Assembly (NCBI RefSeq): GCF_900110895.1 | Contig: NZ_FOIQ01000007.1 | Location: 1-64,000 of the forward strand | DNA: 64,000 nt | Direction: 5' to 3' | From: Prevotella aff. ruminicola Tc2-24 | Lineage (GTDB): Bacteria > Bacteroidota > Bacteroidia > Bacteroidales > Bacteroidaceae | Part shown: positions 1 through 64,000 of the stretch, piece by piece | How positions within the stretch are numbered: the stretch's first letter is position 1 | Layout: each line of letters begins with the position of its first letter | Notes under the pieces: generated by a model | Seen by the model: only the letters and a program-made list of their open reading frames with translations | Databases searched by the model: none | What the model was told of the DNA's origin: nothing | Translations under genes and position numbers: made by a program

Positions 1-344
1 CCCAGATGGTCCTTGTTCTGGTAGTAGAACGTGAACTTGTCCGTCGTGCCGCTGGCCGTCGCCTGGGCGTAGCCGCCGTCGAAGAGGTACTTGTCGATCT
101 TGCCGTTCCTCACCACCAGGCTGCCGCCCAGCAGATAGTCCGTCGAGTCCGTGCTCTGGATCTCCGACGCCTTCAGCTCCACCTGCTGCCCGATCGTACG
201 GGTGATGTTCGCCTTGGCCGTGTAGTGCACCATGCGCAGCTTCTGGCCCGTCGCACTGTAGACGTACTTCGTGATGCTCCCGTTGGTGAAGTAGATCTTC
301 TGGGGATTGCCGCTCAGGTCGTAGGTATAGCTATCGCTTATCAT
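1..344 (-). pseudogene. Truncated RHS/YD-repeat protein fragment, running off the left edge
   Basis: The minus strand reads a GC-rich frame with the tyrosine/glycine-rich repeats of RHS/YD-repeat proteins: SYTYDLSGNPQKIYFTNG, then YVYSATGQKL, YLLGGSLVVRNGKI, and KFTFYYQNKDHLG at the window edge. That ending is the usual run into an RHS core. RHS proteins are large secreted or surface shells, often polymorphic toxins. Here the recognisable sequence begins abruptly around position 345. The same frame continues upstream without similarity and meets a TAG near 490, and the only usable ATG is at 342-344. I read it as a 5'-truncated remnant or displaced RHS tip rather than a full gene. The missing downstream part lies outside the window. 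Confidence 0.6.
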
Positions 345-560
345 CTTCCAAACCGTATGGTTGATTCCGAGGACAAATATAGGCAAATTGTTCGAGACTA
401 CCAAATCTGTGAGGTAAATTGTGGGATGGTCCTTCGATGCTTCGACAAACCCAAAAAGGAGATAACCCCCCCCTCGCTTTTTCTAGTTCACAACTTCTTC
501 CGAGCACTTTTTTAGGCACTTTTTTAGGACAAAAGGAGAGATGGCGGTCCGTCAATCCTA

Positions 561-583
561 GTCCCTTCGACAGGCTCAGGGAC
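561..583. repeat. Short dispersed repeat with GTCCCT/AGGGAC ends
   Basis: The motif CCCTTCGACAGGCTCAGGG lies between GTCCCT and AGGGAC, which are exact inverted ends. The same kind of short repeat is frequent between bacterial genes and when translated gives SLSKG-type peptides. A short hairpin of two matching arms (GGAAATC/GATTTCC) follows at about 610-627. No gene is supported here, and the short overlapping open frames on both strands are by-products of the repeat. Confidence 0.45.
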
Positions 584-626
584 CGCGGTGGTTGGGGCTC
601 AGCAACCATGGAAATCGGGGATTTCC

Positions 627-721
627 GACTGACAGAAAACGCGGAGGCCCCCTCATATACTTTTAGCCCCCTATAGGGGGCCAAGTATAGAGGGGGACAC
701 CTCTGGCTTATTCTGTCAGTC
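627..721. repeat. Long imperfect fold-back (about 95 nt) with a perfect inner palindrome
   Basis: The outer arms GACTGACAGAA (627-637) and TTCTGTCAGTC (711-721) are exact inverted copies. The pairing continues imperfectly through CCCCCTCATATACTT against AAGTATAGAGGGGG. The centre is the perfect palindrome GCCCCCTATAGGGGGC. It sits just past the stop codon of the nucleoside kinase and before the RHS remnant. It could be an elaborate terminator for the kinase gene, which is transcribed towards it, or a small non-coding mobile repeat. There is no U-tract, which weakens the terminator reading. Confidence 0.6.
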
Positions 722-740
722 GGCCGCCGCCATCGTTCAA

Positions 741-2399
741 CTAATACTTGAACGACGAGCCGCCGAGGAATTCACGGAGGAGGGAGGTCGGGGGGATCTG
801 GGTGTCGGGGATGGGCGTGATGTATCGGAGGAACTTCAGCAGGCGGTAGGCCTCGGCATACTCCACACAGTTCTCTGGCACCTGCTCCAGCAGTGGCTCG
901 GCCTGACTCTTGATAACGGCCAGTTCGAAGAGCATGGCGGTGTTGAACATCGCGTCGGCATTCTCCTGGAAGGGGAAGATCCACTTATTCTCACCGGCAC
1001 GGACCGACGGCCATCGGCGGATGGTCTCGCGGGCACTGACAGCCCGATACTTATGGTCGCGGATGATGCGCCGCAGCAGACGGTTGTCGGTGGTGGGGAT
1101 ATAGTTGTGGTTGTCGAGTAGCACCGTCGTGAGTGCCGAGGCATAGACACGGAAGATCTGCTCTTTGGGTATCTGTGCGGTCAGCTCGGGGTTCAGGGCG
1201 TGGATGCCCTCCACCACCAGGATCTCATTGTCACCGAGGCGCAGGCGTCGGCCGCTCTTCTGACTGGTACCTGTGGGGAAGTCGTAACGTGGCAGTTCCA
1301 CCTCGTCGCCGCGGAAGAGGGCGGTGAGCTGTTCGTTGAGCAAGGGCAGGTTCAGGGCATGCAGGTGCTCGAAGTCGTAGTCGCCTTTCTCGTCGCGTGG
1401 CGTCTGGTCACGGTCCACGAAATAGTCGTCGAGTGAGATGTTGACGGGACGGATGCCGTTGACGGCCAACTGTATGGACAGACGCTTGCAGGTCGTGGTC
1501 TTGCCCGAGCTTGACGGACCGGCGATAAGCACGAGCTTGACGCCTTTCCGCTGTGTGATCTCATCGGCAATCTTCGCGATCTTCTTCTCCTGTAGTGCTT
1601 CCGATATCTGGATGAGGGTGGAGCTGTGGCCTTTCTGTACCACATCGTTCAGGTCGCCGATGGTGCTCAGACCAAGGATGTTCTGCCAGTTGTGGTGCTC
1701 CTTGAAGATGCCGAACATCTTATCCTGAGGGATAATCTCGCCCAGCTCGTCGGGATGCTCACGAGAAGGGATGCGCAACAGCAGACCATCGTAGTATTTC
1801 TCTAATCCGAAGAGATAGAGTTGCGAGGTGTTCGTCAGCAGTGAACCGTAATAGTAGTCCATATAGCCGTCGATGTCATAGAAGGTCGTGTAGAGCCGCC
1901 CCAGTCCCTGCAGCAGTTTCACCTTCGACTTGTAGTGAAGACTCTCGAACAGTCGGATGGCCTCCTCGGTGGTGGTCTCATGACGATGTATCGGCAGGGC
2001 CGCGTCGATAATCTCCTGCATTCGTCGGCGGATGGCGCCCGCATCGTCGAGGGTGACGGGGCGGCCGATATGCAGGTTGACATAGTAGCCGTTGCTTACG
2101 GGGATGTCGATGACCACCTTACATGGGTCGTAGAGATCGCGGACGGCCTTGCAGAGTACGAAGAACAGCGTTCTGGTATAGGCACGTGAGCCGCTCGTCG
2201 AGGTGATGTCGAGGAACTCCACCTCTTTCTGCTTATAGACCCGGTAGTGCATACCCTCTACCTTGTTGTTCACGTGGGCTGAGATAGGACCGTGCTTCAG
2301 TTCCAGTCCGCTGAGATGATACACATCTGCCAGTGTGGCACCGATCGGTACGTTGATGGTGGTGCCTGTATTGCGACAAAAAACTTGTGCTGTTTCCAT
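741..2399 (-). CDS. Nucleoside kinase with N-terminal TGS-like domain (uridine kinase/phosphoribulokinase family)
   Basis: The 552-residue protein is a P-loop kinase of the Bacteroidota type. An N-terminal TGS/ubiquitin-like region (METAQVFCRNTG, PIGATLADV) is followed by a threonyl-tRNA-synthetase-like middle. The C-terminal half carries the Walker A motif AGPSSSGKTTTCKRL and the uridine-kinase hallmarks DDYFVDRDQTPRDE and VVEGIHALNPEL. It probably phosphorylates uridine/cytidine in pyrimidine salvage, but substrate is not proven by sequence. The open frame extends upstream to 2831, but that part is antisense to the neighbouring transporter gene. The ATG at 2397-2399 lies just downstream of a TATCTTTGT box and starts exactly at the conserved domain, so I chose it. 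It diverges from the Na/Pi cotransporter. Confidence 0.88.
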   Translation of the reverse strand: METAQVFCRNTGTTINVPIGATLADVYHLSGLELKHGPISAHVNNKVEGMHYRVYKQKEVEFLDITSTSGSRAYTRTLFFVLCKAVRDLYDPCKVVIDIPVSNGYYVNLHIGRPVTLDDAGAIRRRMQEIIDAALPIHRHETTTEEAIRLFESLHYKSKVKLLQGLGRLYTTFYDIDGYMDYYYGSLLTNTSQLYLFGLEKYYDGLLLRIPSREHPDELGEIIPQDKMFGIFKEHHNWQNILGLSTIGDLNDVVQKGHSSTLIQISEALQEKKIAKIADEITQRKGVKLVLIAGPSSSGKTTTCKRLSIQLAVNGIRPVNISLDDYFVDRDQTPRDEKGDYDFEHLHALNLPLLNEQLTALFRGDEVELPRYDFPTGTSQKSGRRLRLGDNEILVVEGIHALNPELTAQIPKEQIFRVYASALTTVLLDNHNYIPTTDNRLLRRIIRDHKYRAVSARETIRRWPSVRAGENKWIFPFQENADAMFNTAMLFELAVIKSQAEPLLEQVPENCVEYAEAYRLLKFLRYITPIPDTQIPPTSLLREFLGGSSFKY

Positions 2400-2419
2400 T
2401 TTGATGATGATTTTCGACC

Positions 2420-2428
2420 ACAAAGATA
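2420..2428 (-). promoter_or_regulatory. -7 box (TATCTTTGT) of the nucleoside kinase gene
   Basis: The minus strand reads TATCTTTGT about 20 nt before the chosen ATG. It matches the Bacteroidota -7 consensus TAnnTTTG and supports the short start. Confidence 0.5.
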
Positions 2429-2471
2429 ACGAAAAAACCAAAGAAGTGTTGGTGCATTTAGATTTTTTTAT

Positions 2472-2480
2472 TATTTTTGC
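2472..2480 (+). promoter_or_regulatory. -7 box (TATTTTTGC) of the Na/Pi cotransporter gene
   Basis: TATTTTTGC is found 28 nt before the ATG at 2509 and matches TAnnTTTG. It is divergent from the box at 2420-2428. Confidence 0.55.
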
Positions 2481-2508
2481 AGCAAAATTCAAATCATAGG
2501 ATTTCTTT

Positions 2509-4239
2509 ATGCTCGTTTTGTTCAAACTCCTTGGCTCGCTCGCCCTTCTGATGTTTGGTATGAAGTCGATGAGTGACGCCTTGCAGAAGATGGCGGGTCC
2601 GCAGTTGCGACACGTCCTCGGTGCAATGACCACCAATCGTTTTACGGGAATGCTGACAGGTATGCTGGTGACAGCATCGGTCCAGTCGTCGACGGCAACG
2701 ACGGTGATGACGGTCTCGTTCGTCAATGCTGGACTGCTGACCCTGGCGCAGGCCATCTCGGTGATCATGGGTGCGAACATCGGAACGACGCTCACGGCCT
2801 GGATCATGTCGGCCGGTATGTCGTTCGACATTACAAGTGCCGTCTATCCGGCATTCCTCGTGGGTATTATCCTGATCTATCTGAAGAGATACCGTTATAT
2901 CGGCGATTTCCTTTTCGGTCTGTCGTTCCTGCTCTTAGGACTGGGCACGCTCCGAATCACTGGAGCGGAGATGCATCTGGGCGAGAACCAGGCCGTGCTC
3001 GACTTCTTCGCTTCGTTTGATCCCGACTCGTTCGTGACCACGTTGGTCTTCCTCTTCCTTGGAGGTGTGCTGACCTTCTGCGTCCAGTCGTCGGCAGCCG
3101 TCATGGCCATCACCATGATCCTCTGTTCAAGCGGCGCCTTACCGATCTATCAGGGTATCGCCCTGGTGATGGGTGAGAATATCGGTACGACGATCACCTC
3201 TAACCTTGCCGCGCTCTCGGCTAATACCCAGGCGCGTCGGGCCGCCTTGGCACATATGTTCTTCAATGTGTTCGGTGTGGTGTGGATCCTGTTCGTCTTC
3301 CGTCCCTTCGTCGATGCCGTCTGTGGCTTGGTGGGCTACGATGTCGCCATGGTGAAGGGAGAGGTGGCCACCAAGGTGTTCCTGGCTAATGCCGCTAAGC
3401 TGAGCTTTGTGCTTGCCGCTTTCCATACCTGCTTCAATGTGGTGAACACGTTCATCCTCATCTGGTTCATCCCACAGATCGAGCGTTTCGTCTGCTGGGT
3501 CATCAAACCGAAGAAGGTCGACGAGGAGGATGAGTTCCGCCTGCATTTCATTACGGCTGGCTTCATGAAGACTCCGGAGCTTTCCGTGTTCGAGGCCCAG
3601 AAGGAGATACAAGCCTTCTCGGAGCGTATGCAGCGTATGTTCAATATGGTGCGTGAGCTGCTGACGCTCTCGTCGAGCACCAGCAGTAAGAAAGACAGCA
3701 ATGGGGCTGACTTCAACAAGCTCTACTCGCGGATTGAGAAGTACGAGGGTATCTCTGATAACATGGAGTTGGAGATAGCCAACTATCTCGACCAGGTCTC
3801 AGATGCTCATCTCTCCGATGACACCAAGGCCAAGATCCGCTCCATGCTCCGTGAGATCTCCGAGCTAGAGAGTATCGGTGACGCCTGCTTCAATATGGCA
3901 CGCACCATCTCAAGGAAGTATAATGGCAAGCAGGATCACTTCAACGAACGGCAGTATGATCATATCCATCAGATGATGGAGCTGACCGACCAGTCGCTCA
4001 CACAGATGAACCGACTGATGATGGGACGGAAGGAGACCTTCGATGTGAACCGCACGTTTAACATCGAGCATGAGATCAATAACTTCCGTAGTCAACTGAA
4101 GTCGCAGAATATCACCGACGTGAACAACCACGAGTATACCTATGCCGTGGGTACAATCTATATGGACCTCATCAACGAGTGCGAGAAGCTCGGCGACTAT
4201 GTCGTGAATGTCGTGGAGGCCCGTATGGGTATTCGCTGA
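2509..4239 (+). CDS. Na+/phosphate cotransporter (NptA/PhoU-fusion type)
   Basis: This 576-residue inner-membrane protein is a sodium-coupled phosphate importer of the PNaS family. The first ~330 residues form the two inverted halves of the transporter. Each carries the diagnostic QSS signature: ASVQSSTATTVM near residue 62 and CVQSSAAVMAIT near residue 200. The glycine-rich MGANIGTT and MGENIGTT loops follow each. From about residue 355 to the end the protein is soluble and helical, like a PhoU domain (SELESIGDACFNMART, INECEKLGDYVVNV), and probably tunes transport. It starts right after its own -7 box. The stop is only a few bases before the TPP riboswitch, so the thiamine unit may be partly read through from here. 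Confidence 0.92.
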   Translation: MLVLFKLLGSLALLMFGMKSMSDALQKMAGPQLRHVLGAMTTNRFTGMLTGMLVTASVQSSTATTVMTVSFVNAGLLTLAQAISVIMGANIGTTLTAWIMSAGMSFDITSAVYPAFLVGIILIYLKRYRYIGDFLFGLSFLLLGLGTLRITGAEMHLGENQAVLDFFASFDPDSFVTTLVFLFLGGVLTFCVQSSAAVMAITMILCSSGALPIYQGIALVMGENIGTTITSNLAALSANTQARRAALAHMFFNVFGVVWILFVFRPFVDAVCGLVGYDVAMVKGEVATKVFLANAAKLSFVLAAFHTCFNVVNTFILIWFIPQIERFVCWVIKPKKVDEEDEFRLHFITAGFMKTPELSVFEAQKEIQAFSERMQRMFNMVRELLTLSSSTSSKKDSNGADFNKLYSRIEKYEGISDNMELEIANYLDQVSDAHLSDDTKAKIRSMLREISELESIGDACFNMARTISRKYNGKQDHFNERQYDHIHQMMELTDQSLTQMNRLMMGRKETFDVNRTFNIEHEINNFRSQLKSQNITDVNNHEYTYAVGTIYMDLINECEKLGDYVVNVVEARMGIR

Positions 4240-4242
4240 TTA

Positions 4243-4320
4243 TCAAGGGGTGCCCACGGGTGTGGGCTGAGATGATACCCTCTAACCTGATCCGGATCAT
4301 ACCGGCGTAGGGATGGATAG
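4243..4320 (+). promoter_or_regulatory. TPP (thiamine pyrophosphate) riboswitch, THI element
   Basis: The conserved THI-box blocks are all present and in order: GGGGTGCCC, GGGCTGAGATGATACCC, then ACCTGATCCGGATCATACC and GGCGTAGGGA. Binding of TPP normally shuts down downstream expression. A CCCCC stretch at about 4342-4346 could pair with the GGGG of the P1 side as part of the expression platform, but this is only a suggestion. The aptamer controls the TonB receptor and PnuT that follow. No TAnnTTTG box is seen between the upstream stop (4239) and the aptamer. Confidence 0.95.
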
Positions 4321-4383
4321 TAGGCTTAATCAACACAAATCCCCCTTTACATAGATGAAAAAAAGTAAAAGGTAAGTAAAGGA

Positions 4384-6810
4384 ATGAAAAGATTATTTTT
4401 AGGAATGGCAGCGCTGGTGGGCGCAATGAGTGTGAATGCCCAGAACAAGGCAGCGTTGTATGACTCCACACAGGTGGAGCAGTTGCAAGAGGTCGTAGTG
4501 AAAGGTGTGCGTGCGCAGAAAAACGCACCGTATGCCGTTTCCAACATCAGGAAACAGCAACTCGACGCGTTCTCGAAGACGGGGCGCGAACTGCCTCTCC
4601 TCTTCTCACAGACACCCGGTGTGCTGGCATGGAGTGAGAACGGACTGGGCACGGGAACGACGGCCATGCGTATCCGTGGTGCCGGTGGCTCACGTATCAA
4701 CGTGACGCTCGACGGCGTGCCCTTAAACTCGCCCGAGGACCAGTGCGTGTTCTGGGCCAACATGAACTCCTATGGTTCTCTGCTCGGCAGTGTGCAGATA
4801 CAGCGTGGCGTAGGTACATCGACCAATGGCGACGGAGCCTTCGGTGGTACGGTGGCCCTGGCGTCGGCCACGCCCTTGCTGGTGCCGAGTGTGGAGGTGT
4901 CGGCCTCATACGGCTCCTATAACACGTATAATGTCGGTGGGAAGTTCTCCTCCGGTCTGTTGTGGAACCATCTGATCATCGACGGTGCCTACCATGAGAC
5001 GCATACCGATGGTTTTATGCACGGCACAAGCGGTCGCTCGGGCTCCTACTATGGCGGTCTGACATGGCTGACCGATCATTTCCGTCTGAGCTATAAGAAT
5101 ATCGGCAACTTCGAGCGTACCGGTCAGGCTTGGAACGGTGTGACGGCAGGTAATGATGATTACTCTCTGATGGATGGCAGCTACGACGACGGCTCATGGT
5201 CGTACAATGCCAAGACGGGTATCAGAACTTATCAAGATATGTGGAACGCCGGACTGGGTAAGTTTAATTCTCTTTATGAGCGACTTGCTACCGGTAGCGA
5301 CGGACTCTTCGTGAAGGATGCCAACGGAAACTACCAGACGGAACGCTACCGCATGGCCGATGGCACCATCTGGGACAAGACTACCGATAACTTCTGGCAG
5401 AACCATAACATCCTCTCCGCAGCATGGACTATCAATGACCACTGGAGCACGACAGCCTCGCTGCACTACACCTATGGTCATGGTTACTACGAGGAGTTCC
5501 GCTATAATAATAAACTGGTGAAGTATGGCATTAAAGCGGCCGATGCCGATGGTACGAACATCAAGCGCTCGGACTTCGTGCGTAAGAAAGGACTGACACA
5601 GCATACCTATGGACTGGTGTGGAGCGCCAACTACAAAGACGATCTATGGGATGTCATCGGTGGACTGTCAGTCCAGAATTTCGATGGTAATCATTTCGGT
5701 TTCCTGACCTATGCCTCCAACGAAGTCGTCAGACAGCAGTTCCTGGGCGGCGGTGCCTATCGCTACTACGATTCAGATGCTCATAAATTCGACGGGAATG
5801 CGTACCTGAAGGCTGCTCGCCATCTTGGTGAGCAGTGGGATGTATTTGCCGACGTGCAGTATCGGTATGTGGGTTATAAGACTGATGGCTATAACGACAA
5901 GTACAAAACCGACAAGGCTACCGGTGAGATCCTGACCCATTATCTTGACATCAACGAGAAGTATCACTTCTTTAACCCGAAGGCTGGCTTCTCATGGCAT
6001 ACGGGTGGCCATCGCGTCTATGGTTCTGTGGCCCTGAGTCATCGCGAGCCTGAGCGAAACAACTTCACCGACAATGGTCACCGTGCCTATCCGAAGGCGG
6101 AGCGACTGACGGACTATGAATTGGGCTATACCTATAACAGCGGTATCTTCCGTGCTGGGGCGAACTTCTTCTATATGGACTATACCGACCAGTTCGTGCA
6201 GACCGGAGCCGTGAGCGATATCGGTGAGCCTCTGACCACAAATATCAAAGACAGCTACCGCATGGGTGTGGAGCTGCAGACCGGTGTGGATCCCACATCG
6301 TGGCTGACCATCGAGGGTAACGCCTCACTGAGCAGGAACAGGATCAAGGACTTTGACGAGACCGTGAACATCGACTGGGACGACGACCCCGACGACGGAC
6401 AGTGGGAGACCATCCACTATGATCACTCTACGCTGGCCTTCAGTCCTTCTGCCATCCTGAATGGCTTCGTCACCCTGCATCACAAAGGCTGGCAGGCCGT
6501 ATGGCACACCAACTTCGTGTCGCGCCAGTATCTCGACAATACAGAGAACGCCGACCGCTCGCTGCCCTGCTACAGCGTGTCGAACGCTTCTGTCAGTTAT
6601 ACTCTGAAGCCGAGGAAGGTCATCAAGGAGACGATCTTCGGCCTGAACTTCAATAACGTGTTCAACCGTCGGTATGCCGCCAGCGGATGGTCGTACTCCT
6701 GCATTCTCCGCAACTATGGCAATCATCCGAACGACAACCGTTACTACCAGCTCGGCTTCGTTCCGATGGCGGGCTTCACGGTGTCGGGCAGTGTGACGGT
6801 AAGGTTCTAA
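4384..6810 (+). CDS. TonB-dependent outer-membrane receptor, thiamine uptake (OMR1/OMPthi-like)
   Basis: This 808-residue receptor has a signal peptide (MKRLFLGMAALVGAMSVNAQ). It then goes straight into a TonB-box/plug region (LQEVVVKGV; TAMRIRGAGGSRINVTLDGV; GDGAFGGTVAL) and a 22-strand-type barrel ending in the canonical aromatic residue (SVTVRF). It lacks the N-terminal carboxypeptidase-regulatory-like domain of SusC proteins and has no SusD partner, so a small-molecule substrate fits. The TPP riboswitch immediately upstream and the adjoining PnuT homologue argue that it imports thiamine or a phosphorylated form across the outer membrane. The family assignment is certain, and the substrate is inferred from regulation and context. 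Confidence 0.92.
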   Translation: MKRLFLGMAALVGAMSVNAQNKAALYDSTQVEQLQEVVVKGVRAQKNAPYAVSNIRKQQLDAFSKTGRELPLLFSQTPGVLAWSENGLGTGTTAMRIRGAGGSRINVTLDGVPLNSPEDQCVFWANMNSYGSLLGSVQIQRGVGTSTNGDGAFGGTVALASATPLLVPSVEVSASYGSYNTYNVGGKFSSGLLWNHLIIDGAYHETHTDGFMHGTSGRSGSYYGGLTWLTDHFRLSYKNIGNFERTGQAWNGVTAGNDDYSLMDGSYDDGSWSYNAKTGIRTYQDMWNAGLGKFNSLYERLATGSDGLFVKDANGNYQTERYRMADGTIWDKTTDNFWQNHNILSAAWTINDHWSTTASLHYTYGHGYYEEFRYNNKLVKYGIKAADADGTNIKRSDFVRKKGLTQHTYGLVWSANYKDDLWDVIGGLSVQNFDGNHFGFLTYASNEVVRQQFLGGGAYRYYDSDAHKFDGNAYLKAARHLGEQWDVFADVQYRYVGYKTDGYNDKYKTDKATGEILTHYLDINEKYHFFNPKAGFSWHTGGHRVYGSVALSHREPERNNFTDNGHRAYPKAERLTDYELGYTYNSGIFRAGANFFYMDYTDQFVQTGAVSDIGEPLTTNIKDSYRMGVELQTGVDPTSWLTIEGNASLSRNRIKDFDETVNIDWDDDPDDGQWETIHYDHSTLAFSPSAILNGFVTLHHKGWQAVWHTNFVSRQYLDNTENADRSLPCYSVSNASVSYTLKPRKVIKETIFGLNFNNVFNRRYAASGWSYSCILRNYGNHPNDNRYYQLGFVPMAGFTVSGSVTVRF

Positions 6811-6814
6811 GAAG

Positions 6815-7396
6815 ATGATGGACTTCCTGATAGCACACTGGCTTGATATCCTGACCACCATCCTGGGTCTGGCCTATATCCTGTTGGAATATAAGGCGAG
6901 CGTATGGATGTGGGTCGTGGGCTTCCTGATGCAGGCATTGGGCATCGTGCTCTACTACCAGAAAGGACTCTATGCCGACTGCGGCATGGAGTTCTACTAT
7001 CTGTCGATGACGGTCTATGGCTACTGGAAGTGGGTCCGTGGGTCAGCCTCGAAGACCGTCCTGCCCATCCGTCATTTCCCTTGCCGGCTGGTACTCCCGT
7101 GGTTGGCATTGATCGTTGGTGTGTGGGGCCTTATCTATTGGCTTCTCGTGACGTACACCAACTCGACCGTGCCCCTGGCCGACAGTTTCACGACCGCCTT
7201 AAGCATCGTCGGTGTCTGGGCCCTGGCTCACAAGTATCTGGAGCAGTGGTTCATCTGGATTGCCGTCGATGTGGTGACGTGCGTGCTCTATTTCTATAAG
7301 GATATCCCCTTCAAGGCCAGTCTCTATGGCCTCTACGTCGTGATAGCCGTCTTAGGCTGGTTCAAATGGCGACGGATGATGAAGGAAGAGTCATAA
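6815..7396 (+). CDS. pnuT: PnuT-type thiamine transporter (PnuC family)
   Basis: This 193-residue membrane protein has about seven hydrophobic helices. PnuC-family features are visible: WLDILTTILGLAYILLE at the N-terminus, YYLSMTVYGYWKW in the middle, and WFIWIAVDVVTCVLYFYK near the C-terminus. PnuC members take up nicotinamide riboside by facilitated diffusion, but those behind TPP riboswitches form the PnuT group for thiamine. It begins four bases after the TonB receptor stop, so the two are cotranscribed under the riboswitch. The thiamine pyrophosphokinase gene that often completes this operon in Bacteroides is absent here, and the unit ends in a strong hairpin. Confidence 0.88.
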   Translation: MMDFLIAHWLDILTTILGLAYILLEYKASVWMWVVGFLMQALGIVLYYQKGLYADCGMEFYYLSMTVYGYWKWVRGSASKTVLPIRHFPCRLVLPWLALIVGVWGLIYWLLVTYTNSTVPLADSFTTALSIVGVWALAHKYLEQWFIWIAVDVVTCVLYFYKDIPFKASLYGLYVVIAVLGWFKWRRMMKEES

Positions 7397-7398
7397 AG

Positions 7399-7461
7399 CA
7401 TATAACCATCTAACCCTCTGGGTGTCGGTCTTTCGGCCTTGTCGGGTTAGATGGTTATATG
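7399..7461. terminator. Long perfect hairpin (18-bp stem) closing the thiamine operon
   Basis: CATATAACCATCTAACCC (7399-7416) and its exact inverted copy (7444-7461) form an 18-bp perfect stem around a 27-nt loop containing GGTC/GGCC-rich sequence. It lies between convergent genes and could stop transcription from both sides. There is no strong U-tract, and the stem is much longer than a typical intrinsic terminator. Confidence 0.65.
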
Positions 7462-7478
7462 ATTACCTGATAACGTTA

Positions 7479-8129
7479 TTAGTCTATCAAGCCCAGGTGT
7501 TGTAGAATCGGAAACACTGTTGCTGCAGACTGACGATCTTTTTTCTTTTTGATGGCATTATACTCATCGGCCACCTTCTGATGGTCCTTCAGAACCTCAG
7601 CCATGAAAGCATCGTCAATCAGCCGGATGTTCACCTTACCCTTCTTTGCGTCCGACTCTATCAGGTAGCACACCTGATTGCTCATCTGCGAAGAAGCAGC
7701 AATGGCTCCGCCAACAGCGCCGCCGAGACCTCCGAGCAAGCTCTGACGGGTAAGGGCTGCCTTCCCGATTATCTTATTGACGATGCACAGTTTGTCGCCA
7801 TCATAGCGGTAGCCTTTCGTATAGCCGTTGCCGAAGCCGGTATTCTCGAAGCGCAGGTTGCGACAATTCACATAGATGGTGTCTTTGCATATCACAGCAA
7901 AGGCCTCTTTCTTGATGATCTCATCCTGTGCTTTGTCGCCCGTCGTCAGCTTATAGTCGTTTCCGCCCATCCACAACTGATGTGACTTGCTGTGACCATT
8001 CAGATAGACGGTGTCGATCTCTGTCCACTGGTCGGCCTTGAAATCCTCATAACTCTTACAATACTTGTTCTGTGCCGTTGCCGTCATGGCAATAGCGAGA
8101 CATAACATCACTAATCCTTTTCGTTTCAT
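7479..8129 (-). CDS. Secreted protein of unknown function
   Basis: The protein has 216 residues and a clear signal peptide (MKRKGLVMLCLAIAMTATAQ). I do not recognise a catalytic motif. The mature part has alternating beta-rich text such as DTVYLNGHSKSHQLWMGG and DTIYVNCRNLRFENTGFG, then a glycine/alanine-rich stretch (LLGGLGGAVGGAIAAS, about residues 131-146) that could be a membrane-inserting or flexible segment. A lysine-rich C-terminal helix follows. It lies 20 bp downstream of an AT-rich membrane-protein gene on the same strand. A Bacteroidota-specific domain of unknown function is likely. Confidence 0.7.
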   Translation of the reverse strand: MKRKGLVMLCLAIAMTATAQNKYCKSYEDFKADQWTEIDTVYLNGHSKSHQLWMGGNDYKLTTGDKAQDEIIKKEAFAVICKDTIYVNCRNLRFENTGFGNGYTKGYRYDGDKLCIVNKIIGKAALTRQSLLGGLGGAVGGAIAASSQMSNQVCYLIESDAKKGKVNIRLIDDAFMAEVLKDHQKVADEYNAIKKKKDRQSAATVFPILQHLGLID

Positions 8130-8149
8130 TTTTTTATGGTTTATGGTTT

Positions 8150-8569
8150 TTAAAGAATGCTCCCTGTAAGTTTCCTCACGATATTGCTACATCCAAGAAG
8201 ACACATGACTCCACCACATGCAAAGGCCACTGCATAAAGAAAACAAATCCACCTCATAATGGATGGCTTCTTGTCTAACTCCTCAAAGTCTTTTCTATAT
8301 TTCTCTTTGTCAATCCAATATTCTAATCCAAATGCGACAATTATACCAGGAATAATTAGGAATAACCAGGGGTCATAGTCAGACGTAAAAATGGAATAAC
8401 CAATAACATTTTTAACAACTAGGAATATTAAAGACCATACATATAGTGTAATAGAGAAGACAAAAAGGATGCCTCCTGTTCTAATATGATACATACGGTA
8501 ATCACGGATTCCAAAAACATAGTCTATTTGATAAAATCCATAGAAAATGTAATTTATGATTTTTTTCAC
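8150..8569 (-). CDS. Small polytopic membrane protein, unknown function
   Basis: The protein has 139 residues and about four hydrophobic helices: GGILFVFSITLYVWSLIFLV, WLFLIIPGIIVAFGLEYW, and WICFLYAVAFACGGVMCLLG, plus an amphipathic N-terminus rich in Tyr/Phe. A basic loop (DKEKYRKDFEELDKK) separates helices two pairs apart. No family is recognised. The gene is clearly more AT-rich than its neighbours, a sign of possible acquisition or relaxed codon use. It shares a transcription unit with the secreted protein downstream (gap 20 bp) and has its own -7 box at 8630-8638. Confidence 0.65.
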   Translation of the reverse strand: MKKIINYIFYGFYQIDYVFGIRDYRMYHIRTGGILFVFSITLYVWSLIFLVVKNVIGYSIFTSDYDPWLFLIIPGIIVAFGLEYWIDKEKYRKDFEELDKKPSIMRWICFLYAVAFACGGVMCLLGCSNIVRKLTGSIL

Positions 8570-8629
8570 TGCAGATGTTTAAAAGGCGAGTTGTATTCGC
8601 ATAGTATGCAATATAATAAGAATTCGCCT

Positions 8630-8638
8630 GCAAAAGTA
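8630..8638 (-). promoter_or_regulatory. -7 box (TACTTTTGC) for the 8569-7479 gene pair
   Basis: On the minus strand TACTTTTGC lies about 60 nt before the ATG at 8569. It matches TAnnTTTG. Confidence 0.5.
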
Positions 8639-8779
8639 GAACAAATATATTAATTTTCCAAACATAAGAAGTACTATTTTATGCAAAAACTAAGCAAGAC
8701 GCATGGGAGGGCGTGTTGGTTTGAGTGTTGCTTTGTAGTTTTTCCTTAACCTGACGATGGGAATCTCGGTAAAAAAGCG

Positions 8780-8788
8780 TAATTTTGC
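8780..8788 (+). promoter_or_regulatory. -7 box (TAATTTTGC) of the HAD phosphatase gene
   Basis: TAATTTTGC matches TAnnTTTG. It overlaps the first codons of the longer open frame (ATG at 8757), so transcription would begin after that ATG, which supports the start at 8853. The leader contains a small hairpin, GGGAAG (8815-8820) with CTTCCC (8828-8833). Confidence 0.55.
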
Positions 8789-8852
8789 AGCGCAAAAGAC
8801 GAAGAGTAATGAATGGGAAGGGGAGGCTTCCCGAAAAAGATACTATCAAGAC

Positions 8853-9647
8853 ATGAATAGAAGCTATGCTTTATTTTTCGATATCGACGGTACACTGGTG
8901 AGTTTTAAGACTCATGAGATACCGGACTCGACGGTCCGTGCGCTGACACAGGCGAAGGCCAACGGCCATCGTGTGTATATCGCCACGGGACGGCCTCCTA
9001 TCATCATCACGAACCTTGGTGCGATTAAGCACCTGATAGACGGTTATGTGACCACCAATGGCGCCCGCTGCTTCGTCGGCGAGGAGACGGTGTCGTGTAA
9101 TGCCATCCCGGCAGAAGAGGCTCGTCTGGTGGCAGATGATGCCAGAGAGAAGGGTTACGGACTGATCATCGTGGGGGAACGCGATCTGGCTGTCTTCGAC
9201 CCGAAGGGTGACGTGGATCGTATCTTCCGACTGGAGCTCGCGGTTAAGAACCTCCATCTGGCGCGACCTATCGAGGAGGTGCTGCAACAGCCGGTCCTCC
9301 AGCTGACGCCATTCTTCCCCGATGACTATGAGCCACAGCTGATGGAACGGATTCCTGGCTGTATTTCCGGGCGCTGGCATCCAGAGTTCACCGATATTAC
9401 CGCAAGGATGGCCGACAAGGGGCGCGGACTGCTGGCCATGGCTGCCCATGAGGGGATAGAACCGGCACACACGATCGCCTTCGGTGATGGTGGAAACGAC
9501 ACCTCGATGATACGTACTGCCGGCATCGGCATCGCCATGGGAAATGCCGTCGAAGCCCTGAAGCAGGAGGCAGATTATGTGACGTCCTCTGTCGATGACG
9601 ATGGCGTATGGTCTGCCTTGCAACATTTCGGTATCATATCCGAATAA
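8853..9647 (+). CDS. Cof-type HAD-superfamily hydrolase (sugar/nucleotide phosphatase)
   Basis: This 264-residue cytoplasmic phosphatase has the four HAD motifs: motif I FFDIDGTL near residue 8, motif II as IATGRP near residue 43, motif III lysine in the C2-type region, and motif IV as AFGDGGNDTSMI near residue 209. The large C2 cap between about residues 80 and 190 and the GIAMGNAVEALK tail are typical of the Cof/YbjI subfamily. These act on sugar phosphates or cofactor phosphates with broad specificity. An in-frame ATG at 8757 would add 32 unconserved residues and lies upstream of the promoter box, so I start at MNRSYALFFDIDG. It is monocistronic and convergent with glnN. Confidence 0.88.
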   Translation: MNRSYALFFDIDGTLVSFKTHEIPDSTVRALTQAKANGHRVYIATGRPPIIITNLGAIKHLIDGYVTTNGARCFVGEETVSCNAIPAEEARLVADDAREKGYGLIIVGERDLAVFDPKGDVDRIFRLELAVKNLHLARPIEEVLQQPVLQLTPFFPDDYEPQLMERIPGCISGRWHPEFTDITARMADKGRGLLAMAAHEGIEPAHTIAFGDGGNDTSMIRTAGIGIAMGNAVEALKQEADYVTSSVDDDGVWSALQHFGIISE

Positions 9648-9658
9648 AAGAAAAAAAG

Positions 9659-9687
9659 GCATCCGGCACTATCACAGTGCCGGATGC
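9659..9687 (-). terminator. Rho-independent terminator of the gltB-gltD-glnN operon
   Basis: The stem GCATCCGGCACT/AGTGCCGGATGC (12 bp) has a 5-nt loop. Read on the minus strand it is followed by a run of seven U, so it stops transcription arriving from glnN. On the plus strand it has no U-tract but may still slow HAD read-through. Confidence 0.85.
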
Positions 9688-9754
9688 TACGCAAACTTCA
9701 AACCGCTCGGCTCGCAGGTCATGCAAGCCTGAGCAAGAACCAAAAAAAGAAATA

Positions 9755-11971
9755 TTACCGAATGAACAGCAGTTCGCGGTACTTAGGCAGTGGCCAGAGG
9801 GCATCATCGACGATGAGCTCGAGCTTGTCAATCTGATAACGGATATCGTCAAGCTTCGGTTCTACCTTATCGTGATACTCGATGGCTTTCTCATGTTCAT
9901 CTGTGATCTTGTTGGCTAGTTTACGGGCGTTCACCAGTTCCTCTACACCCTTTTCGATGGTTGAGGTGCGCTCGGCAATCTCCTCGATGAGCTTGATGTT
10001 ACGGGCAGACAGCTTCTCGGCCTTGTCGGCGGGGAAGATGGCCGACATATCCTCTACGTTGTGGAGCAGGGCGCTCTGGTAGCGGGTGGCCACAGGGATG
10101 ATATGGTTCATCGAGAGGTCGCCCAGCACGCGGGCCTCGATCTGGATCTTCTTCGTGTAGGTCTCCCATTTTACCTCGTTACGTGCCTCCAGCTCCTTCT
10201 TCGACATCACACCGAGACTCTCGAACATCTTGATGCTCTCGGGGTCGAGGTAGCGCTCGAAGATCTTCGGACAGCTCTTCTCCACGTCAAGACCACGCTT
10301 CTCGGCCTCCAGTACCCATTCGTCGCTATAGCCGTTACCGTCGAAGCGGATGGGCTTGCAGGTCTTGATGTCCTCACGGAGTACGTCAATGATGGCATGG
10401 AACACAGCACTGTGCTCTGTACCGTCAAATTTCTTGGCGGTCTCGGCTACACGACTGTCTACACGTTTCTTGAAGTCTACCAAGGCCTCGGCCACGGCAC
10501 TGTTCAGGGCGATCATCGCACTGGCGCAGTTGGCCTCTGAACCTACGGCGCGGAACTCGAAACGGTTGCCGGTGAAGGCGAAGGGTGATGTACGGTTACG
10601 GTCGGTATTGTCGATAAGCAGTTCCGGAATCTCAGGGATATCAAGCTTCATACCCTGTTTGCCGGCCATCGAGAAGAGATCGTCCTTGTCGGCCTTCTCG
10701 ATATGATCGAGCAGTTCGGTGAGCTGCTTGCCGAGGAATGAGCTGATGATGGCTGGGGGAGCCTCATTGGCACCCAGACGATGAGCGTTGGTGGCACTCA
10801 TGATGGAGGCTTTCAGCAGTCCGTTGTGCTTATAGACACCCATCAGTGTCTCGACGATGAAGGTGACGAAGCGGAGGTTCTGCTCGGCAGTCTTACCAGG
10901 AGCATGGAGCAGGACACCATTGTCGGTGCTCAGCGACCAGTTGTTGTGTTTACCGGAGCCGTTGATGCCTGCGAAGGGCTTCTCGTGGAGCAGGGCGCGG
11001 AAGCCGTGCTTGCGGGCCACACGCTTCATCAGCGACATCAGCAGCATGTTATGGTCGACGGCCAGATTGGTCTCCTCGAAGATAGGAGCCACCTCGAACT
11101 GGTTGGGTGCCACCTCGTTGTGACGGGTCTTACAAGGGATGCCGAGTTCCAGGGCCTGGATCTCAAGATCTTTCATGAAGGCAGCCACACGCTCGGGGAT
11201 AGAGCCGAAGTAGTGGTCGTCCATCTGCTGGTTCTTGGCTGAGTCGTGACCCATCAGCGTGCGACCGGTGAGCAACAGGTCGGGACGTGCGGCATAGAGG
11301 CCTTCGTCGACCAGGAAATACTCCTGCTCCCAACCGAGGTTGGAGGTGACCTTCTTCACGGCCGTGTCGAAATAATGGCAGACGTCGGTGGCGGCAACAT
11401 TGACGGCCTTCAGGGCACGTAACAACGGAGCCTTGTAGTCGAGGGCCTCACCTGTATAAGAGATGAAGATCGTAGGAATACACAGGGTGTCGTCGATGAT
11501 GAACACCGGTGATGTGGGATCCCAGGCAGAATAGCCACGTGCCTCAAAGGTGGCACGGATACCACCAGAGGGGAACGATGAGGCGTCGGGCTCCTGCTGA
11601 ACGAGCAGCTTGCCGGAGAACTCCTCGATCATACCGCCCTTACCGTCGTGCTCGATGAATGAGTCGTGCTTCTCGGCCGTGCCCTCGGTCAACGGCTGGA
11701 ACCAGTGGGTATAGTGGGTCACGCCGTTCTCCTTGGCCCACTGCATCATACCTGTTGCCACGGCATCGGCGATATTACGCTCCAGGCGCGCGCCGTTGTC
11801 GATGACGTCGATCATCTTCTCGTAGACATCCTTCGGCAGGTACTTGTACATCTTCTCACGGTTGAAGACCTTCTTTCCGAAATACTCATAAGGTCTCTCA
11901 CTCGGTGCCTTTACGTCGAGGGGCTTCTTTGCGAAAGCCTCGCCGACCATCTGAAATCTTAATGCTTCCAT
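9755..11971 (-). CDS. glnN: Glutamine synthetase type III
   Basis: The enzyme makes glutamine from glutamate, ammonium and ATP in the cytoplasm. At 738 residues it is the long GSIII form, not the ~450-residue GSI. Diagnostic pieces include the N-terminal GSIII block (GVTHYTHWFQPLTEGTAEKHDSF, near residue 85), the catalytic NNWSLSTDNGVLLHAPG and CKTRHNEVAPNQFEVAP segments, and GNRFEFRAVGSEAN near residue 470. The C-terminal ~200-residue helical extension is typical of the Bacteroidota enzyme. It starts 29 bp after the gltD stop and closes the leftward nitrogen-assimilation operon before a strong terminator. GlnN and GltBD together form the GS-GOGAT cycle. Confidence 0.97.
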   Translation of the reverse strand: MEALRFQMVGEAFAKKPLDVKAPSERPYEYFGKKVFNREKMYKYLPKDVYEKMIDVIDNGARLERNIADAVATGMMQWAKENGVTHYTHWFQPLTEGTAEKHDSFIEHDGKGGMIEEFSGKLLVQQEPDASSFPSGGIRATFEARGYSAWDPTSPVFIIDDTLCIPTIFISYTGEALDYKAPLLRALKAVNVAATDVCHYFDTAVKKVTSNLGWEQEYFLVDEGLYAARPDLLLTGRTLMGHDSAKNQQMDDHYFGSIPERVAAFMKDLEIQALELGIPCKTRHNEVAPNQFEVAPIFEETNLAVDHNMLLMSLMKRVARKHGFRALLHEKPFAGINGSGKHNNWSLSTDNGVLLHAPGKTAEQNLRFVTFIVETLMGVYKHNGLLKASIMSATNAHRLGANEAPPAIISSFLGKQLTELLDHIEKADKDDLFSMAGKQGMKLDIPEIPELLIDNTDRNRTSPFAFTGNRFEFRAVGSEANCASAMIALNSAVAEALVDFKKRVDSRVAETAKKFDGTEHSAVFHAIIDVLREDIKTCKPIRFDGNGYSDEWVLEAEKRGLDVEKSCPKIFERYLDPESIKMFESLGVMSKKELEARNEVKWETYTKKIQIEARVLGDLSMNHIIPVATRYQSALLHNVEDMSAIFPADKAEKLSARNIKLIEEIAERTSTIEKGVEELVNARKLANKITDEHEKAIEYHDKVEPKLDDIRYQIDKLELIVDDALWPLPKYRELLFIR

Positions 11972-12000
11972 AATCTTTCCTTTCTATGATTTGGTTTGTG

Positions 12001-13356
12001 TTACTTTGTTGACAGATAAGTGTTGACTTTTGCGGCGGTCTGCTTGCCACTGGCCATGGCGCGGACAACGAGGCTGGCGCCATTGGCGGCATCGCCGCAT
12101 ACGAAGACGTTCTCCGCATATTGCGGATGGTCGGGCTTCAGGAATCCCATGGCCAGTAGCACGAGCTCGGCCTTGATGATCTCGGGCTTACCTTTCTCGA
12201 CCATGATGGGACGACCGCCGTCGGGGTTGGGCTTCCAGTCGATCTCCTGGACGCGTACTCCCGTGAGTTTACCGTCTTTCCCGAGGAACTCCAGAGAGTT
12301 GATGTTCCAGCGACGTACACAGCCCTCCTCGTGACTGGAGGTGGTCTTCAACGTACGGGGGAAGCCGGGCCAGGGATTCTTCGGATCGACGGGTCCTTCG
12401 ACGGGCTTCGGCATGATCTCGATCTGAGTAACGCTCTTACAACCTTGGCGGTGTGCCGTTCCGATACAGTCGCTGCCGGTATCACCGCCACCGATGACGA
12501 GGACATCCTTGCCCTTGGCCGTGATACGCTCCTCCTTGGAGAACTCCATGCCGGCGAGCACCCTGTTCTGTTGGGCGAGCAACTCAAGGGCAAAGTGTAC
12601 GCCCTTCAGGTCGCGACCGGGGATATTCAGGTCACGGGCTGTCGGTGTGCCTGTGGCGATGACGACAGCATCGTAACCGGCAAGACCGTTGACAAGCGAC
12701 TCGCTGGTCATCTCCTCGCCGTAACGGAACTCGATGCCCTCCTCCTCAAGCAGTCGCAGACGACGATCGATGACCGCCTTGTTGAGCTTGAAGTTCGGGA
12801 TGCCGTAGCGGAGAAGACCGCCGGCGGCTTCAGCTTTTTCAAAGACCGTGACCTGATAACCCATGTGGTTCAGATCGTTGGCGGCAGCAAGACCGGCAGG
12901 CCCTGCTCCTACCACGGCCACCTTCTTGCCATTGCGAAGGGGATGATGAACACTGACGTAGCCCTCACGGAAAGCCGTCTCGGTGATGGCACACTCGTCT
13001 TCACGGTTGGTGGTCGGCTCATGCTCAATCAGGTTCAGCACGCATGCCTTCTCGCAGAGGGCAGGACAGATACGTCCGGTGAACTCTGGGAACGGGTTTG
13101 TGGCGTTGAGCAGACGGTAGGCCAATTCCCAGTCGCCTTTATATAGGGCGTCGTTCCATTCAGGCGGTTTGTTGCCTAACGGACAAGCCCAGTGGCAGAA
13201 GGGAACGCCGCAGTCCATGCAGCGTGATGCCTGTGCTCTGCGCTCTTTGGTGTTGAGCGTCTGTTCGACCTCACTGAAATCGTGGATCCTATCTTGGATA
13301 GGACGGTAGCCGGCTTCCTGCCGGTGTATCTCTAAAAATGCTTTTGGATTTCCCAT
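12001..13356 (-). CDS. gltD: Glutamate synthase (NADPH) small subunit
   Basis: This 451-residue flavoprotein passes electrons from NADPH to GltB. The N-terminal iron-sulfur region has the cysteine clusters CMDCGVPFCHWACPLG (about residues 43-58) and CPALCEKAC (about 97-105). A FAD Rossmann motif VVGAGPAGLAAA follows near residue 148. The NADPH site is VIGGGDTGSDCIGTAHRQ near residue 290, and a second FAD contact, FVCGDAANGAS, lies near the C-terminus. It is 20 bp downstream of gltB and 29 bp upstream of glnN. Length and motif order are fully normal. Confidence 0.97.
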   Translation of the reverse strand: MGNPKAFLEIHRQEAGYRPIQDRIHDFSEVEQTLNTKERRAQASRCMDCGVPFCHWACPLGNKPPEWNDALYKGDWELAYRLLNATNPFPEFTGRICPALCEKACVLNLIEHEPTTNREDECAITETAFREGYVSVHHPLRNGKKVAVVGAGPAGLAAANDLNHMGYQVTVFEKAEAAGGLLRYGIPNFKLNKAVIDRRLRLLEEEGIEFRYGEEMTSESLVNGLAGYDAVVIATGTPTARDLNIPGRDLKGVHFALELLAQQNRVLAGMEFSKEERITAKGKDVLVIGGGDTGSDCIGTAHRQGCKSVTQIEIMPKPVEGPVDPKNPWPGFPRTLKTTSSHEEGCVRRWNINSLEFLGKDGKLTGVRVQEIDWKPNPDGGRPIMVEKGKPEIIKAELVLLAMGFLKPDHPQYAENVFVCGDAANGASLVVRAMASGKQTAAKVNTYLSTK

Positions 13357-13376
13357 TGTCTCTTTCTGTTTGAAGT

Positions 13377-16300
13377 TTAATAGTCGCGCTGCATGTCTGC
13401 AATCTTCTGTTTCAGTTTGTTCATCTGCTCTTCGTGGAGCACACGCTTATATTCGATGGGGACTACTTGGATGAAGTCCTCGACATAGCGGTTCCAGTCA
13501 TCGAGCATCGTACGGGCCAGCTTGGAGCCTGTATAGAGGTAGTGCTGACGGATGAGCTCGTGCAGTTCCTTACGGTACTGACTCTCCTCGACGAGGTTGA
13601 TCTCTACCATATCCATATTACAGAAGTAGTCGAAGTTGTGGTTCTTGTCCCAGACATAGGCGACACCACCCGACATACCTGCGGCGAAGTTACGTCCGGT
13701 CTCACCGAGGACGACCACCCGGCCGCCTGTCATGTACTCACAGCAGTGGTCGCCTGCACCTTCGAGCACGGCGATAGCACCGGAGTTACGCACACCGAAA
13801 CGCTCACCGACTTTTCCGTTGATATAGAGTTCACCGGAGGTGGCTCCATAAAGACCTGTGTTACCTGCGATGATATTATCTTCTGCATTGAAGTTGGAAC
13901 GTACCGGCGGAAGGATAGCGATGCGACCGCCACTGAGACCTTTTGCGAAGTAGTCGTTGGTCTCGCCCTCCAGCTTGAAGCTGACACCATGAGACAGGAA
14001 GGCACCGAAAGACTGACCTGCGGAGCCCTTGAACTTCACGTTGACGGTATTGTCGGGCAGACCGGCAAGACCGTACTTCAGAGCGATGGACCCTGAGAGC
14101 ATGGCACCGACGGCGCGGTCGGTATTCTTGATGGCATAGTCGAGGTTCACCTCGTCCTGCTGGTCGATGGCTCGTTGGGCGGCTTGGATGATCTGCTGGT
14201 CGAGGGTTGTTCCTTGCATGCCCAGAGGTACCGACGGCTTGTGCACATCGCCGGTGAAGTGGCGCGTGCCTTCTGTCTGATTCAACAGTCGGCTGAAGTC
14301 GAGTACAGAGGACTCGGTCTCGATCAGTTCCGTATGACCGACAATGTCGGTCAGTCTCTTGTATCCCATCTCGGCGAGGTACTCGCGCACCTCCTGAGCG
14401 AGGAACGTGAAGTAGTTCACGAGATGCTCATATCTGCCGAGGAAATGCTTACGTAACTCAGGGTTCTGAGTGGCGACACCCATCGGACAGGTGTTGAGGT
14501 TACATTTGCGCATCATGACACAGCCCAGAACGATCAAGGCCGCAGTTCCGAAGCCGAACTCCTCGGCACCGAGGAGTGCCATCAGGATAATGTCGCGACC
14601 GGTCTTGATCTGTCCGTCAACCTGCAGACGCACACCGCCACGCAGTCCGTTCCGAACCAGTGTCTGCTGGGTCTCACTGAGACCGATCTCCGGTGAGATT
14701 CCCGCAAAGCGCATGCTGCTGGCAGGACTTGCGCCTGTTCCACCTTCGGCACCCGAGATGACGATGAGGTCGGCTTTCGCCTTGGCGACACCTGCGGCAA
14801 TCGTGCCTACGCCACTCTCAGCCACCAGCTTCACGCTGACGGTGGCCTTCGGGTTGACATTCTTCAGGTCGAAGATCAGTTGGGCCAGATCCTCGATGGA
14901 ATAGATATCGTGGTGAGGTGGGGGCGAGATGAGTGAGATGCCTGGGATGCTATGACGCGTCTTGGCAATGACCTCGTTCACCTTGAAGCCAGGCAGCTGT
15001 CCGCCTTCACCGGGCTTGGCACCCTGTGCCACCTTGATCTGGATCTCCTCGGCATTTACCAGATATTCAACGGTCACACCAAAACGACCGCTGGCCACCT
15101 GCTTGGTCTTACTGCTGAGGCTGATGCCGTCGACCTCGGTATGGAAGCGCTCGGAATCCTCGCCGCCCTCACCCGTATTACTACGGGCGCCCAGCTTGTT
15201 CATGGCCAGACAGATGGCCTCGTGAGCCTCTTTTGAGAGGGCGCCAAACGACATGGCACCTGCTACAAAGTGCTTGACAATCTCTTCGACGGGCTCCACC
15301 TCGTCGATGGAAATGCTCTTCTTGTTTCCGCTCTTGAACTTGAGGAAGTCGCGAATGAAGATAGGATCCTCTTTCTGGTCGACGAGCTTGGAGTATTCCT
15401 TGAATTTCTCGTAAGAAGCGGTACGGCAGGCCAATTGTAATGTAGCGATCGTCTCCGGGTTCCAGGCATGTCGGATACCATCCTTACGCCAATGGAACTG
15501 TCCGAGGTTAGGCAGGAACTTCTCGCTGCTACTGTCGGCGGAGATCGCCTTGTCGTGCATGGCGATGGCGTCCTGTGCGATCTTCTCCAGACCAATGCCA
15601 CCGATGGTGCTGACTTCTGTGCCAAAGTAGGTCTTGAGTAGATTCTCGCTCAGTCCGATGCTTTCGAAGATCTTTGCACCACGATAGCTACGGATGGTAG
15701 AGATGCCCATCTTGGCCATGATCTTGAAGAGTCCCTTCTTGACGGCCTTGATATAGTTCTTCTCAGCAGTCTCGTAATCCTCCTGTATCTTATGACGCTT
15801 GACAAGATCGTCGAGGATGGCGAAGGTCATGTAAGGACAGAGTGCTGATGCACCGTAGCCCAACAGTAGGGCGGCGTGCATGGTCTCACGGATTTCACCC
15901 GACTCCACGATCAATGCCGTCTGAACGCGTTTGCCGACGGAGATCAGGTAATGGTGCACGGCCGAGACGGCGAGCAGAGAGGGAATGCAGCCTCCTCCGA
16001 TCTCTCCAAAGGTGGGGAGTGCCTTGCGTATCTCTTCCTCACGGTCGGTCAGGATGATATAGTTGTAACCATCGTCGACGGCCTTTTCCGCATCCTTGCA
16101 TAACTGATCCAGGGCGGCCCGCAGACTCTCCCCACCTTTAGAAGGGTCGGGGGAGGTGAAGGCGATTGGCAGTTTGATGGTGTTGAATCCTTTGTAACGG
16201 ATGTTACAGAGGATGTCCAGTTGCGTGTTGTTCAGGATGGGGTGCGGCAGACGTACCATCTTACAGTTGGTCTCGTCGGGGTTCAGGATGCCCGTGCCGA

Positions 16301-17924
16301 CACGTCCGATATATTCTGTCAGCGACATCACCAGTTCCTCACGGATAGAGTCGATGGCGGGGTTCGTGACCTGCGCGAACTGTTGACGGAAGTAGTTGAA
16401 GAAGACCTGAGGTTTGTCGGAAAGAACAGCAAGCGGGGTGTCGTTACCCATCGAGGCTGTCGGCTCCTGACCGTTGACGGCCATCGGTGCGATCGTTCCG
16501 TCGATGTCTTCCTCGCCATATCCGAACATCTGCTCTTTTTGCAGCAGATGGTCTACGGCATTCTCGACATGACGACCGCTCTTTAGCTTCTCCAGCTGAA
16601 TACGGTTCGTCGACAGCCACTGGCGGTACGGATGTTCGTTGGCCAGCTGCTGCTTGATTTCTCCGTCGTAGTAGATTTTTCCTTCCTGGGTGTCGATAAG
16701 CAGGATCTTTCCTGGTTGTAGTCGTCCCTTCTCTGCAATCTCTGTCGGGTCGAAGTCCATGACACCGACCTCTGAGGCCACGACCATCGTGTCGTTTTTC
16801 GTGATGGTGTATCTTGCCGGTCGCAGACCATTACGGTCGAGCATACCTCCAGCAAAGCGGCCGTCGCTGAAAAGCAGGGCGGCAGGACCGTCCCATGGCT
16901 CCATAAGTATGGAGTGGTATTCGTAGAATGCTTTCAGGTCTTCACTGATCGGGTTCTTGTCGTTGAACGATTCTGGTACGAGGACACTCATGGCATGAGG
17001 CAGTGAGAGACCGCTCATGACGAAGAACTCCAATGCATTATCCAGGCTTGCCGAGTCGGACATGCCCGGTTGTATGATGGGCGAGATCTGTCTGATATCG
17101 CCAAGCGTCTCACTGCTCAGGACACTCTCGCGTGCCTGCATCCATCCTCTGTTACCGCGGATGGTGTTGATCTCTCCATTGTGTGCCAGAAGACGGAAGG
17201 GCTGGGCCAGCGACCATGTGGGGAATGTGTTGGTGCTGAAGCGTGAGTGTACCAGAGCCAGTCCGCTCGTGAAGTACGGGTTCGTCAGGTCAGGGAAATA
17301 CTGACGTACCTGTATGGACGACAGCATACCCTTATAGACAATATTGGAGTTGCTCAGTGAGCAGATGTAGAAGTCTTTGTTTGATACACGGCATTCGATC
17401 TTCTTACGGATCATGAATAAGGTGCGTGCGAAGGTGTCGACCTTATCGTCGTTCACCCCAGTGATGAAGATCTGCTTGATGACAGGTTCTGTGGAGCGCG
17501 CAGCCTCACCGAGACAGTCGGGATTTGTCGGTACATTGCGCAGGTGCATCAGCTGTAGTCCCTCGCGCTCGATCTCCTCGATCATCACACTGAGGATGTC
17601 ACGCTGTTCTTTCTCGTCCTTTGGCAGGAAGACCAGGCCTGTGCCGTATTTGCCTTTTTCAGGTACGGGGATTCCCTGAAGCAGGATAAACTCATGCGGA
17701 ATCTGCAACATGATACCTGCTCCGTCACCGTCTTTTCCGATCTCCGCTCCACGGTGCCTCATGTTTTCAAGCACACGTAGCGCATTGTCTACCAGTTCGT
17801 GACTCTTACTTCCGTGGATGTTCACAATCATTCCAACGCCACAGGCATCATGTTCGTATTCTGCCTGATAGAGCCCTTTCCGGGTTTCTGTTTGCTCTTT
17901 CTTTTCCATTTGGTTTATGATCAT
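13377..17924 (-). CDS. gltB: Glutamate synthase large subunit
   Basis: This 1515-residue enzyme takes the amide of glutamine onto 2-oxoglutarate to give two glutamates. The N-terminal class II amidotransferase begins at the maturation site HDACGVGMIVN, so Cys near position 28 becomes the nucleophile after propeptide removal. The central domain, the FMN domain (GAEGGTGASP), the 3Fe-4S cysteines in CVMMRKCNLNTCPMGVATQNP and the C-terminal GXGXG helix are all present. Two ATGs (17924 and 17909) are equally plausible because the propeptide is removed. Odd: residues around 590-600 (AFTSPDPSKGGES) and 634-645 (ALPTFGEIGGGC) are not ordinary GltB sequence and are encoded by two inverted copies of a 29-bp repeat (see those entries). 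It lies 34 bp downstream of dapF. Confidence 0.97.
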   Translation of the reverse strand: MIINQMEKKEQTETRKGLYQAEYEHDACGVGMIVNIHGSKSHELVDNALRVLENMRHRGAEIGKDGDGAGIMLQIPHEFILLQGIPVPEKGKYGTGLVFLPKDEKEQRDILSVMIEEIEREGLQLMHLRNVPTNPDCLGEAARSTEPVIKQIFITGVNDDKVDTFARTLFMIRKKIECRVSNKDFYICSLSNSNIVYKGMLSSIQVRQYFPDLTNPYFTSGLALVHSRFSTNTFPTWSLAQPFRLLAHNGEINTIRGNRGWMQARESVLSSETLGDIRQISPIIQPGMSDSASLDNALEFFVMSGLSLPHAMSVLVPESFNDKNPISEDLKAFYEYHSILMEPWDGPAALLFSDGRFAGGMLDRNGLRPARYTITKNDTMVVASEVGVMDFDPTEIAEKGRLQPGKILLIDTQEGKIYYDGEIKQQLANEHPYRQWLSTNRIQLEKLKSGRHVENAVDHLLQKEQMFGYGEEDIDGTIAPMAVNGQEPTASMGNDTPLAVLSDKPQVFFNYFRQQFAQVTNPAIDSIREELVMSLTEYIGRVGTGILNPDETNCKMVRLPHPILNNTQLDILCNIRYKGFNTIKLPIAFTSPDPSKGGESLRAALDQLCKDAEKAVDDGYNYIILTDREEEIRKALPTFGEIGGGCIPSLLAVSAVHHYLISVGKRVQTALIVESGEIRETMHAALLLGYGASALCPYMTFAILDDLVKRHKIQEDYETAEKNYIKAVKKGLFKIMAKMGISTIRSYRGAKIFESIGLSENLLKTYFGTEVSTIGGIGLEKIAQDAIAMHDKAISADSSSEKFLPNLGQFHWRKDGIRHAWNPETIATLQLACRTASYEKFKEYSKLVDQKEDPIFIRDFLKFKSGNKKSISIDEVEPVEEIVKHFVAGAMSFGALSKEAHEAICLAMNKLGARSNTGEGGEDSERFHTEVDGISLSSKTKQVASGRFGVTVEYLVNAEEIQIKVAQGAKPGEGGQLPGFKVNEVIAKTRHSIPGISLISPPPHHDIYSIEDLAQLIFDLKNVNPKATVSVKLVAESGVGTIAAGVAKAKADLIVISGAEGGTGASPASSMRFAGISPEIGLSETQQTLVRNGLRGGVRLQVDGQIKTGRDIILMALLGAEEFGFGTAALIVLGCVMMRKCNLNTCPMGVATQNPELRKHFLGRYEHLVNYFTFLAQEVREYLAEMGYKRLTDIVGHTELIETESSVLDFSRLLNQTEGTRHFTGDVHKPSVPLGMQGTTLDQQIIQAAQRAIDQQDEVNLDYAIKNTDRAVGAMLSGSIALKYGLAGLPDNTVNVKFKGSAGQSFGAFLSHGVSFKLEGETNDYFAKGLSGGRIAILPPVRSNFNAEDNIIAGNTGLYGATSGELYINGKVGERFGVRNSGAIAVLEGAGDHCCEYMTGGRVVVLGETGRNFAAGMSGGVAYVWDKNHNFDYFCNMDMVEINLVEESQYRKELHELIRQHYLYTGSKLARTMLDDWNRYVEDFIQVVPIEYKRVLHEEQMNKLKQKIADMQRDY
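15991..16019 (-). repeat. 29-bp palindromic repeat copy 2, inside gltB
   Basis: On the minus strand it reads CTCCCCACCTTT then a GGAGG-terminated half. It matches copy 1 (16128-16156, plus strand) at 24 of 29 positions in inverted orientation. It encodes about ten residues (LPTFGEIGGG) of GltB in a surface-loop-like position just before IPSLLAVSAVHHYL, a conserved block. Confidence 0.6.
16128..16156 (+). repeat. 29-bp palindromic repeat copy 1, inside gltB
   Basis: The plus strand reads CTCCCCACCTTT, a short linker, then GGGTCGGGGGAGG, with CTCCCC/GGGGAG able to pair. On the coding strand it gives TSPDPSKGGES in frame. This type of proline/serine/lysine/glycine peptide is what Bacteroidota intergenic repeats encode when they sit in a coding region. 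A related copy lies upstream of amtB at 19551-19581. Confidence 0.62.
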
Positions 17925-17958
17925 CTCTTTTTGGGTTGTTTGAAGTATTTGTTATCTG

Positions 17959-18816
17959 TTATTCGGGAAGGTTGATCTCACCGTCGAAGACGAATGCGGC
18001 TGGTCCTGTCATGTAGACGTGTCCGTCGCTCTCACGCCATTCGATATCGAGCGTTCCTCCGTCCATGACGATACGACTCTTCCGACCCGCTCTTCCGGTA
18101 AGACATGCTGCTACGGCGGTGGCGCAGGCACCAGTGCCGCAGGCCATGGTGATGCCGCTACCCCGTTCCCATACCCTTGTGCGGATGCTTCCGTCGGACA
18201 AGATCTGTGCGAACTCAATGTTACAACGCTGCGGGAAGTACGGGTGGAGCTCAAGGAAAGCACCATAATGAGCGACATCGGTCTGATTGATGTCGTTAAC
18301 GAAGATGACGAAGTGGGGGTTGCCCATCGAGACAAATGTTCCGATGAACTCGGTGTCGATGGCCCCCACGACACCGTCGCGCATCTCACCACCACCGACA
18401 GCCAGCTGCTTGCTGTTGCGAAGCACCGGCTTAAGCATGTCGACGGTAACGCTCTTAACCTCTCTCTCTTCGTTTATATCTAATGAGAGCGTTTTGATGC
18501 CTGATGGGGTGAGAAGTTTAATCTCTGACTGTGATGTCATCTCTCTCTCATACAGGTATTTCCCAATACAACGGGCGGCATTTCCACACATCATAGCCTC
18601 GGAACCATCAGCATTGAAGATTCTCATGGAGAAATCGGCCTCGGGTACCGGTGACTTGCCAATCAGCACTAGTCCGTCGCTGCCGATACCTTGGTGGCGG
18701 TTGCTCCAGGCCATGGCTGCGGCAGTGGGGTCAGGGATACTATATAATAAGGTATTGACATAGATATAGTCGTTCCCGGCTCCGTGCATCTTGGTGAAGT
18801 GTATCTTTTCTGTCAT
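17959..18816 (-). CDS. dapF: Diaminopimelate epimerase
   Basis: This 285-residue cytoplasmic enzyme interconverts LL- and meso-diaminopimelate for lysine and peptidoglycan. Both catalytic cysteines sit in their usual settings: [13 protein letters not shown] near residue 76 and [15 protein letters not shown] near residue 226. The N-terminal [11 protein letters not shown] and the GSDGLVLIG loop also match. It is the first gene of the leftward operon with gltB, gltD and glnN, an unusual company that links cell-wall precursor synthesis to nitrogen supply. Its substrate is made by DapL, encoded at 28320-29585 in this window. Confidence 0.96.
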
Positions 18817-18864
18817 TTTGCTTTCTTTTTCGACGAAAATCTTTCTTTTTGTCTTATTGACGAT

Positions 18865-18873
18865 GCAAAGGTA
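18865..18873 (-). promoter_or_regulatory. -7 box (TACCTTTGC) of the dapF-gltBD-glnN operon
   Basis: On the minus strand TACCTTTGC stands about 50 nt before the dapF ATG. It matches TAnnTTTG and would drive the leftward nitrogen operon. Confidence 0.55.
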
Positions 18874-18959
18874 ATTCTATTTGAAAGAGAAAAAGAGGAA
18901 TAGCTGACGATTTTATCTACATTTTGCGCTCAACTTATAGATTGTAAGATAAAGGGCGT

Positions 18960-19100
18960 GGTTTTCTTTCGAATTGAAAGCAAATGATATGTGGATTATG
19001 CAAAAGGATAGCTTTTGTGTATTATTGATATCAAAATGTATCACAAATGGTTTATTTTGCTTTCAAAATGTCGTAACTTTGCACTCGAAAGCTTTCGATG
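18960..19100. promoter_or_regulatory. Probable operator region between the two nitrogen arms (GAAAGC/GCTTTC half-sites)
   Basis: The 309-bp divergent gap (18817-19125) holds no gene. It contains repeated GAAAGC/GCTTTC hexamers. One is in the palindrome CTTTCGAATTGAAAGC (18966-18981), another is GCTTTC at 19059-19064, and the 12-bp perfect palindrome CGAAAGCTTTCG is at 19086-19097, around the expected start of the P-II transcript. A TTTGTG (19014-19019) / CACAAA (19042-19047) inverted pair lies between. The pattern suggests regulator binding, but which regulator is unknown. Confidence 0.4.
19074..19082 (+). promoter_or_regulatory. -7 box (TAACTTTGC) of the P-II/amt operon
   Basis: TAACTTTGC lies 44 nt before the P-II ATG, with TTTG at 19056-19059 as a possible -33 element. 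It diverges from the dapF promoter. Confidence 0.6.
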
Positions 19101-19125
19101 TGTAACAAATAATAGGTAACAAGGT

Positions 19126-19473
19126 ATGAAAAGGATTGAAGCAATCATCCGTAAGACAAAGTTTGAGGATGTGAAAGAAGCGTTGTTACAGTCGGACATC
19201 GACTGGTTTGAGTATCATAACGTGCATGGTATCGGACAGAGCCGTGAGGAAAGGATATACCGTGGCGTCCAGTACTCAACGGATGTGATAGAGCGTGTGG
19301 CACTGACGATTGTCTGCCGCGACCAGTTCGTAGAGCCTACGGTGAATGTCATCCTGAAAGTTGCCCACACGGGTGAGGTCGGCGATGGTCGGATCTTTGT
19401 GAGCGACATGATCGACACCTGGAGCATTCGTACGGGTGAGCATGGTGATATCGTATTAAGGGATAAGAAATAA
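19126..19473 (+). CDS. Nitrogen regulatory protein P-II family
   Basis: This 115-residue trimeric signal protein senses 2-oxoglutarate and ATP/ADP and normally plugs ammonium channels. The T-loop carries YRGVQY with Tyr near residue 50, equivalent to the uridylylated Tyr51 of GlnB. The C-terminal signature HTGEVGDGRIFVSD is intact. The T-loop is less canonical (GQSREERIYRGVQYSTDV), as is usual for Bacteroidota P-II proteins. It is the first gene of the rightward arm, directly before amtB, which strongly suggests a GlnK-like role in gating the channel. I leave the GlnB/GlnK name open. Confidence 0.93.
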   Translation: MKRIEAIIRKTKFEDVKEALLQSDIDWFEYHNVHGIGQSREERIYRGVQYSTDVIERVALTIVCRDQFVEPTVNVILKVAHTGEVGDGRIFVSDMIDTWSIRTGEHGDIVLRDKK

Positions 19474-19480
19474 AAACCCT

Positions 19481-19583
19481 AGCCTCCTTCGAAAGGAAGG
19501 CGTAACAACACAAACACAAAAAACACAAACCCCACGTCTCCGTTCGGGTTCCCCCTCCAAGTGGAGGGGGTTAAGGGGAGGCT
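19481..19583. repeat. Nested palindromic repeat between the P-II gene and amtB
   Basis: Outer ends AGCCTCC (19481-19487) and GGAGGCT (19577-19583) are inverted copies. Inside are a CCTTC/GAAGG hairpin (19486-19500) and the strong stem CCCCCTCC-AAGT-GGAGGGGG (19551-19570), followed by TTAAGGGGAGG. The right part is of the same general type as the repeat copies inside gltB. It ends nine bases before the amtB ATG, so a folded transcript could affect amtB translation or attenuate the operon. Confidence 0.55.
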
Positions 19584-19591
19584 TATGAGAT

Positions 19592-20845
19592 ATGAATGAA
19601 ATAGGATTATCACTCGATACTGTATGGATGTTGTTGGCTGCCATGTTGGTTTTCTGGATGCAGCCGGGATTCGCACTGTGCGAGGCAGGTTTTACCCGTA
19701 GTAAGAACACAGCAAACATCTTGATGAAGAACTTTGTGGACTTTATGTTCGGCTCGTTGCTGTTTTTCTTCCTCGGTTTTGGCTTTATGTTTGGCAGCGA
19801 AGGCGCAGGTTTTATCGGTATGCCCAACTGGGGCGACCTCTCATTCTATAAAAGTGATCTGCCGGTAGAGGGCTTCCTGATTTTCGAGACGGTGTTCTGT
19901 GCTACCAGTGCCACGATCGTGAGCGGTGCTATGGCCGAGCGCACAAAATTCTCGATGTATCTGATCTATAGTGCCGTCATTTCACTGTTCATATATCCGA
20001 TTGAGGGTCACTGGACGTGGGGTGGAGGCTGGCTCTGCAACGATGCTGCCGACAGCTTTATGATGAGCACTTTTGGTGATGTGTTCCACGATTTCGCAGG
20101 TTCTGCCATTGTGCATAGCGTGGGTGGTGTGCTGGCTTTGATCGGTGCTTTGGCTCTCGGTCCCCGTATCGGTAAGTATGCGAAGGACGGCAAGAGTCGT
20201 GCTATTCCTGGTCATAACCTGACGATGGCTGCACTTGGTGTATTCATCCTCTGGCTGGGATGGTTTGGATTCAACCCAGGCAGTCAGTTGGCAGCCTCTG
20301 GCGAGGTGAACCGTGTGGCTATCTCGCATGTGTTCCTTACCACAAACCTTGCTGCAGCCATGGGTGGCGTAGCTACGATGTTTGTCACGATGCTGAAGTA
20401 TGGTAAACCTTCGCTATCATTGACGCTGAATGGTGTTCTGGCTGGTCTTGTTGGAATTACGGCAGGTTGTGATATGGTCAGTCCGATGGGAGCTGTTGTG
20501 ATCGGTCTTGTCTGTGGTGTGGTACTGGTCTATGCCATCGAATTCATTGACCATAAACTCCATATCGACGATCCTGTGGGTGCTTCTTCCGTTCATGGTG
20601 TCTGTGGTATTCTCGGAACCCTGATGACTGGTCTGCTTTCAACGACCAATGGTGCTTTCTATGGTCACGGCTGGGGATTCTTCGGAGCAGAGTGCTTCGG
20701 TGTCTTGGTCATCGATCTCTGGGCTGCTGCATGTGGCGTGGCTTTGTTCTATGGAATCAAGAAGATACATGGTCTGCGTGTCGGTACTCGTGTCGAGGAA
20801 GAAGGACTGGATATCTATGAACATGGAGAAGCTTGTTATAACTAA
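19592..20845 (+). CDS. amtB: Ammonium transporter (Amt family), copy 1
   Basis: This 417-residue inner-membrane channel has 11 helices. It starts with no cleavable signal: WMLLAAMLVFWMQPGFALCE leads into the family motif CEAGFTRSKN. The twin pore histidines sit in AIVHSVGGVLALIGAL and SSVHGVCGILGTLMTG. The conserved GFNPGSQL and DDPVGASSVHG segments are present. It follows P-II, the universal gene partner of amt. It resembles the Amt group with the CEAGF motif and is clearly different from the second Amt downstream. The short gap holds a nested hairpin repeat. Confidence 0.95.
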   Translation: MNEIGLSLDTVWMLLAAMLVFWMQPGFALCEAGFTRSKNTANILMKNFVDFMFGSLLFFFLGFGFMFGSEGAGFIGMPNWGDLSFYKSDLPVEGFLIFETVFCATSATIVSGAMAERTKFSMYLIYSAVISLFIYPIEGHWTWGGGWLCNDAADSFMMSTFGDVFHDFAGSAIVHSVGGVLALIGALALGPRIGKYAKDGKSRAIPGHNLTMAALGVFILWLGWFGFNPGSQLAASGEVNRVAISHVFLTTNLAAAMGGVATMFVTMLKYGKPSLSLTLNGVLAGLVGITAGCDMVSPMGAVVIGLVCGVVLVYAIEFIDHKLHIDDPVGASSVHGVCGILGTLMTGLLSTTNGAFYGHGWGFFGAECFGVLVIDLWAAACGVALFYGIKKIHGLRVGTRVEEEGLDIYEHGEACYN

Positions 20846-20866
20846 ATGAGTATAGGATATTAAAGA

Positions 20867-21577
20867 ATGAAACATATGAAAAAGATTATATTATTTGTTT
20901 TGGGTTTGGTCGCTGGAACGACCGTTTATGCACAGGAGGTAGAAACAACAGTAGCTGCGGATGTGGTGAGTCAGTATATATGGCGTGGCCAAGACTTGGG
21001 TAACGTTTCGTTGCAGCCAACGCTTGGTGTCGAATATAAAGGTTTATCACTTTCGGCTTGGGGGAGTGTAGGCCTCTCTCAGCCAGCCGACACCAAGGAG
21101 TTTGACCTGACATTCGGCTATACTACTGGAGGGTTGACGATCGGTGTTACAGACTACTGGTTCGATGCCGGACTTGACCCTGAAGGACGCTATTTCAAGT
21201 ACGATGCCCATGGAACGAACCATGTGTTTGAGGCAACGGTCGGTTATGACTTCGGAGTGCTCTCCTTACAATGGTATACGAACTTTGCTGGCAACGACGG
21301 CGTGAACAAGGAAGGCAAGCGTGCCTATAGTAGTTACGTGGAGGCTAATGTCCCATTCAAGCTTGCTGCTGTTGACTGGACTGCTACGGCCGGTGTCGTT
21401 CCTTCTGCCACGACGCTTTACGGAACAACAGGTTTCGCTGTCACCAACCTCGCACTGAAGGCAACGAAAGATATCAAGGTGACAGACTCGTTCTCAATCC
21501 CAGTCTTCGGACAAATTGCTGCCAACCCTTGTTCTCAGAAAGCATATCTAGTATTCGGCTTCACGCTGCAGCCGTAA
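20867..21577 (+). CDS. Predicted outer-membrane porin-like protein of the amt operon
   Basis: The protein has 236 residues and a signal peptide (MKKIILFVLGLVAGTTVYAQ). It consists of alternating beta strands such as VSQYIWRGQDLGNVSLQPTLG, GLSLSAWGSVGL and FDLTFGYTTGGLTIGVTDYW, and ends in a short TLQP strand. The SQYIWRGQDLG motif and overall pattern fit the TorF-like putative porin family. It lies between two ammonium-channel genes, 21 bp after the first. It may widen ammonium or small-solute passage through the outer membrane, but this role is inferred from position alone. Either ATG (20867 or 20876) could be used, and the second begins the signal peptide more cleanly. Confidence 0.8.
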   Translation: MKHMKKIILFVLGLVAGTTVYAQEVETTVAADVVSQYIWRGQDLGNVSLQPTLGVEYKGLSLSAWGSVGLSQPADTKEFDLTFGYTTGGLTIGVTDYWFDAGLDPEGRYFKYDAHGTNHVFEATVGYDFGVLSLQWYTNFAGNDGVNKEGKRAYSSYVEANVPFKLAAVDWTATAGVVPSATTLYGTTGFAVTNLALKATKDIKVTDSFSIPVFGQIAANPCSQKAYLVFGFTLQP

Positions 21578-21587
21578 TCTTATATTC

Positions 21588-21621
21588 CCCTCCCTTCCGT
21601 CACTGATGATGGAAGGGAGGG
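21588..21621 (+). terminator. Hairpin after the porin-like gene
   Basis: CCCTCCCTTCC (21588-21598) pairs with GGAAGGGAGGG (21611-21621) around a 12-nt loop, followed by CTTTAAT. It is probably a partial terminator or a processing hairpin inside the amt operon, as the second amt gene begins 30 bp later. Confidence 0.65.
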
Positions 21622-21651
21622 CTTTAATGCAAACTTTTAATACACCAAAAA

Positions 21652-23040
21652 ATGAAGATTAAGAAACGTTGGAAGATCCTGATGACGGCGATGACGCTGA
21701 TTGCCGTGGTGGGTCTGGCGGTGGGAGAGCCGTCGTTTGAGTGTGACTGGTCCGTAATCTCGGCTGCAGATGTGGCTTGGCTGATTACGGCTACAATCTT
21801 TGTACTGATGATGACGCCAGGTCTGTCGTTCTTCTACGGTGGTATGGTGGGGGCGAAGAATGTTATCTCGACGATGCTCCAATCGTTTATCGCCATGGGA
21901 CTGATCTCGGTGCTATGGGTGGTCGTTGGCTTCTCGTTGTGTTTTGGCGATGACATTGCAGGAGTAATCGGCAACCCGCTCACATTCCTGATGTTCAATG
22001 GTGTGGGTGGAGCCGTCTATACGACTCCGGCCGGTCATGTGCTGGGTGGAGCTACAATACCACTGGCACTCTTCGCCTTGTTTCAGATGAAGTTCGCCAT
22101 TATCACGCCATCGCTGATTACTGGCTCGTTCGCTGAGCGTGTGAGGTTCTCGGCCTATATGTTCTTTATGATGTTCTTTTTCTTTGTCATCTACTGTCCG
22201 CTGGCACATATGACATGGCATCCTGAGGGATTGTTTATGAAATGGGGTGTCGTCGATTTCGCAGGTGGTATCGTGGTGCATGCCTCCAGTGGTGTGGCTG
22301 CACTGGCCGGTGCGATTTTCTTAGGAAGACGTAAGGCAGAGACACGTAAGAGTGAGCCGGCGAACATTCCTTTCGTGTTGTTAGGTGCTGCGATGTTGTG
22401 GCTTGGATGGTTCGGCTTCAACGCCGGTTCGTCACTACATGCCGATGGACAGGCTATCAAAGCGTTCCTGAATACAAACACCGCCTCGGCTACGGCTATG
22501 ATGACGTGGATATTCTTCGACTGCCTGCGTGGTCGAAAACCGTCTGCCATGGGTGCTGCCGTAGGTTGCGTGGTTGGATTGGTGGCCATTACACCGTCTG
22601 CAGGCTATGTCACAGTGGGGCAGAGTATCTTTATCGCCTTTGTTATCACGCTCATCTGTAACGTTGCTGTCTACTGGCGCTCACACACCAGTATTGACGA
22701 TGCACTCGACGTATTCCCGACACACGGTACAGGTGGTATTTTCGGTACCGTACTGACAGGTATCTTCATACAAGAAGGTCTCATCGCTGGCACGTGGGAG
22801 GGTTTTGTGGTATTCTTGCTCCATCTGTTGGCAATCGTCATAGTGTTCGTCTATACCTTCGCCATGAGTTGGTTGGGTTATAAGCTTATCGATCATCTCA
22901 TCCCCATGCGTGTTTCGGCCTATAGTGAGAAAGTCGGTCTCGACTTCTCGCAGCATGACGAACACTATGGTCTTGCTCATATCGGTGAACGCGAGTTGGC
23001 GGAGTACGAGGAGCATATCAGAGAGAAACAGAAAGGTTGA
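21652..23040 (+). CDS. amtB: Ammonium transporter (Amt family), copy 2
   Basis: This 462-residue protein begins with a basic signal-like segment (MKIKKRWKILMTAMTLIAVVG), followed by the Amt core from about residue 37. The pore segments differ from copy 1: GLSFFYGGMVGAKNVISTMLQS, GIVVHASSGVAALAGAI with the first histidine, and FPTHGTGGIFGTVLTG with the second. NAGSSLHADG is the periplasmic loop. It belongs to another Amt subgroup with an N-terminal leader. Two unlike channels in one operon suggest separate affinities or regulation. The C-terminal tail (HDEHYGLAHIGERELAEYEE) is long and charged and may be where P-II docks. Confidence 0.94.
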   Translation: MKIKKRWKILMTAMTLIAVVGLAVGEPSFECDWSVISAADVAWLITATIFVLMMTPGLSFFYGGMVGAKNVISTMLQSFIAMGLISVLWVVVGFSLCFGDDIAGVIGNPLTFLMFNGVGGAVYTTPAGHVLGGATIPLALFALFQMKFAIITPSLITGSFAERVRFSAYMFFMMFFFFVIYCPLAHMTWHPEGLFMKWGVVDFAGGIVVHASSGVAALAGAIFLGRRKAETRKSEPANIPFVLLGAAMLWLGWFGFNAGSSLHADGQAIKAFLNTNTASATAMMTWIFFDCLRGRKPSAMGAAVGCVVGLVAITPSAGYVTVGQSIFIAFVITLICNVAVYWRSHTSIDDALDVFPTHGTGGIFGTVLTGIFIQEGLIAGTWEGFVVFLLHLLAIVIVFVYTFAMSWLGYKLIDHLIPMRVSAYSEKVGLDFSQHDEHYGLAHIGERELAEYEEHIREKQKG

Positions 23041-23206
23041 AGAATGAATCAGTAAACTTACGTATTGTAACAGACTGGATGTGATTTGCAACTAAATGAC
23101 GACGAATAGATGGTTGTGGTTATGAAAGAGATTACGAATTGTAAGTTCGGTCAATTTTTAACAATTAAAATATCGGCTGCGCGGATGGTTTTCGATAGAA
23201 TTATCA

Positions 23207-23215
23207 TATCTTTGC
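23207..23215 (+). promoter_or_regulatory. -7 box (TATCTTTGC) of the pyrG operon
   Basis: TATCTTTGC lies 22 nt before the pyrG ATG. The 198-bp gap from amtB copy 2 therefore contains a separate promoter. Confidence 0.6.
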
Positions 23216-23237
23216 AGTCCATAAATACATTTGATTT

Positions 23238-24848
23238 ATGGAAACAAAATACATCTTTATTACTGGAGGCGTGGCCTCGTCGTTAGGTAAAGGAATTATC
23301 TCGGCATCGTTAGGAAAACTGTTGCAGGCACGTGGCTATAAAATCACGATTCAGAAGTTCGATCCGTATATCAACATCGATCCTGGGACACTGAACCCCT
23401 ACGAGCATGGTGAGTGCTATGTGACGGCCGACGGTATGGAGACCGATCTGGACTTAGGACACTATGAACGTTTTACGGGTATTGAGACCAGCCGCGATAA
23501 CAGTGTGACAACAGGTCGTATCTATCTGAGTGTCATCGAACGTGAACGGCGTGGTGACTATTTGGGAAAGACGATTCAGGTGGTGCCGCATATCACCGAC
23601 GAGATCAAGCGTCGCATCCTTCTGAATGCCACGAAGCAGGACTTGGATTTCGTCATTACAGAGATTGGTGGAACTATCGGCGATATCGAGAGTCAGCCGT
23701 TTTTGGAGGCCATCCGACAGTTGCGATGGGAACTCGGTCGTAATGCCATCAATGTGCATCTCACCTATGTGCCTTATCTGGCTGCTGCCGGTGAGCTGAA
23801 GACCAAGCCCACGCAGACGAGTGTGAAGCAGTTGCAAGGCTTGGGTATCCAGCCCGAAGTGTTGGTGCTGAGAACGGAACACCATCTGAGCGATGAGTTA
23901 CGTGCCAAGGTCGCTCATTTCTGTAATGTCGATGTTGAAGCTGTTATCCAGAGTCAGGATCTGCCAAGCATCTACGAGGTGCCGGTGAACATGCAGCATC
24001 AGGGACTGGATTCCATCTGTCTGAAGAAAATGGGGGTAGAGGTAGGACCGACACCCGGTCTTGGTCCTTGGCGCAACTTCCTTGAGCGTCGTAAGAAAGC
24101 CACTAAGGTGGTTCGTGTCGGACTCGTAGGTAAGTATGACTTACAAGATGCCTATAAGAGTATTCTGGAGAGTCTCGCCCATGCAGGAACCTATAATGAC
24201 TATAAAGTGAAGACCACCTTCATCAATAGCGAGCATATCACATCAGAGAATGTGGAGAAGCAGTTGGAAGGGATGAATGGTATTGTGATCTGTCCGGGGT
24301 TTGGCACGCGGGGCATCGAAGGAAAGATTATTGCTGCCGAATATACCCGTACACATGATATCCCGACGTTCGGCATTTGTCTTGGTATGCAGATGATGGT
24401 CATTGAGTTCGCGCGAAATGTGCTTGGTTACAAGGATGCCAATAGTGCAGAGATGAATCCTGACACACCGCACAATGTGATTGACATGATGGAAGAGCAG
24501 AAGAGTATCACCCAGAAGGGGGGTACGATGCGTCTTGGTGCCTATGAGTGTGAACTTGTCGAAGGTAGTCGCACATGGGATGCTTATGGTGAGGAGACAC
24601 TCATCAAGGAGCGTCATCGCCATCGTTATGAGTTCAACAATCGGTATCAGACCGAGTATGAGGCGCATGGCATGAAGTGCGTGGGCATCAACCCGGCAGC
24701 TAACCTTGTGGAGATCGTGGAGATACCTGAGAAGAAATGGTATATCGGCACGCAGTTCCATCCGGAATACTCATCGACAGTACTGAATCCGCATCCTCTG
24801 TTTATGGACTTTATAAAAGCTTGTATCCATGGAGCAACTGAAGCATGA
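23238..24848 (+). CDS. pyrG: CTP synthase
   Basis: This 536-residue cytoplasmic enzyme aminates UTP to CTP using glutamine. The synthetase half has SLGKGIISASLGKLLQ (P-loop) and FDPYINIDPGTLNPYEHGE near residues 40-60. The class I amidotransferase half begins near residue 295 and has the nucleophile elbow GICLGMQMM near residue 381 and the catalytic QFHPEYSS near the C-terminus. Its last 20 nt overlap the start of the PurF-like gene, so the two are translationally coupled. Confidence 0.98.
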   Translation: METKYIFITGGVASSLGKGIISASLGKLLQARGYKITIQKFDPYINIDPGTLNPYEHGECYVTADGMETDLDLGHYERFTGIETSRDNSVTTGRIYLSVIERERRGDYLGKTIQVVPHITDEIKRRILLNATKQDLDFVITEIGGTIGDIESQPFLEAIRQLRWELGRNAINVHLTYVPYLAAAGELKTKPTQTSVKQLQGLGIQPEVLVLRTEHHLSDELRAKVAHFCNVDVEAVIQSQDLPSIYEVPVNMQHQGLDSICLKKMGVEVGPTPGLGPWRNFLERRKKATKVVRVGLVGKYDLQDAYKSILESLAHAGTYNDYKVKTTFINSEHITSENVEKQLEGMNGIVICPGFGTRGIEGKIIAAEYTRTHDIPTFGICLGMQMMVIEFARNVLGYKDANSAEMNPDTPHNVIDMMEEQKSITQKGGTMRLGAYECELVEGSRTWDAYGEETLIKERHRHRYEFNNRYQTEYEAHGMKCVGINPAANLVEIVEIPEKKWYIGTQFHPEYSSTVLNPHPLFMDFIKACIHGATEA

Positions 24849-26568
24849 GTGTGGTGTGGCGATGATTCGCCTGCTGAAGCCGCAGAGTTACTACGAACGA
24901 AAATACGGTACGTGGGCATACGGTTTTAACAAACTCTATCTGATGATGGAGAAGCAGCATAACCGTGGTCAGGAGGGTGCGGGAATTGCTTCTGTGAGTC
25001 TGACCAAGGAACCGGGTACGGAATATATGTTCCGTGAGAAGGCCGAGGGTAAGGACGCTATTACAGAGATTTTCAGTCGTGTGACTCAAGAGATGGCAGG
25101 TGAGTTGTTGATGGGTCATCTGCGTTACTCGACCACGGGTAAGAGTGGGTTGACGTTTGTGCATCCCTTCCTGCGCCGTAACAATTGGCGCGCCAAGAAC
25201 CTTTGCCTGTGTGGAAACTTCAACATGACTAATATTGAGGAGGTCTTTCAGTTCCTGACCCAGCAAGGACAGTCGCCGCGTATCTACGGTGACTCATATA
25301 TCACACTTGAACTGATGGGACACCGTCTGGACCGTGAAGTGGAACGGTTATATACCATCGCCAAAGAACAGGGATTGACAGGTACGGACATCACAGACTA
25401 TATCGATAATCACGTTGAGATGGCTAATGTGCTGAGGACAACGATGCAGCATTTCGACGGTGGTTATGTGATGTGCGGATTGACAGGTTCTGGTGAGATG
25501 TTCGCTGTGAGGGATCCCTGGGGGATTCGTCCTGCGTTCTATTATCGTGATGACGAGATTATAGCCCTTGCCAGTGAGCGTCCTGTGCTCCAGACGACGT
25601 TTGATCTGTCGTCGGAAGATATCTGTGAGCTTCAGCCTGGTGAGGCACTCATCGTGCATAAAAACGGTGAGAGCCGGCTGGAACTGATTATGCCTGCTCA
25701 ACAGTTGAGCGCCTGTTCGTTTGAGCGTATCTATTTCAGTCGAGGATCTGATTGCGATATTTATCAAGAACGCAAACGTTTGGGTGAGCAACTTACACCT
25801 GCTATTCTCAGGGCCATTGACAATGATGTGGATCATACTGTATTCTCCTATATCCCTAATACTGCCGAGGTGGCCTTCTATGGTATGACAGACGGCTTCC
25901 GTAAACTTCATGGGGACGTGAGGACGGAAAAGGTGGTGTGGAAAGACATCAAGTTGCGTACCTTCATTGCCGATAACTCCGAGCGTAATGATCTTGCAGC
26001 ACATGTCTATGATGTCAGTTATGGTTCGCTGAAAGCACACGAGGATAATCTGGTGATAATCGACGACTCGATTGTGCGCGGTACTACGTTGAAAGAGAGT
26101 ATCTTCAAGATTCTTGACCGTCTGCATCCAAAGAAGATTGTGATGGTATCGAGTTCGCCTCAGATCCGTTATCCCGACTATTATGGTATTGACATGTCGC
26201 GTCTTGAGGAACTCTGTGCCTTCCGTGCCGCCATCGCACTGATCAAGGAGCGTGGCATGCAACAGTTGATAGCCGATACCTATCATGCATGTAAGACCGA
26301 TCCTTTATCTGCAAACTACGTACGGGATATTTATGCACCGTTTAGTGTCGATGAGATTAACCATAAGATTGTGGAGATGCTCCGACCAGAGGGAATGCAG
26401 TCGCCCGTCGAGTTGGTGTATCAGAGTATCGAAGGACTGCATGAGGCTTGTCCTCATCATCCAGGAGACTGGTATTTCACCGGCTGTTATCCTACCCCCG
26501 GTGGTATCCGGATGGTGAACAGGGCTTTTGTGAGTTATGTAGAAGATGTGTTGAAGATGCAATTGTAA
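24829..26568 (+). CDS. PurF-like glutamine amidotransferase/phosphoribosyltransferase (divergent)
   Basis: This 579-residue protein combines a class II amidotransferase with a type I phosphoribosyltransferase fold. The N-terminal propeptide MEQLKHE precedes the nucleophile cysteine in ECGVAMIRL. RGQEGAGIASV and LCGNFNMTN fit the amidotransferase. The PRPP-binding loop VIIDDSIVRGTT is intact at residues 409-420. The flexible loop that in true PurF reads close to RNRYVGRTFI is replaced by KDIKLRTFIADNSERNDL, and the protein is ~80 residues longer than ordinary PurF. It may therefore be a specialised amidophosphoribosyltransferase or use another phosphoribosyl acceptor. It lies between pyrG (20-nt overlap) and asnB, an amidotransferase cluster. 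Confidence 0.82.
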   Translation: MEQLKHECGVAMIRLLKPQSYYERKYGTWAYGFNKLYLMMEKQHNRGQEGAGIASVSLTKEPGTEYMFREKAEGKDAITEIFSRVTQEMAGELLMGHLRYSTTGKSGLTFVHPFLRRNNWRAKNLCLCGNFNMTNIEEVFQFLTQQGQSPRIYGDSYITLELMGHRLDREVERLYTIAKEQGLTGTDITDYIDNHVEMANVLRTTMQHFDGGYVMCGLTGSGEMFAVRDPWGIRPAFYYRDDEIIALASERPVLQTTFDLSSEDICELQPGEALIVHKNGESRLELIMPAQQLSACSFERIYFSRGSDCDIYQERKRLGEQLTPAILRAIDNDVDHTVFSYIPNTAEVAFYGMTDGFRKLHGDVRTEKVVWKDIKLRTFIADNSERNDLAAHVYDVSYGSLKAHEDNLVIIDDSIVRGTTLKESIFKILDRLHPKKIVMVSSSPQIRYPDYYGIDMSRLEELCAFRAAIALIKERGMQQLIADTYHACKTDPLSANYVRDIYAPFSVDEINHKIVEMLRPEGMQSPVELVYQSIEGLHEACPHHPGDWYFTGCYPTPGGIRMVNRAFVSYVEDVLKMQL

Positions 26569-26590
26569 ATCCGTAAATCGTAATATCATT

Positions 26591-28255
26591 ATGTGTGGAA
26601 TTGTTGGAATATTCAATGTAAAGGAGCAAACATCCGAACTGAGGCAGAGAGCACTGCGTATGAGTCAGAAAATCCGTCACCGTGGTCCAGACTGGTCTGG
26701 TATCTATTGTGGTGGAAGTGCTATCTTGGCTCACGAACGTCTGAGTATTGTCGATCCGGAGTCGGGTGGTCAACCGCTCTTCTCACCGGACAGGCAACAG
26801 GTACTTGCCGTCAATGGTGAGATATATAATCATCAGCAGATCCGAGAGAGATATGCAGGAAAGTATGATTTTATGACGGGCAGCGACTGTGAGGTTATCC
26901 TCGCGCTTTATCGCGACAAGGGTATTGATTTCCTTGAGGATCTCAGTGGTATTTTCGCTTTTGCGCTTTATGATGAGCAAAAGAATGAGTTCCTGATTGC
27001 CCGTGACCCCATAGGAGTGATTCCCCTTTATATTGGATATGACAACGACGGGAAGGTGTACGTGGCCAGTGAGCTAAAAGCACTTGAAGGTCAGTGTGAT
27101 CATTACGAGCCGTTCCTTCCGGGACATTATTATTGGAGCAAGGAACCAGGCATGAAACGGTATTATCAGCGTGACTGGATGAAATATGATGCTGTTAAAG
27201 ATAATCCTGCCAGTGTTGAGGCTGTCCGTGATGCCTTGAAAGACGCCGTGCGTCGTCAGTTGATGTCCGATGTGCCTTATGGCGTGTTACTTTCTGGTGG
27301 CCTTGACTCTTCAGTCATTTCTGCAATTGCGGAGAGATTCTCGGAGAAACGTATTGAGAACAACGGTCAGACACGTGCTTACTGGCCACGTCTGCACTCT
27401 TTCGCTGTTGGTTTGAAGGGAGCACCGGACTTGGCCAAGGCAAAGATGGTGGCCGATCATATCGGTACTGTTCATCATGAGATCAACTATACCATTCAGG
27501 AAGGGCTTGACGCCATTCGCGACGTGATCTACTTCATTGAAACTTATGATGTAACAACGGTTCGTGCCTCAACACCGATGTATCTGTTGGCGCGTGTCAT
27601 CAAGTCGATGGGTATTAAGATGGTGCTTTCAGGTGAGGGTGCTGACGAGATCTTCGGTGGATACCTTTATTTCCACAAAGCCCCTGATGCACAAGCTTTC
27701 CATGAGGAGACTGTCCGTAAGCTCTCCAAACTGTATCTCTATGACTGCCTGCGTGCAAACAAAAGTTTGTCGGCATGGGGCGTGGAGGGTCGCGTGCCGT
27801 TCCTCGACAAAGAGTTCCTCGATGTGGCTATGCGGACCAATCCCGAGGCAAAAATGTGTCCTGGAAAGACCATGGAGAAACGTATCGTCCGAGAGGCCTT
27901 TGCCGATATGCTGCCAGCCGAGGTGGCTTGGCGACAGAAGGAACAATTCAGTGACGGCGTGGGTTATTCGTGGATTGACACACTGAAGAAGATAACCTCT
28001 GAGGCCGTCAGTGATGAACAGATGGCACATGCCGCTGAACGTTTCCCTATCAATCCCCCAAAGAATAAGGAAGAGTATTATTATCGGAGTATCTTTGCCG
28101 AACATTTCCCCAGTGAGTCGGCAGCACGAAGCGTTCCCAGTGAGGCGAGTGTGGCTTGCAGCACAAGCATCGCATTGGAGTGGGATGCCGCATTCAAGGG
28201 GATGAATGACCCAAGCGGGCGTGCCGTCAAGGGGGTTCATGAACAAGCCTATTAA
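26591..28255 (+). CDS. asnB: Asparagine synthetase B (glutamine-hydrolysing)
   Basis: This 554-residue enzyme makes asparagine from aspartate, glutamine and ATP. Cys2 in MCGIVGIFNV is the amidotransferase nucleophile after Met removal. LSGGLDSSVISAIAERF near residue 234 is the pyrophosphate loop, and MVLSGEGADEIFGGYLYFH near residue 342 binds AMP-aspartate. The conserved EFLDVAMRTNPEAKM segment follows. It ends the pyrG-PurF-like-asnB unit before a terminator. Length is normal for AsnB. Confidence 0.97.
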   Translation: MCGIVGIFNVKEQTSELRQRALRMSQKIRHRGPDWSGIYCGGSAILAHERLSIVDPESGGQPLFSPDRQQVLAVNGEIYNHQQIRERYAGKYDFMTGSDCEVILALYRDKGIDFLEDLSGIFAFALYDEQKNEFLIARDPIGVIPLYIGYDNDGKVYVASELKALEGQCDHYEPFLPGHYYWSKEPGMKRYYQRDWMKYDAVKDNPASVEAVRDALKDAVRRQLMSDVPYGVLLSGGLDSSVISAIAERFSEKRIENNGQTRAYWPRLHSFAVGLKGAPDLAKAKMVADHIGTVHHEINYTIQEGLDAIRDVIYFIETYDVTTVRASTPMYLLARVIKSMGIKMVLSGEGADEIFGGYLYFHKAPDAQAFHEETVRKLSKLYLYDCLRANKSLSAWGVEGRVPFLDKEFLDVAMRTNPEAKMCPGKTMEKRIVREAFADMLPAEVAWRQKEQFSDGVGYSWIDTLKKITSEAVSDEQMAHAAERFPINPPKNKEEYYYRSIFAEHFPSESAARSVPSEASVACSTSIALEWDAAFKGMNDPSGRAVKGVHEQAY

Positions 28256-28261
28256 TATCTG

Positions 28262-28296
28262 AGAAGGCTGGATGTCATTTCGATATCCAGCCTTCT
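28262..28296 (+). terminator. Terminator after asnB
   Basis: AGAAGGCTGGAT (28262-28273) pairs with ATCCAGCCTTCT (28285-28296), followed by TTGTTTATG. It lies between the convergent asnB and dapL genes and could serve both. Confidence 0.8.
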
Positions 28297-28319
28297 TTGT
28301 TTATGTTGTGTTTGTGTTG

Positions 28320-29585
28320 TTATTTCAACCAGTTTTGAATGCGTTGTAAAGCCTCGTCGGTCTGTTCATGACTGCCGAAGGCTGTGAAGCGCACATAGCC
28401 CTCACCGCTGGGGCCGAAGCCGACACCTGGCGTGCACACGACATGGGCGCCATAAAGCATCTCTTCGAAGAATTTCCATGAGAGACTACGGGTAGACGAA
28501 CGTAGTCCGTGGGTGCTAGAGGCTTCTGGGGTCTTCGCCCATATATAAGGGGCGTTCTCTCCGCCATAGCACTCAAATCCAAGAGAGCGGAGGGCTTGGA
28601 GCATTTTGCTCGCATTCTGCATGTAATAGTCGATCGTGGAACGTATCTGTTCTTTTCCTTCTGGCGTATAGATGGCTTCTGCAGCACGCTGACTGATATA
28701 GCTTGTTCCGTTGAACTTCGTACATTGCCGACGGTTCCAGAGCGGGTTCAGAGGGATACGTTCGCCACTGAGAGTCGCAGCAGTCAACTCCTTCGGAACT
28801 ACGGTATATCCGCATCGTACACCGGTAAAACCTGCGGTCTTGGAGTAGCTGTGAAACTCGATGGCAACCTTTCGCGCACCTTTTATCTCGTAAATAGAAT
28901 GGGGAATCGTGTCGTCTTGTATATAAGCCTGGTAGGCGGCATCATAGAATATGAGTGTGTCATTCTTCAATGCATAGTTCACCCATTTGCGTAATTCTTC
29001 CTTGGAGATGACGGTTCCCGTAGGATTATTCGGGTAGCAGAGGTAGATGACGTCTACACGCTTGTCGGGAATCTGTGGCACAAAGCCGTTCTCTGCCGTA
29101 CAGGGCATGTAGATGACATTCGACCATTTCCCATTCTCGTCTTGTGTGCCTGCCCGTCCGATCATCACATTGGAATCGATGTAAACGGGGTAAATTGGAT
29201 CTGTGACGCCGATGGAGTTATCCCACCGGATGAGTTCCTGAATGTTACCAGTATCACTCTTGGCACCGTCGTTGATAAAAATCTCGTTGATATCAAGATG
29301 GATGCCACGCGGCAGGAAGTCGTTTTTTAGAATGGCCTCGCGAAGGAAATCGTAACCTTGTTCTGGTCCATATCCGCGGAAACTGCTTTGTACTGCCATC
29401 TCGTCGGCGGCCTTATGGATGGCGTCGATGACGGCTGGAGCAAGTGGCTGTGTCACATCACCAATGCCAAGACTGATGACATCGGCTTTAGGGTGCATTG
29501 CTTTGAAGGCATTAACCTTTTTGGCGATGTCAGCGAACAGATAGTTGTTCGGCAGTTTTAGAAAATGTTCGTTTACTAGTGCCAT
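28320..29585 (-). CDS. dapL: LL-diaminopimelate aminotransferase
   Basis: This 421-residue PLP enzyme converts tetrahydrodipicolinate directly to LL-diaminopimelate, the short aminotransferase route to lysine and peptidoglycan. Hallmarks are GIGDVTQPLAPAVIDAIH and SSFRGYGPEQGYDFLRE near the N-terminus, YPVYIDSNVMIGRAG, and the PLP lysine in FHSYSKTAGFTGVRCGY. I start at MALVNEHFLKLP; the open frame extends 19 codons upstream into the promoter region, which is unconserved. It has its own -7 box. Its product is the substrate of DapF encoded in the nitrogen block. Confidence 0.95.
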   Translation of the reverse strand: MALVNEHFLKLPNNYLFADIAKKVNAFKAMHPKADVISLGIGDVTQPLAPAVIDAIHKAADEMAVQSSFRGYGPEQGYDFLREAILKNDFLPRGIHLDINEIFINDGAKSDTGNIQELIRWDNSIGVTDPIYPVYIDSNVMIGRAGTQDENGKWSNVIYMPCTAENGFVPQIPDKRVDVIYLCYPNNPTGTVISKEELRKWVNYALKNDTLIFYDAAYQAYIQDDTIPHSIYEIKGARKVAIEFHSYSKTAGFTGVRCGYTVVPKELTAATLSGERIPLNPLWNRRQCTKFNGTSYISQRAAEAIYTPEGKEQIRSTIDYYMQNASKMLQALRSLGFECYGGENAPYIWAKTPEASSTHGLRSSTRSLSWKFFEEMLYGAHVVCTPGVGFGPSGEGYVRFTAFGSHEQTDEALQRIQNWLK

Positions 29586-29638
29586 AACGTTTTTGTTACC
29601 TTTCGGACTTAATCTCTTTCTTCTTGTTCTTTTCTGTT

Positions 29639-29647
29639 GCAAAGATA
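29639..29647 (-). promoter_or_regulatory. -7 box (TATCTTTGC) of dapL
   Basis: The minus strand reads TATCTTTGC about 55 nt before the chosen ATG. A TTTGC 20 bp further upstream may be the -33 element. Confidence 0.6.
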
Positions 29648-29878
29648 CAGCGTTTTGGTATAATTAGCAAAGATTGGCTAACTTTTTTCATGTACATTCG
29701 ACGGCAAAGTAACAAATCGAAACCAAAAGACTAAAAATAATAACAGATTGAAAGAGTGCTATTCCGTTTTGATGCTTGTTCATTTTTAGGAGGGGATATG
29801 GGTATCCTTTGGATGGATAATAGTTGGGGCGTTTTCCTTTTTTCCCTGATATAATTTGGCTATCTGCGTCATTTTGCT

Positions 29879-29887
29879 TACTTTTGC
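29879..29887 (+). promoter_or_regulatory. -7 box (TACTTTTGC) of the acyl-CoA ligase gene
   Basis: TACTTTTGC lies 19 nt before the ATG at 29907, with TTTG at 29855-29858 (20 nt spacing) as -33. It lies inside the longer open frame that begins at 29856, so that start is excluded. Confidence 0.65.
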
Positions 29888-29906
29888 ACCAAATATCTCA
29901 TTTGTT

Positions 29907-31715
29907 ATGCAGACAAACAGTCATTTATCGCGACTTATCCATGATCAGGCCAAGAAATATGGCGAACGGGAAGCCTTGATTTACAAGGATTTTGGTAGCA
30001 CGGAGTGGAAGTCGTATTCGTGGAACCAGTTTTCTGAGACAGTCAGAAAGGTCTCGAATGCCCTGTTGAATATGGGTGTTAAGGTGCAGGAGAATATCGG
30101 TATATTCTCACAAAATACAGTACAGTATCTGTTCTGTGATTTCGGCGCATGGGGAGTTCGTGCGGTGACGATACCTTTCTATGCCACGAGTAGTGAGCAG
30201 CAGATACAGTTTATGGTTAATGATGCGAATATCCGTTTCCTCTTTGTCGGAGAACAAGAACAATATGACAAGGCTCGTCGAGTATTCCCGACCTGTCGAA
30301 CCATGGAACGCATCATTGTCTTTGATAAAAAGGTGCGTATCTCTGACCAAGATGCTAATACGATGTATTTCGATGATTTCCTGAAGATGGGTGAGAATTT
30401 TCCCCGTCAGACAGAAGTTGATGCCATTCAGGCATCGGCATCGATGGATGATATTGCCAATATCCTCTATACGAGTGGTACGACGGGTGATTCCAAGGGC
30501 GTTATTCTGACCTGTGGTCAGTATGATGCTGCCATGATTGCTAATGATAAGTGCGTGCCAGTAGGAGAGAACGATCGTGTGTTGAACTTCTTGCCGTTTA
30601 CCCATATCTTTGAGAAAGGGTGGAAGATCCTGTGTCTCACAGAAGGTGCACGACTGATTGTTAATACCTATCCGCAAGAGGTACAACAGTCTATGAAGGA
30701 AACTCATCCTACCTGTATGTCGAGCGTCCCCCGATTCTGGGAGAAGGTCTATATGGGTGTGCAGGAGCAGATTGAGAAGGCCAATCCCGCCAAGCGGAAA
30801 CTGTTCCGTCATGCCGAGAAAGTCGGTAAGAAACATAATATTGATTATGTTTCAAAAGGCAAGCGTCCGCCGTTGGCACTCCATTTGGAGTATGAGATGC
30901 TTAACAAGACGGTATTCTCATTGGTCCGTAAAGAATTAGGACTTGAAAACGCCCATTTCTTCCCCACAGCAGGTGCAACGGTAAACCCGAAGGTGGAGGA
31001 GTTCGTTCATGCCATCGGTCTGAATATGGTCGTTGGGTATGGACTGACAGAGAGTCTTGCGACAGTGAGTTGTAACCATCTTGGTGAACCGTATACGGTT
31101 GGTGGCGTCGGCATTCCCATAGAGGGCATAGATATCAAGATCAGTGACGAAGGTGAGATCTTGTTGAAGGGACCGACTATCACCCGTGGTTATTATAATC
31201 GTGACGACCTGACAAAGGCAGCCTTCACAGAAGACGGCTATTTCCGTACGGGTGACTCCGGTTATCTGAAGGGGGGTGAGTTGTTCCTGAAAGAACGTAT
31301 CAAGGATTTGTTCAAGACGTCGAATGGTAAGTATATTGCGCCACAGATGATTGAGTCGAAACTTTTGGTAGATAAGTATATTGACCAGATTGCCATTATT
31401 GCCGATCAACGGAAGTTTGTCTCTGCGCTCATTATTCCCGTCTATTCGTTGCTGGAGGAATATGCTCGTGCGCATAAGATCCCGTTTGAGAATAGGGAAC
31501 AACTTTGTACTAGTCCCCAGATTTGTGAAATGATGAAAGAACGTATTGACACGCTTCAGCAGCAATTGGCGCATTATGAACAGATCAAGCGCTTCACCTT
31601 GTTGCCCCATCATTTCTCTGTGGAAAAAGGAGAGTTGACCAACACGTTGAAGATTAAGCGTCGCGTGCTGAACGAGAACTATAAGAAAGAGATCGATGCG
31701 ATGTACGCAGAGTAG
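29907..31715 (+). CDS. Long-chain acyl-CoA synthetase (AMP-binding)
   Basis: This 602-residue enzyme activates fatty acids with ATP and CoA. The adenylation P-loop is YTSGTTGDSKGVIL near residue 190. GYGLTESLATVSCN near residue 378 and GDSGYLKGGELFLKERIKD are the A4/A8 motifs, and LKIKRRVLNENYK contains the C-terminal catalytic lysine region. It is the first gene of a unit with prfB (21-bp gap). The ATG at 29907 is chosen because the promoter box lies just upstream. I name the family, not a precise chain length. Confidence 0.92.
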   Translation: MQTNSHLSRLIHDQAKKYGEREALIYKDFGSTEWKSYSWNQFSETVRKVSNALLNMGVKVQENIGIFSQNTVQYLFCDFGAWGVRAVTIPFYATSSEQQIQFMVNDANIRFLFVGEQEQYDKARRVFPTCRTMERIIVFDKKVRISDQDANTMYFDDFLKMGENFPRQTEVDAIQASASMDDIANILYTSGTTGDSKGVILTCGQYDAAMIANDKCVPVGENDRVLNFLPFTHIFEKGWKILCLTEGARLIVNTYPQEVQQSMKETHPTCMSSVPRFWEKVYMGVQEQIEKANPAKRKLFRHAEKVGKKHNIDYVSKGKRPPLALHLEYEMLNKTVFSLVRKELGLENAHFFPTAGATVNPKVEEFVHAIGLNMVVGYGLTESLATVSCNHLGEPYTVGGVGIPIEGIDIKISDEGEILLKGPTITRGYYNRDDLTKAAFTEDGYFRTGDSGYLKGGELFLKERIKDLFKTSNGKYIAPQMIESKLLVDKYIDQIAIIADQRKFVSALIIPVYSLLEEYARAHKIPFENREQLCTSPQICEMMKERIDTLQQQLAHYEQIKRFTLLPHHFSVEKGELTNTLKIKRRVLNENYKKEIDAMYAE

Positions 31716-31736
31716 TTTATTGTATAGAGTTTATAG

Positions 31737-32861
31737 ATGATTACGCAAGACCAGTTGAAAGATGTTCTAGAGAGGGCGGAGGCGTTGCACCGTTATCTGG
31801 AAATTGACAAGAAAAAGATAGAATACGAGGAGGAGGATCTCCGTACTCAGGCACCCGATTTCTGGGAAGATCGGAAGCGTGCCGAGGAACAGATGAAGAA
31901 AGTCAAGGGCATTAAGAAATGGCTTGATGGCTACCAGGAGGTACGTACGATGGCTGATGAACTTCAGCTTGCCTTTGATTTTTATAAGGACGAGATGGTG
32001 ACGGAGGAGGAGGTCGATGAGACCTATCGTAAGGCTGTTCGGGCTATTGAAGATTTGGAACTGAAAAATATGCTGCGCCAGAAGGAAGATCCCATGGAGG
32101 CTGTATTGAAGATTAACTCCGGTGCCGGTGGCACTGAGGCACAGGACTGGGCCTCGATGCTGATGCGTATGTATATGCGTTGGGCAGAGGCGCACGGTTA
32201 TAAGGTGACCATATCTAACCTTCTTGACGGTGATGAGGCCGGCATCAAGAGTGTGACGATGCAGATAGAAGGAGGCGATTATGCTTATGGATATCTGAAA
32301 TCGGAGAATGGCGTACATCGACTGGTGCGTGTATCTCCGTTTAATGCCCAAGGCAAACGCATGACCAGTTTTGCTTCGGTGTTCGTGTCGCCTCTTGTCG
32401 ATGACACGATTGAGGTGTATGTCGATCCGGCCAAATTGTCGTGGGATACCTTCCGTAGCTCAGGTGCCGGTGGTCAGAACGTGAACAAAGTGGAGTCGGG
32501 CGTCCGTCTGCGCTATTGGTATACGGATCCTGATACAGGAGAGGAAGAGGAAATCCTCATTGAGAATACGGAAACCCGTGACCAACCGAAAAATAAGGAA
32601 CGTGCGATGACGTTGCTCAAATCACAGCTCTACGACCGTGCCATGAAGAAGCGTCTGGAAGCTCAGGCCAAAATCGAGGCTGGTAAGAAAAAGATAGAAT
32701 GGGGTAGTCAGATTAGAAGTTATGTGTTTGATGATCGTCGTGTGAAAGATCATCGCACGAATTATCAGACCACCGATGTTGATGGCGTGATGGATGGTAA
32801 GATCGACGACTTTATTAAGGCGTATCTGATGGAGTTCCCCGTTAATGATGAAGAAAACTGA
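31737..32861 (+). CDS. prfB: Peptide chain release factor 2
   Basis: This 374-residue factor recognises UGA and UAA stop codons and triggers peptide release. The codon-recognition tripeptide SPF is visible in RVSPFNAQGKR near residue 199, and the catalytic GGQ is in SGAGGQNVNKVES near residue 241. The frame is continuous: the programmed +1 frameshift at codon ~26 used in many bacteria is not present, since the RYLEIDKKK region reads through without a TGA. It lies 21 bp after the acyl-CoA ligase gene. Confidence 0.96.
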   Translation: MITQDQLKDVLERAEALHRYLEIDKKKIEYEEEDLRTQAPDFWEDRKRAEEQMKKVKGIKKWLDGYQEVRTMADELQLAFDFYKDEMVTEEEVDETYRKAVRAIEDLELKNMLRQKEDPMEAVLKINSGAGGTEAQDWASMLMRMYMRWAEAHGYKVTISNLLDGDEAGIKSVTMQIEGGDYAYGYLKSENGVHRLVRVSPFNAQGKRMTSFASVFVSPLVDDTIEVYVDPAKLSWDTFRSSGAGGQNVNKVESGVRLRYWYTDPDTGEEEEILIENTETRDQPKNKERAMTLLKSQLYDRAMKKRLEAQAKIEAGKKKIEWGSQIRSYVFDDRRVKDHRTNYQTTDVDGVMDGKIDDFIKAYLMEFPVNDEEN

Positions 32862-32888
32862 AAACCAAATAATTAAAAACGTAGAATT

Positions 32889-33044
32889 ATGAGTCAAATT
32901 GCAAAAGCATCAAAGGCTACCCATAAGAAGGCAGCTTATCAGAAGAAACAGGAAAAAGGTGGAAAGAAGGTGATGGAATGGATCTTTGGCGTATTGGTCC
33001 TTCTTGCAATCGTACTTATCTTCTTTTACATCTCCTCCATGTAA
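32889..33044 (+). CDS. Small single-pass membrane protein (51 residues), unknown function
   Basis: The open frame starts MSQIAKASKATHKKAAYQKK, with a strongly basic N-terminal half. It has one hydrophobic helix (WIFGVLVLLAIVLIFFYISS) and ends two residues later. It is located 27 bp after prfB on the same strand and has a typical AAT-TATG start context. The basic tail would face the cytoplasm and could contact ribosomes, nucleic acid or membrane lipid. No family is recognised. The regular codon pattern and clean stop support a real gene, though not proof. Confidence 0.65.
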   Translation: MSQIAKASKATHKKAAYQKKQEKGGKKVMEWIFGVLVLLAIVLIFFYISSM

Positions 33045-33098
33045 CATGGATCCTTGGGGAGTTGAATGGAATACAGACATCTCCTTGGGTTCTTGTGT

Positions 33099-33133
33099 AT
33101 CACGCCAGGCATTTTTTAATGTCTGGCGTGATA
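33099..33133. terminator. Hairpin at the convergent end of the small protein and VanZ genes
   Basis: ATCACGCCAGG and CTGGCGTGAT pair around ATTTTTTAAT. The stem includes the stop codon of the VanZ-like gene (33116). There is no clear U-tract on either strand beyond the loop, so it is probably a weak or bidirectional terminator. Confidence 0.5.
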
Positions 33134-33508
33134 ACGTAAGAGGACCAGGCCAATCAGTGCAGCCGTGGAGACGCCTATCGCGTTTGCTGCTAGATCCAAC
33201 CAGTCGCCAGCTCTTCTCCCACCTGTACAATACTCTTGTAACAGTTCGATGAGCCCACTCATTAGGATGGGCATCAGCCATGCCCAGACAAACAACTTTC
33301 CGTAATTGGGACGGGTGTGTCTGCGAAGGTACTCTATCCAAATGACCAGACAGGTGATGCCATACATCACCATGTGAACCCATTTGTCGATAAATGCCAC
33401 ATCGTCAAGTCTTGTGGGGGGCGGTGTGAAGAATGACAGATACCAGATGGCTGCAAAAAGCAGGCAGGAAAAGGGATAATTTCTGATAAAATACAACGGG
33501 AAGCGCAT
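33116..33508 (-). CDS. VanZ-like family membrane protein
   Basis: The protein has 130 residues and about four helices: PFSCLLFAAIWYLSFFT, WVHMVMYGITCLVIWIEYL, LFVWAWLMPILMSGLIELLQ, and an ending AIGVSTAALIGLVLLRY. The ELLQEYCTGGRRAGDWLDLAANAIGV segment is the VanZ signature (E...R..D..D...N..G). VanZ-like proteins are linked to glycopeptide tolerance or polar-lipid/envelope roles, but the function is mostly unknown. I chose the MRFPLYF start because the longer open frame crosses a -7 box at 33528-33536. Confidence 0.85.
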   Translation of the reverse strand: MRFPLYFIRNYPFSCLLFAAIWYLSFFTPPPTRLDDVAFIDKWVHMVMYGITCLVIWIEYLRRHTRPNYGKLFVWAWLMPILMSGLIELLQEYCTGGRRAGDWLDLAANAIGVSTAALIGLVLLRYHARH

Positions 33509-33527
33509 ATTTACTTTCAATTTGAGT

Positions 33528-33536
33528 GCAAAAGTA
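33528..33536 (-). promoter_or_regulatory. -7 box (TACTTTTGC) of the VanZ-like gene
   Basis: The minus strand reads TACTTTTGC 19 nt before the chosen ATG. It is an exact inverted copy of the box at 33549-33557. Confidence 0.6.
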
Positions 33537-33548
33537 AGAATTATTTTA

Positions 33549-33557
33549 TACTTTTGC
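33549..33557 (+). promoter_or_regulatory. -7 box (TACTTTTGC) of the first NSS transporter
   Basis: TACTTTTGC lies 20 nt before the ATG at 33578. It and the box at 33528-33536 diverge with 12 bp between them, so the two polymerases cannot both occupy this site freely. Confidence 0.6.
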
Positions 33558-33577
33558 AAACGAAAAGAAAAAAACAT

Positions 33578-34942
33578 ATGGCTAAACTGGAGAGAGCAAG
33601 TTTTGGAAGTAGGCTTGGCGTCGTTCTGGCTACGGCAGGTTCCGCAGTCGGACTGGGTAATATATGGCGTTTCCCGTATATGACAGGACAGAATGGCGGT
33701 GCAGTGTTCATCATGATCTACATCTTCTGTGTGCTGTTGTTGGGTATCCCCTGTATGATCAGTGAGTTTATCATCGGCCGTTATGGACAGGCGAACACGG
33801 CTCGTTCCTTCCGAAAACTGTCGGGTGGTAGCATGTGGTCACTCATCGGTTATATGGGTGTACTGACTGGTTTTCTGATTTCAGGCTATTATGCAGTTGT
33901 CTCCGGTTGGTGTCTTGAGTATATTTGGGCATCCTTATTAGGGAAGCTTCAGGGAGACACAGAATATATCAGTAACTATTTCGTGACTTTCTCTCAAGAT
34001 CCAGTAAAACCGTTGTTTTGGACATTCCTGATATTGTTTGCCACTTATATGATTATTGAGAACGGTGTGCGTGATGGTATCGAGCGTGCCTCGAAGTTGA
34101 TGATGCCCACACTGTTTATCTTGTTGTTGGTAATTGTGGGCGCGTCATGTATGTTGCCCAACGCAGACAAAGGTATTGAGTTCCTGTTTAAACCGGACAT
34201 GTCAAAGTTGACAGGGGATGTCTTCCTGGCGGCTCTTGGGCAGTCATTCTATTCGCTTAGTATTGCGATGGGGTGTATCTGTACCTATGCCAGTTATTTC
34301 TCCAGACAAACGAATCTGACTAAATCAGCCGTACAGATTGGCGTAATCGATTTCCTGGTGGCTTTGTTGGCAGGATTAATTATCTTCCCTGCAGCCTTTT
34401 CGGTAGGTGTAAAGCCAGACAGCGGTCCTTCCCTGATCTTCATCACCTTACCAAATGTGTTCCAACAAGCATTCGGTGGTATTCCGTCTTTAGGCTATGG
34501 TGTTTCGGTGTTGTTCTATATCCTGTTATCCATGGCCGCGCTGACGTCGCTGATGTCGCTGCATGAGGTGAGTACAGCTTTCCTTCAGGAAGAGATGGGA
34601 ACTACCCGTAAACGTGCAGCCCTGATGGTGACGGTGGGCTGTATTGTGATGGGTGGTGTCTGTTCTTTGTCGTTGGGGGCCTGGAATGGACTTCGGATGT
34701 TTGGTATGACGGTCTTTGACATGTTTGATTTTGTTACAGGTCAGCTTTTCCTCCCGATGGTGGGATTTCTCACCTGCATCTTTATCGGTTGGTTTGCTCC
34801 TCATAAGATCGTACGTGATGAGTTTACCAACCAAGGAACCCTCCGTAATGTGACGATGTTCCATTTTTATTTATTCCTAGTGAAATATGTTTGTCCGCTC
34901 TGTATCTTGTTTATATTCCTGCATCAGTTAGGTTTATTATAG
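33578..34942 (+). CDS. Sodium-dependent transporter, NSS/SNF family (copy 1)
   Basis: This 454-residue inner-membrane symporter has about 11 helices. It is probably for an amino acid. The unwound helix 1 signature is TAGSAVGLGNIWRFPYMTG, followed by NGGAVFIMIYIFCVLLLGIP. SFYSLSIAMGCICTYASYFS is helix 6-like, and the family pattern continues through PDSGPSLIFITLPNVFQQ near residue 285. I start at MAKLERASFGSRLG; the eight extra codons upstream (MQTKRKKH) overlap the promoter's start site. A very similar paralogue follows six bases after the stop. Confidence 0.93.
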   Translation: MAKLERASFGSRLGVVLATAGSAVGLGNIWRFPYMTGQNGGAVFIMIYIFCVLLLGIPCMISEFIIGRYGQANTARSFRKLSGGSMWSLIGYMGVLTGFLISGYYAVVSGWCLEYIWASLLGKLQGDTEYISNYFVTFSQDPVKPLFWTFLILFATYMIIENGVRDGIERASKLMMPTLFILLLVIVGASCMLPNADKGIEFLFKPDMSKLTGDVFLAALGQSFYSLSIAMGCICTYASYFSRQTNLTKSAVQIGVIDFLVALLAGLIIFPAAFSVGVKPDSGPSLIFITLPNVFQQAFGGIPSLGYGVSVLFYILLSMAALTSLMSLHEVSTAFLQEEMGTTRKRAALMVTVGCIVMGGVCSLSLGAWNGLRMFGMTVFDMFDFVTGQLFLPMVGFLTCIFIGWFAPHKIVRDEFTNQGTLRNVTMFHFYLFLVKYVCPLCILFIFLHQLGLL

Positions 34943-34948
34943 TGCATT

Positions 34949-36319
34949 ATGGAACAGAGAGGTGTGTTTGGTAGCAGACTGGCAATAGTCCTTGCAACAG
35001 CTGGTTCGGCGGTTGGCTTGGGTAATGTGTGGCGTTTCCCTTTTATGACAGGACAGAATGGTGGGGCGGTCTTCATCCTAATTTATTTCGCTTGTGTGTT
35101 GTTGTTGGGCATTCCCGGCATGGTGAGTGAATTCGTTATTGGACGACATGCACAGTCGAATGCAGCCCGAGCCTATGGGAGCATGGGACACCGGAGTTGG
35201 CGGTTTATCGGTTATCTCGGTATCCTCACTTCTACCATCATCCTAGGGTTCTATGCCGTTGTGGCAGGTTGGTGTCTTCAGTATTTGTTTGCTTCTGTAG
35301 CCGGACAACTGACGGGTGATGCGGCATATGTCATTCGCTATTTTCAGACTTTTTCTGCTGATCCTATTAAGCCATGTCTGTGGGGAGTGGCTTTTGTCCT
35401 GATTACCCACTTGGTGGTCTCTAAAGGTGTGAACGATGGTATCGAACGAGCTTCGAAGTTGCTGATGCCTTTGCTCTTGATCCTGCTTGTTGTACTGGTT
35501 GTGGCCTCCTGCATGCTTCCGGGAGCATATCGGGGTGTCGAGTTCCTGTTAAAGCCTGATTTTTCTAAAGTAAGTGGAAATGTGTTCCTTGAAGCATTGG
35601 GACAAGCTTTCTTCTCGCTGAGTCTGGGCACTGCCTGCCTCTGTACATATGCTTCATATTTTAAACGTGATACCGATTTGTTGAGATCGGCCACTCAGAT
35701 AGCCTTGCTTGATTCGGGTATTGCCATCCTGGCAGGCTTGATGATCTTCCCTGCAGCATTCTCTGTGGGTGTGCAGCCTGACAGCGGGCCTTCCCTTATC
35801 TTCATTACCTTGCCAAATGTGTTTCAAGAAGCTTTCGGTGCTGTTCCTGTGGTGGGCTATTTTATTTCGATTCTTTTCTATGCCCTTCTAGTCTTTGCGG
35901 CACTGACATCCACAATCTCCATGCATGAGATTGGGACGGCATTCTTCCACGAAGAACTGCATCTGTCCCGTCGACGGGCGGCATGGGTGATTACCGGGGC
36001 CTGTGTGCTGTTGGCTGTGATTTGCTCCCTCTCTGTGGGTGCCTATGATGGTCTTCGCCTATTTGACATGCCGCTGATGGACTTCTGCGACTTTCTCACC
36101 GCTCAGTTTATGTTGCCGGCAGGTGCTTTCCTGACAAGTATTATGCTGGGCTGGTTTGTCAGTCGGCGACTGGTACAGGAGGAATTCCTCATGGGTCAGA
36201 CTCATGACACAAGCCGTATGGTGAAGAGAGCATTCTTCCATATCTGGTTGTTCTCTGTGAGGTTTGTTGTCCCGATCTGTATTCTTCTCATCTTCCTCCA
36301 TCAGTTCGGAGTCATATGA
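34949..36319 (+). CDS. Sodium-dependent transporter, NSS/SNF family (copy 2)
   Basis: This 456-residue paralogue of the preceding gene shares TAGSAVGLGNVWRFPFMTG and PDSGPSLIFITLPNVFQE. It starts six bases after the first copy and shares its operon. The substrate-binding helices differ, so the two may import different amino acids. Eleven helices are expected. The last four bases (ATGA) are shared with the start of the helix-hairpin-helix gene. Confidence 0.93.
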   Translation: MEQRGVFGSRLAIVLATAGSAVGLGNVWRFPFMTGQNGGAVFILIYFACVLLLGIPGMVSEFVIGRHAQSNAARAYGSMGHRSWRFIGYLGILTSTIILGFYAVVAGWCLQYLFASVAGQLTGDAAYVIRYFQTFSADPIKPCLWGVAFVLITHLVVSKGVNDGIERASKLLMPLLLILLVVLVVASCMLPGAYRGVEFLLKPDFSKVSGNVFLEALGQAFFSLSLGTACLCTYASYFKRDTDLLRSATQIALLDSGIAILAGLMIFPAAFSVGVQPDSGPSLIFITLPNVFQEAFGAVPVVGYFISILFYALLVFAALTSTISMHEIGTAFFHEELHLSRRRAAWVITGACVLLAVICSLSVGAYDGLRLFDMPLMDFCDFLTAQFMLPAGAFLTSIMLGWFVSRRLVQEEFLMGQTHDTSRMVKRAFFHIWLFSVRFVVPICILLIFLHQFGVI

Positions 36320-37020
36320 TCCGCGAGTTCTTCTATCTCCAGAAGTCCGACCGGAAGGTGATCCTGACCTTACTTGTTGTGATGGTCGTGGCCCTGTCTG
36401 TGATCTTTCTGACGGGTGAGGAAAATAGTGAGACGAATGCATTGACACCGACTGACACCACCGTCATAAAATCGGGGTATGATAAGCAACGCAAGCCGCG
36501 TACGTCAGATATCCGTACCCGTGTAGTCTATCGTGATCGTCCTTATTATAGCAGCGATAGTCGTGCTTCGTCGCATCGCGCCTCTGAGTCACGCGACTCT
36601 TCTGTTTTTCGTTATCCGGTGAAGATCCGTGAGACAGAATATGTCGTGCTTAATTCTGCCGATACAACTGTTCTACAAACAGTTCCTGGTATTGGTCCTT
36701 ATTATGCACGACAGATCGTACGTTATGGTGAACGGCTTGGAGGGTACGTCAGTGTTAACCAACTTGATGAGATTGAGGATTTCCCATTGGAATCAAAGAA
36801 GTATTTTGTGATTAAGGATTCCACCCCACGGAAGTTGAATGTGAACCGACTGACGCTCAATGAACTGAAACGACATCCTTACATCAATTTCTATCAAGCT
36901 CGAGCTATCACCGACTACCGCCGCTTGCACGGTCCTATTCGTTCGTTGGATGAACTGCGACTCTCCAAGGATTTCTCTTCAGAAGCTATCAGTCGACTAT
37001 CACCTTATGTGGAGTACTGA
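36316..37020 (+). CDS. Membrane-anchored helix-hairpin-helix (ComEA-like) protein
   Basis: This 234-residue protein has one N-terminal membrane helix (VILTLLVVMVVALSVIFLTG, about residues 14-33). A serine/arginine-rich linker (SSDSRASSHRASESRDSS) and two helix-hairpin-helix repeats follow. The first is TVPGIGPYYARQIVRYGERL near residue 119, the second HPYINFYQARAITDYRRLHG near residue 188. Such domains bind DNA non-specifically in ComEA uptake proteins, so periplasmic DNA binding is possible. It overlaps the NSS transporter by four bases (ATGA) and precedes the tat genes. Confidence 0.85.
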   Translation: MIREFFYLQKSDRKVILTLLVVMVVALSVIFLTGEENSETNALTPTDTTVIKSGYDKQRKPRTSDIRTRVVYRDRPYYSSDSRASSHRASESRDSSVFRYPVKIRETEYVVLNSADTTVLQTVPGIGPYYARQIVRYGERLGGYVSVNQLDEIEDFPLESKKYFVIKDSTPRKLNVNRLTLNELKRHPYINFYQARAITDYRRLHGPIRSLDELRLSKDFSSEAISRLSPYVEY

Positions 37021-37068
37021 TTTTAGTTAATAAATGATAGCAGATGCTTGGCTTATGCGTTTTTTTCG

Positions 37069-37077
37069 TATATTTGC
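37069..37077 (+). promoter_or_regulatory. -7 box (TATATTTGC) of the tat operon
   Basis: TATATTTGC lies 26 nt before the tatA ATG. It marks a fresh transcription start after the helix-hairpin-helix gene. Confidence 0.6.
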
Positions 37078-37102
37078 AACAGAAACTTAAAATACGAAGG
37101 AA

Positions 37103-37303
37103 ATGTCAGAATCATTATTGTTGTTTATGAATGTTGGTCCGACGGAGATCATCATTATCGCACTTGTTGTGTTGCTGCTTTTCGGTGGCAAAAAGATTCC
37201 CGAGTTAATGAAAGGTCTTGGCAAGGGAGTCAAGAGCTTCAAGGAAGGAATGAACGAAGTAACGAATCTGGAAGAAGAGGAAAAGGAACAGTCTGAGAAG
37301 TAG
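37103..37303 (+). CDS. tatA: Twin-arginine translocase subunit TatA/E
   Basis: This 66-residue protein has one membrane helix ([17 protein letters not shown]), the FGGKKIPEL hinge and an amphipathic basic helix ([17 protein letters not shown]), followed by an acidic tail. TatA forms the pore for folded proteins across the inner membrane. There is no separate TatB; one TatA with TatC is the minimal system seen in many Bacteroidota. The stop is one base before tatC. Confidence 0.95.
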
Positions 37304-37304
37304 T

Positions 37305-38048
37305 ATGAGTGGTATGACGTTCTGGGATCATCTCGATGAGCTCCGTACTGTTATCATTCGCATCCTTTCTGTGACGGTGGTCGCTGCAGTGGTGGCCTTC
37401 TGTCTGAAAGACGAATTGTTTACCATCGTGCTGGCTCCCCGATCGAGCGATTTTATCACCTATCGGCTGATAGGCGGCGAGCCTTTCTTTCTCTCATTGA
37501 TGAATACAGGACTGGCCGAGCAGTTCATGATTCATCTTAGAACGGCGATGTATGCTGGTGTGTTAGTGGCGATGCCGTATATCATCTATCAGTTGTTCTG
37601 TTTTGTCTCGCCTGCACTTTACGCCAAAGAGCGTCGTGGTGCCACCATCCTTGTCGTGAGCGGCTATGTGATGTTTATGCTTGGCACTTTGCTGGACTAT
37701 CTGCTGATTTTTCCTTTGACAGTGAGGTTCCTCGGTACCTATCAAGTGAGCCCTGACGTGACGAATATGCTCACACTTCAGTCATATATGGACACATTGC
37801 TGATGATGAATCTCGTCATGGGTATTGTCTTTGAGTTACCCGTCGTCAGCTGGCTCCTGGGGAAGATGGGACTGGTGAATGCAGAGGTGATGAGTCTGTG
37901 GCGCCGACATGCCTTCGTGGCGATATTGATTATCGCTGCGATTATCACGCCGACGACGGATGCTTTTACACTCTTTGTGGTGGCTATGCCGATATGGTTG
38001 CTTTATGAACTGAGTATCTGCGTGGTCCGACTGACAGGAAAGAAATAA
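37305..38048 (+). CDS. tatC: Twin-arginine translocase subunit TatC
   Basis: This 247-residue six-helix protein is the receptor for twin-arginine signal peptides. The N-terminal MSGMTFWDHLDELRTVIIR carries the conserved F..HL.ELR motif that contacts the signal. The later PYIIYQLFCFVSPALYAKE and FELPVVSWLLGKMGLV blocks are normal. The two genes downstream encode a Tat-like fusion and a Tat lipoprotein, so substrate and machine are adjacent. Confidence 0.95.
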   Translation: MSGMTFWDHLDELRTVIIRILSVTVVAAVVAFCLKDELFTIVLAPRSSDFITYRLIGGEPFFLSLMNTGLAEQFMIHLRTAMYAGVLVAMPYIIYQLFCFVSPALYAKERRGATILVVSGYVMFMLGTLLDYLLIFPLTVRFLGTYQVSPDVTNMLTLQSYMDTLLMMNLVMGIVFELPVVSWLLGKMGLVNAEVMSLWRRHAFVAILIIAAIITPTTDAFTLFVVAMPIWLLYELSICVVRLTGKK

Positions 38049-38066
38049 CTAAATAAATACTTAATT

Positions 38067-39542
38067 ATGCTACGTAAAATCAGAACGATCCTTGCCGGGG
38101 TGTTCTTTGTACTGATCACCTTGTTGTTCCTCGACTTTACGGGAACGATGCATCATTGGCTCTCATGGATGGCGAAGATACAGTTCTTGCCAGCTGTGCT
38201 AGCCCTCAATGTGGGTGTTGTCGTTGTGTTGGTGCTTTTGACACTCCTTTTCGGTCGCATTTATTGCTCGGTTATCTGTCCGTTGGGGGTATTCCAAGAT
38301 GTCATCGCACGACTTAATCGCAAGAAGAACAAATATAGTTTCTCGAAAGCGCTGTCATGGCTTCGCTATACAATGCTTGGGGTGATGGTCGTAGCTTTGG
38401 TGGCGGGCATAGGCTCTGTTTTCCAGCTGTTGGCTCCTTATAGTGCATATGGCCGTATCGCCACCATGCTATTCCAACCGGTCTGGAAGGCCGGGAATAA
38501 TATCCTGGCTTCTATTGCTGAGCATGTCGACAGTTATGCTTTCTATCATGTAGAACAGGTGGCGGCAGTAGGGGCTGTGATGGCCATTGCGGTAATTACT
38601 TTTATTGTTATATCCGTGTTGGCTTTGCGGAACGGACGTACCTATTGTAATACCATTTGTCCTGTGGGAACGGTCCTCTCGTTCTTTGCTCGTTTCTCTT
38701 TCCTGAAGATACGTTTTGACGAAGAAAAGTGTAAGAACTGTTCTTTGTGCTCAAAGAACTGCAAGGCGGCCTGTATCGATTATAAGACACACACTGTCGA
38801 CTATAGTCGTTGTGTGGTCTGTGGAAATTGTATCTCAAAATGTAAGTTTGGCGCTTTACGCTATGATTCCCGTCTTCAGCGCCAGAAAGAGAAATCAGAG
38901 AACTTGTCCGTAGATACTTCCAAACGGTCGTTCTTACTTGCTTCGGCCATGGTGACAACTGCAGCTTTGGCACAGAAGAAAGAAAAACTGATGGACGGTG
39001 GCTTGGCAGAACTGGAAGATAAGGTGGCACCGGAGCGACAGACGGTTTTAACACCTCCGGGTTCATTGTCTTTCCAGCATTTCGCCCAGCATTGTACGGG
39101 TTGTCAACTCTGTGTATCGGAGTGTCCGAACCATGTGCTCCGACCTTCTGTTAACCTGATGCATCTGATGCTACCAGAGATGTCGTATGAGCGTGGCTAT
39201 TGTCGTCCTGAGTGTAACCGTTGCTCGGAGGTGTGCCCAGCAGGTGCTATACGGCTGATTGGTCACGATGAGAAGTCTTCGATACAGTTGGGGCATGCCG
39301 TTTGGATTAAGAAGAACTGTGTACCCATCACTGATGGTGTGGAGTGTGGAAACTGTGCACGCCACTGTCCGTCTGGCGCGATTGATATGGTGCCGCTCGA
39401 TGAGAATGACGAAGAGTCACCGATGATTCCTGTTGTCAACGAGGCAGCCTGTATAGGCTGTGGTGCCTGTGAATATGTCTGTCCGTCGCGTCCGTTCTCG
39501 GCTATCTATGTCGAGGGACATGAGGTGCATAGGAAGATATAG
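38067..39542 (+). CDS. NapH/NapG-like polyferredoxin fusion, membrane 4Fe-4S protein
   Basis: This 491-residue protein has about four N-terminal helices and NapH-type cysteine motifs: RIYCSVICPLGVFQD near residue 69 and RTYCNTICPVGT near residue 190. A bacterial ferredoxin pair follows (CKNCSLCSKNCKAAC; CVVCGNCISKCKFGAL). After these is the Tat-like segment SKRSFLLASAMVTTAALA near residue 289, with KR instead of RR. Four more 4Fe-4S sites come next (CTGCQLCVSECP, CNRCSEVCPAGAI, CGNCARHCPSGAI, CIGCGACEYVCP). This is the order of NapH joined to NapG with its Tat signal as linker. It probably carries electrons from quinol to a periplasmic partner. Such a function is inferred. Confidence 0.82.
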   Translation: MLRKIRTILAGVFFVLITLLFLDFTGTMHHWLSWMAKIQFLPAVLALNVGVVVVLVLLTLLFGRIYCSVICPLGVFQDVIARLNRKKNKYSFSKALSWLRYTMLGVMVVALVAGIGSVFQLLAPYSAYGRIATMLFQPVWKAGNNILASIAEHVDSYAFYHVEQVAAVGAVMAIAVITFIVISVLALRNGRTYCNTICPVGTVLSFFARFSFLKIRFDEEKCKNCSLCSKNCKAACIDYKTHTVDYSRCVVCGNCISKCKFGALRYDSRLQRQKEKSENLSVDTSKRSFLLASAMVTTAALAQKKEKLMDGGLAELEDKVAPERQTVLTPPGSLSFQHFAQHCTGCQLCVSECPNHVLRPSVNLMHLMLPEMSYERGYCRPECNRCSEVCPAGAIRLIGHDEKSSIQLGHAVWIKKNCVPITDGVECGNCARHCPSGAIDMVPLDENDEESPMIPVVNEAACIGCGACEYVCPSRPFSAIYVEGHEVHRKI

Positions 39543-39579
39543 TAGGTTATATAGTAAGTCGTTAAAGTAGTAAAGTCCA

Positions 39580-40998
39580 ATGAAAGACAAGAATATCTCC
39601 CGTCGTTCGTTCCTGAAGATCTTCGGAGCGGGAACCGTCGCCACTGCAGCCACGTTGGTCGGCTGTAAGAATACAGATAAAGCTGGGAAACAGGCTGTCA
39701 GCGAATATCGGAATCAGGTGGAGCCTCCTGTGGGTAAGATGACCTACCGTGTGAATCCGAAGACTAAAGAAAAGGTGTCGCTTCTGGGTTATGGTATGAT
39801 GCGTCTGCCGACAAAGGTGGATAAACCTGATGAATTTGATCAGGAGATGATCAACAAACAGATAGACTATGCCCTTGAGCATGGCTTGAATTATATCGAC
39901 ACATCGCCAGTCTACTGTCAGGGAAAGTCGGAACGCTGTACGGGTATTGCCCTTAGTCGCCATAAGCGCAGTGAATATCTTGTGGCTACGAAACTCTCCA
40001 ACTTCAACCATGATTACTGGTCATTCGAGAAGTCCAAGGAGATGTACCTCAACTCGATGAAGGAATTGCAGGTCGACTATATTGACTATTATCTGCTGCA
40101 TGCCATTGGTGGTGGAATGGAGGAGTTCAATGGCCGATATATTGACAATGGTATCATGGATTTCCTGCAAAAGGAACGACAGGCAGGTCGCATCCGTAAC
40201 CTCGGTTTCTCTTTCCATGGAAAGAAAGAGGTGTTCGATGAAATGATGGCACGACATGACGAGTTTCGGTGGGATTTCGTTCAGATTGAATTGAATTATC
40301 TCGATTGGGACTATGCTAACGAGATAAGTAACGCTAATGTGGATGCAAGCTATCTTTATGCCGAGTTACAGAAACGTGGCATTCCTGCTGTTATCATGGA
40401 ACCGCTTTTAGGTGGGCGGTTGGCAAACCTCCCACAGTATCTGGCAACAGAATTGAAGAGCCATGCTCCTGAGCGCAGTGTCGCTTCGTGGGCATTCCGT
40501 TATGCGGGAAGTCATGAGGGCGTACTTTGTGTACTTAGTGGTATGACTTATATGGAACATCTGAAGGATAACCTGTTGTCTTATTGCCCGCTTGTACCAC
40601 TGACGGAAGACGAGATGCGTTATCTTGACAAGGAGGTCGCAAAGAAGATTGTCGGATTGGAGAATATCCCTTGCAACGATTGTAAGTATTGTATGCCTTG
40701 TCCTTACGGTATAGATATCCCGGCAATCTTTGTGCATTATAACAAATGCAAGAACGAAGGCTCGCTACCGATGGGTGTTGGAGACAGCGAGTATCGCAAG
40801 CACCGTCGTCAGTATTTGATATCACTAGACCGTGTCGTGCCTCGTGACCGTCAGCCCGACCACTGTATCCAGTGTGGTCAGTGCGAACCCCATTGTCCAC
40901 AGAGTATCCGTATCCCTCGTGAACTCCGCAAGATCGACGAGATGATAGAGAGTCTAAGGCGTGATCCCTTGGGGTTGGGTGTAAATGATAAGAAATAG
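39580..40998 (+). CDS. Tat-exported aldo/keto reductase lipoprotein with C-terminal 4Fe-4S ferredoxin
   Basis: The 472-residue protein begins MKDKNISRRSFLKIFGAG, a textbook twin-arginine signal. It continues to the lipobox LVGC at about residues 28-31, so it should be lipid-anchored outside the inner membrane. The aldo/keto reductase barrel follows: GYGMMRLP, INKQIDYALEHGLNYIDTS, KLSNFNHDYW and the catalytic-type LLHAIGGG. The C-terminal third holds cysteine clusters CNDCKYCMPCPYG and CIQCGQCEPHCPQSI, typical of ferredoxin-fused reductases. It lies 37 bp after the NapH/NapG-like fusion, a likely electron donor. The natural substrate is unknown. Confidence 0.9.
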   Translation: MKDKNISRRSFLKIFGAGTVATAATLVGCKNTDKAGKQAVSEYRNQVEPPVGKMTYRVNPKTKEKVSLLGYGMMRLPTKVDKPDEFDQEMINKQIDYALEHGLNYIDTSPVYCQGKSERCTGIALSRHKRSEYLVATKLSNFNHDYWSFEKSKEMYLNSMKELQVDYIDYYLLHAIGGGMEEFNGRYIDNGIMDFLQKERQAGRIRNLGFSFHGKKEVFDEMMARHDEFRWDFVQIELNYLDWDYANEISNANVDASYLYAELQKRGIPAVIMEPLLGGRLANLPQYLATELKSHAPERSVASWAFRYAGSHEGVLCVLSGMTYMEHLKDNLLSYCPLVPLTEDEMRYLDKEVAKKIVGLENIPCNDCKYCMPCPYGIDIPAIFVHYNKCKNEGSLPMGVGDSEYRKHRRQYLISLDRVVPRDRQPDHCIQCGQCEPHCPQSIRIPRELRKIDEMIESLRRDPLGLGVNDKK

Positions 40999-41003
40999 AT
41001 AAT

Positions 41004-41729
41004 ATGGATGCTAAAAGAATTATAGGATTCCTGCGCCAATTGATGGCAAACAATAATCGTCCTTGGTTTCAGGAACATAAAAAAGAATATGAGATTATCA
41101 GAGCGGAGTTCGAACGTGGCATTGTCCAGGCGATAGAGCGGATCACGACTTTTGATCCTGAGGTCGCTCATCTGCAGGTGAAGGATTGTACTTATCGTTT
41201 CTATCGCGACGCGCGTTTCTCGCCCGACAAGTCTCCTTATAAGAATCATCTTGGCGCTTATATCAATGCTAAGGGAAAGATGGCCTTGCGTGGTGGCTAC
41301 TACCTGCATCTGGAACCAGACCATTGTGTCGTGGCGGTGGGAAACTACTGGCTTCCCACAAACATTCTCACATCTTGTCGCAACGAAATGATGGCGAACA
41401 CGGATGAGTGGCTCAAATGCGTGGAGAATCCGGAGTTTCTGAAATACTTTGGCAGTGATTTGGTTAACAGTTCCAAAGAACCGATGAACATCCCTTATTG
41501 GGACCAACCTCAAGGATTCGGGTTAGAGAAACTGAAGACTTGTCCTTCGGGTTTCCCCCGTGACTGGCCATATGTGCATTATCTGCGTCTGAAGAACTAT
41601 TGTGCCTGGCATGCCGTTCCTGATGACTTCTTCGAGGGCGACGCCTGGCTTGATGAGGTTGAGCGTATGTTCCGTGCCGCCAAACCGATGATGGATTTCA
41701 TGAACGCGGTCATCGATGATTACGAGTGA
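41004..41729 (+). CDS. DUF2461 family protein
   Basis: This 241-residue cytoplasmic protein belongs to DUF2461 (TIGR02453). Family marks are FLRQLMANNNRPWFQEHKKE at the N-terminus, DCTYRFYRDARFSPDKSPYK near residue 60 and GGYYLHLEPDHCVVAVG near residue 93. No enzymatic activity is established for the family. It starts five bases after the reductase stop, so it shares the tat transcription unit and ends at the terminator at 41758. Confidence 0.9.
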   Translation: MDAKRIIGFLRQLMANNNRPWFQEHKKEYEIIRAEFERGIVQAIERITTFDPEVAHLQVKDCTYRFYRDARFSPDKSPYKNHLGAYINAKGKMALRGGYYLHLEPDHCVVAVGNYWLPTNILTSCRNEMMANTDEWLKCVENPEFLKYFGSDLVNSSKEPMNIPYWDQPQGFGLEKLKTCPSGFPRDWPYVHYLRLKNYCAWHAVPDDFFEGDAWLDEVERMFRAAKPMMDFMNAVIDDYE

Positions 41730-41757
41730 TATATACGTAAGAAAATTGTTCTTATGG

Positions 41758-41796
41758 AAAAAAAAGGTGAAGCAATATATGCTTCACCTTTTTTTG
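41758..41796. terminator. Bidirectional terminator between DUF2461 and the esterase
   Basis: AAAAAAGGTGAAGCA and TGCTTCACCTTTTTT form a 15-bp stem with a 5-nt loop. It has A-runs on one side and T-runs on the other, so it can end transcription from both convergent units. Confidence 0.9.
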
Positions 41797-41816
41797 TTTG
41801 ATTCTATGTTTGGTGC

Positions 41817-43097
<1,281 letters not shown>

Positions 43098-43160
43098 TTA
43101 AAATTGATAATGAGTTAATTGTTACTTTTACACTTCTATCTTGTTTGACACATCATAAAT

Positions 43161-43169
43161 GCAAAAGTA
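43161..43169 (-). promoter_or_regulatory. -7 box (TACTTTTGC) of the esterase gene
   Basis: The minus strand reads TACTTTTGC about 80 nt before the ATG at 43079. The leader between them shows no clear structure. Confidence 0.55.
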
Positions 43170-43320
43170 AAATCGATAGTTCTAATCTTAGAGAAGATTA
43201 ACAATTCAAAAACCAGATTACTCAAAACAAACTGGAAAAAGTGAGGTATTATGGTTAGTATTACGAATGGCCATTTCGATGTAAAAATAGAGATATGGCG
43301 TAACTATAAGTCCTATATGA

Positions 43321-43358
43321 AAAAAGGAAGTGACTAATTTGCTAGTCACTTCCTTTTT
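43321..43358. terminator. Terminator downstream of tRNA-Pro
   Basis: AAAAAGGAAGTGACTA (43321-43336) and TAGTCACTTCCTTTTT (43343-43358) form a 16-bp stem. On the minus strand it lies immediately after the tRNA 3' CCA and is followed by a T-run. Confidence 0.85.
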
Positions 43359-43360
43359 TT

Positions 43361-43436
43361 TGGTCGGGATGAGGCGACTCGAACGCCCGACCCCTACGTC
43401 CCGAACGTAGTGCGCTACCAACTGCGCTACATCCCG
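43361..43436 (-). tRNA. tRNA-Pro (anticodon CGG)
   Basis: The minus strand gives a 76-nt cloverleaf. The acceptor stem CGGGATG pairs with CATCCCG, the D-arm has AGCGCAGTTGGTAGCGCA, and the anticodon stem CTACG/CGTAG has loop TTCGGGA, so the anticodon is CGG for codon CCG. The T-arm has GTTCGAGTC, and the 3' CCA is encoded. All are diagnostic of proline tRNA. Confidence 0.95.
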
Positions 43437-43452
43437 ATTTTTTAAATCGGCT

Positions 43453-43461
43453 GCAAAGGTA
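43453..43461 (-). promoter_or_regulatory. -7 box (TACCTTTGC) of tRNA-Pro
   Basis: The minus strand reads TACCTTTGC 17 nt before the tRNA 5' end. Confidence 0.6.
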
Positions 43462-43540
43462 CTGCTATTTTTTGAATTTCGTGCAAGAAAATAGATAAAA
43501 AATTAGAAATAAGCGGAAAAACGCCTAATCCGCTCTCTCT

Positions 43541-45580
43541 TTACCGACGGTTATAAGCTTGCAGAAACTGTTTGTATTCATCGCACTTCGACACGTATCC
43601 ACTGGGTTTATTGATGCTCTTCTCATACTCCACCAAGGAGGCGAAGGCTTTGTATTGCGCAGACTGTGGAGCAGGGTGACGGTCGTATTCATAGGTGTTA
43701 CTGTTCCATGTCAGTGTATACCAGGGTGAAGGATTCATATAGATGTATGCTTTAGCGAAGAGTACTTCCTCTTTCAGTCTTGTGTCTTTAGAGTTGTCTG
43801 CTTTTCGCAGGAGTTCTGCGGCCTTGGCGGCGAGGTCTGTCTCATTGACACGGACAGAGTCGGAGACATTCTTCCCGTCACGCATTAGGAACCAGCAGTC
43901 ACCGGTATAGCTAGCTTGCGCATAGCGTATGGCTAATTCGTAGTATCGTTTCTTTAGGTCTTCACCCGACAGCACGTTTAATTCACCTTCCATGCGTTGC
44001 ATCTCCCGTGCGAAGGTAAGTTTTGGGTTTGACTTTAGTTTGCCGTTATGATTACTATAGAGAACAGCACTTCTCAGCCACTGCCGTTTGATCCAGGGAG
44101 CAACGTCATACTTGCGATTGGCGGCATAGACGGCATAGCCTTTCTTCTCATAGTACGATGTCGGAATGTCCTTCAGCCACTGGATGGCCTTTTCCCACTG
44201 ACAAAGACGCATATACTTCGTGCCAATGAGATCCTCCAACGCATGTTCTGTCTTTTTCTGGTGAGTCCATAGAAAACGATCAAGGGGCGTGCGAGGAGAC
44301 CGGAGTGTATACTGGAGGTAGTCCTCCAATCTTTCTACCTTCATGGTGTCGATATAGGTCTCGTATTCATAAGTGCCGGTCGCATTAAACAAGGCGGCCA
44401 TCCGTTCTGGACTTTCAGCATAGCGTTTCTTGAGAGTTTGGTAGGTGACGCGGTTCAGTACGTTCTGATAATGGTTTTCGGCTTGTTTGCTAAACAACCA
44501 CTCTAGTTCTTGTGCCAGCCAGTTGTCATAATTCTCACTCTGGGGAACGAGAGCCGACTCGATATATAGACGTAATACGCGGGCGTTGTCTTTAATCCGC
44601 TCTGTGCCAGACAGAGTCGTTGCTGTTCGGATATCCTTCAGTGCCCGTTCCTTACTACCAAACATATACTCTAACCAGGCTTTGGCACTTTTCCAGAGGG
44701 CAGGAACCTCTGTTTTTCTTTCTTTCACAACTTGCTCACAGAAGTTACGCATCTGCTTGGCTTCGTCTTGTGAGATGTCGCGGATGAAAAGCTTACCGCC
44801 AAACGCCTCACCCTCACCATGTGGCTGACAGGCATCATAGGCTTCCTGTGAGTTGTTGACGAAATCTTGTAGTAGGAAGGGTAGCACTTTGGCATTGGGG
44901 TCGCGGAGATACTCCTGACGGATGGCGGCGAAAGAGCGCTTCTTATAATATTGTGTCATCAGACTATTATAGTCGCCCATCTCGGCAAACAACTCTCCTG
45001 CCTTTGCCTCCTGACCGGTTTTGTACAGGGCTCCGGCATAGATGTTCTTCATCATGTCCTTGTAGACGGTCTCGATATACTGACTCGCAGTCTGCTCCCA
45101 GAAGTTGATGTTTGTATCATGCTGCCCGAGCATCATGTTGGAACGCATATAGAGAAGGGCATGCTGCGAACGAAGCCGTGTTTTCAGTTTCCCGGCAGCG
45201 TAGCTGCGGATAGCTTGCAGATTCTTTCTGCAAGCGTTGATCTCTTCCTTGGTGGGGTAGTTCCATTCCCGTTGCTTCCGTTCCTCAATGGCCACGCATC
45301 TGAGGTATTTCTCGAGATTCTGCACATAACTGACCATCAGAGCGTCGCCCTTTTTCCGGGCAGCTTTGATGATGTCGTCTGCACGGAAGAAAAAATAACT
45401 GTCATCGTTCTGTCCAAGGTAGGCCTTCCAATTGTTTCTGGTTATCTCATCCATACGGTTACTGAACTCTGTCCGCTCATAGACGCTAAACAGATAGTAG
45501 TTGTGATTGTCTGCCCAGTAGCAGGCCAGCATGGGCAGTGCGATGACTGCCAACAGACTAGTGGTGATAAATCTCCTCAT
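43541..45580 (-). CDS. Large exported protein of unknown function
   Basis: This 679-residue protein has a signal peptide with a possible lipid-attachment cysteine (MRRFITTSLLAVIALPMLAC). The lipobox is imperfect (M-L-A-C). I recognise no catalytic domain. The sequence is almost wholly alpha-helical, with many short helix pairs such as GALYKTGQEAKAGELFAEMG and TKYMRLCQWEKAIQWLKDIP, resembling TPR-like repeats. I chose MRRF, as 13 upstream codons (MTKRIFTDINRKS) lack signal character. The start overlaps the end of the lipoprotein gene by 23 nt, so the two are translationally coupled. Confidence 0.8.
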   Translation of the reverse strand: MRRFITTSLLAVIALPMLACYWADNHNYYLFSVYERTEFSNRMDEITRNNWKAYLGQNDDSYFFFRADDIIKAARKKGDALMVSYVQNLEKYLRCVAIEERKQREWNYPTKEEINACRKNLQAIRSYAAGKLKTRLRSQHALLYMRSNMMLGQHDTNINFWEQTASQYIETVYKDMMKNIYAGALYKTGQEAKAGELFAEMGDYNSLMTQYYKKRSFAAIRQEYLRDPNAKVLPFLLQDFVNNSQEAYDACQPHGEGEAFGGKLFIRDISQDEAKQMRNFCEQVVKERKTEVPALWKSAKAWLEYMFGSKERALKDIRTATTLSGTERIKDNARVLRLYIESALVPQSENYDNWLAQELEWLFSKQAENHYQNVLNRVTYQTLKKRYAESPERMAALFNATGTYEYETYIDTMKVERLEDYLQYTLRSPRTPLDRFLWTHQKKTEHALEDLIGTKYMRLCQWEKAIQWLKDIPTSYYEKKGYAVYAANRKYDVAPWIKRQWLRSAVLYSNHNGKLKSNPKLTFAREMQRMEGELNVLSGEDLKKRYYELAIRYAQASYTGDCWFLMRDGKNVSDSVRVNETDLAAKAAELLRKADNSKDTRLKEEVLFAKAYIYMNPSPWYTLTWNSNTYEYDRHPAPQSAQYKAFASLVEYEKSINKPSGYVSKCDEYKQFLQAYNRR

Positions 45581-46424
45581 AGATTTCCGGTTTATATCTG
45601 TGAATATTCTCTTTGTCAAGATGATAAGTAATGATGCTACGTTTCAGACCGTCACGTCTCTGTTCTACAGCTCGTTTCACTTTCAGAATCTCCTCTGCCT
45701 CTACAGTGTGCTCGACATGCACCCCCCGAATAATCCTCAGCCACGAGAATACGGGATAGGCGGTGGACAATGGAAGGGGATAATCATTGAGATGTTTCAG
45801 ATAGGGCGATACATCCCGGATGTCGAGGATAGGGTTCCGCTCCATATAATTCTCTGGATTGCCTGTGTTATAGATCATCAGCACCCCGTAGTCTGTAGGT
45901 GGAGGAGTCATCGATAACTGGTGTAAGCGGATGGTGGTCGAAAGTTGTTGGCTCCATGCCTGTTTGACTTCTCGTAGGAACTCATAATATATGTTTCTGC
46001 TTCTGACAGTGTAGTCACAGTCAATCTGTATCTCCCGGACATTTGGGATGCCGTTGGTTTCATTCATCTGACGGATGCGTCTCACGAGCTTTTCTGCCAG
46101 TCCTTGATGCGACTGATGCATGCAGTCCTCCATGATATAGACAGTCGGGATGATTTCTATATTCCTTGGTAAGGTGTCGCTAAACGATATGGTTGCATTT
46201 GGCATAGGCCCCCGACCCTGTGTCGTGTCCATCACCACATCGAAATATCTGCAGTAGATCTTTTGGATATGGTATTGATTCAGGAATACCCGTTCTGTCG
46301 AGTCGAGCCGGAAGTCGGTGCGCCAATAATAAACGGCGTTCCCTTCTTCTAACTCTTCCTGTCTCTGACAACCTGTCATCAGCAGACAAAGGAATAGACC
46401 TGACCAGATAGTTATTTTCTTCAT
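45558..46424 (-). CDS. Lipoprotein of unknown function with TIM-barrel/DUF3142-like motif
   Basis: This 288-residue protein has a lipoprotein signal (MKKITIWSGLFLCLLMTGC, lipobox MTGC). The mature part contains NVREIQIDCDYTVRSRNIYY near residue 125 and YPLPLSTAYPVFSWLR near residue 217. This resembles the Asp-rich strand and the PLP..YP.F.W block of DUF3142-like TIM-barrel glycosidase relatives. That link is tentative. MKKITIW is chosen over the longer MKGFIMIL because it starts the signal. It is placed 45 bp after murF and overlaps the helical exported gene. Confidence 0.78.
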   Translation of the reverse strand: MKKITIWSGLFLCLLMTGCQRQEELEEGNAVYYWRTDFRLDSTERVFLNQYHIQKIYCRYFDVVMDTTQGRGPMPNATISFSDTLPRNIEIIPTVYIMEDCMHQSHQGLAEKLVRRIRQMNETNGIPNVREIQIDCDYTVRSRNIYYEFLREVKQAWSQQLSTTIRLHQLSMTPPPTDYGVLMIYNTGNPENYMERNPILDIRDVSPYLKHLNDYPLPLSTAYPVFSWLRIIRGVHVEHTVEAEEILKVKRAVEQRRDGLKRSIITYHLDKENIHRYKPEIYEEIYHH

Positions 46425-46469
46425 GATCATCAATGGTAATATCATGATGAAGCCTTTCAACTACGGTAG

Positions 46470-47834
46470 TTATAGTAGTTCCGGCAGTTGGAAAAGCTTG
46501 GTGCCGTTGGAGCCTTTGATCAGAATAGTCTTACCCTCAGGCGATTGTGATGTGATGGCTGTCTTTACCTCCTCCACATCATGGAATTTCCTAAAATCGC
46601 AGTTGGTCTTGGCAAACTCGTCGCCGACGAGCCAGACATCCTCAAGGTCCATTTTCTTTAGATAATCAATAACATGCTGGTGCTCTTCGACGGAAGCGTC
46701 GCCAAGCTCACGCATGTCACCAAGAATCACCATTTTATGGTCTGCTTGTATCATCTGGAAATTCTCTAGTGCGGCAGTCATACTTGACGGATTGGCATTG
46801 TAAGCATCGACGATGAGGCGGTTGTTCTTGGTGACAGTCATCTGCGAACGATTATTACTCGGAACGTAGTCCTCCAGTGCCGCACAGATCTTCTTGCGAT
46901 CGACACCGAAGTTAATGCCTACGGCGATAGCCGCCAACAGATTGTCGATGTTGTACGAGCCCACGAGTTGGGTCTGTACCTTGTGCCATTTTGTGGAACG
47001 GCCCTCTTCTTCGAGTGTCATCAATGGTTCGCGCCAACGGAACTTGAGGAATGGATCATTGGCAGTAATCTCACCGCTAATGCACGTATATTGGTTCTCT
47101 GGATCGGTGGAGTACGGACTGATCCATATATCCTCGTCCTCCCCGATCTGATCGATGAGATATTCATTGTCGGCATTGAGGAAGATGAGAGCGTCCTCTT
47201 GGGTGCGAAGAAAGTCATAGAGCTCACATTTCGTCTTGATGACTCCCTCGAAGGAACCGAAGCCCTGCAAATGAGCCCTACCCACATTCGTAATTAGACC
47301 ACAGGTTGGTTCGGCAGTCTCGGCAAGTGTCTTGATGTCACCAGGGTGACTGGCTCCCATTTCGATAACAGCGATCTCATGCTCCTTCGTCAGACGGAAG
47401 AGCGTCTTGGGTACGCCGACATCGTTGTTGAAGTTTCCTTGTGTATAGAGCACATTATATTTCTGTGAGAGAACAGCGGCAATCAACTCTTTCGTAGTCG
47501 TCTTACCGTTGGTGCCGGTGATGCCGATTACTGGGATGTCGAACTGGCGACGGTGCTCACGGGCAAGATCCTTGAAAGTCTGCAAACAGTCGTCGACAAG
47601 GATAAACTGTCCACTATGGTCGCCCGATTGTTGCTCTTTGGCGATTCCCGGGTCATCGACAATCGCATAGGCACATCCTTTTTCTAAGGCAGCCTCGGCA
47701 AACTTGTTCCCGTCGAACGATTCTCCCTTCAACGCCAAGAAGATACTTCCCTCCGGACAGTCTCGACTGTCGGTCGTGATGCAGGGATGTTGCAGATACA
47801 GCTGATACAGTTCCTTGATATCCATCGTCTTCAC
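46470..47834 (-). CDS. murF: UDP-N-acetylmuramoyl-tripeptide--D-alanyl-D-alanine ligase
   Basis: This 454-residue cytoplasmic ligase adds D-Ala-D-Ala to the UDP-muramyl tripeptide, the last soluble step of the peptidoglycan precursor. The N-terminal TTDSRDCPEGSIFLALKG, ATP loop GITGTNGKTTTKELI near residue 104, GASHPGDIKTL and NNRSQMTVTKNN segments are standard. DAYNANPSSMTAALENF marks the C-terminal domain. The meso-DAP in its substrate comes from DapL and DapF, both in this window. An ATG at 47825 (MDIKELY) is also possible. Confidence 0.96.
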   Translation of the reverse strand: MKTMDIKELYQLYLQHPCITTDSRDCPEGSIFLALKGESFDGNKFAEAALEKGCAYAIVDDPGIAKEQQSGDHSGQFILVDDCLQTFKDLAREHRRQFDIPVIGITGTNGKTTTKELIAAVLSQKYNVLYTQGNFNNDVGVPKTLFRLTKEHEIAVIEMGASHPGDIKTLAETAEPTCGLITNVGRAHLQGFGSFEGVIKTKCELYDFLRTQEDALIFLNADNEYLIDQIGEDEDIWISPYSTDPENQYTCISGEITANDPFLKFRWREPLMTLEEEGRSTKWHKVQTQLVGSYNIDNLLAAIAVGINFGVDRKKICAALEDYVPSNNRSQMTVTKNNRLIVDAYNANPSSMTAALENFQMIQADHKMVILGDMRELGDASVEEHQHVIDYLKKMDLEDVWLVGDEFAKTNCDFRKFHDVEEVKTAITSQSPEGKTILIKGSNGTKLFQLPELL

Positions 47835-47844
47835 TATTTTTTGT

Positions 47845-47853
47845 GCAAAATTA
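47845..47853 (-). promoter_or_regulatory. -7 box (TAATTTTGC) of murF
   Basis: The minus strand reads TAATTTTGC 10 nt before the ATG at 47834. With such a short leader the second ATG at 47825 may be the real start. Confidence 0.55.
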
Positions 47854-47897
47854 CAAAAAAACTATGAACTATGAACCATCAATTATGAATTATTTCG

Positions 47898-47906
47898 TAT
47901 CTTTGT
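47898..47906 (+). promoter_or_regulatory. -7 box (TATCTTTGT) of folP
   Basis: TATCTTTGT is only eight bases before the ATG at 47914, which argues for the ATG at 47923 as the start. Confidence 0.5.
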
Positions 47907-47922
47907 AGGCGATATGGACTAT

Positions 47923-48714
47923 ATGATAAATGTACACGGCAGGCTGATGGACTTGTCGGAACCACAAGTGATGGGTATCCTGAACGTGACACCCGACTCT
48001 TTCTATGCTGGAAGCCGAAAACAGACAGAGCGGGAGATAGCTGAACGAGTCCATCAGATCATAGAGCAAGGAGGGACGATGATAGATGTCGGCGGATGTT
48101 CTACCCGCCCTGGTTGTCAGGTCGTATCGGAACAGGAGGAGATGGAACGGTTGCGTTTCGGCCTTGGTATTGTGCGTCGCGAAATCCCTGATGCTGTTGT
48201 TTCTGTTGATACATTTCGTCCCGATGTGGCACGTATGACCGTGGAGGAGTATGGTGCCGATATTATCAACGATGTCAGTGAGGGCTCTACAGAGATGTTC
48301 CGGATGGTTTCTCGTCTGCGCGTACCTTATATATTAATGTCTGTCCGACCGACAATGCGAGAGATGTTGCTCTCGTTTGCCCAAGAGGTACAGCAGTTGC
48401 GCGATTTGGGTGTGAATGATATCATTCTCGATCCCGGCTTTGGTTTTGGGAAGTCGTTAGAACAGAACTATCAGGTGATGGGTGAACTGGAGAAACTGCA
48501 GGTCTTGGATCTTCCTGTGCTTGTGGGAGTGTCTCGTAAATCAATGATATTCAGACTTTTTGGATGTACCCCAATGGAGTCCTTGAATGGAACGTCTGCC
48601 CTTAACACTATCTCACTGATGAAGGGGGCGAGCATTCTTCGTGTGCATGATGTGAGTGAGGCTGTGGAGTGTTGCAAGATAGTCCAGTCGTTAACGGTCA
48701 AAAATCAAGAATAG
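47923..48714 (+). CDS. folP: Dihydropteroate synthase
   Basis: This 263-residue enzyme joins p-aminobenzoate to hydroxymethyl-dihydropterin in folate synthesis. It is the target of sulfonamides. MGILNVTPDSFYAG and IDVGGCSTRPGCQVV near the N-terminus are the two pterin/sulfa loops. VSVDTFRPDVARM, DIINDVSEGS and LDPGFGFGKSLEQNY are the remaining conserved strands. The start at 47914 is possible, but the -7 box lies too close. The stop abuts the cdaA ATG with no gap, indicating coupling. Confidence 0.94.
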   Translation: MINVHGRLMDLSEPQVMGILNVTPDSFYAGSRKQTEREIAERVHQIIEQGGTMIDVGGCSTRPGCQVVSEQEEMERLRFGLGIVRREIPDAVVSVDTFRPDVARMTVEEYGADIINDVSEGSTEMFRMVSRLRVPYILMSVRPTMREMLLSFAQEVQQLRDLGVNDIILDPGFGFGKSLEQNYQVMGELEKLQVLDLPVLVGVSRKSMIFRLFGCTPMESLNGTSALNTISLMKGASILRVHDVSEAVECCKIVQSLTVKNQE

Positions 48715-49494
48715 ATGTTTTTTGAGTTCGGACTGAAAGATATTATTGACATTCTGTTGGTAGCGCTGACGCTTTACTATATCTACCGACTGATGCGTGA
48801 GTCGCGTTCGCTGAACGTGTTCATCGGCATCATGGTGTTTGTCATCTGCTGGCTTTTCGTGTCGCAGGTATTACAGATGCGTCTACTGGGGTCTATCCTC
48901 GACAAACTTGTCAGTGTGGGTGTCATAGCCTTGATCGTGCTCTTTCAGGACGATATCCGGAAGTTCCTATATAATTTGGGCGCCCACCGTCGTATAAGGG
49001 CATTCTCTCAGTTCTTTACTTCTACGAAAGGTAAGGAAAAAGGACGGCGCGACGTCAAGGAGACGATTATGCCAATCGTGATGTCGTCGATGAACATGAG
49101 TAAGGCCAAGGTCGGCGCCTTGATTGTCTTGGAGCGGACAGTGCTTCTGGATGATATTGTTGTTACGGGCGACCAGATTGACGCGGTCATTAATCAGCGC
49201 TTGATAGAGAATATCTTCTTTAAGAATTCACCTTTGCACGACGGAGCCGTCGTCATATCGAAGAAACGTATTAAAGCGGCAGGATGTATTTTGCCCGTCA
49301 GTCATGACTTGGACATCCCCAAAGAATTGGGTCTTCGTCATCGTGCAGCCATGGGTGTCTCTCAGGAGAGCGATGCTGTAGCTGTTGTTGTCTCAGAGGA
49401 GACGGGAGCCATCTCTGTTGCTGTCAGGGGCGAGTTCCGCCTCCGGCTTTCGGCAGAGGAGTTGGAGAGTATACTGACTAAGGAATTAGAGTAA
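48715..49494 (+). CDS. cdaA: Diadenylate cyclase (CdaA type)
   Basis: This 259-residue membrane enzyme makes c-di-AMP from two ATP. It has three N-terminal helices (DIIDILLVALTLYYIYRL, VFIGIMVFVICWLFVSQVL, VSVGVIALIVLFQDDIRKFL). The DAC domain has its two catalytic motifs, LHDGAVVI near residue 178 and GLRHRAAMG near residue 208. c-di-AMP controls cell-wall and potassium homeostasis. It begins directly after the folP stop, a conserved pairing in Bacteroidota, and is probably cotranscribed with pta and ackA (23-bp gap). Confidence 0.95.
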   Translation: MFFEFGLKDIIDILLVALTLYYIYRLMRESRSLNVFIGIMVFVICWLFVSQVLQMRLLGSILDKLVSVGVIALIVLFQDDIRKFLYNLGAHRRIRAFSQFFTSTKGKEKGRRDVKETIMPIVMSSMNMSKAKVGALIVLERTVLLDDIVVTGDQIDAVINQRLIENIFFKNSPLHDGAVVISKKRIKAAGCILPVSHDLDIPKELGLRHRAAMGVSQESDAVAVVVSEETGAISVAVRGEFRLRLSAEELESILTKELE

Positions 49495-49517
49495 TTTTTT
49501 AATATAAAAAACAAACG

Positions 49518-50528
49518 ATGGATTTATTAGGTCAAATTGTAGCGCGTGCAAAATCTAACAAGCAGCGCATCGTGCTCCCCGAGGCAACAGAGGAGCGTAC
49601 ACTTCGTGCAGCCGATAAAGTGCTGGCTGACGATGTTGCAGACATCATCCTGATTGGTAATCCCGATGAGATCAACAAACTCGCAGCAGAATGGGGACTG
49701 ACGAGTATTGGAAAGGCAACTATTATTAATCCGGAAACTAGTCCGAAAGCAGAAGAGTATGCAGAGAAGTTGGCTGAGCTCCGTAAGAGTAAGGGCATGA
49801 CTATTGAGGAAGCCCGTAAGCTTGTGAAGAACCCCTTGTATTTCGGATGTATGATTATTAAGACAGAAGGCGCTGATGGTCAGATTAGTGGTGCCCTGTC
49901 GACGACGGGCGACACCCTGCGCCCGGCACTTCAGATTATCAAGTGTGCCCCTGGTATCACCTGTGTCAGCGGTGGTCTGCTGCTGATCTCCAAGGAGAAA
50001 CAATATGGTGAGGATGGCGTGCTTGTCGTCGGTGATGTCGCCGTGACACCGATGCCTGATGCCGCTCAGCTGTCTCAGATCGCTGTCTGCACCGCTCAGA
50101 CAGCTAAGTCGGTGGCCGGATTTGCCGAGCCTCGCGTGGCTATGCTGAGTTTCTCGACAAAGGGATCTGCTAAGCACGAAGTCTGCGACAAGGTCATTGA
50201 GGCTACCCGTCTGGCAAAGGAACTCGATCCTACGTTGAAGATCGACGGAGAACTGCAGGCTGATGCTGCTCTTGTGCCCAGCGTGGGCGCAAAGAAAGCG
50301 CCCGGCTCCGATATCGCTGGTAAGGCTAATGTCTTGGTGTTCCCGAATCTCGAGGTCGGAAACATCGGTTATAAGATGGTTCAGCGTCTGGGTGATGCTA
50401 TTGCCATCGGTCCGATCCTCCAGGGTATCGCACGTCCTGTGAATGATCTCTCTCGCGGATGTTCCGTGGATGATATCTATTATATGGTGGCCATCACGGC
50501 TTGTCAGGCTATGGATGCCAAAAAGTAA
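49518..50528 (+). CDS. pta: Phosphate acetyltransferase
   Basis: This 336-residue enzyme converts acetyl-CoA to acetyl phosphate. It is the short form without the DRTGG/P-loop domain. QRIVLPEATEERTLRAADKV at the N-terminus and GALSTTGDTLRPALQIIK near residue 122 are conserved, as is SFSTKGSAKHEVCDKV. It is followed by ackA nine bases later. Together they make acetate and ATP, the main energy-yielding end of fermentation. Confidence 0.96.
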   Translation: MDLLGQIVARAKSNKQRIVLPEATEERTLRAADKVLADDVADIILIGNPDEINKLAAEWGLTSIGKATIINPETSPKAEEYAEKLAELRKSKGMTIEEARKLVKNPLYFGCMIIKTEGADGQISGALSTTGDTLRPALQIIKCAPGITCVSGGLLLISKEKQYGEDGVLVVGDVAVTPMPDAAQLSQIAVCTAQTAKSVAGFAEPRVAMLSFSTKGSAKHEVCDKVIEATRLAKELDPTLKIDGELQADAALVPSVGAKKAPGSDIAGKANVLVFPNLEVGNIGYKMVQRLGDAIAIGPILQGIARPVNDLSRGCSVDDIYYMVAITACQAMDAKK

Positions 50529-50537
50529 TTTGAAAGT

Positions 50538-51728
50538 ATGAAGATATTAGTGCTGAATTGTGGCTCGTCATCCATCAAGTACGCATTGTATAATATGGAT
50601 GATAAGAGCGTGATGACGTCGGGTGGCGCTGAGCGTGTGGGACTCGACAACGCTTTTGTGAAAGTGAAGTTGCCAAATGGTGAGAAGAAACAGATTATGC
50701 ATGATATCCCCGAGCATACGGAGGGCGTGAAATTCATCTTCTCGTTGTTGACCGACCCTGAGATAGGCGTGATCAAGTCGCTTGATGAGATTGATGCGGT
50801 TGGCCATCGTATGGTACATGGCGGAGAGAAGTTTAATAAGTCGGTCATCCTGACCGACGAGGTGCTGAAGGCTTTCGAAGAGTGCTCTGATCTGGCTCCG
50901 CTGCATAACCCCGCCAATCTGAAAGGAGTTAATGCCGTCAAAGAGTTGATGCCAGGTCTGCCCCAGGTGGGTGTGTTTGATACGGCATTCCATCAGACGA
51001 TGCCACCGAAGGCATTCATGTATGCTATTCCTTATGAGCTGTATGAGAAATACGGCATCCGTCGTTATGGATTCCATGGCACCTCTCATCGTTATGTCTC
51101 GCAGCGTGCCTGTGAGTTCCTGGGTATCAAGCCGGAGGGAACAAAGATGATTACCTGTCATGTAGGTAATGGTGGCTCTCTTGCTGCCATTGTCGATGGA
51201 AAGTGCATTGACACGTCCATGGGTCTTACCCCATTGGAGGGTCTTGTGATGGGTACCCGTGCCGGTGATATTGATGGAGGTGCAGTAACCTTCATCGAAA
51301 AGAAACTTGGTCTTGATGCCGATGGTATGTCCAACCTGTTGAATAAGCAGAGTGGAGTGGCTGGTATCACTGGTGGTTCCAGCGATATGCGCGATGTTGA
51401 GAATGCTGCCAAGGAGGGTAATCCCCGTGCTAGACTTGCTCAAGAGATGTATTTCTATCGTATCAAGAAATATATTGGTGCCTATGCTGCGGCCATGGGT
51501 GGGCTCGACGTTATCGTCTTTACTGCTGGTGTCGGAGAGAATCAGGTCAGCATGCGCTCTGAGGTGTGCAAGAATATGGAGTTCCTCGGTGTGAAGTTCG
51601 ACGAGTCAAAGAACAGCGCACGTGGTGAGGAGGCAATCATCTCTGCCGATGACTCGAAGGTGAAGGTGGTTGTCATCCCGACCGATGAAGAGTTGATGAT
51701 TGCTACCGACACGATGAATCTTCTGTAA
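50538..51728 (+). CDS. ackA: Acetate kinase
   Basis: This 396-residue enzyme makes ATP and acetate from acetyl phosphate. MKILVLNCGSSSIKYALYNM is the first phosphate loop. FHGTSHRYVSQRA and HVGNGGSLAAIVDGK are acetokinase signatures. MGTRAGDIDGG, RSEVCKNMEFLGV and IPTDEELMIATDT near the C-terminus complete it. The operon ends at the terminator at 51755-51785. Confidence 0.97.
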   Translation: MKILVLNCGSSSIKYALYNMDDKSVMTSGGAERVGLDNAFVKVKLPNGEKKQIMHDIPEHTEGVKFIFSLLTDPEIGVIKSLDEIDAVGHRMVHGGEKFNKSVILTDEVLKAFEECSDLAPLHNPANLKGVNAVKELMPGLPQVGVFDTAFHQTMPPKAFMYAIPYELYEKYGIRRYGFHGTSHRYVSQRACEFLGIKPEGTKMITCHVGNGGSLAAIVDGKCIDTSMGLTPLEGLVMGTRAGDIDGGAVTFIEKKLGLDADGMSNLLNKQSGVAGITGGSSDMRDVENAAKEGNPRARLAQEMYFYRIKKYIGAYAAAMGGLDVIVFTAGVGENQVSMRSEVCKNMEFLGVKFDESKNSARGEEAIISADDSKVKVVVIPTDEELMIATDTMNLL

Positions 51729-51754
51729 TCGTACGATGGTAACATCTGATAATC

Positions 51755-51785
51755 AAGGGTAGTCCTTCATGGGCTACCCTTTTTC
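51755..51785 (+). terminator. Terminator after ackA
   Basis: AAGGGTAG pairs with CTACCCTT around an 11-nt loop and is followed by TTTTC. It closes the folP-cdaA-pta-ackA run. Confidence 0.85.
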
Positions 51786-51868
51786 TGTGTCTGAGCAGAC
51801 AGGGATATGTATTTGTCAGTTTCTTATAAAAAAATTACAAAAAATGCAAGAAGTAACAAAAAAAAGAT

Positions 51869-51877
51869 TAATTTTGC
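51869..51877 (+). promoter_or_regulatory. -7 box (TAATTTTGC) of the CotH pair
   Basis: TAATTTTGC lies about 100 nt before the ATG at 51977. The intervening leader carries an in-frame upstream ATG (51920) with no conserved sequence. Confidence 0.55.
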
Positions 51878-51976
51878 ATCGCACTATGGACTTTGCCGAT
51901 TACTAACACTTGTGGAACGATGGAGTCTGTTGTGGTAGTACGTAAATATGTTTATGGTCAAATATTAGGATTAGAA

Positions 51977-53701
51977 ATGAAGAAGTTTGTTTTTTTCTGT
52001 ATGGCGTTACTTTGCTTCTCAGCATGTAAGACGGATCTTTCAGAGATTGAGGAGCGAATTGATGAGATAGAAAGACAAGGCAAGAATCTTGAGCAGCAGG
52101 GTAAGAACCTTGAGCAACAGGGAAAGGATCTTGAGAACAAAAGTAAGGATCTTGAGCAACAGGGTCAGGACTTGGCTGGTGAAACAGAGAGGCTGCAGAA
52201 TGATTTGGACAATACCCAGAACCGGATAGACGAGATAGAGAAGGAGATGAATAAGGTAGAGCCGAAGTTGCTCTCTATGGAATTCCTGGCTTCTGAGAAT
52301 CCGCTCCTACTCGTGGAGAATACACGGTGCGATATCAGTGCCGATGGTATTGTGGAGTGCTGGGTCGTCAATATTATGAGTTCCAAAAAACTTATTCCTC
52401 ATTTCACTTATCAGGGAGAGAACGTCACGATTGGTGGCAAGGCTGTTGAGAGTGGCGTCACGGAGGTTGACTTCAGTCAGCCTGTCGTCATGACCATCAC
52501 TTCATCTGACAAGACGAAGGATTATACTATTAATGTCCACTCGTACACAGGTCTGCCTATCCTTTGGATTGAGACCATGAACAGAAGTCAGGTCTCTGTT
52601 GTCGAGAGATTCTATAATGCCCAGTTCAAGCTGGCAGAGAACGTGACAACCCGTTCTTCCGGAAGTGTAATTGAGGCAAGTGGAAAGATTAAAGGTATTG
52701 GCTCAACACAGTGGTGGAAACCTAACCTGACGGGCAAGACATACACGGAACTATGGAAGAATACTTACGAACTCCAGTTCAATGGTGTCATCTCGGTACT
52801 GGACGAGGCGAAGAATAAGGCTTGGGCACTTATTCCTAATGCCGATGATATCACGATGCTTCGTAATCAGACCGCCTATGCTATGGGAAAGATCAGTAAG
52901 TTGGCGTTTACACCGCGTTTCCATTATGTCGATGTCATGATGAATGGGGTTTACTTTGGTACCTATATGATTGGTGATAAGATTGAGGTGGGGGCCGACA
53001 GAGTCAATATTAGTAAAGACGGCTTTATCCTGAAGATTGACGCAAAGACCTCTGGTACGAACTTCAGTGCACAGACCATCGAGAAACCGCTGAGCATCAT
53101 TGCTCCGAGCGTGAGCTCTGGGGATGCGAACTATAAATATATCAAGAATTTCATTACGACAGCGGAAGATGCTCTCTTCTCGGAGGATTTCACCAATACC
53201 TCTACCGGATGGCAGAAATATCTTGATATGGACTCTTTCGTTGACTGGTATCTGATCAATGAGATTGCCAAGAACTCAAACGGCGCCTTTGCTGCCGACT
53301 GCTATATGACTCTTGAGCGGGATGGTAAATTAAAGATGGGTCCGATATGGAACTTTGAGAATGCTTTCGGAAATGTGAAGAATACCAGTTCGAATGGCTT
53401 TGTCGTAAAGAACTCAAACTGGTATGCTCGTCTGTTCAAGGATCCAGCATTCGTGACTAAAGTGAAGGAACGCTTCAACTATTTCTATAAGCAGCGTAAC
53501 ACGATTCTGTCGGAGATTAATTCCAACGCCCAGTATCTGCGCTATTCTGTACGAGAGAACTCCAACAAATGGGAGGTGTTCGACTCTTATAAGTCGTATA
53601 GCTCCGATGTCTCAGTGATGTATCAGAATGCCGTGGGATCTATGAAGTCATGGCTGGATAAACGGATGACATGGCTGAAAGGTGAGTTTGATAAGATGTA
53701 A
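51977..53701 (+). CDS. CotH-like lipoprotein 1 (probable pseudokinase) with coiled-coil stalk
   Basis: The 574-residue protein has a lipoprotein signal (MKKFVFFCMALLCFSAC, Cys17), a coiled coil of exact heptads (K(N/D)LEQQG units, about residues 35-65), an Ig-like beta domain (about 92-190) and a CotH domain (195-574). Real CotH kinases have a GRGNSTW segment, a KKPYRLKF lysine and a WDFD metal site. Here these read GIGSTQW, NTYELQF and WNFE (Trp458-Glu461), so the catalytic residues look lost. It may be a substrate-binding or regulatory partner of copy 2. I start at MKKF, where the signal begins. The next gene starts 45 bp later. Confidence 0.85.
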   Translation: MKKFVFFCMALLCFSACKTDLSEIEERIDEIERQGKNLEQQGKNLEQQGKDLENKSKDLEQQGQDLAGETERLQNDLDNTQNRIDEIEKEMNKVEPKLLSMEFLASENPLLLVENTRCDISADGIVECWVVNIMSSKKLIPHFTYQGENVTIGGKAVESGVTEVDFSQPVVMTITSSDKTKDYTINVHSYTGLPILWIETMNRSQVSVVERFYNAQFKLAENVTTRSSGSVIEASGKIKGIGSTQWWKPNLTGKTYTELWKNTYELQFNGVISVLDEAKNKAWALIPNADDITMLRNQTAYAMGKISKLAFTPRFHYVDVMMNGVYFGTYMIGDKIEVGADRVNISKDGFILKIDAKTSGTNFSAQTIEKPLSIIAPSVSSGDANYKYIKNFITTAEDALFSEDFTNTSTGWQKYLDMDSFVDWYLINEIAKNSNGAFAADCYMTLERDGKLKMGPIWNFENAFGNVKNTSSNGFVVKNSNWYARLFKDPAFVTKVKERFNYFYKQRNTILSEINSNAQYLRYSVRENSNKWEVFDSYKSYSSDVSVMYQNAVGSMKSWLDKRMTWLKGEFDKM

Positions 53702-53746
53702 GGCTTTGGCCGACGGATATTGGTGATGTTTATCTAATTCAAGAAG

Positions 53747-55483
53747 ATGAGAAAGATCGTATTCTTTGCTATCATAGTCCTATGCCTCACTAGCTGTAAG
53801 GAAGACCTGTCGGATTACTTCGAGAGGATGGATCTTCGCGAGGAGGCCAACAAGAGACAGAAGGAACGTAATGAGCAACAGGCGAAGCGGAACGAAGAGC
53901 AGGCCAAGTGGAACGAGGAACAGGCTCAACGGAATGCCGACCAGGCAGCGCTGAACAGAGGCCTGCGCCTTCAATGGGAGGAGTTGGCCAAGAAGCTTGA
54001 CAGTCTTGAGGCTGTCCGGGCTGTTGTGCCACCAGTTGAGCCGAAGTTGTTGTCCGTCACTTTTGCTAAGGCGGAGAACCCGAAGTTGAGTGCGGACATC
54101 AAATGTGAGATTGTCGATGATAATACGATAGAGTGCTGGTTGCCGGGCATCGTTACCGAGAAACAACTCATCCCGCAGTTCACTTTCGACGGTACCATGG
54201 TCACCATCGATGGTATTGAGGCTGTCAGTGGAGAGACGAAGTTCAACTTCAAAAAACCGTTAAAGGTGACGGTCATGACCTCGGACAAGATGGTTCACTA
54301 CTTGATGTATGTCCATTCCTATACGGGCTTACCGATTCTCTACATCAATACGGCAGGTCAGCAGGAAGTTACATCCAAGGAGTATTATATTGATGCTTCG
54401 GTCAAGTTGGTGGAGGATGTACGGACGAGAAGTGCCGGTGATGTGACCGAGGCTGTCGGTCATATCAAGGGCCGTGGTAACTCGACATGGGGCCTTCCCA
54501 AGAAACCATATAGACTGAAGTTCGACGAGAAAGTGTCTTTCCTCGGAGAACATAAAGACAAGTCATGGGTGCTGATTCCTAACTGGACGGACAAGAGTAT
54601 GCTTCGCAATGCGTTGTCTTTCTATCTGGGTAAGATGAGTAATATGGACTGGACCCCTTGTTATCATTTCGTAGAGGTGATCTTCAACGGTCGTTATGAC
54701 GGTACTTATCTGTTGACAGAGAAAGTGAAAGTCTCCAATCACCGGGTGGCCGTCGGTGACGACGGGTTCTTGCTCGAATGCAACAACTGGGCCGACCGTG
54801 AGGACGACGCGACATATTTCCATACGACCTATGTCGATCCGGCTATCGTAATCAAAGAGCCTGAGGATGTGCAGTATGATGATGCTAATTACACGTATAT
54901 CGTGAATTATATGTCAACGCTTGAGCGTACCCTGTTCTCCTCCAGCTTTACGAATCCTTCCACTGGATGGCAGAAGTATATGGATATGGATTCTTTCGTT
55001 GACTGGTATCTCATCCATGAGATTGCCAAGAATGTTGACTGTATGTTCAACTTCAGTACATTCATGCATCTGGAGAGAGGAGGAAAACTGAAGATGGGAC
55101 CACTCTGGGACTTTGATATCGCATACGGTAACCTTAAGGAAAGTGGCTCTAGTTATCTGAAATGGATCTCCCCACAGGGGAATCTCCTCACGCAGACGAA
55201 GTGGTACAGTCGTTTGATGAAGGATCCTGCCTTTGTTGCGAGACTGAAAGAACGGTTCGACTTCTTCTATAAGCATAGAAACGACGTGTTTATGTTCTTG
55301 AATGATTATGCCGATTATCTCCGTTATTCTGTCATAGAGAATGAGGATCGTTGGGGCACCTTATATCATTATACTTATAAGAATGCCGATATCTGGGGAT
55401 CCTACAAGAATGAGGTGCAGGATCTGAAGGAGTGGCTGAACACGCGTTTCGAATGGATGAAGTCCGAGTACGATAAGCTATAA
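53747..55483 (+). CDS. CotH-like lipoprotein 2 (probable kinase) with coiled-coil stalk
   Basis: The 578-residue protein has a lipoprotein signal (MRKIVFFAIIVLCLTSC), a different heptad stalk (NEQQAKR, NEEQAKW, NEEQAQR; about residues 40-72), an Ig-like domain and a CotH domain. The hallmarks are intact: GRGNSTW (242-248) followed by LPKKPYRLKF, and LWDFD (453-457). CotH proteins are secreted atypical kinases that phosphorylate protein substrates. It is the paralogue of the gene upstream, sharing the SYTGLPIL and STGWQKYMDMDSFVDWYL blocks. The last six bases overlap the convergent sugar kinase gene. Confidence 0.87.
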   Translation: MRKIVFFAIIVLCLTSCKEDLSDYFERMDLREEANKRQKERNEQQAKRNEEQAKWNEEQAQRNADQAALNRGLRLQWEELAKKLDSLEAVRAVVPPVEPKLLSVTFAKAENPKLSADIKCEIVDDNTIECWLPGIVTEKQLIPQFTFDGTMVTIDGIEAVSGETKFNFKKPLKVTVMTSDKMVHYLMYVHSYTGLPILYINTAGQQEVTSKEYYIDASVKLVEDVRTRSAGDVTEAVGHIKGRGNSTWGLPKKPYRLKFDEKVSFLGEHKDKSWVLIPNWTDKSMLRNALSFYLGKMSNMDWTPCYHFVEVIFNGRYDGTYLLTEKVKVSNHRVAVGDDGFLLECNNWADREDDATYFHTTYVDPAIVIKEPEDVQYDDANYTYIVNYMSTLERTLFSSSFTNPSTGWQKYMDMDSFVDWYLIHEIAKNVDCMFNFSTFMHLERGGKLKMGPLWDFDIAYGNLKESGSSYLKWISPQGNLLTQTKWYSRLMKDPAFVARLKERFDFFYKHRNDVFMFLNDYADYLRYSVIENEDRWGTLYHYTYKNADIWGSYKNEVQDLKEWLNTRFEWMKSEYDKL

Positions 55484-56497
55484 CAGCAAAGCGGTGATCT
55501 CCTCGTCGGTCGACAGGTTGAAATCACCGGGTATCGTGTTCTTCAGGGCTGCTGCGGCCAGCGAATAGTTGAGTTGTTTCTGTTTGTCATCGGGGTATAC
55601 CCTCATGGCATGTAACCACGCGCCCATGAAAGCGTCGCCCACCCCTACGGGGTCCACTACGTCGGGGATATCTACGATGGGAGCCTGAAGAAGCTCTCCG
55701 TCGGTCCATAGCAGACCTGTCAGAGTGTGGTGGTTGGACGACACGATATTACGCATGCCCATCATCCAGTTCCGCAATCGTGGGAAACGTTCATGCAGTT
55801 CGTCGAACCATTCCTTATACTCATCCATCTGCATCTTGAAGTTTGAGTCTGTTGCCGTGAATGGCGGCTGTGGATGCTGACTCAGCCATTCAAATTCGAT
55901 GGCATCGCCAAACATCATGTCGCACCGTGACAGCATCCTACTAAGAGTCTCCCGTGGGTCGGCACCATAGCGCCACAGGTTCTTGCGGTAGTTGATGTCG
56001 AAGCAGACGGTTATACCCAACTCGTCGGCAATATCGAGTGCCTCAAAGGTGGCATCGGCAGCCTGTTGTGAGATAGCCGCAGTGATACCAGATACATGGA
56101 AGAATAAAGTGTCTTTCAAGATCTCGCGCCAGGGAATCATACCAGGCTTCAGGTCGTAGTAGGCGGAGTTGTTACGGTCGTAGATCACCTTGGCGGGACG
56201 CATGCCTGCTGCCGGCTCAAAGTAATAGGTGCCAATGCGTTGTCCTCCGTAGAGCACATGACTGGTGTCGACACCCAACTGAGCCAGACACATAGCTCCT
56301 GCATGTCCGACAGGGGTGTCTGGCAGACGGGTGATATATGTCACATCCTCACCGAGTGTGGCCAGCGATACGGCCACGTTAGCTTCGCTTCCTCCATATT
56401 TGCTGGTGAACATATCACCCTGTGTCAGTCGTTGGTGGTCTGGCTTTGAGAACCGGAGTAATAGCTCTCCGAAAGTTACAATCTTCTGCCTCTTCAT
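55478..56497 (-). CDS. PfkB-family sugar kinase, probably 2-keto-3-deoxygluconate kinase
   Basis: This 339-residue ribokinase-type kinase has KYGGSEANVAVSLATLGEDV near residue 33 and the C-terminal DPVGVGDAFMGAWLHA anion-hole motif with the catalytic Asp. LLLRFSKPDHQRL and GTYYFEPAAGMRP fit KDG kinases. It would phosphorylate KDG from pectin or uronate breakdown, but exact substrate needs assay. It is the last gene after lpxH (28-bp gap). Confidence 0.85.
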   Translation of the reverse strand: MKRQKIVTFGELLLRFSKPDHQRLTQGDMFTSKYGGSEANVAVSLATLGEDVTYITRLPDTPVGHAGAMCLAQLGVDTSHVLYGGQRIGTYYFEPAAGMRPAKVIYDRNNSAYYDLKPGMIPWREILKDTLFFHVSGITAAISQQAADATFEALDIADELGITVCFDINYRKNLWRYGADPRETLSRMLSRCDMMFGDAIEFEWLSQHPQPPFTATDSNFKMQMDEYKEWFDELHERFPRLRNWMMGMRNIVSSNHHTLTGLLWTDGELLQAPIVDIPDVVDPVGVGDAFMGAWLHAMRVYPDDKQKQLNYSLAAAALKNTIPGDFNLSTDEEITALLL

Positions 56498-56525
56498 AAT
56501 TTGTCTAGTTTATCTGTTGGCTTTG

Positions 56526-57290
56526 CTATGGCATACTTTCTCCCTCAACGTATTGCGACATTAAGAGGTGGTCACCATCATAGACAACATAGGTGAAATG
56601 GGCGATCCAGTCGCCGAGGATGATCATACGTACCTTCTTCGTCAGTTGAAGGTCTAGTTCGATATGGCGGTGGCCATAGATGAAATAGTCCACGTTTGGG
56701 TGGTACTGGATATATCCTTTGGTGAAAAGCACCAGATGTTCGCGGCTTTCTCCCATATAGGGCGGTTCCTCACCGCTCGGACGTTTCAGTCGACTGTGCT
56801 TGGCCCAGTGAAGACCGAACCACATGCCCCAACGGGGATGCAGGGCGGAGAAGGCCCACTGACAGAAGGATGAGTGGAAGATGGTACGGATCAGCTTGAA
56901 CTTCTTGTCGGGATCGCCTAGTCCATCGCCGTGAGCCAAGAAGAACATCTTACCGTAGATCTCCGTCGTCATGGGCTGCTTGTGCAAGATAACACCGCAT
57001 TCCTTCTCCAGATAGTCGTATGCCCAGATGTCATGGTTGCCGGTGAAATAATGTACCTCCACACCCATGTCGGTCAGTTCCGACAGTTTGCCGAGGAAAC
57101 GGGAATATCCTTTTGGTACGACATATTTGTATTCGTACCAGAAATCGAACATGTCGCCCAACAGGTATATGGCAGCTGCTTTCTCCTTGATACTGTCAAG
57201 GAAGCGCACCAGTCGTCGTTCTTGCATCCGTCCGTGCGGAATGGCAAGCGATCCCAGATGGGCATCGGAAAGGAAATAGACATTCTTCAT
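56526..57290 (-). CDS. lpxH: UDP-2,3-diacylglucosamine pyrophosphatase
   Basis: This 254-residue metallophosphoesterase makes lipid X in lipid A synthesis. The metal motifs are SDAHLGS near residue 8, LLGDMFDFW near residue 42, FTGNHDIW near residue 83 and AHGDG near residue 119, with FIYGHRHIE near residue 206. The SFCQWAFSALHPRWG block fits LpxH-like proteins of Bacteroidota. It stands 12 bp after the SufT-like gene. Confidence 0.9.
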   Translation of the reverse strand: MKNVYFLSDAHLGSLAIPHGRMQERRLVRFLDSIKEKAAAIYLLGDMFDFWYEYKYVVPKGYSRFLGKLSELTDMGVEVHYFTGNHDIWAYDYLEKECGVILHKQPMTTEIYGKMFFLAHGDGLGDPDKKFKLIRTIFHSSFCQWAFSALHPRWGMWFGLHWAKHSRLKRPSGEEPPYMGESREHLVLFTKGYIQYHPNVDYFIYGHRHIELDLQLTKKVRMIILGDWIAHFTYVVYDGDHLLMSQYVEGESMP

Positions 57291-57302
57291 CTGAATTGTT
57301 GA

Positions 57303-57611
57303 TTAGTCGAACCCCAGTTCGACGCGTGCCTCTTCACTCATCATCGACTGATCCCAGGCTGGCTCAAATACCAGATTGACATTACAGCCTTTCACCCCTT
57401 CGACACTCTCCACCTTCGTACGTACATCCTCCAATATGAAGTCGGCTGCGGGACAGTTGGGCGCGGTGAACGTCATGTCAAGTTCAACAAATGGTTCTGA
57501 GTCGTTGTCCTGTACGTCAATCTTATAGATCATTCCCAGATCGTAGATGTTGACAGGAATTTCTGGGTCGTAGACGGTCTTCAGCACATCAACGATCCGC
57601 TCTTCTATCAT
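57303..57611 (-). CDS. MIP18/SufT-like (DUF59) iron-sulfur assembly protein
   Basis: This 102-residue protein of the DUF59 family helps assemble Fe-S clusters. The DPEIPVNIYDLGMIYKI block and MTFTAPNCPAADFILEDV, with the conserved cysteine, are diagnostic. The open frame allows earlier starts, but a TATCTTTGC box at 57640-57648 lies right before the ATG at 57632, so MIEERIVDVL is favoured. It is the first gene of a unit with lpxH and the sugar kinase. Confidence 0.88.
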   Translation of the reverse strand: MIEERIVDVLKTVYDPEIPVNIYDLGMIYKIDVQDNDSEPFVELDMTFTAPNCPAADFILEDVRTKVESVEGVKGCNVNLVFEPAWDQSMMSEEARVELGFD

Positions 57612-57639
57612 TGTTTTCTCTTCTTGTGTCATATTCGCT

Positions 57640-57648
57640 GCAAAGATA
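57640..57648 (-). promoter_or_regulatory. -7 box (TATCTTTGC) of the sufT-like/lpxH/sugar kinase unit
   Basis: The minus strand reads TATCTTTGC 28 nt before the chosen ATG at 57611. Confidence 0.6.
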
Positions 57649-57691
57649 CGTATTTTTATCAAATTTTGCTATACGTAACAACTTATTTTAT

Positions 57692-57700
57692 TATTTTTGC
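57692..57700 (+). promoter_or_regulatory. -7 box (TATTTTTGC) of the ECF sigma operon
   Basis: TATTTTTGC is 52 nt before the sigma ATG. It diverges from the box at 57640-57648. Confidence 0.55.
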
Positions 57701-57752
57701 TTAGGAAAATGGAGGGCTTAATTGTATTAAGAAGAAAAGACTGCAAAAACAG

Positions 57753-58253
57753 ATGATCGACAAGCGAGAATTCGAAATGGTTTTCAGATGTCATTATGAC
57801 GGGATGTTCCGACTGGCACTAAGGATGTTAGGCGATGAGGCTGAAAGCAAGGATATTGTGAGCGACGTGTTCGCCCAACTGCTCCATCGCGGCACAGATC
57901 TCAAGTCGGACACTCTTCGGGCCTATCTGTTGACAAGCGTACGTAACCGCTGTATCAATCTGTTGGTGCACAAACAGAAAGAACAGCAGATGCAGAAGGC
58001 CGTCGTTGTAGAGATGATCACCCCAGAAAAGACCGTTGAACAGGAACAACTGCAGATGCTATACCACTACATCGACACGCAGTTTCCCAAACTCTCGCAG
58101 CAGATACTTCGTCTGCGCTACCAGCAAGGCTTGAAGTACCGCGAGATTGCCAAGGTGCTGCAGGTCAGCGAGGTCACCGTCCATAAACATCTGTCGCAGT
58201 CGCTGAAACAATTAAAGGATTATTTTAAATCATCGGATTATGGAATCAAATGA
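57753..58253 (+). CDS. ECF RNA polymerase sigma factor
   Basis: This 166-residue sigma-70 family protein has region 2 (YDGMFRLALRMLGDEAESKD, DIVSDVFAQLL) and region 4 (LRLRYQQGLKYREIAKVLQV with the helix-turn-helix VSEVTVHKHLSQSLKQLK). It is of the Bacteroidota FecI-like group. The stop overlaps the next gene by 14 nt. The set sigma / anti-sigma / TonB receptor is the classic surface-signalling relay. Confidence 0.93.
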   Translation: MIDKREFEMVFRCHYDGMFRLALRMLGDEAESKDIVSDVFAQLLHRGTDLKSDTLRAYLLTSVRNRCINLLVHKQKEQQMQKAVVVEMITPEKTVEQEQLQMLYHYIDTQFPKLSQQILRLRYQQGLKYREIAKVLQVSEVTVHKHLSQSLKQLKDYFKSSDYGIK

Positions 58254-58806
58254 CAAACTGGAAAAGCTCCTCAGGCAGATGTATACCCTAGAGTCCCTCC
58301 ACGATAACGATATAGATACATCGGACATTGTCGACGAGGCGTGGACGAAGTTTGAGGCAGAACACTTTGGAGGTGGAAAGCGAAGCGTGAAAACTGAAAG
58401 TTTTTCGTTTCTCAAGATAGCTGCAATATTTGTTGGAGTACTACTGCTCTCTGGTATCACCTATGCTGCTGTGCAGATGATAAATAGCAGTTCACAGAAG
58501 TTACAGAAAGAACAGGTCGTGGCGACAGTAAATACAGAACACTCAGCTGGCAATGCCCAACTGACAGAGCAGGATAGTACTCTGCACAAACCCATCGTCT
58601 ACGAAGATGCAGAATTGGCAACCATCCTGAAAGATATGGCATCTTACTATCAGGTTGAACTCATCTATAAGAATGAGGCCAGCAAGCATATCCGTCTCTA
58701 TTTCACATGGGACCAAAAACAGACGATAGACGATCTTGTCGATACGTTTAACAAGTTTGAGCGCATCCAGATTGTTTACGAGAACAAGAAATTGATTGTA
58801 GAATAA
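58240..58806 (+). CDS. FecR-like anti-sigma protein lacking the FecR domain
   Basis: This 188-residue protein has a cytoplasmic N-terminus (about 1-56), one helix (FLKIAAIFVGVLLLSGITYA) and a periplasmic part. That part ends in a DUF4974/STN-like domain (IVYEDAELATILKDMASYYQ, TIDDLVDTFNKFERIQIVYE). Full FecR-type regulators have a middle FecR domain and are over 300 residues; this one is short. It should hold the sigma factor and release it on a signal from the receptor. It overlaps sigma by 14 nt. Confidence 0.85.
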   Translation: MESNDKLEKLLRQMYTLESLHDNDIDTSDIVDEAWTKFEAEHFGGGKRSVKTESFSFLKIAAIFVGVLLLSGITYAAVQMINSSSQKLQKEQVVATVNTEHSAGNAQLTEQDSTLHKPIVYEDAELATILKDMASYYQVELIYKNEASKHIRLYFTWDQKQTIDDLVDTFNKFERIQIVYENKKLIVE

Positions 58807-58822
58807 CTTGAATCAACACAAA

Positions 58823-61393
58823 ATGAAACATTATATATTCACAGTGCTGCTCTGTGGCTTGACGTTGTGTGCTCAGGCACAGAGGATTAGCCGCCATTAC
58901 CAAAACGAGTCACTGTCAAAGGTCCTTGAGGACTTGAACACAGTCACCAGCGATAAGACCATCTATTTCATCTATGATGAACTGGAAGACTTCACAGTTA
59001 CCAGTCATTTCAGCGATCTTCCCATCAAAGAGGCCATCCGCGAGGTCGTTGGTTTCTATCCGATGAAGGTGACATATGAAGGTGACAAGATCTTCATAGA
59101 ATGCACCCAAAAGGAAGATACCAAGGTGATAGGCCATATCGTGGACGAAAACGGACAACCCGTAGAATTCGCCAATATCTCATTGCACAACGCCATAGAA
59201 ATTCAAAACAATGATCAAAATTCCACATATATTAACGGAGGCGTGAGCAATGAGAATGGCGATTTCGTAATACCCTGTAAGGCCCAGCGCATCACACTGA
59301 GAGTGTCGTATGTCGGCTATAAGACCGTTACCCGAAACGTCAGCGTGGGCAACATCGGCACCATCACCCTCCAGCCTGAGACCTATATGGTGAAAGGTGT
59401 TGAGATTAAAGGCGAGAGACCTCAATACAAACCAACAACGGGTGGCGTAAGCGTCGATGTGCAACATTCGCTGCTCCATGACATTGGCAATGCCGACGAT
59501 CTGTTGTCGATAATCCCGATGGTGCAGGGCAAGGATGGTAAGTTTGAGGTGCTGGCCAAAGGTGAACCCGAGATCTACATCAATAATAAGAAGGTGCGTG
59601 ATATGGGTGACCTGAAACAACTGAAATCGACAGACGTCAAGAGCGTGGATGTGATTACTGCCCCTGGTGCGAAATACAATGCCGAGGTGAATGCCGTGAT
59701 TCTTATCAAGACCTTGAAGCCTCAGGGCGATGGATTCAGTCTGATGGCCACCAGTCAGACTTGGAAAAACAACAAGTGGAACACCTACGACGACTTGACG
59801 CTGAAATATCGCACTGGCGGTCTGGAGGCTTTTGCCAACGTTGCGCTCGATAACGGTCACTATAGCAATGATCAGGATATCGATCAAGAACTGCATATCA
59901 GCAAGGACTTGTTTAGCGGCAGTGCAGAATTACCTGTTAGGAGTTCGTGGACGGAGATTCAGTATCAGGCAGGTCTGAGTTACGACTTCAGCTCAGATCA
60001 TTCTATAGGTCTGAGTTTCTCTTCGCAAAAGAACCTCCATAGTTGTTTCAAGTCGGATATGAAACAGTACTACATGAAGAACGGAACCTTTGATGGTAAT
60101 GTCTATCTGACAACAGATATCCGCGAGAAAGACAAGCCCGTATGGGAACTGAACACCTACTATGTAGGTAAGATAGGGCAACTGGGTATTGATCTGAACG
60201 CTACCATATTACGACGTGAATCAGAGGAAAATAACAATCAGTATGAGACAAGTCAGGAATATGGCAACCGCACCATCACCACGCTGACCAATGAAGACCG
60301 TAAGATGGTAGCAGGCAAACTGGTGCTGACCTATCCCGTCTGGAAAGGTGAGTTAAGTGCTGGATCAGAGGCGACGAGCACGAAGAGCCGTGGTGGTAAC
60401 TTTAATCTGGAGAATATCATCCCAGAGTCGGACACCGAGATGGAAGAAAAGAATATCGCCGGCTTTGCTGAGTATGAGTTACAACTAGGCCTGTGGCACC
60501 TAAATGCTGGTCTGCGCTATGAGCACGTCGCTGCGGACTACACCTCGTTTGGCGTCTGGCAGGAGGAGCCCAGCCGTACTTATAACGACTGGTTCCCCAA
60601 TGTCTCAGCAGCCTGGCAAAAGGGCAAATGGGGTGCTCAACTGAGTTACAACAAGCGCATCACCCGTCCGCCATACAGCATGTTGACCTCTATGGTCATA
60701 TACGACAGTCGAATCCTATACGAAGGCGGTAACCCATTGTTGCGTCCCTCGGTAAGGCAGAGCATCGATTTCAACCTCACCTATTCATGGCTGAACTTTG
60801 TCACTGGCTTTACTCGTGAGAACGACTTCTTTACCCATGTTGGTCAGGTGTACGATGAAGTGCAGGAGATTGCCATCCTCCGTCCAGATAACTTCGACCA
60901 TCAGGATCGCGTCTATGCCACACTCGTCGCATCACCCAAATTCGGATTCTGGCAGCCGCAGGCTACGCTGCACTATTATCAGCAGATGTTCGATGCAGAG
61001 AGATATGGTGCGCCAAAGAAACTGAATAAGCCTGAGTTCAGTTTTAATCTGAATAGCTGGTTTGAGATCAATCCGACGGCTAAGGCCCTGGTACAGGTGA
61101 ACTATTCTGGCGCCAACCACTGGGGATTCATGTATCGTGGTGACAAATTCCAGGTGAATGCCCGATTGCAGAAGTCATTCCTGAAAGGGCGCCTGGCAGC
61201 TACCCTGTATGCCAACGATATTTTCCATACGGCTAAGAACAAGACGACAACTTACTATGCCATCGGAAAGACAGCACAGGATTACTACAGTTACACGCAA
61301 AGCGTGGGACTCACCCTGAGCTATAACTTCAATGTCGCAGGCTCGAAGTATCGTGGTACAGGTGCTGGTAACGACGAAAGGAACCGTCTCTGA
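58823..61393 (+). CDS. TonB-dependent receptor with STN signalling domain
   Basis: This 856-residue receptor has a signal peptide (MKHYIFTVLLCGLTLCAQAQ). An N-terminal STN/secretin domain (about 22-95; LSKVLEDLNTVTSDKTIYFI) contacts the anti-sigma protein. A carboxypeptidase-regulatory-like domain (about 100-195; GHIVDENGQPVEFANISLHN), a plug (DDLLSIIPMVQGKDGKFEVL) and a beta barrel follow. A TTG at 58808 opens the longer frame, but the ATG at 58823 begins the signal, so I use it. There is no SusD partner, so ligand is likely small or unknown. Confidence 0.9.
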   Translation: MKHYIFTVLLCGLTLCAQAQRISRHYQNESLSKVLEDLNTVTSDKTIYFIYDELEDFTVTSHFSDLPIKEAIREVVGFYPMKVTYEGDKIFIECTQKEDTKVIGHIVDENGQPVEFANISLHNAIEIQNNDQNSTYINGGVSNENGDFVIPCKAQRITLRVSYVGYKTVTRNVSVGNIGTITLQPETYMVKGVEIKGERPQYKPTTGGVSVDVQHSLLHDIGNADDLLSIIPMVQGKDGKFEVLAKGEPEIYINNKKVRDMGDLKQLKSTDVKSVDVITAPGAKYNAEVNAVILIKTLKPQGDGFSLMATSQTWKNNKWNTYDDLTLKYRTGGLEAFANVALDNGHYSNDQDIDQELHISKDLFSGSAELPVRSSWTEIQYQAGLSYDFSSDHSIGLSFSSQKNLHSCFKSDMKQYYMKNGTFDGNVYLTTDIREKDKPVWELNTYYVGKIGQLGIDLNATILRRESEENNNQYETSQEYGNRTITTLTNEDRKMVAGKLVLTYPVWKGELSAGSEATSTKSRGGNFNLENIIPESDTEMEEKNIAGFAEYELQLGLWHLNAGLRYEHVAADYTSFGVWQEEPSRTYNDWFPNVSAAWQKGKWGAQLSYNKRITRPPYSMLTSMVIYDSRILYEGGNPLLRPSVRQSIDFNLTYSWLNFVTGFTRENDFFTHVGQVYDEVQEIAILRPDNFDHQDRVYATLVASPKFGFWQPQATLHYYQQMFDAERYGAPKKLNKPEFSFNLNSWFEINPTAKALVQVNYSGANHWGFMYRGDKFQVNARLQKSFLKGRLAATLYANDIFHTAKNKTTTYYAIGKTAQDYYSYTQSVGLTLSYNFNVAGSKYRGTGAGNDERNRL

Positions 61394-61396
61394 CCA

Positions 61397-62083
61397 TTAA
61401 CATCTCCCTTGCTCATGATAAGAGTAATATTGTCCGTCAGTGACGATGACATGATCGAGAAAATGAATACGCATCAGTTCACAGGCGCGTTTGATGCTTC
61501 TGGTCAACTCATCGTCCTGACGACTAGGGGAGATGTTACCTGACGGGTGATTATGACAGACGGCCAGGATGGTGGCGTTAGCCAGCACCGCTTCGCGGAT
61601 GATGATGCGGATATCGACGGCGGTCTCTGTGATACCACCGTGCGAGATGCGTATTTTCTTGATAAGGCGGTAATGCTGGTTGAGTAGTAGAACCCAGAAC
61701 TCCTCCACGTCAAGATCCTGCATCACGGGTCGCATGTGGTTGTAGATACGGGTGGCGGTACCGAGATCGGGCCGTTCCTCGGGTGTCTCCATCTGTCGGC
61801 GTTTGCCCAGTTCGCAGGCGGCGAGGATACTGATGGCTTTCGCCTCACCGATACCGTTGTAGACACAAAGATCATTGATGTTTCTCTTTCCGAGAGTGTT
61901 CAGGTTGTTATTACAATCTGCGAGAATCCGTTTCATCAGTTCGACCGCGCTCTCCTTCGTGGAGCCTGATCCGATGAGGATAGCCAGCAACTCTGCATTA
62001 CTCAGTGTTTCTGCACCGAGACTTGCCATTTTCTCCCGTGGCCGGTCTTCCTCCGCCCATTCTGATATTTTTAGTTTGTTCAT
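61397..62083 (-). CDS. radC: RadC family JAB-domain protein
   Basis: This 228-residue protein has an N-terminal UPF0758/helix-hairpin-helix part (MASLGAETLSNAELLAILIG, DLCVYNGIGEAKAISILAAC) and a JAB/MPN domain with the metal motif HNHPSGNISPSRQDD near residue 178. The family is named for DNA repair, but its function is uncertain. It is convergent with the TonB receptor, with three bases between the stops. It is last after efp and the glycosyltransferase. Confidence 0.93.
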   Translation of the reverse strand: MNKLKISEWAEEDRPREKMASLGAETLSNAELLAILIGSGSTKESAVELMKRILADCNNNLNTLGKRNINDLCVYNGIGEAKAISILAACELGKRRQMETPEERPDLGTATRIYNHMRPVMQDLDVEEFWVLLLNQHYRLIKKIRISHGGITETAVDIRIIIREAVLANATILAVCHNHPSGNISPSRQDDELTRSIKRACELMRIHFLDHVIVTDGQYYSYHEQGRC

Positions 62084-62135
62084 AGTGAAAAGTTTGTGAA
62101 TGAAAAGTTAACAATGAAGGATTTATTTTTGGTAA

Positions 62136-63173
62136 TTAATTATAGAATGTCTTTTCGAACGCTTGGAACTCATCTTGCCTGAGGACACATCGTTTCCACC
62201 ACGATTCGATGAACCCTAGTCCGTAACCCATCAGTTGGACGAAGGCCGCAGGGATGGAGAGAAGCCCCACCTTGAGGCTCTTGTTCCTGATGGCCGAGTC
62301 GGTCAGGATAAGGATGCCGTATAAGATGATTGGTAACCAGGGCAGCAGACAGAGCCAGCGCCATTGGTCGTTGCCACAGTAGTACATGAGGAGTCGTCCG
62401 ACAGCAGAGATGAGGATCAGTCCGATGACACCGACGGTGAAGACGGTGGGCAGCAGATGTACGAGCTTGAGTGTACCAGGATGGCGCTTCTCAAGATTGA
62501 TACGAGCGATGCCACTGTTGTAGACCTGCCGGAAGAATTTCCGGAAGTCGGTACGACGCTTGTGCCATACCCAGGCTTCGGGAAAGAGACGTGGCTTATA
62601 GCCTGCCTCGACGATACGATAGGAGAAGTCGATGTCCTCACCAAAACGCATCTTTGAGAATCCTCCGAGCTGAAGATAGACATCACGACGGATACCCATG
62701 TTGAATGAACGGGGATAGAACTTGTCGAGTTTCGTCTTTCCACCACGGATACCACCCGTGGTGAAGAACGAGGTCATCGAATAGCTGATGGCCTTCTGCA
62801 CTGGGGTAAACGAGGGGTGGGCTGCGTCGGGACCGCCAAAGGCTTCTGCAGGAGTCTCTTTCAGAGAGTCTTCGACCGCCTGGATATAACCTTCATGCAG
62901 TACGACATCGGAATCGAGAATTAGCAGGTAGTCGCCGCTGGCACGCTCAGCCCCGTAATTACGGCTTTGGCCAGGACCGCTATTCTCCTTGGCGTAATAA
63001 TGCAATGCAAGGATGTCTGCGTACTTGTCGCAAACATCCTTGCAGTTTCTGGTCGATCCGTCTTCCACAATAATGACCTCGAAGTCCTTTAGTGTCTGAT
63101 TAGATAGGCTTTCGAGGAGTTCGTCCACTTCATCGGGACGATTATAGACGGGAACGATGATTGAATATTTCAA
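62136..63173 (-). CDS. Family 2 glycosyltransferase, membrane-anchored
   Basis: This 345-residue GT-A enzyme transfers sugars for envelope polysaccharides. IIVPVYNRPDEVDELLES begins it; VIIVEDGST near residue 34 and LLILDSDVVLH near residue 87 give the nucleotide-sugar and DXD sites. MRFGEDIDFSYRI near residue 174 carries the acid. Two to three C-terminal helices (VFTVGVIGLILISAVGRLL; WLCLLPWLPIILYGILILT) anchor it. It lies 14 bp after efp. Confidence 0.9.
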   Translation of the reverse strand: MKYSIIVPVYNRPDEVDELLESLSNQTLKDFEVIIVEDGSTRNCKDVCDKYADILALHYYAKENSGPGQSRNYGAERASGDYLLILDSDVVLHEGYIQAVEDSLKETPAEAFGGPDAAHPSFTPVQKAISYSMTSFFTTGGIRGGKTKLDKFYPRSFNMGIRRDVYLQLGGFSKMRFGEDIDFSYRIVEAGYKPRLFPEAWVWHKRRTDFRKFFRQVYNSGIARINLEKRHPGTLKLVHLLPTVFTVGVIGLILISAVGRLLMYYCGNDQWRWLCLLPWLPIILYGILILTDSAIRNKSLKVGLLSIPAAFVQLMGYGLGFIESWWKRCVLRQDEFQAFEKTFYN

Positions 63174-63187
63174 TGCTCAATATTCAA

Positions 63188-63754
63188 TTATTCCTTTACG
63201 CGCTGCAGATAGCTGCCATCGCGGGTGTCAACCTGAATCAGATCGCCCTCGTTGATGAACAGGGGAACGCGAACCTCAACACCAGTCTCCAGTGTGGCGG
63301 GCTTCAGTGTGTTAGTGGCGGTGTCGCCCTTGATGCCCGGCTCGGAATGAGTAACGCGGAGCACGGTCTTTACCGGCATCTCGGCATAGAGGATCGTGCC
63401 GTCGGTGGTGTCGGATACCACCTCTACGATATCGCTCTCCTTCATGTATTCATGGCCGATAACGAGCTCGTTGTCGATGGGGATCTGCTCGAATGTCTCC
63501 TGGTTCATGAAGATACGACCCGACTGGTCCTCATAGAGGTACTGGTAGGGACGGCGCTCGATGATGACGTCTTCGAGTTTCTCACCGATGTTGAAACGAC
63601 GCTCCAGAACACGTCCGTCAGAGACGTTCTTAACCTTGATGATCATGATCGTGTTACCCTTACCCGGCTTTCTGTGCTGGAAATCGATGCAAACCCAGAT
63701 GCCACCATCCATTCTGATAGCAGTTCCTTTTTTAATGTCTTGTGAATTAATCAT
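63188..63754 (-). CDS. efp: Elongation factor P
   Basis: This 188-residue factor rescues ribosomes stalled at polyproline. FQHRKPGKGNTIMIIKVKN carries the tip lysine near residue 32. The middle YEDQSGRIFMNQETFEQIPI and C-terminal TLETGVEVRVPLFINEGDLI, with VDTRDGSYLQR, are normal. It has its own -7 box and diverges from rpmH. The SSU genes epmA/epmB are not seen in the window. Confidence 0.96.
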   Translation of the reverse strand: MINSQDIKKGTAIRMDGGIWVCIDFQHRKPGKGNTIMIIKVKNVSDGRVLERRFNIGEKLEDVIIERRPYQYLYEDQSGRIFMNQETFEQIPIDNELVIGHEYMKESDIVEVVSDTTDGTILYAEMPVKTVLRVTHSEPGIKGDTATNTLKPATLETGVEVRVPLFINEGDLIQVDTRDGSYLQRVKE

Positions 63755-63790
63755 ATAAACTAAAATGTTGATTTTGTTTCGTTTTCGGGT

Positions 63791-63799
63791 GCAAAATTA
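63791..63799 (-). promoter_or_regulatory. -7 box (TAATTTTGC) of efp
   Basis: The minus strand reads TAATTTTGC 36 nt before the efp ATG. Confidence 0.55.
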
Positions 63800-63872
63800 G
63801 TGCAAATCGAGTGAAAAACCAAATTTTATTGGATTTTTCCGCATAAAACTTGCGTAATTCAAAAGAAATGAG

Positions 63873-63881
63873 TACTTTTGC
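63873..63881 (+). promoter_or_regulatory. -7 box (TACTTTTGC) of rpmH
   Basis: TACTTTTGC lies 45 nt before the rpmH ATG. A TTG at 63850-63852 may be the -33 element. Confidence 0.6.
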
Positions 63882-63926
63882 AGCCCAAAAGTGACGATAA
63901 TAACAAAATAAAATAAGTATAAAGCA

Positions 63927-64000
63927 ATGAAGAGAACATTTCAGCCGCACAATCGCCGTCGCGTCAACAAGCACGGCTTCCGTGAGAGAATGGCCACAAA
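63927..64000 (+). CDS. rpmH: Ribosomal protein bL34, 5' part (cut by the right edge)
   Basis: The frame reads MKRTFQPHNRRRVNKHGFRE and then RMATK, the invariant start of bL34, a ~50-residue basic protein of the large ribosomal subunit. Only 24 codons and part of another are in the window. Confidence 0.95.
   Translation, partial: MKRTFQPHNRRRVNKHGFRERMAT

Follow-up and report, generated by a model that had tools for sequence, protein, structure and literature searches.

Tandem genes for a predicted CotH kinase and a predicted CotH pseudokinase with matched stalks in Prevotella

Some rumen-associated Prevotella carry two adjacent lipoprotein genes, one for a predicted pseudokinase and one for an apparently active kinase, and our analysis suggests that the two proteins work as one complex. 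In this paper we looked at such a pair in a 64,000-nucleotide stretch of Prevotella aff. ruminicola Tc2-24 DNA (the window), where all of the features given below lie on the forward strand. The upstream gene is referred to as UP, or copy 1 in the window, and the downstream gene as DN, or copy 2. We consider it probable that the proteins are two subunits of one envelope-anchored complex, paired through their stalks, in which the pseudokinase acts on the kinase. The complex itself, the parallel pairing, the catalysis, the activation and the surface exposure are all inferred. Sequence comparison establishes the degeneration of copy 1, the co-occurrence and order of the genes, a single clade origin for each, purifying selection, the matched length and register of the stalks and the existence of natural fusions. 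There is no physical evidence for the complex, and the support from stalk covariation and fusions is only indirect.

Both open reading frames were found where the original prediction had placed them. Copy 1 (51977..53701) encodes 574 amino acids and copy 2 (53747..55483) encodes 578, with a 45-bp gap between them. Both belong to the CotH family (PF08757) by a wide margin: the Pfam gathering cut-off is 23.8 bits, and copy 1 scores 98.8 bits (E 5.8e-28) and copy 2 149 bits (E 3.1e-43). The copy 1 match starts only at profile position 30 because its GRGNSTW block is degenerate. Membership of the Fam20 family was not met: the Pfam search with copy 2 gives CotH and no Fam20C, and Fam20C is absent for copy 1 among the Pfam matches listed. 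Both genes are confirmed to encode CotH lipoproteins, each made up of a helical stalk followed by an Ig-like domain and a kinase fold. A pattern scan located TAATTTTG, an octamer resembling the Bacteroidota-type -7 promoter element, at 51869..51876, about 100 bases 5' of copy 1. Octamers of this type occur 23 times on the forward strand across the whole window, so this is weak promoter evidence. The same scan found none in the gap between the genes, which is consistent, again weakly, with a single two-gene operon.

The copy 1 signal peptide (51977..52027) has the lipobox CFSAC with Cys17, and that of copy 2 (53747..53797) has CLTSC with Cys17, followed by KED. Judged by inspection, both meet the description of a bacterial lipoprotein, as had been proposed for them, and a lipobox-type Cys is present in all 21 tandem pairs that we found; the LPAM_1 score of copy 2, 12.6 bits, is under the Pfam cut-off. 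In Bacteroidota, the signal for surface export is K-(D/E)2 or S-D-D-D-D directly after the Cys (PMC5080379). The CKED of copy 2 matches the first form, while the CKTD of copy 1 is only a partial match, and surface exposure of both lipoproteins is an inference.

The N-terminal heptad stalk and the Ig-like domain expected in each protein were also found. The charged stalks, measured from the Cys up to the LL with which the Ig-like domain begins, are 82 (copy 1) and 85 (copy 2) residues long. The copy 1 stalk (52028..52252) has mostly Leu in position d and mostly Gly or Ser in position a mid-stalk, and the copy 2 stalk (53798..54037), in the same heptad register, has Asn in position a in six consecutive layers. 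The Ig-like domain of copy 1 (52256..52546) was assigned from the AlphaFold2 model and that of copy 2 (54038..54319) from its alignment with copy 1. In the copy 1 model (mean pLDDT 88) residues 22-92 form one helix, 97-189 a beta-sandwich and 195-573 a kinase fold. The PDB entries that match it best are the CotH kinase structures 5jd9 (E 2.5e-12) and 5jda (E 4e-12) from B. cereus, both with a probability of 1.00. According to this model, the CotH kinase fold is retained in copy 1. For copy 2 the same fold is predicted from clear homology; a PDB sequence search with copy 2 alone, or with four DN sequences, did not recover CotH, and 5jd9 was recovered by a broader alignment.

The two proteins differ in their catalytic residues. 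In B. subtilis, CotH D228 and D251 were shown to be essential for kinase activity (PMC7821199). Their equivalents in copy 2 are D431 (55037..55039) and D455, in the WDFD motif (55106..55117); they were aligned through D224 and D247 of 5jd9, whose 23-residue spacing equals that of D228 and D251. In copy 1 both positions are Asn: N435 (53279..53281) replaces the first Asp, a loss in the NxD motif that the original prediction did not list, and N459 replaces the second, in WNFE (53348..53359). Every catalytic position conserved in the family is kept in copy 2, including GRGNSTW (54470..54490) and KKPYRLKF (54500..54523), and most are lost in copy 1, where the corresponding segments are GIGSTQW (52694..52714) and KNTYELQF (52757..52780). 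All of these motifs had been read correctly before. Loss of the whole KKPY lysine set in copy 1 can be ruled out. The second Lys (K253 in copy 2 numbering) is indeed gone and is Asn in all 24 UP relatives, but the first (K252) is kept as copy 1 K261 and in every one of the 24.

The seven-residue set R243, N245, K253, K258, D431, D455 and D457 is complete in none of the 24 UP proteins and in all 23 partner DN proteins, which bears out the earlier contrast between a degenerate copy 1 and an intact copy 2. The lost residues differ between UP members: position 431 can be D, N, K, R, S, E or G, position 455 can be D, K, G, R or N, and K258 is usually lost. This degeneration is uneven: both D431 and D455 remain in six of the 24, and for this reason some UP members could still be active. 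From these residues copy 2 is predicted to be an active CotH kinase, its catalysis being inferred, as is kinase activity of Bacteroidota CotH proteins in general, by analogy with Bacillus CotH. Copy 1, a kinase fold without the catalytic set that is kept under selection, fits the description of a pseudokinase; its lack of ATP binding and phosphotransfer is likewise inferred.

We found 21 tandem pairs and three natural fusions, all in Prevotella or close kin; the Prevotella isolates ne3005 and khp7 are among the carriers of a pair. Every UP adjoins a DN kinase (21) or is fused to one (3), UP is invariably first, and the coding gaps range from -4 to 45 bp. Among the genomes surveyed there was no UP without DN and no DN of the paired clade without UP, so the expectation that the two always occur together and in this order was fulfilled. 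It had been stated that genomes in which each occurs alone with the same residues would refute the pairing. No protein of the paired type was found alone, but copy 2 has solo relatives with intact motifs; these branch outside the paired clade and have no long matched stalk. UP and fused UP form one clade (support 100/99), as do DN and fused DN (100/100). Both clades are nested among intact solo kinases, and UP can thus be said to descend from an active-type kinase. The pairs are related by descent and lie mostly at one locus, from ackA to a pfkB-family gene, so the 24 cases do not count as independent events; in about three lineages the pair has been relocated as a unit. Recurring neighbours are only local chromosomal genes (ackA, pta-like, pfkB-family, LpxH-like and others), and the genes flanking the pairs revealed neither a partner substrate nor a further conserved neighbour. 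In genomes without the pair the same site holds other small lipoproteins or nothing.

Within a genome the UP and DN stalks match in length, the shortest pair being 59/63 and the longest 159/160 residues (21 pairs, r = 0.9995; the rms deviation is 1.3 residues, for lengths of 59-159). With independent contrasts the correlation is 0.997 with a slope of 0.98; for raw contrasts it is 0.995 when the largest is excluded. Changes are made in step: +14/+14 from L061 to L072, +7/+7 from L071 to L061, and one heptad in both stalks in the window pair and in L048. The two stalk sequences are unrelated to each other, and gene conversion as the source of the matched stalks was ruled out because within-pair identity equals across-pair identity. 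The stalks also share one register. At offset 0, 68 of 114 layers have a DN Asn on a UP 'a' position, while any offset other than a multiple of seven gives 1-6 of 114. Hydrophobic 'a' layers coincide at zero heptad shift (phi 0.58) and at no other shift (phi at most 0.12). Conserved stalk ends may explain part of this last match. In one fusion (L067) the two proteins are joined covalently and both stalks are gone; in the other two (L077 and L081) the UP domain has lost its catalytic block by deletion. What would be expected from the matched coiled coil of the original prediction was thus borne out in the length covariation by whole heptads, the shared register and the natural fusions, the pairing itself being inferred. 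A structure model of L067 was poor (pTM 0.44) and, being uninformative on the head-to-head interface, was not used; the alignment for it left out UP and full-length DN rows, which MAFFT had placed on the wrong half.

Another explanation of the matched stalks, which we regard as unlikely, is that each stalk is homomeric and that the lengths co-vary without direct pairing, only because the two heads need to extend to a common layer or substrate above the membrane. Equal lengths are likewise expected from such a matched reach, and the differing stalk lengths of solo DN relatives indicate that stalk length is adaptable. Yet it does not predict a heptad register shared from the Cys, nor that DN Asn layers coincide with small or polar UP 'a' layers. 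DN alone, with Asn in a and Gln in d in the window, looks like a poor homomeric core, and the viability of the stalk-less L067 fusion is left unexplained.

Two further hypotheses concern copy 1 itself. SelO carries out AMPylation and SidJ glutamylation, both with a kinase fold, and other pseudokinases too have proved to be enzymes; copy 1 could similarly have a different activity and act in sequence with copy 2. K252, D282, N314, G319, E425 and N429 are invariant in UP, which agrees with this idea, as do the six UP proteins that keep both key aspartates. We nevertheless find it quite improbable, given how widely positions 431 and 455 vary, the absence of any new conserved acidic or metal-binding site among UP-specific conserved columns, and the deleted catalytic block in L077 and L081. 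That copy 1 is merely a decaying duplicate, held beside copy 2 by linkage alone, is hardly credible, even though the genes are tandem paralogues and copy 1 diverges faster (mean distance 0.48 for UP vs 0.40 for DN). The UP reading frame is open in 24 of 24 genomes, two isolates included, and its dN/dS of 0.05-0.11 is close to the DN value, a sign of purifying selection and hence of function. These values and the conservation over a long divergence refute decay, and UP-specific invariant positions and in-step stalk changes also speak against it.

A mechanism that fits these data is the stalk-paired complex. The earlier inference of a hetero-oligomeric extracytoplasmic kinase/pseudokinase is supported, with physical binding, stoichiometry and stalk-based partner choice remaining inferences. 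Copy 2 would be the CotH-type protein kinase subunit and copy 1 a paralogue that lacks the catalytic residues and retains the fold. As exported lipoproteins, they may pair their N-terminal helices along each other into a parallel hetero-coiled-coil that keeps register from the lipid anchor onwards; so paired, the stalks could grow or shrink only together and by whole heptads. The stalk would set the partner and keep both kinase-fold heads level above the membrane, and the pseudokinase would most likely be an allosteric activator or a substrate-positioning subunit for the kinase. With somewhat less assurance we favour the fuller version of this proposal: an obligate cell-surface heteromer of a kinase and its dead paralogue, whose coiled coil co-evolves by whole heptads, picks the partner and holds the heads level, making it a case of length-coded recognition and a bacterial counterpart of Fam20A/Fam20C.

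Fam20A forms a heterodimer or heterotetramer with Fam20C and activates it allosterically (PMC7948968), and Fam20C-type and CotH kinases belong to one clan and clustered together in a survey (PMC9758233). The two systems share a secreted catalytic kinase with a co-occurring, catalytically dead paralogue. However, Fam20A and Fam20C are animal, Golgi-resident proteins from unlinked genes and have no coiled-coil stalk pairing, while the window pair are bacterial envelope lipoproteins from a putative tandem operon; inverted ATP binding was shown for Fam20A, and no such data exist for copy 1. In Toxoplasma, the secreted pseudokinase ROP5 is needed for the activity of the secreted kinase ROP18 (PMC3493473), but these belong to an unrelated lineage and fold subfamily, lack stalks and are host-directed. 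Bacillus CotH (B. subtilis; B. cereus 5jd9/5jda; PMC7821199) has the same Pfam family, kinase fold and essential aspartates as copy 2, yet it is a single spore-coat protein without a pseudokinase partner, lipoprotein anchor, stalk or Ig-like domain, and nothing corresponding to its substrates CotB and CotG was seen with the window pair. The solo Bacteroidota CotH lipoproteins (L059, L064, L070 and L075, for example) have an Ig-like and a CotH domain, intact motifs and a lipoprotein signal or N-terminus; they lie outside the paired DN clade, with no pseudokinase neighbour and a short or unrelated N-terminal segment in place of the long matched stalk.

In our text searches of the literature, no pseudokinase partner of a CotH kinase turned up as already described. 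To our knowledge, protein phosphorylation outside the cell has hardly been studied in Gram-negative gut bacteria. Should the two proteins form a complex, bacteria and animals have each evolved the control of secreted kinases by a dead partner on their own. The heptad changes that both stalks undergo in step, in 21 matched stalk pairs of a range of length classes together with three fusions, are a rare natural experiment on the co-evolution of heteromeric coiled coils.

Two CotH-type lipoprotein genes lie head to tail on the forward strand, copy 1 at 51977-53701 and copy 2, 45 bases after it, at 53747-55483. Both proteins clearly exceed the Pfam CotH cut-off and share one domain order. The signal peptide, whose lipobox Cys is residue 17, leads into a charged heptad stalk (82 residues in copy 1 and 85 in copy 2, from the Cys to the LL that opens the next domain); then come an Ig-like domain and, last, a kinase-fold domain. 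The layout in the original prediction, a lipoprotein with a heptad stalk and an Ig-like domain, is present in both sequences. The AlphaFold2 model of copy 1 (mean pLDDT 88) contains one helix (22-92), a beta-sandwich (97-189) and a full kinase fold (195-573), and in the PDB only 5jd9 and 5jda, both structures of the B. cereus CotH kinase, are strong neighbours of it. In a structure search of viral models, it also fits predicted phage proteins (A0A481VYZ0, A0A2D1GD28 and A0A515MGC7; E down to 9e-28), better than it matches the solved Bacillus CotH. CotH-like proteins carried by phages, a possibility raised by these models, deserve a look.

It was shown that D228Q or D251A abolishes B. subtilis CotH activity (PMC7821199). 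In copy 2, whose numbering is used here, D431 and D455 align with the NFD and WDYD aspartates of 5jd9, which are 23 residues apart, as are D228 and D251. Copy 2 has both aspartates; copy 1 has Asn in place of both (N435 and N459) and Glu at D457, and is also without R243, N245, K253 and K258. The degenerate motifs that had been noted in copy 1 are confirmed, but the loss of KKPY is only partial, since its first Lys, K252, survives in copy 1 and all relatives. The full catalytic set of seven residues (R243, N245, K253, K258, D431, D455 and D457) is found in 0/24 proteins of the copy-1 type (UP, the predicted pseudokinase), in 23/23 of the copy-2 type (DN, the predicted kinase) and in 10/12 solo relatives, which are stand-alone Bacteroidota CotH proteins; the sole difference in the remaining two is Arg at K253. 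D431 and D455 are both still present in six of the 24 UP proteins.

Whole genomes were surveyed by protein and profile searches and one contig scan, which was pattern-based and not exhaustive; UP and DN profiles then served to classify the hits. This yielded 21 tandem UP-DN pairs and three single-polypeptide fusions, all from Prevotella or Prevotellaceae-type genomes except one MAG labelled only Bacteroidales. The co-occurrence and order of the two types, which the original prediction had left to such a survey, hold throughout: UP adjoins or is fused to DN and precedes it without exception, with coding gaps of -4 to 45 bp. Within the genus, UP was found in 8/398 genomes, with DN adjoining every time; among 399 genomes drawn from the family, those outside the genus gave no UP at E <= 1e-90 and intact solo kinases only. 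Two pairs are from isolates (Prevotella sp. ne3005 and khp7), and the pair is therefore no metagenome artefact. At one locus (L060:2681-4361) the DN gene of a metagenome genome is broken into two overlapping frames, which reflects a true frameshift or else an error of assembly. The genome of the window also encodes a third CotH-domain protein outside the pair (G000:C5:133348-134286, locus L003/L047; a 794-residue open frame), and at L109, L125 and L126 two or three CotH genes lie near each other on opposite strands.

The stalks of the two partners covary in length. The UP/DN lengths are 59/63, 61/65, 62/64, 66/69, 74/76, 75/76, 75/78, 82/85 (the window), 138/139, 145/146 and 159/160, with r = 0.9995 over 21 pairs. 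Independent contrasts on a tree of 20 pairs give r = 0.997 and a slope of 0.98, and raw contrasts without the largest one still give 0.995; no length change larger than about 2-3 residues lacks a counterpart in the partner. Pairwise alignments of loci show matched heptad indels in UP and DN of 14 and 14 (L061 to L072), 7 and 7 (L071 to L061; L053 to L048), and 7 and 7 with 2 extra near the copy-2 stalk end (L050 to the window). In the two closest comparisons, the indel sites of the partners fall within about 12 residues along the stalk. One possible source of such matching is gene conversion, yet the UP and DN stalk sequences are unrelated, and it is excluded because nucleotide identity is equal within pairs (0.35-0.42) and across pairs (0.35-0.41).

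The heptads are also in register. Numbered from the Cys, UP has 'a' at 11+7k and 'd' at 7+7k; DN Asn falls on UP 'a' positions in 68/114 layers at offset 0 and in 1-6/114 at offsets that are not multiples of seven. A heptad shift of zero is the only one at which the hydrophobic 'a' layers of the two types line up (phi 0.58 vs <=0.12 elsewhere), although conserved stalk ends may account for part of this match. The window has Asn at six DN 'a' layers in a row, facing Gly, Gly, Gly, Ser, Gly and Thr of UP, and both stalks turn hydrophobic at one shared 'a' layer. This pattern is the trace that an in-register parallel hetero-coiled-coil would leave, as far as sequence can tell without binding data.

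Covalent linkage of UP to DN in place of stalks fits a role of the stalks in joining the partners. The fusion at L067 (5905-8649) measures 906 aa from its Met. In it, the Ig-like and kinase-like domains of UP are linked to the DN kinase domain, with both stalks and the DN Ig-like domain gone; its metagenome genome also carries an ordinary tandem pair (L061). Its structure prediction was too poor to reveal any interface. The fusions at L077 (4921-8073) and L081 (4858-8022), in two Prevotella metagenome genomes, start with a type I dockerin (Dockerin_1; E 4.6e-12 and 1.7e-12). After it come the UP stalk, shortened, and a UP domain lacking the catalytic block (about 80 C-lobe residues gone), then a DN stalk, likewise shortened, and a DN kinase that is intact. 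The dockerin hints that these fusions may attach to a surface structure bearing cohesins. Two separate fusion events are needed to explain the tree, L067 being independent of L077/L081.

In this maximum-likelihood tree, built from 65 Ig-plus-CotH regions, UP and its fused form make up a single clade (support 100/99), as do DN and its fused form (100/100), and both clades sit among solo kinases with intact motifs. From this nesting we infer that the predicted pseudokinase is derived from an intact-motif kinase. In close pairs dN/dS is 0.05-0.11 for UP and 0.03-0.10 for DN, and UP is under purifying selection.

In the mechanism we propose, copy 2 would be the catalytic subunit, its catalysis being inferred, and copy 1 a scaffold bound alongside it through the stalk, with a head that probably contacts the copy 2 head; this binding is likewise inferred. 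Fam20A binds Fam20C and boosts its activity (PMC7948968). If copy 1 is compared to Fam20A and copy 2 to Fam20C, the most likely role of copy 1 is that of an allosteric activator or a substrate-positioning subunit, the activation being inferred by analogy. The CKED start of copy 2 is similar to K-(D/E)2, the surface-export signal of Bacteroidota lipoproteins (PMC5080379), and by inference from this resemblance the complex may be exposed on the cell surface. Precedents exist for CotH kinases, for secreted pseudokinases and for pseudokinase-kinase pairs individually. Since full-text literature searches, in open-licence papers only, gave no bacterial example of a CotH pseudokinase partner, what is new here is a tandem-encoded, lipid-anchored pair with length-matched stalks, in which kinase activity and pairing are inferred.

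The majority of pairs are located between ackA and a pfkB-family gene. The pair at L079 and the three fusions lie elsewhere, and UP and DN have therefore relocated together. The interval itself (window 51729-55480; L171-L174) is variable: about 20 loci have the CotH pair there, whereas in pair-less genomes it contains other small lipoproteins (L171-L173) or almost nothing (L174, in genome G040), and it looks like a cargo site for small lipoproteins. Downstream of the pair, at 57753-61393, lie sigma-factor-like, anti-sigma-like and TonB-dependent-receptor-like genes, judged by eye only; a sigma factor, an anti-sigma factor and a TonB-dependent receptor are a typical Bacteroidota trio.
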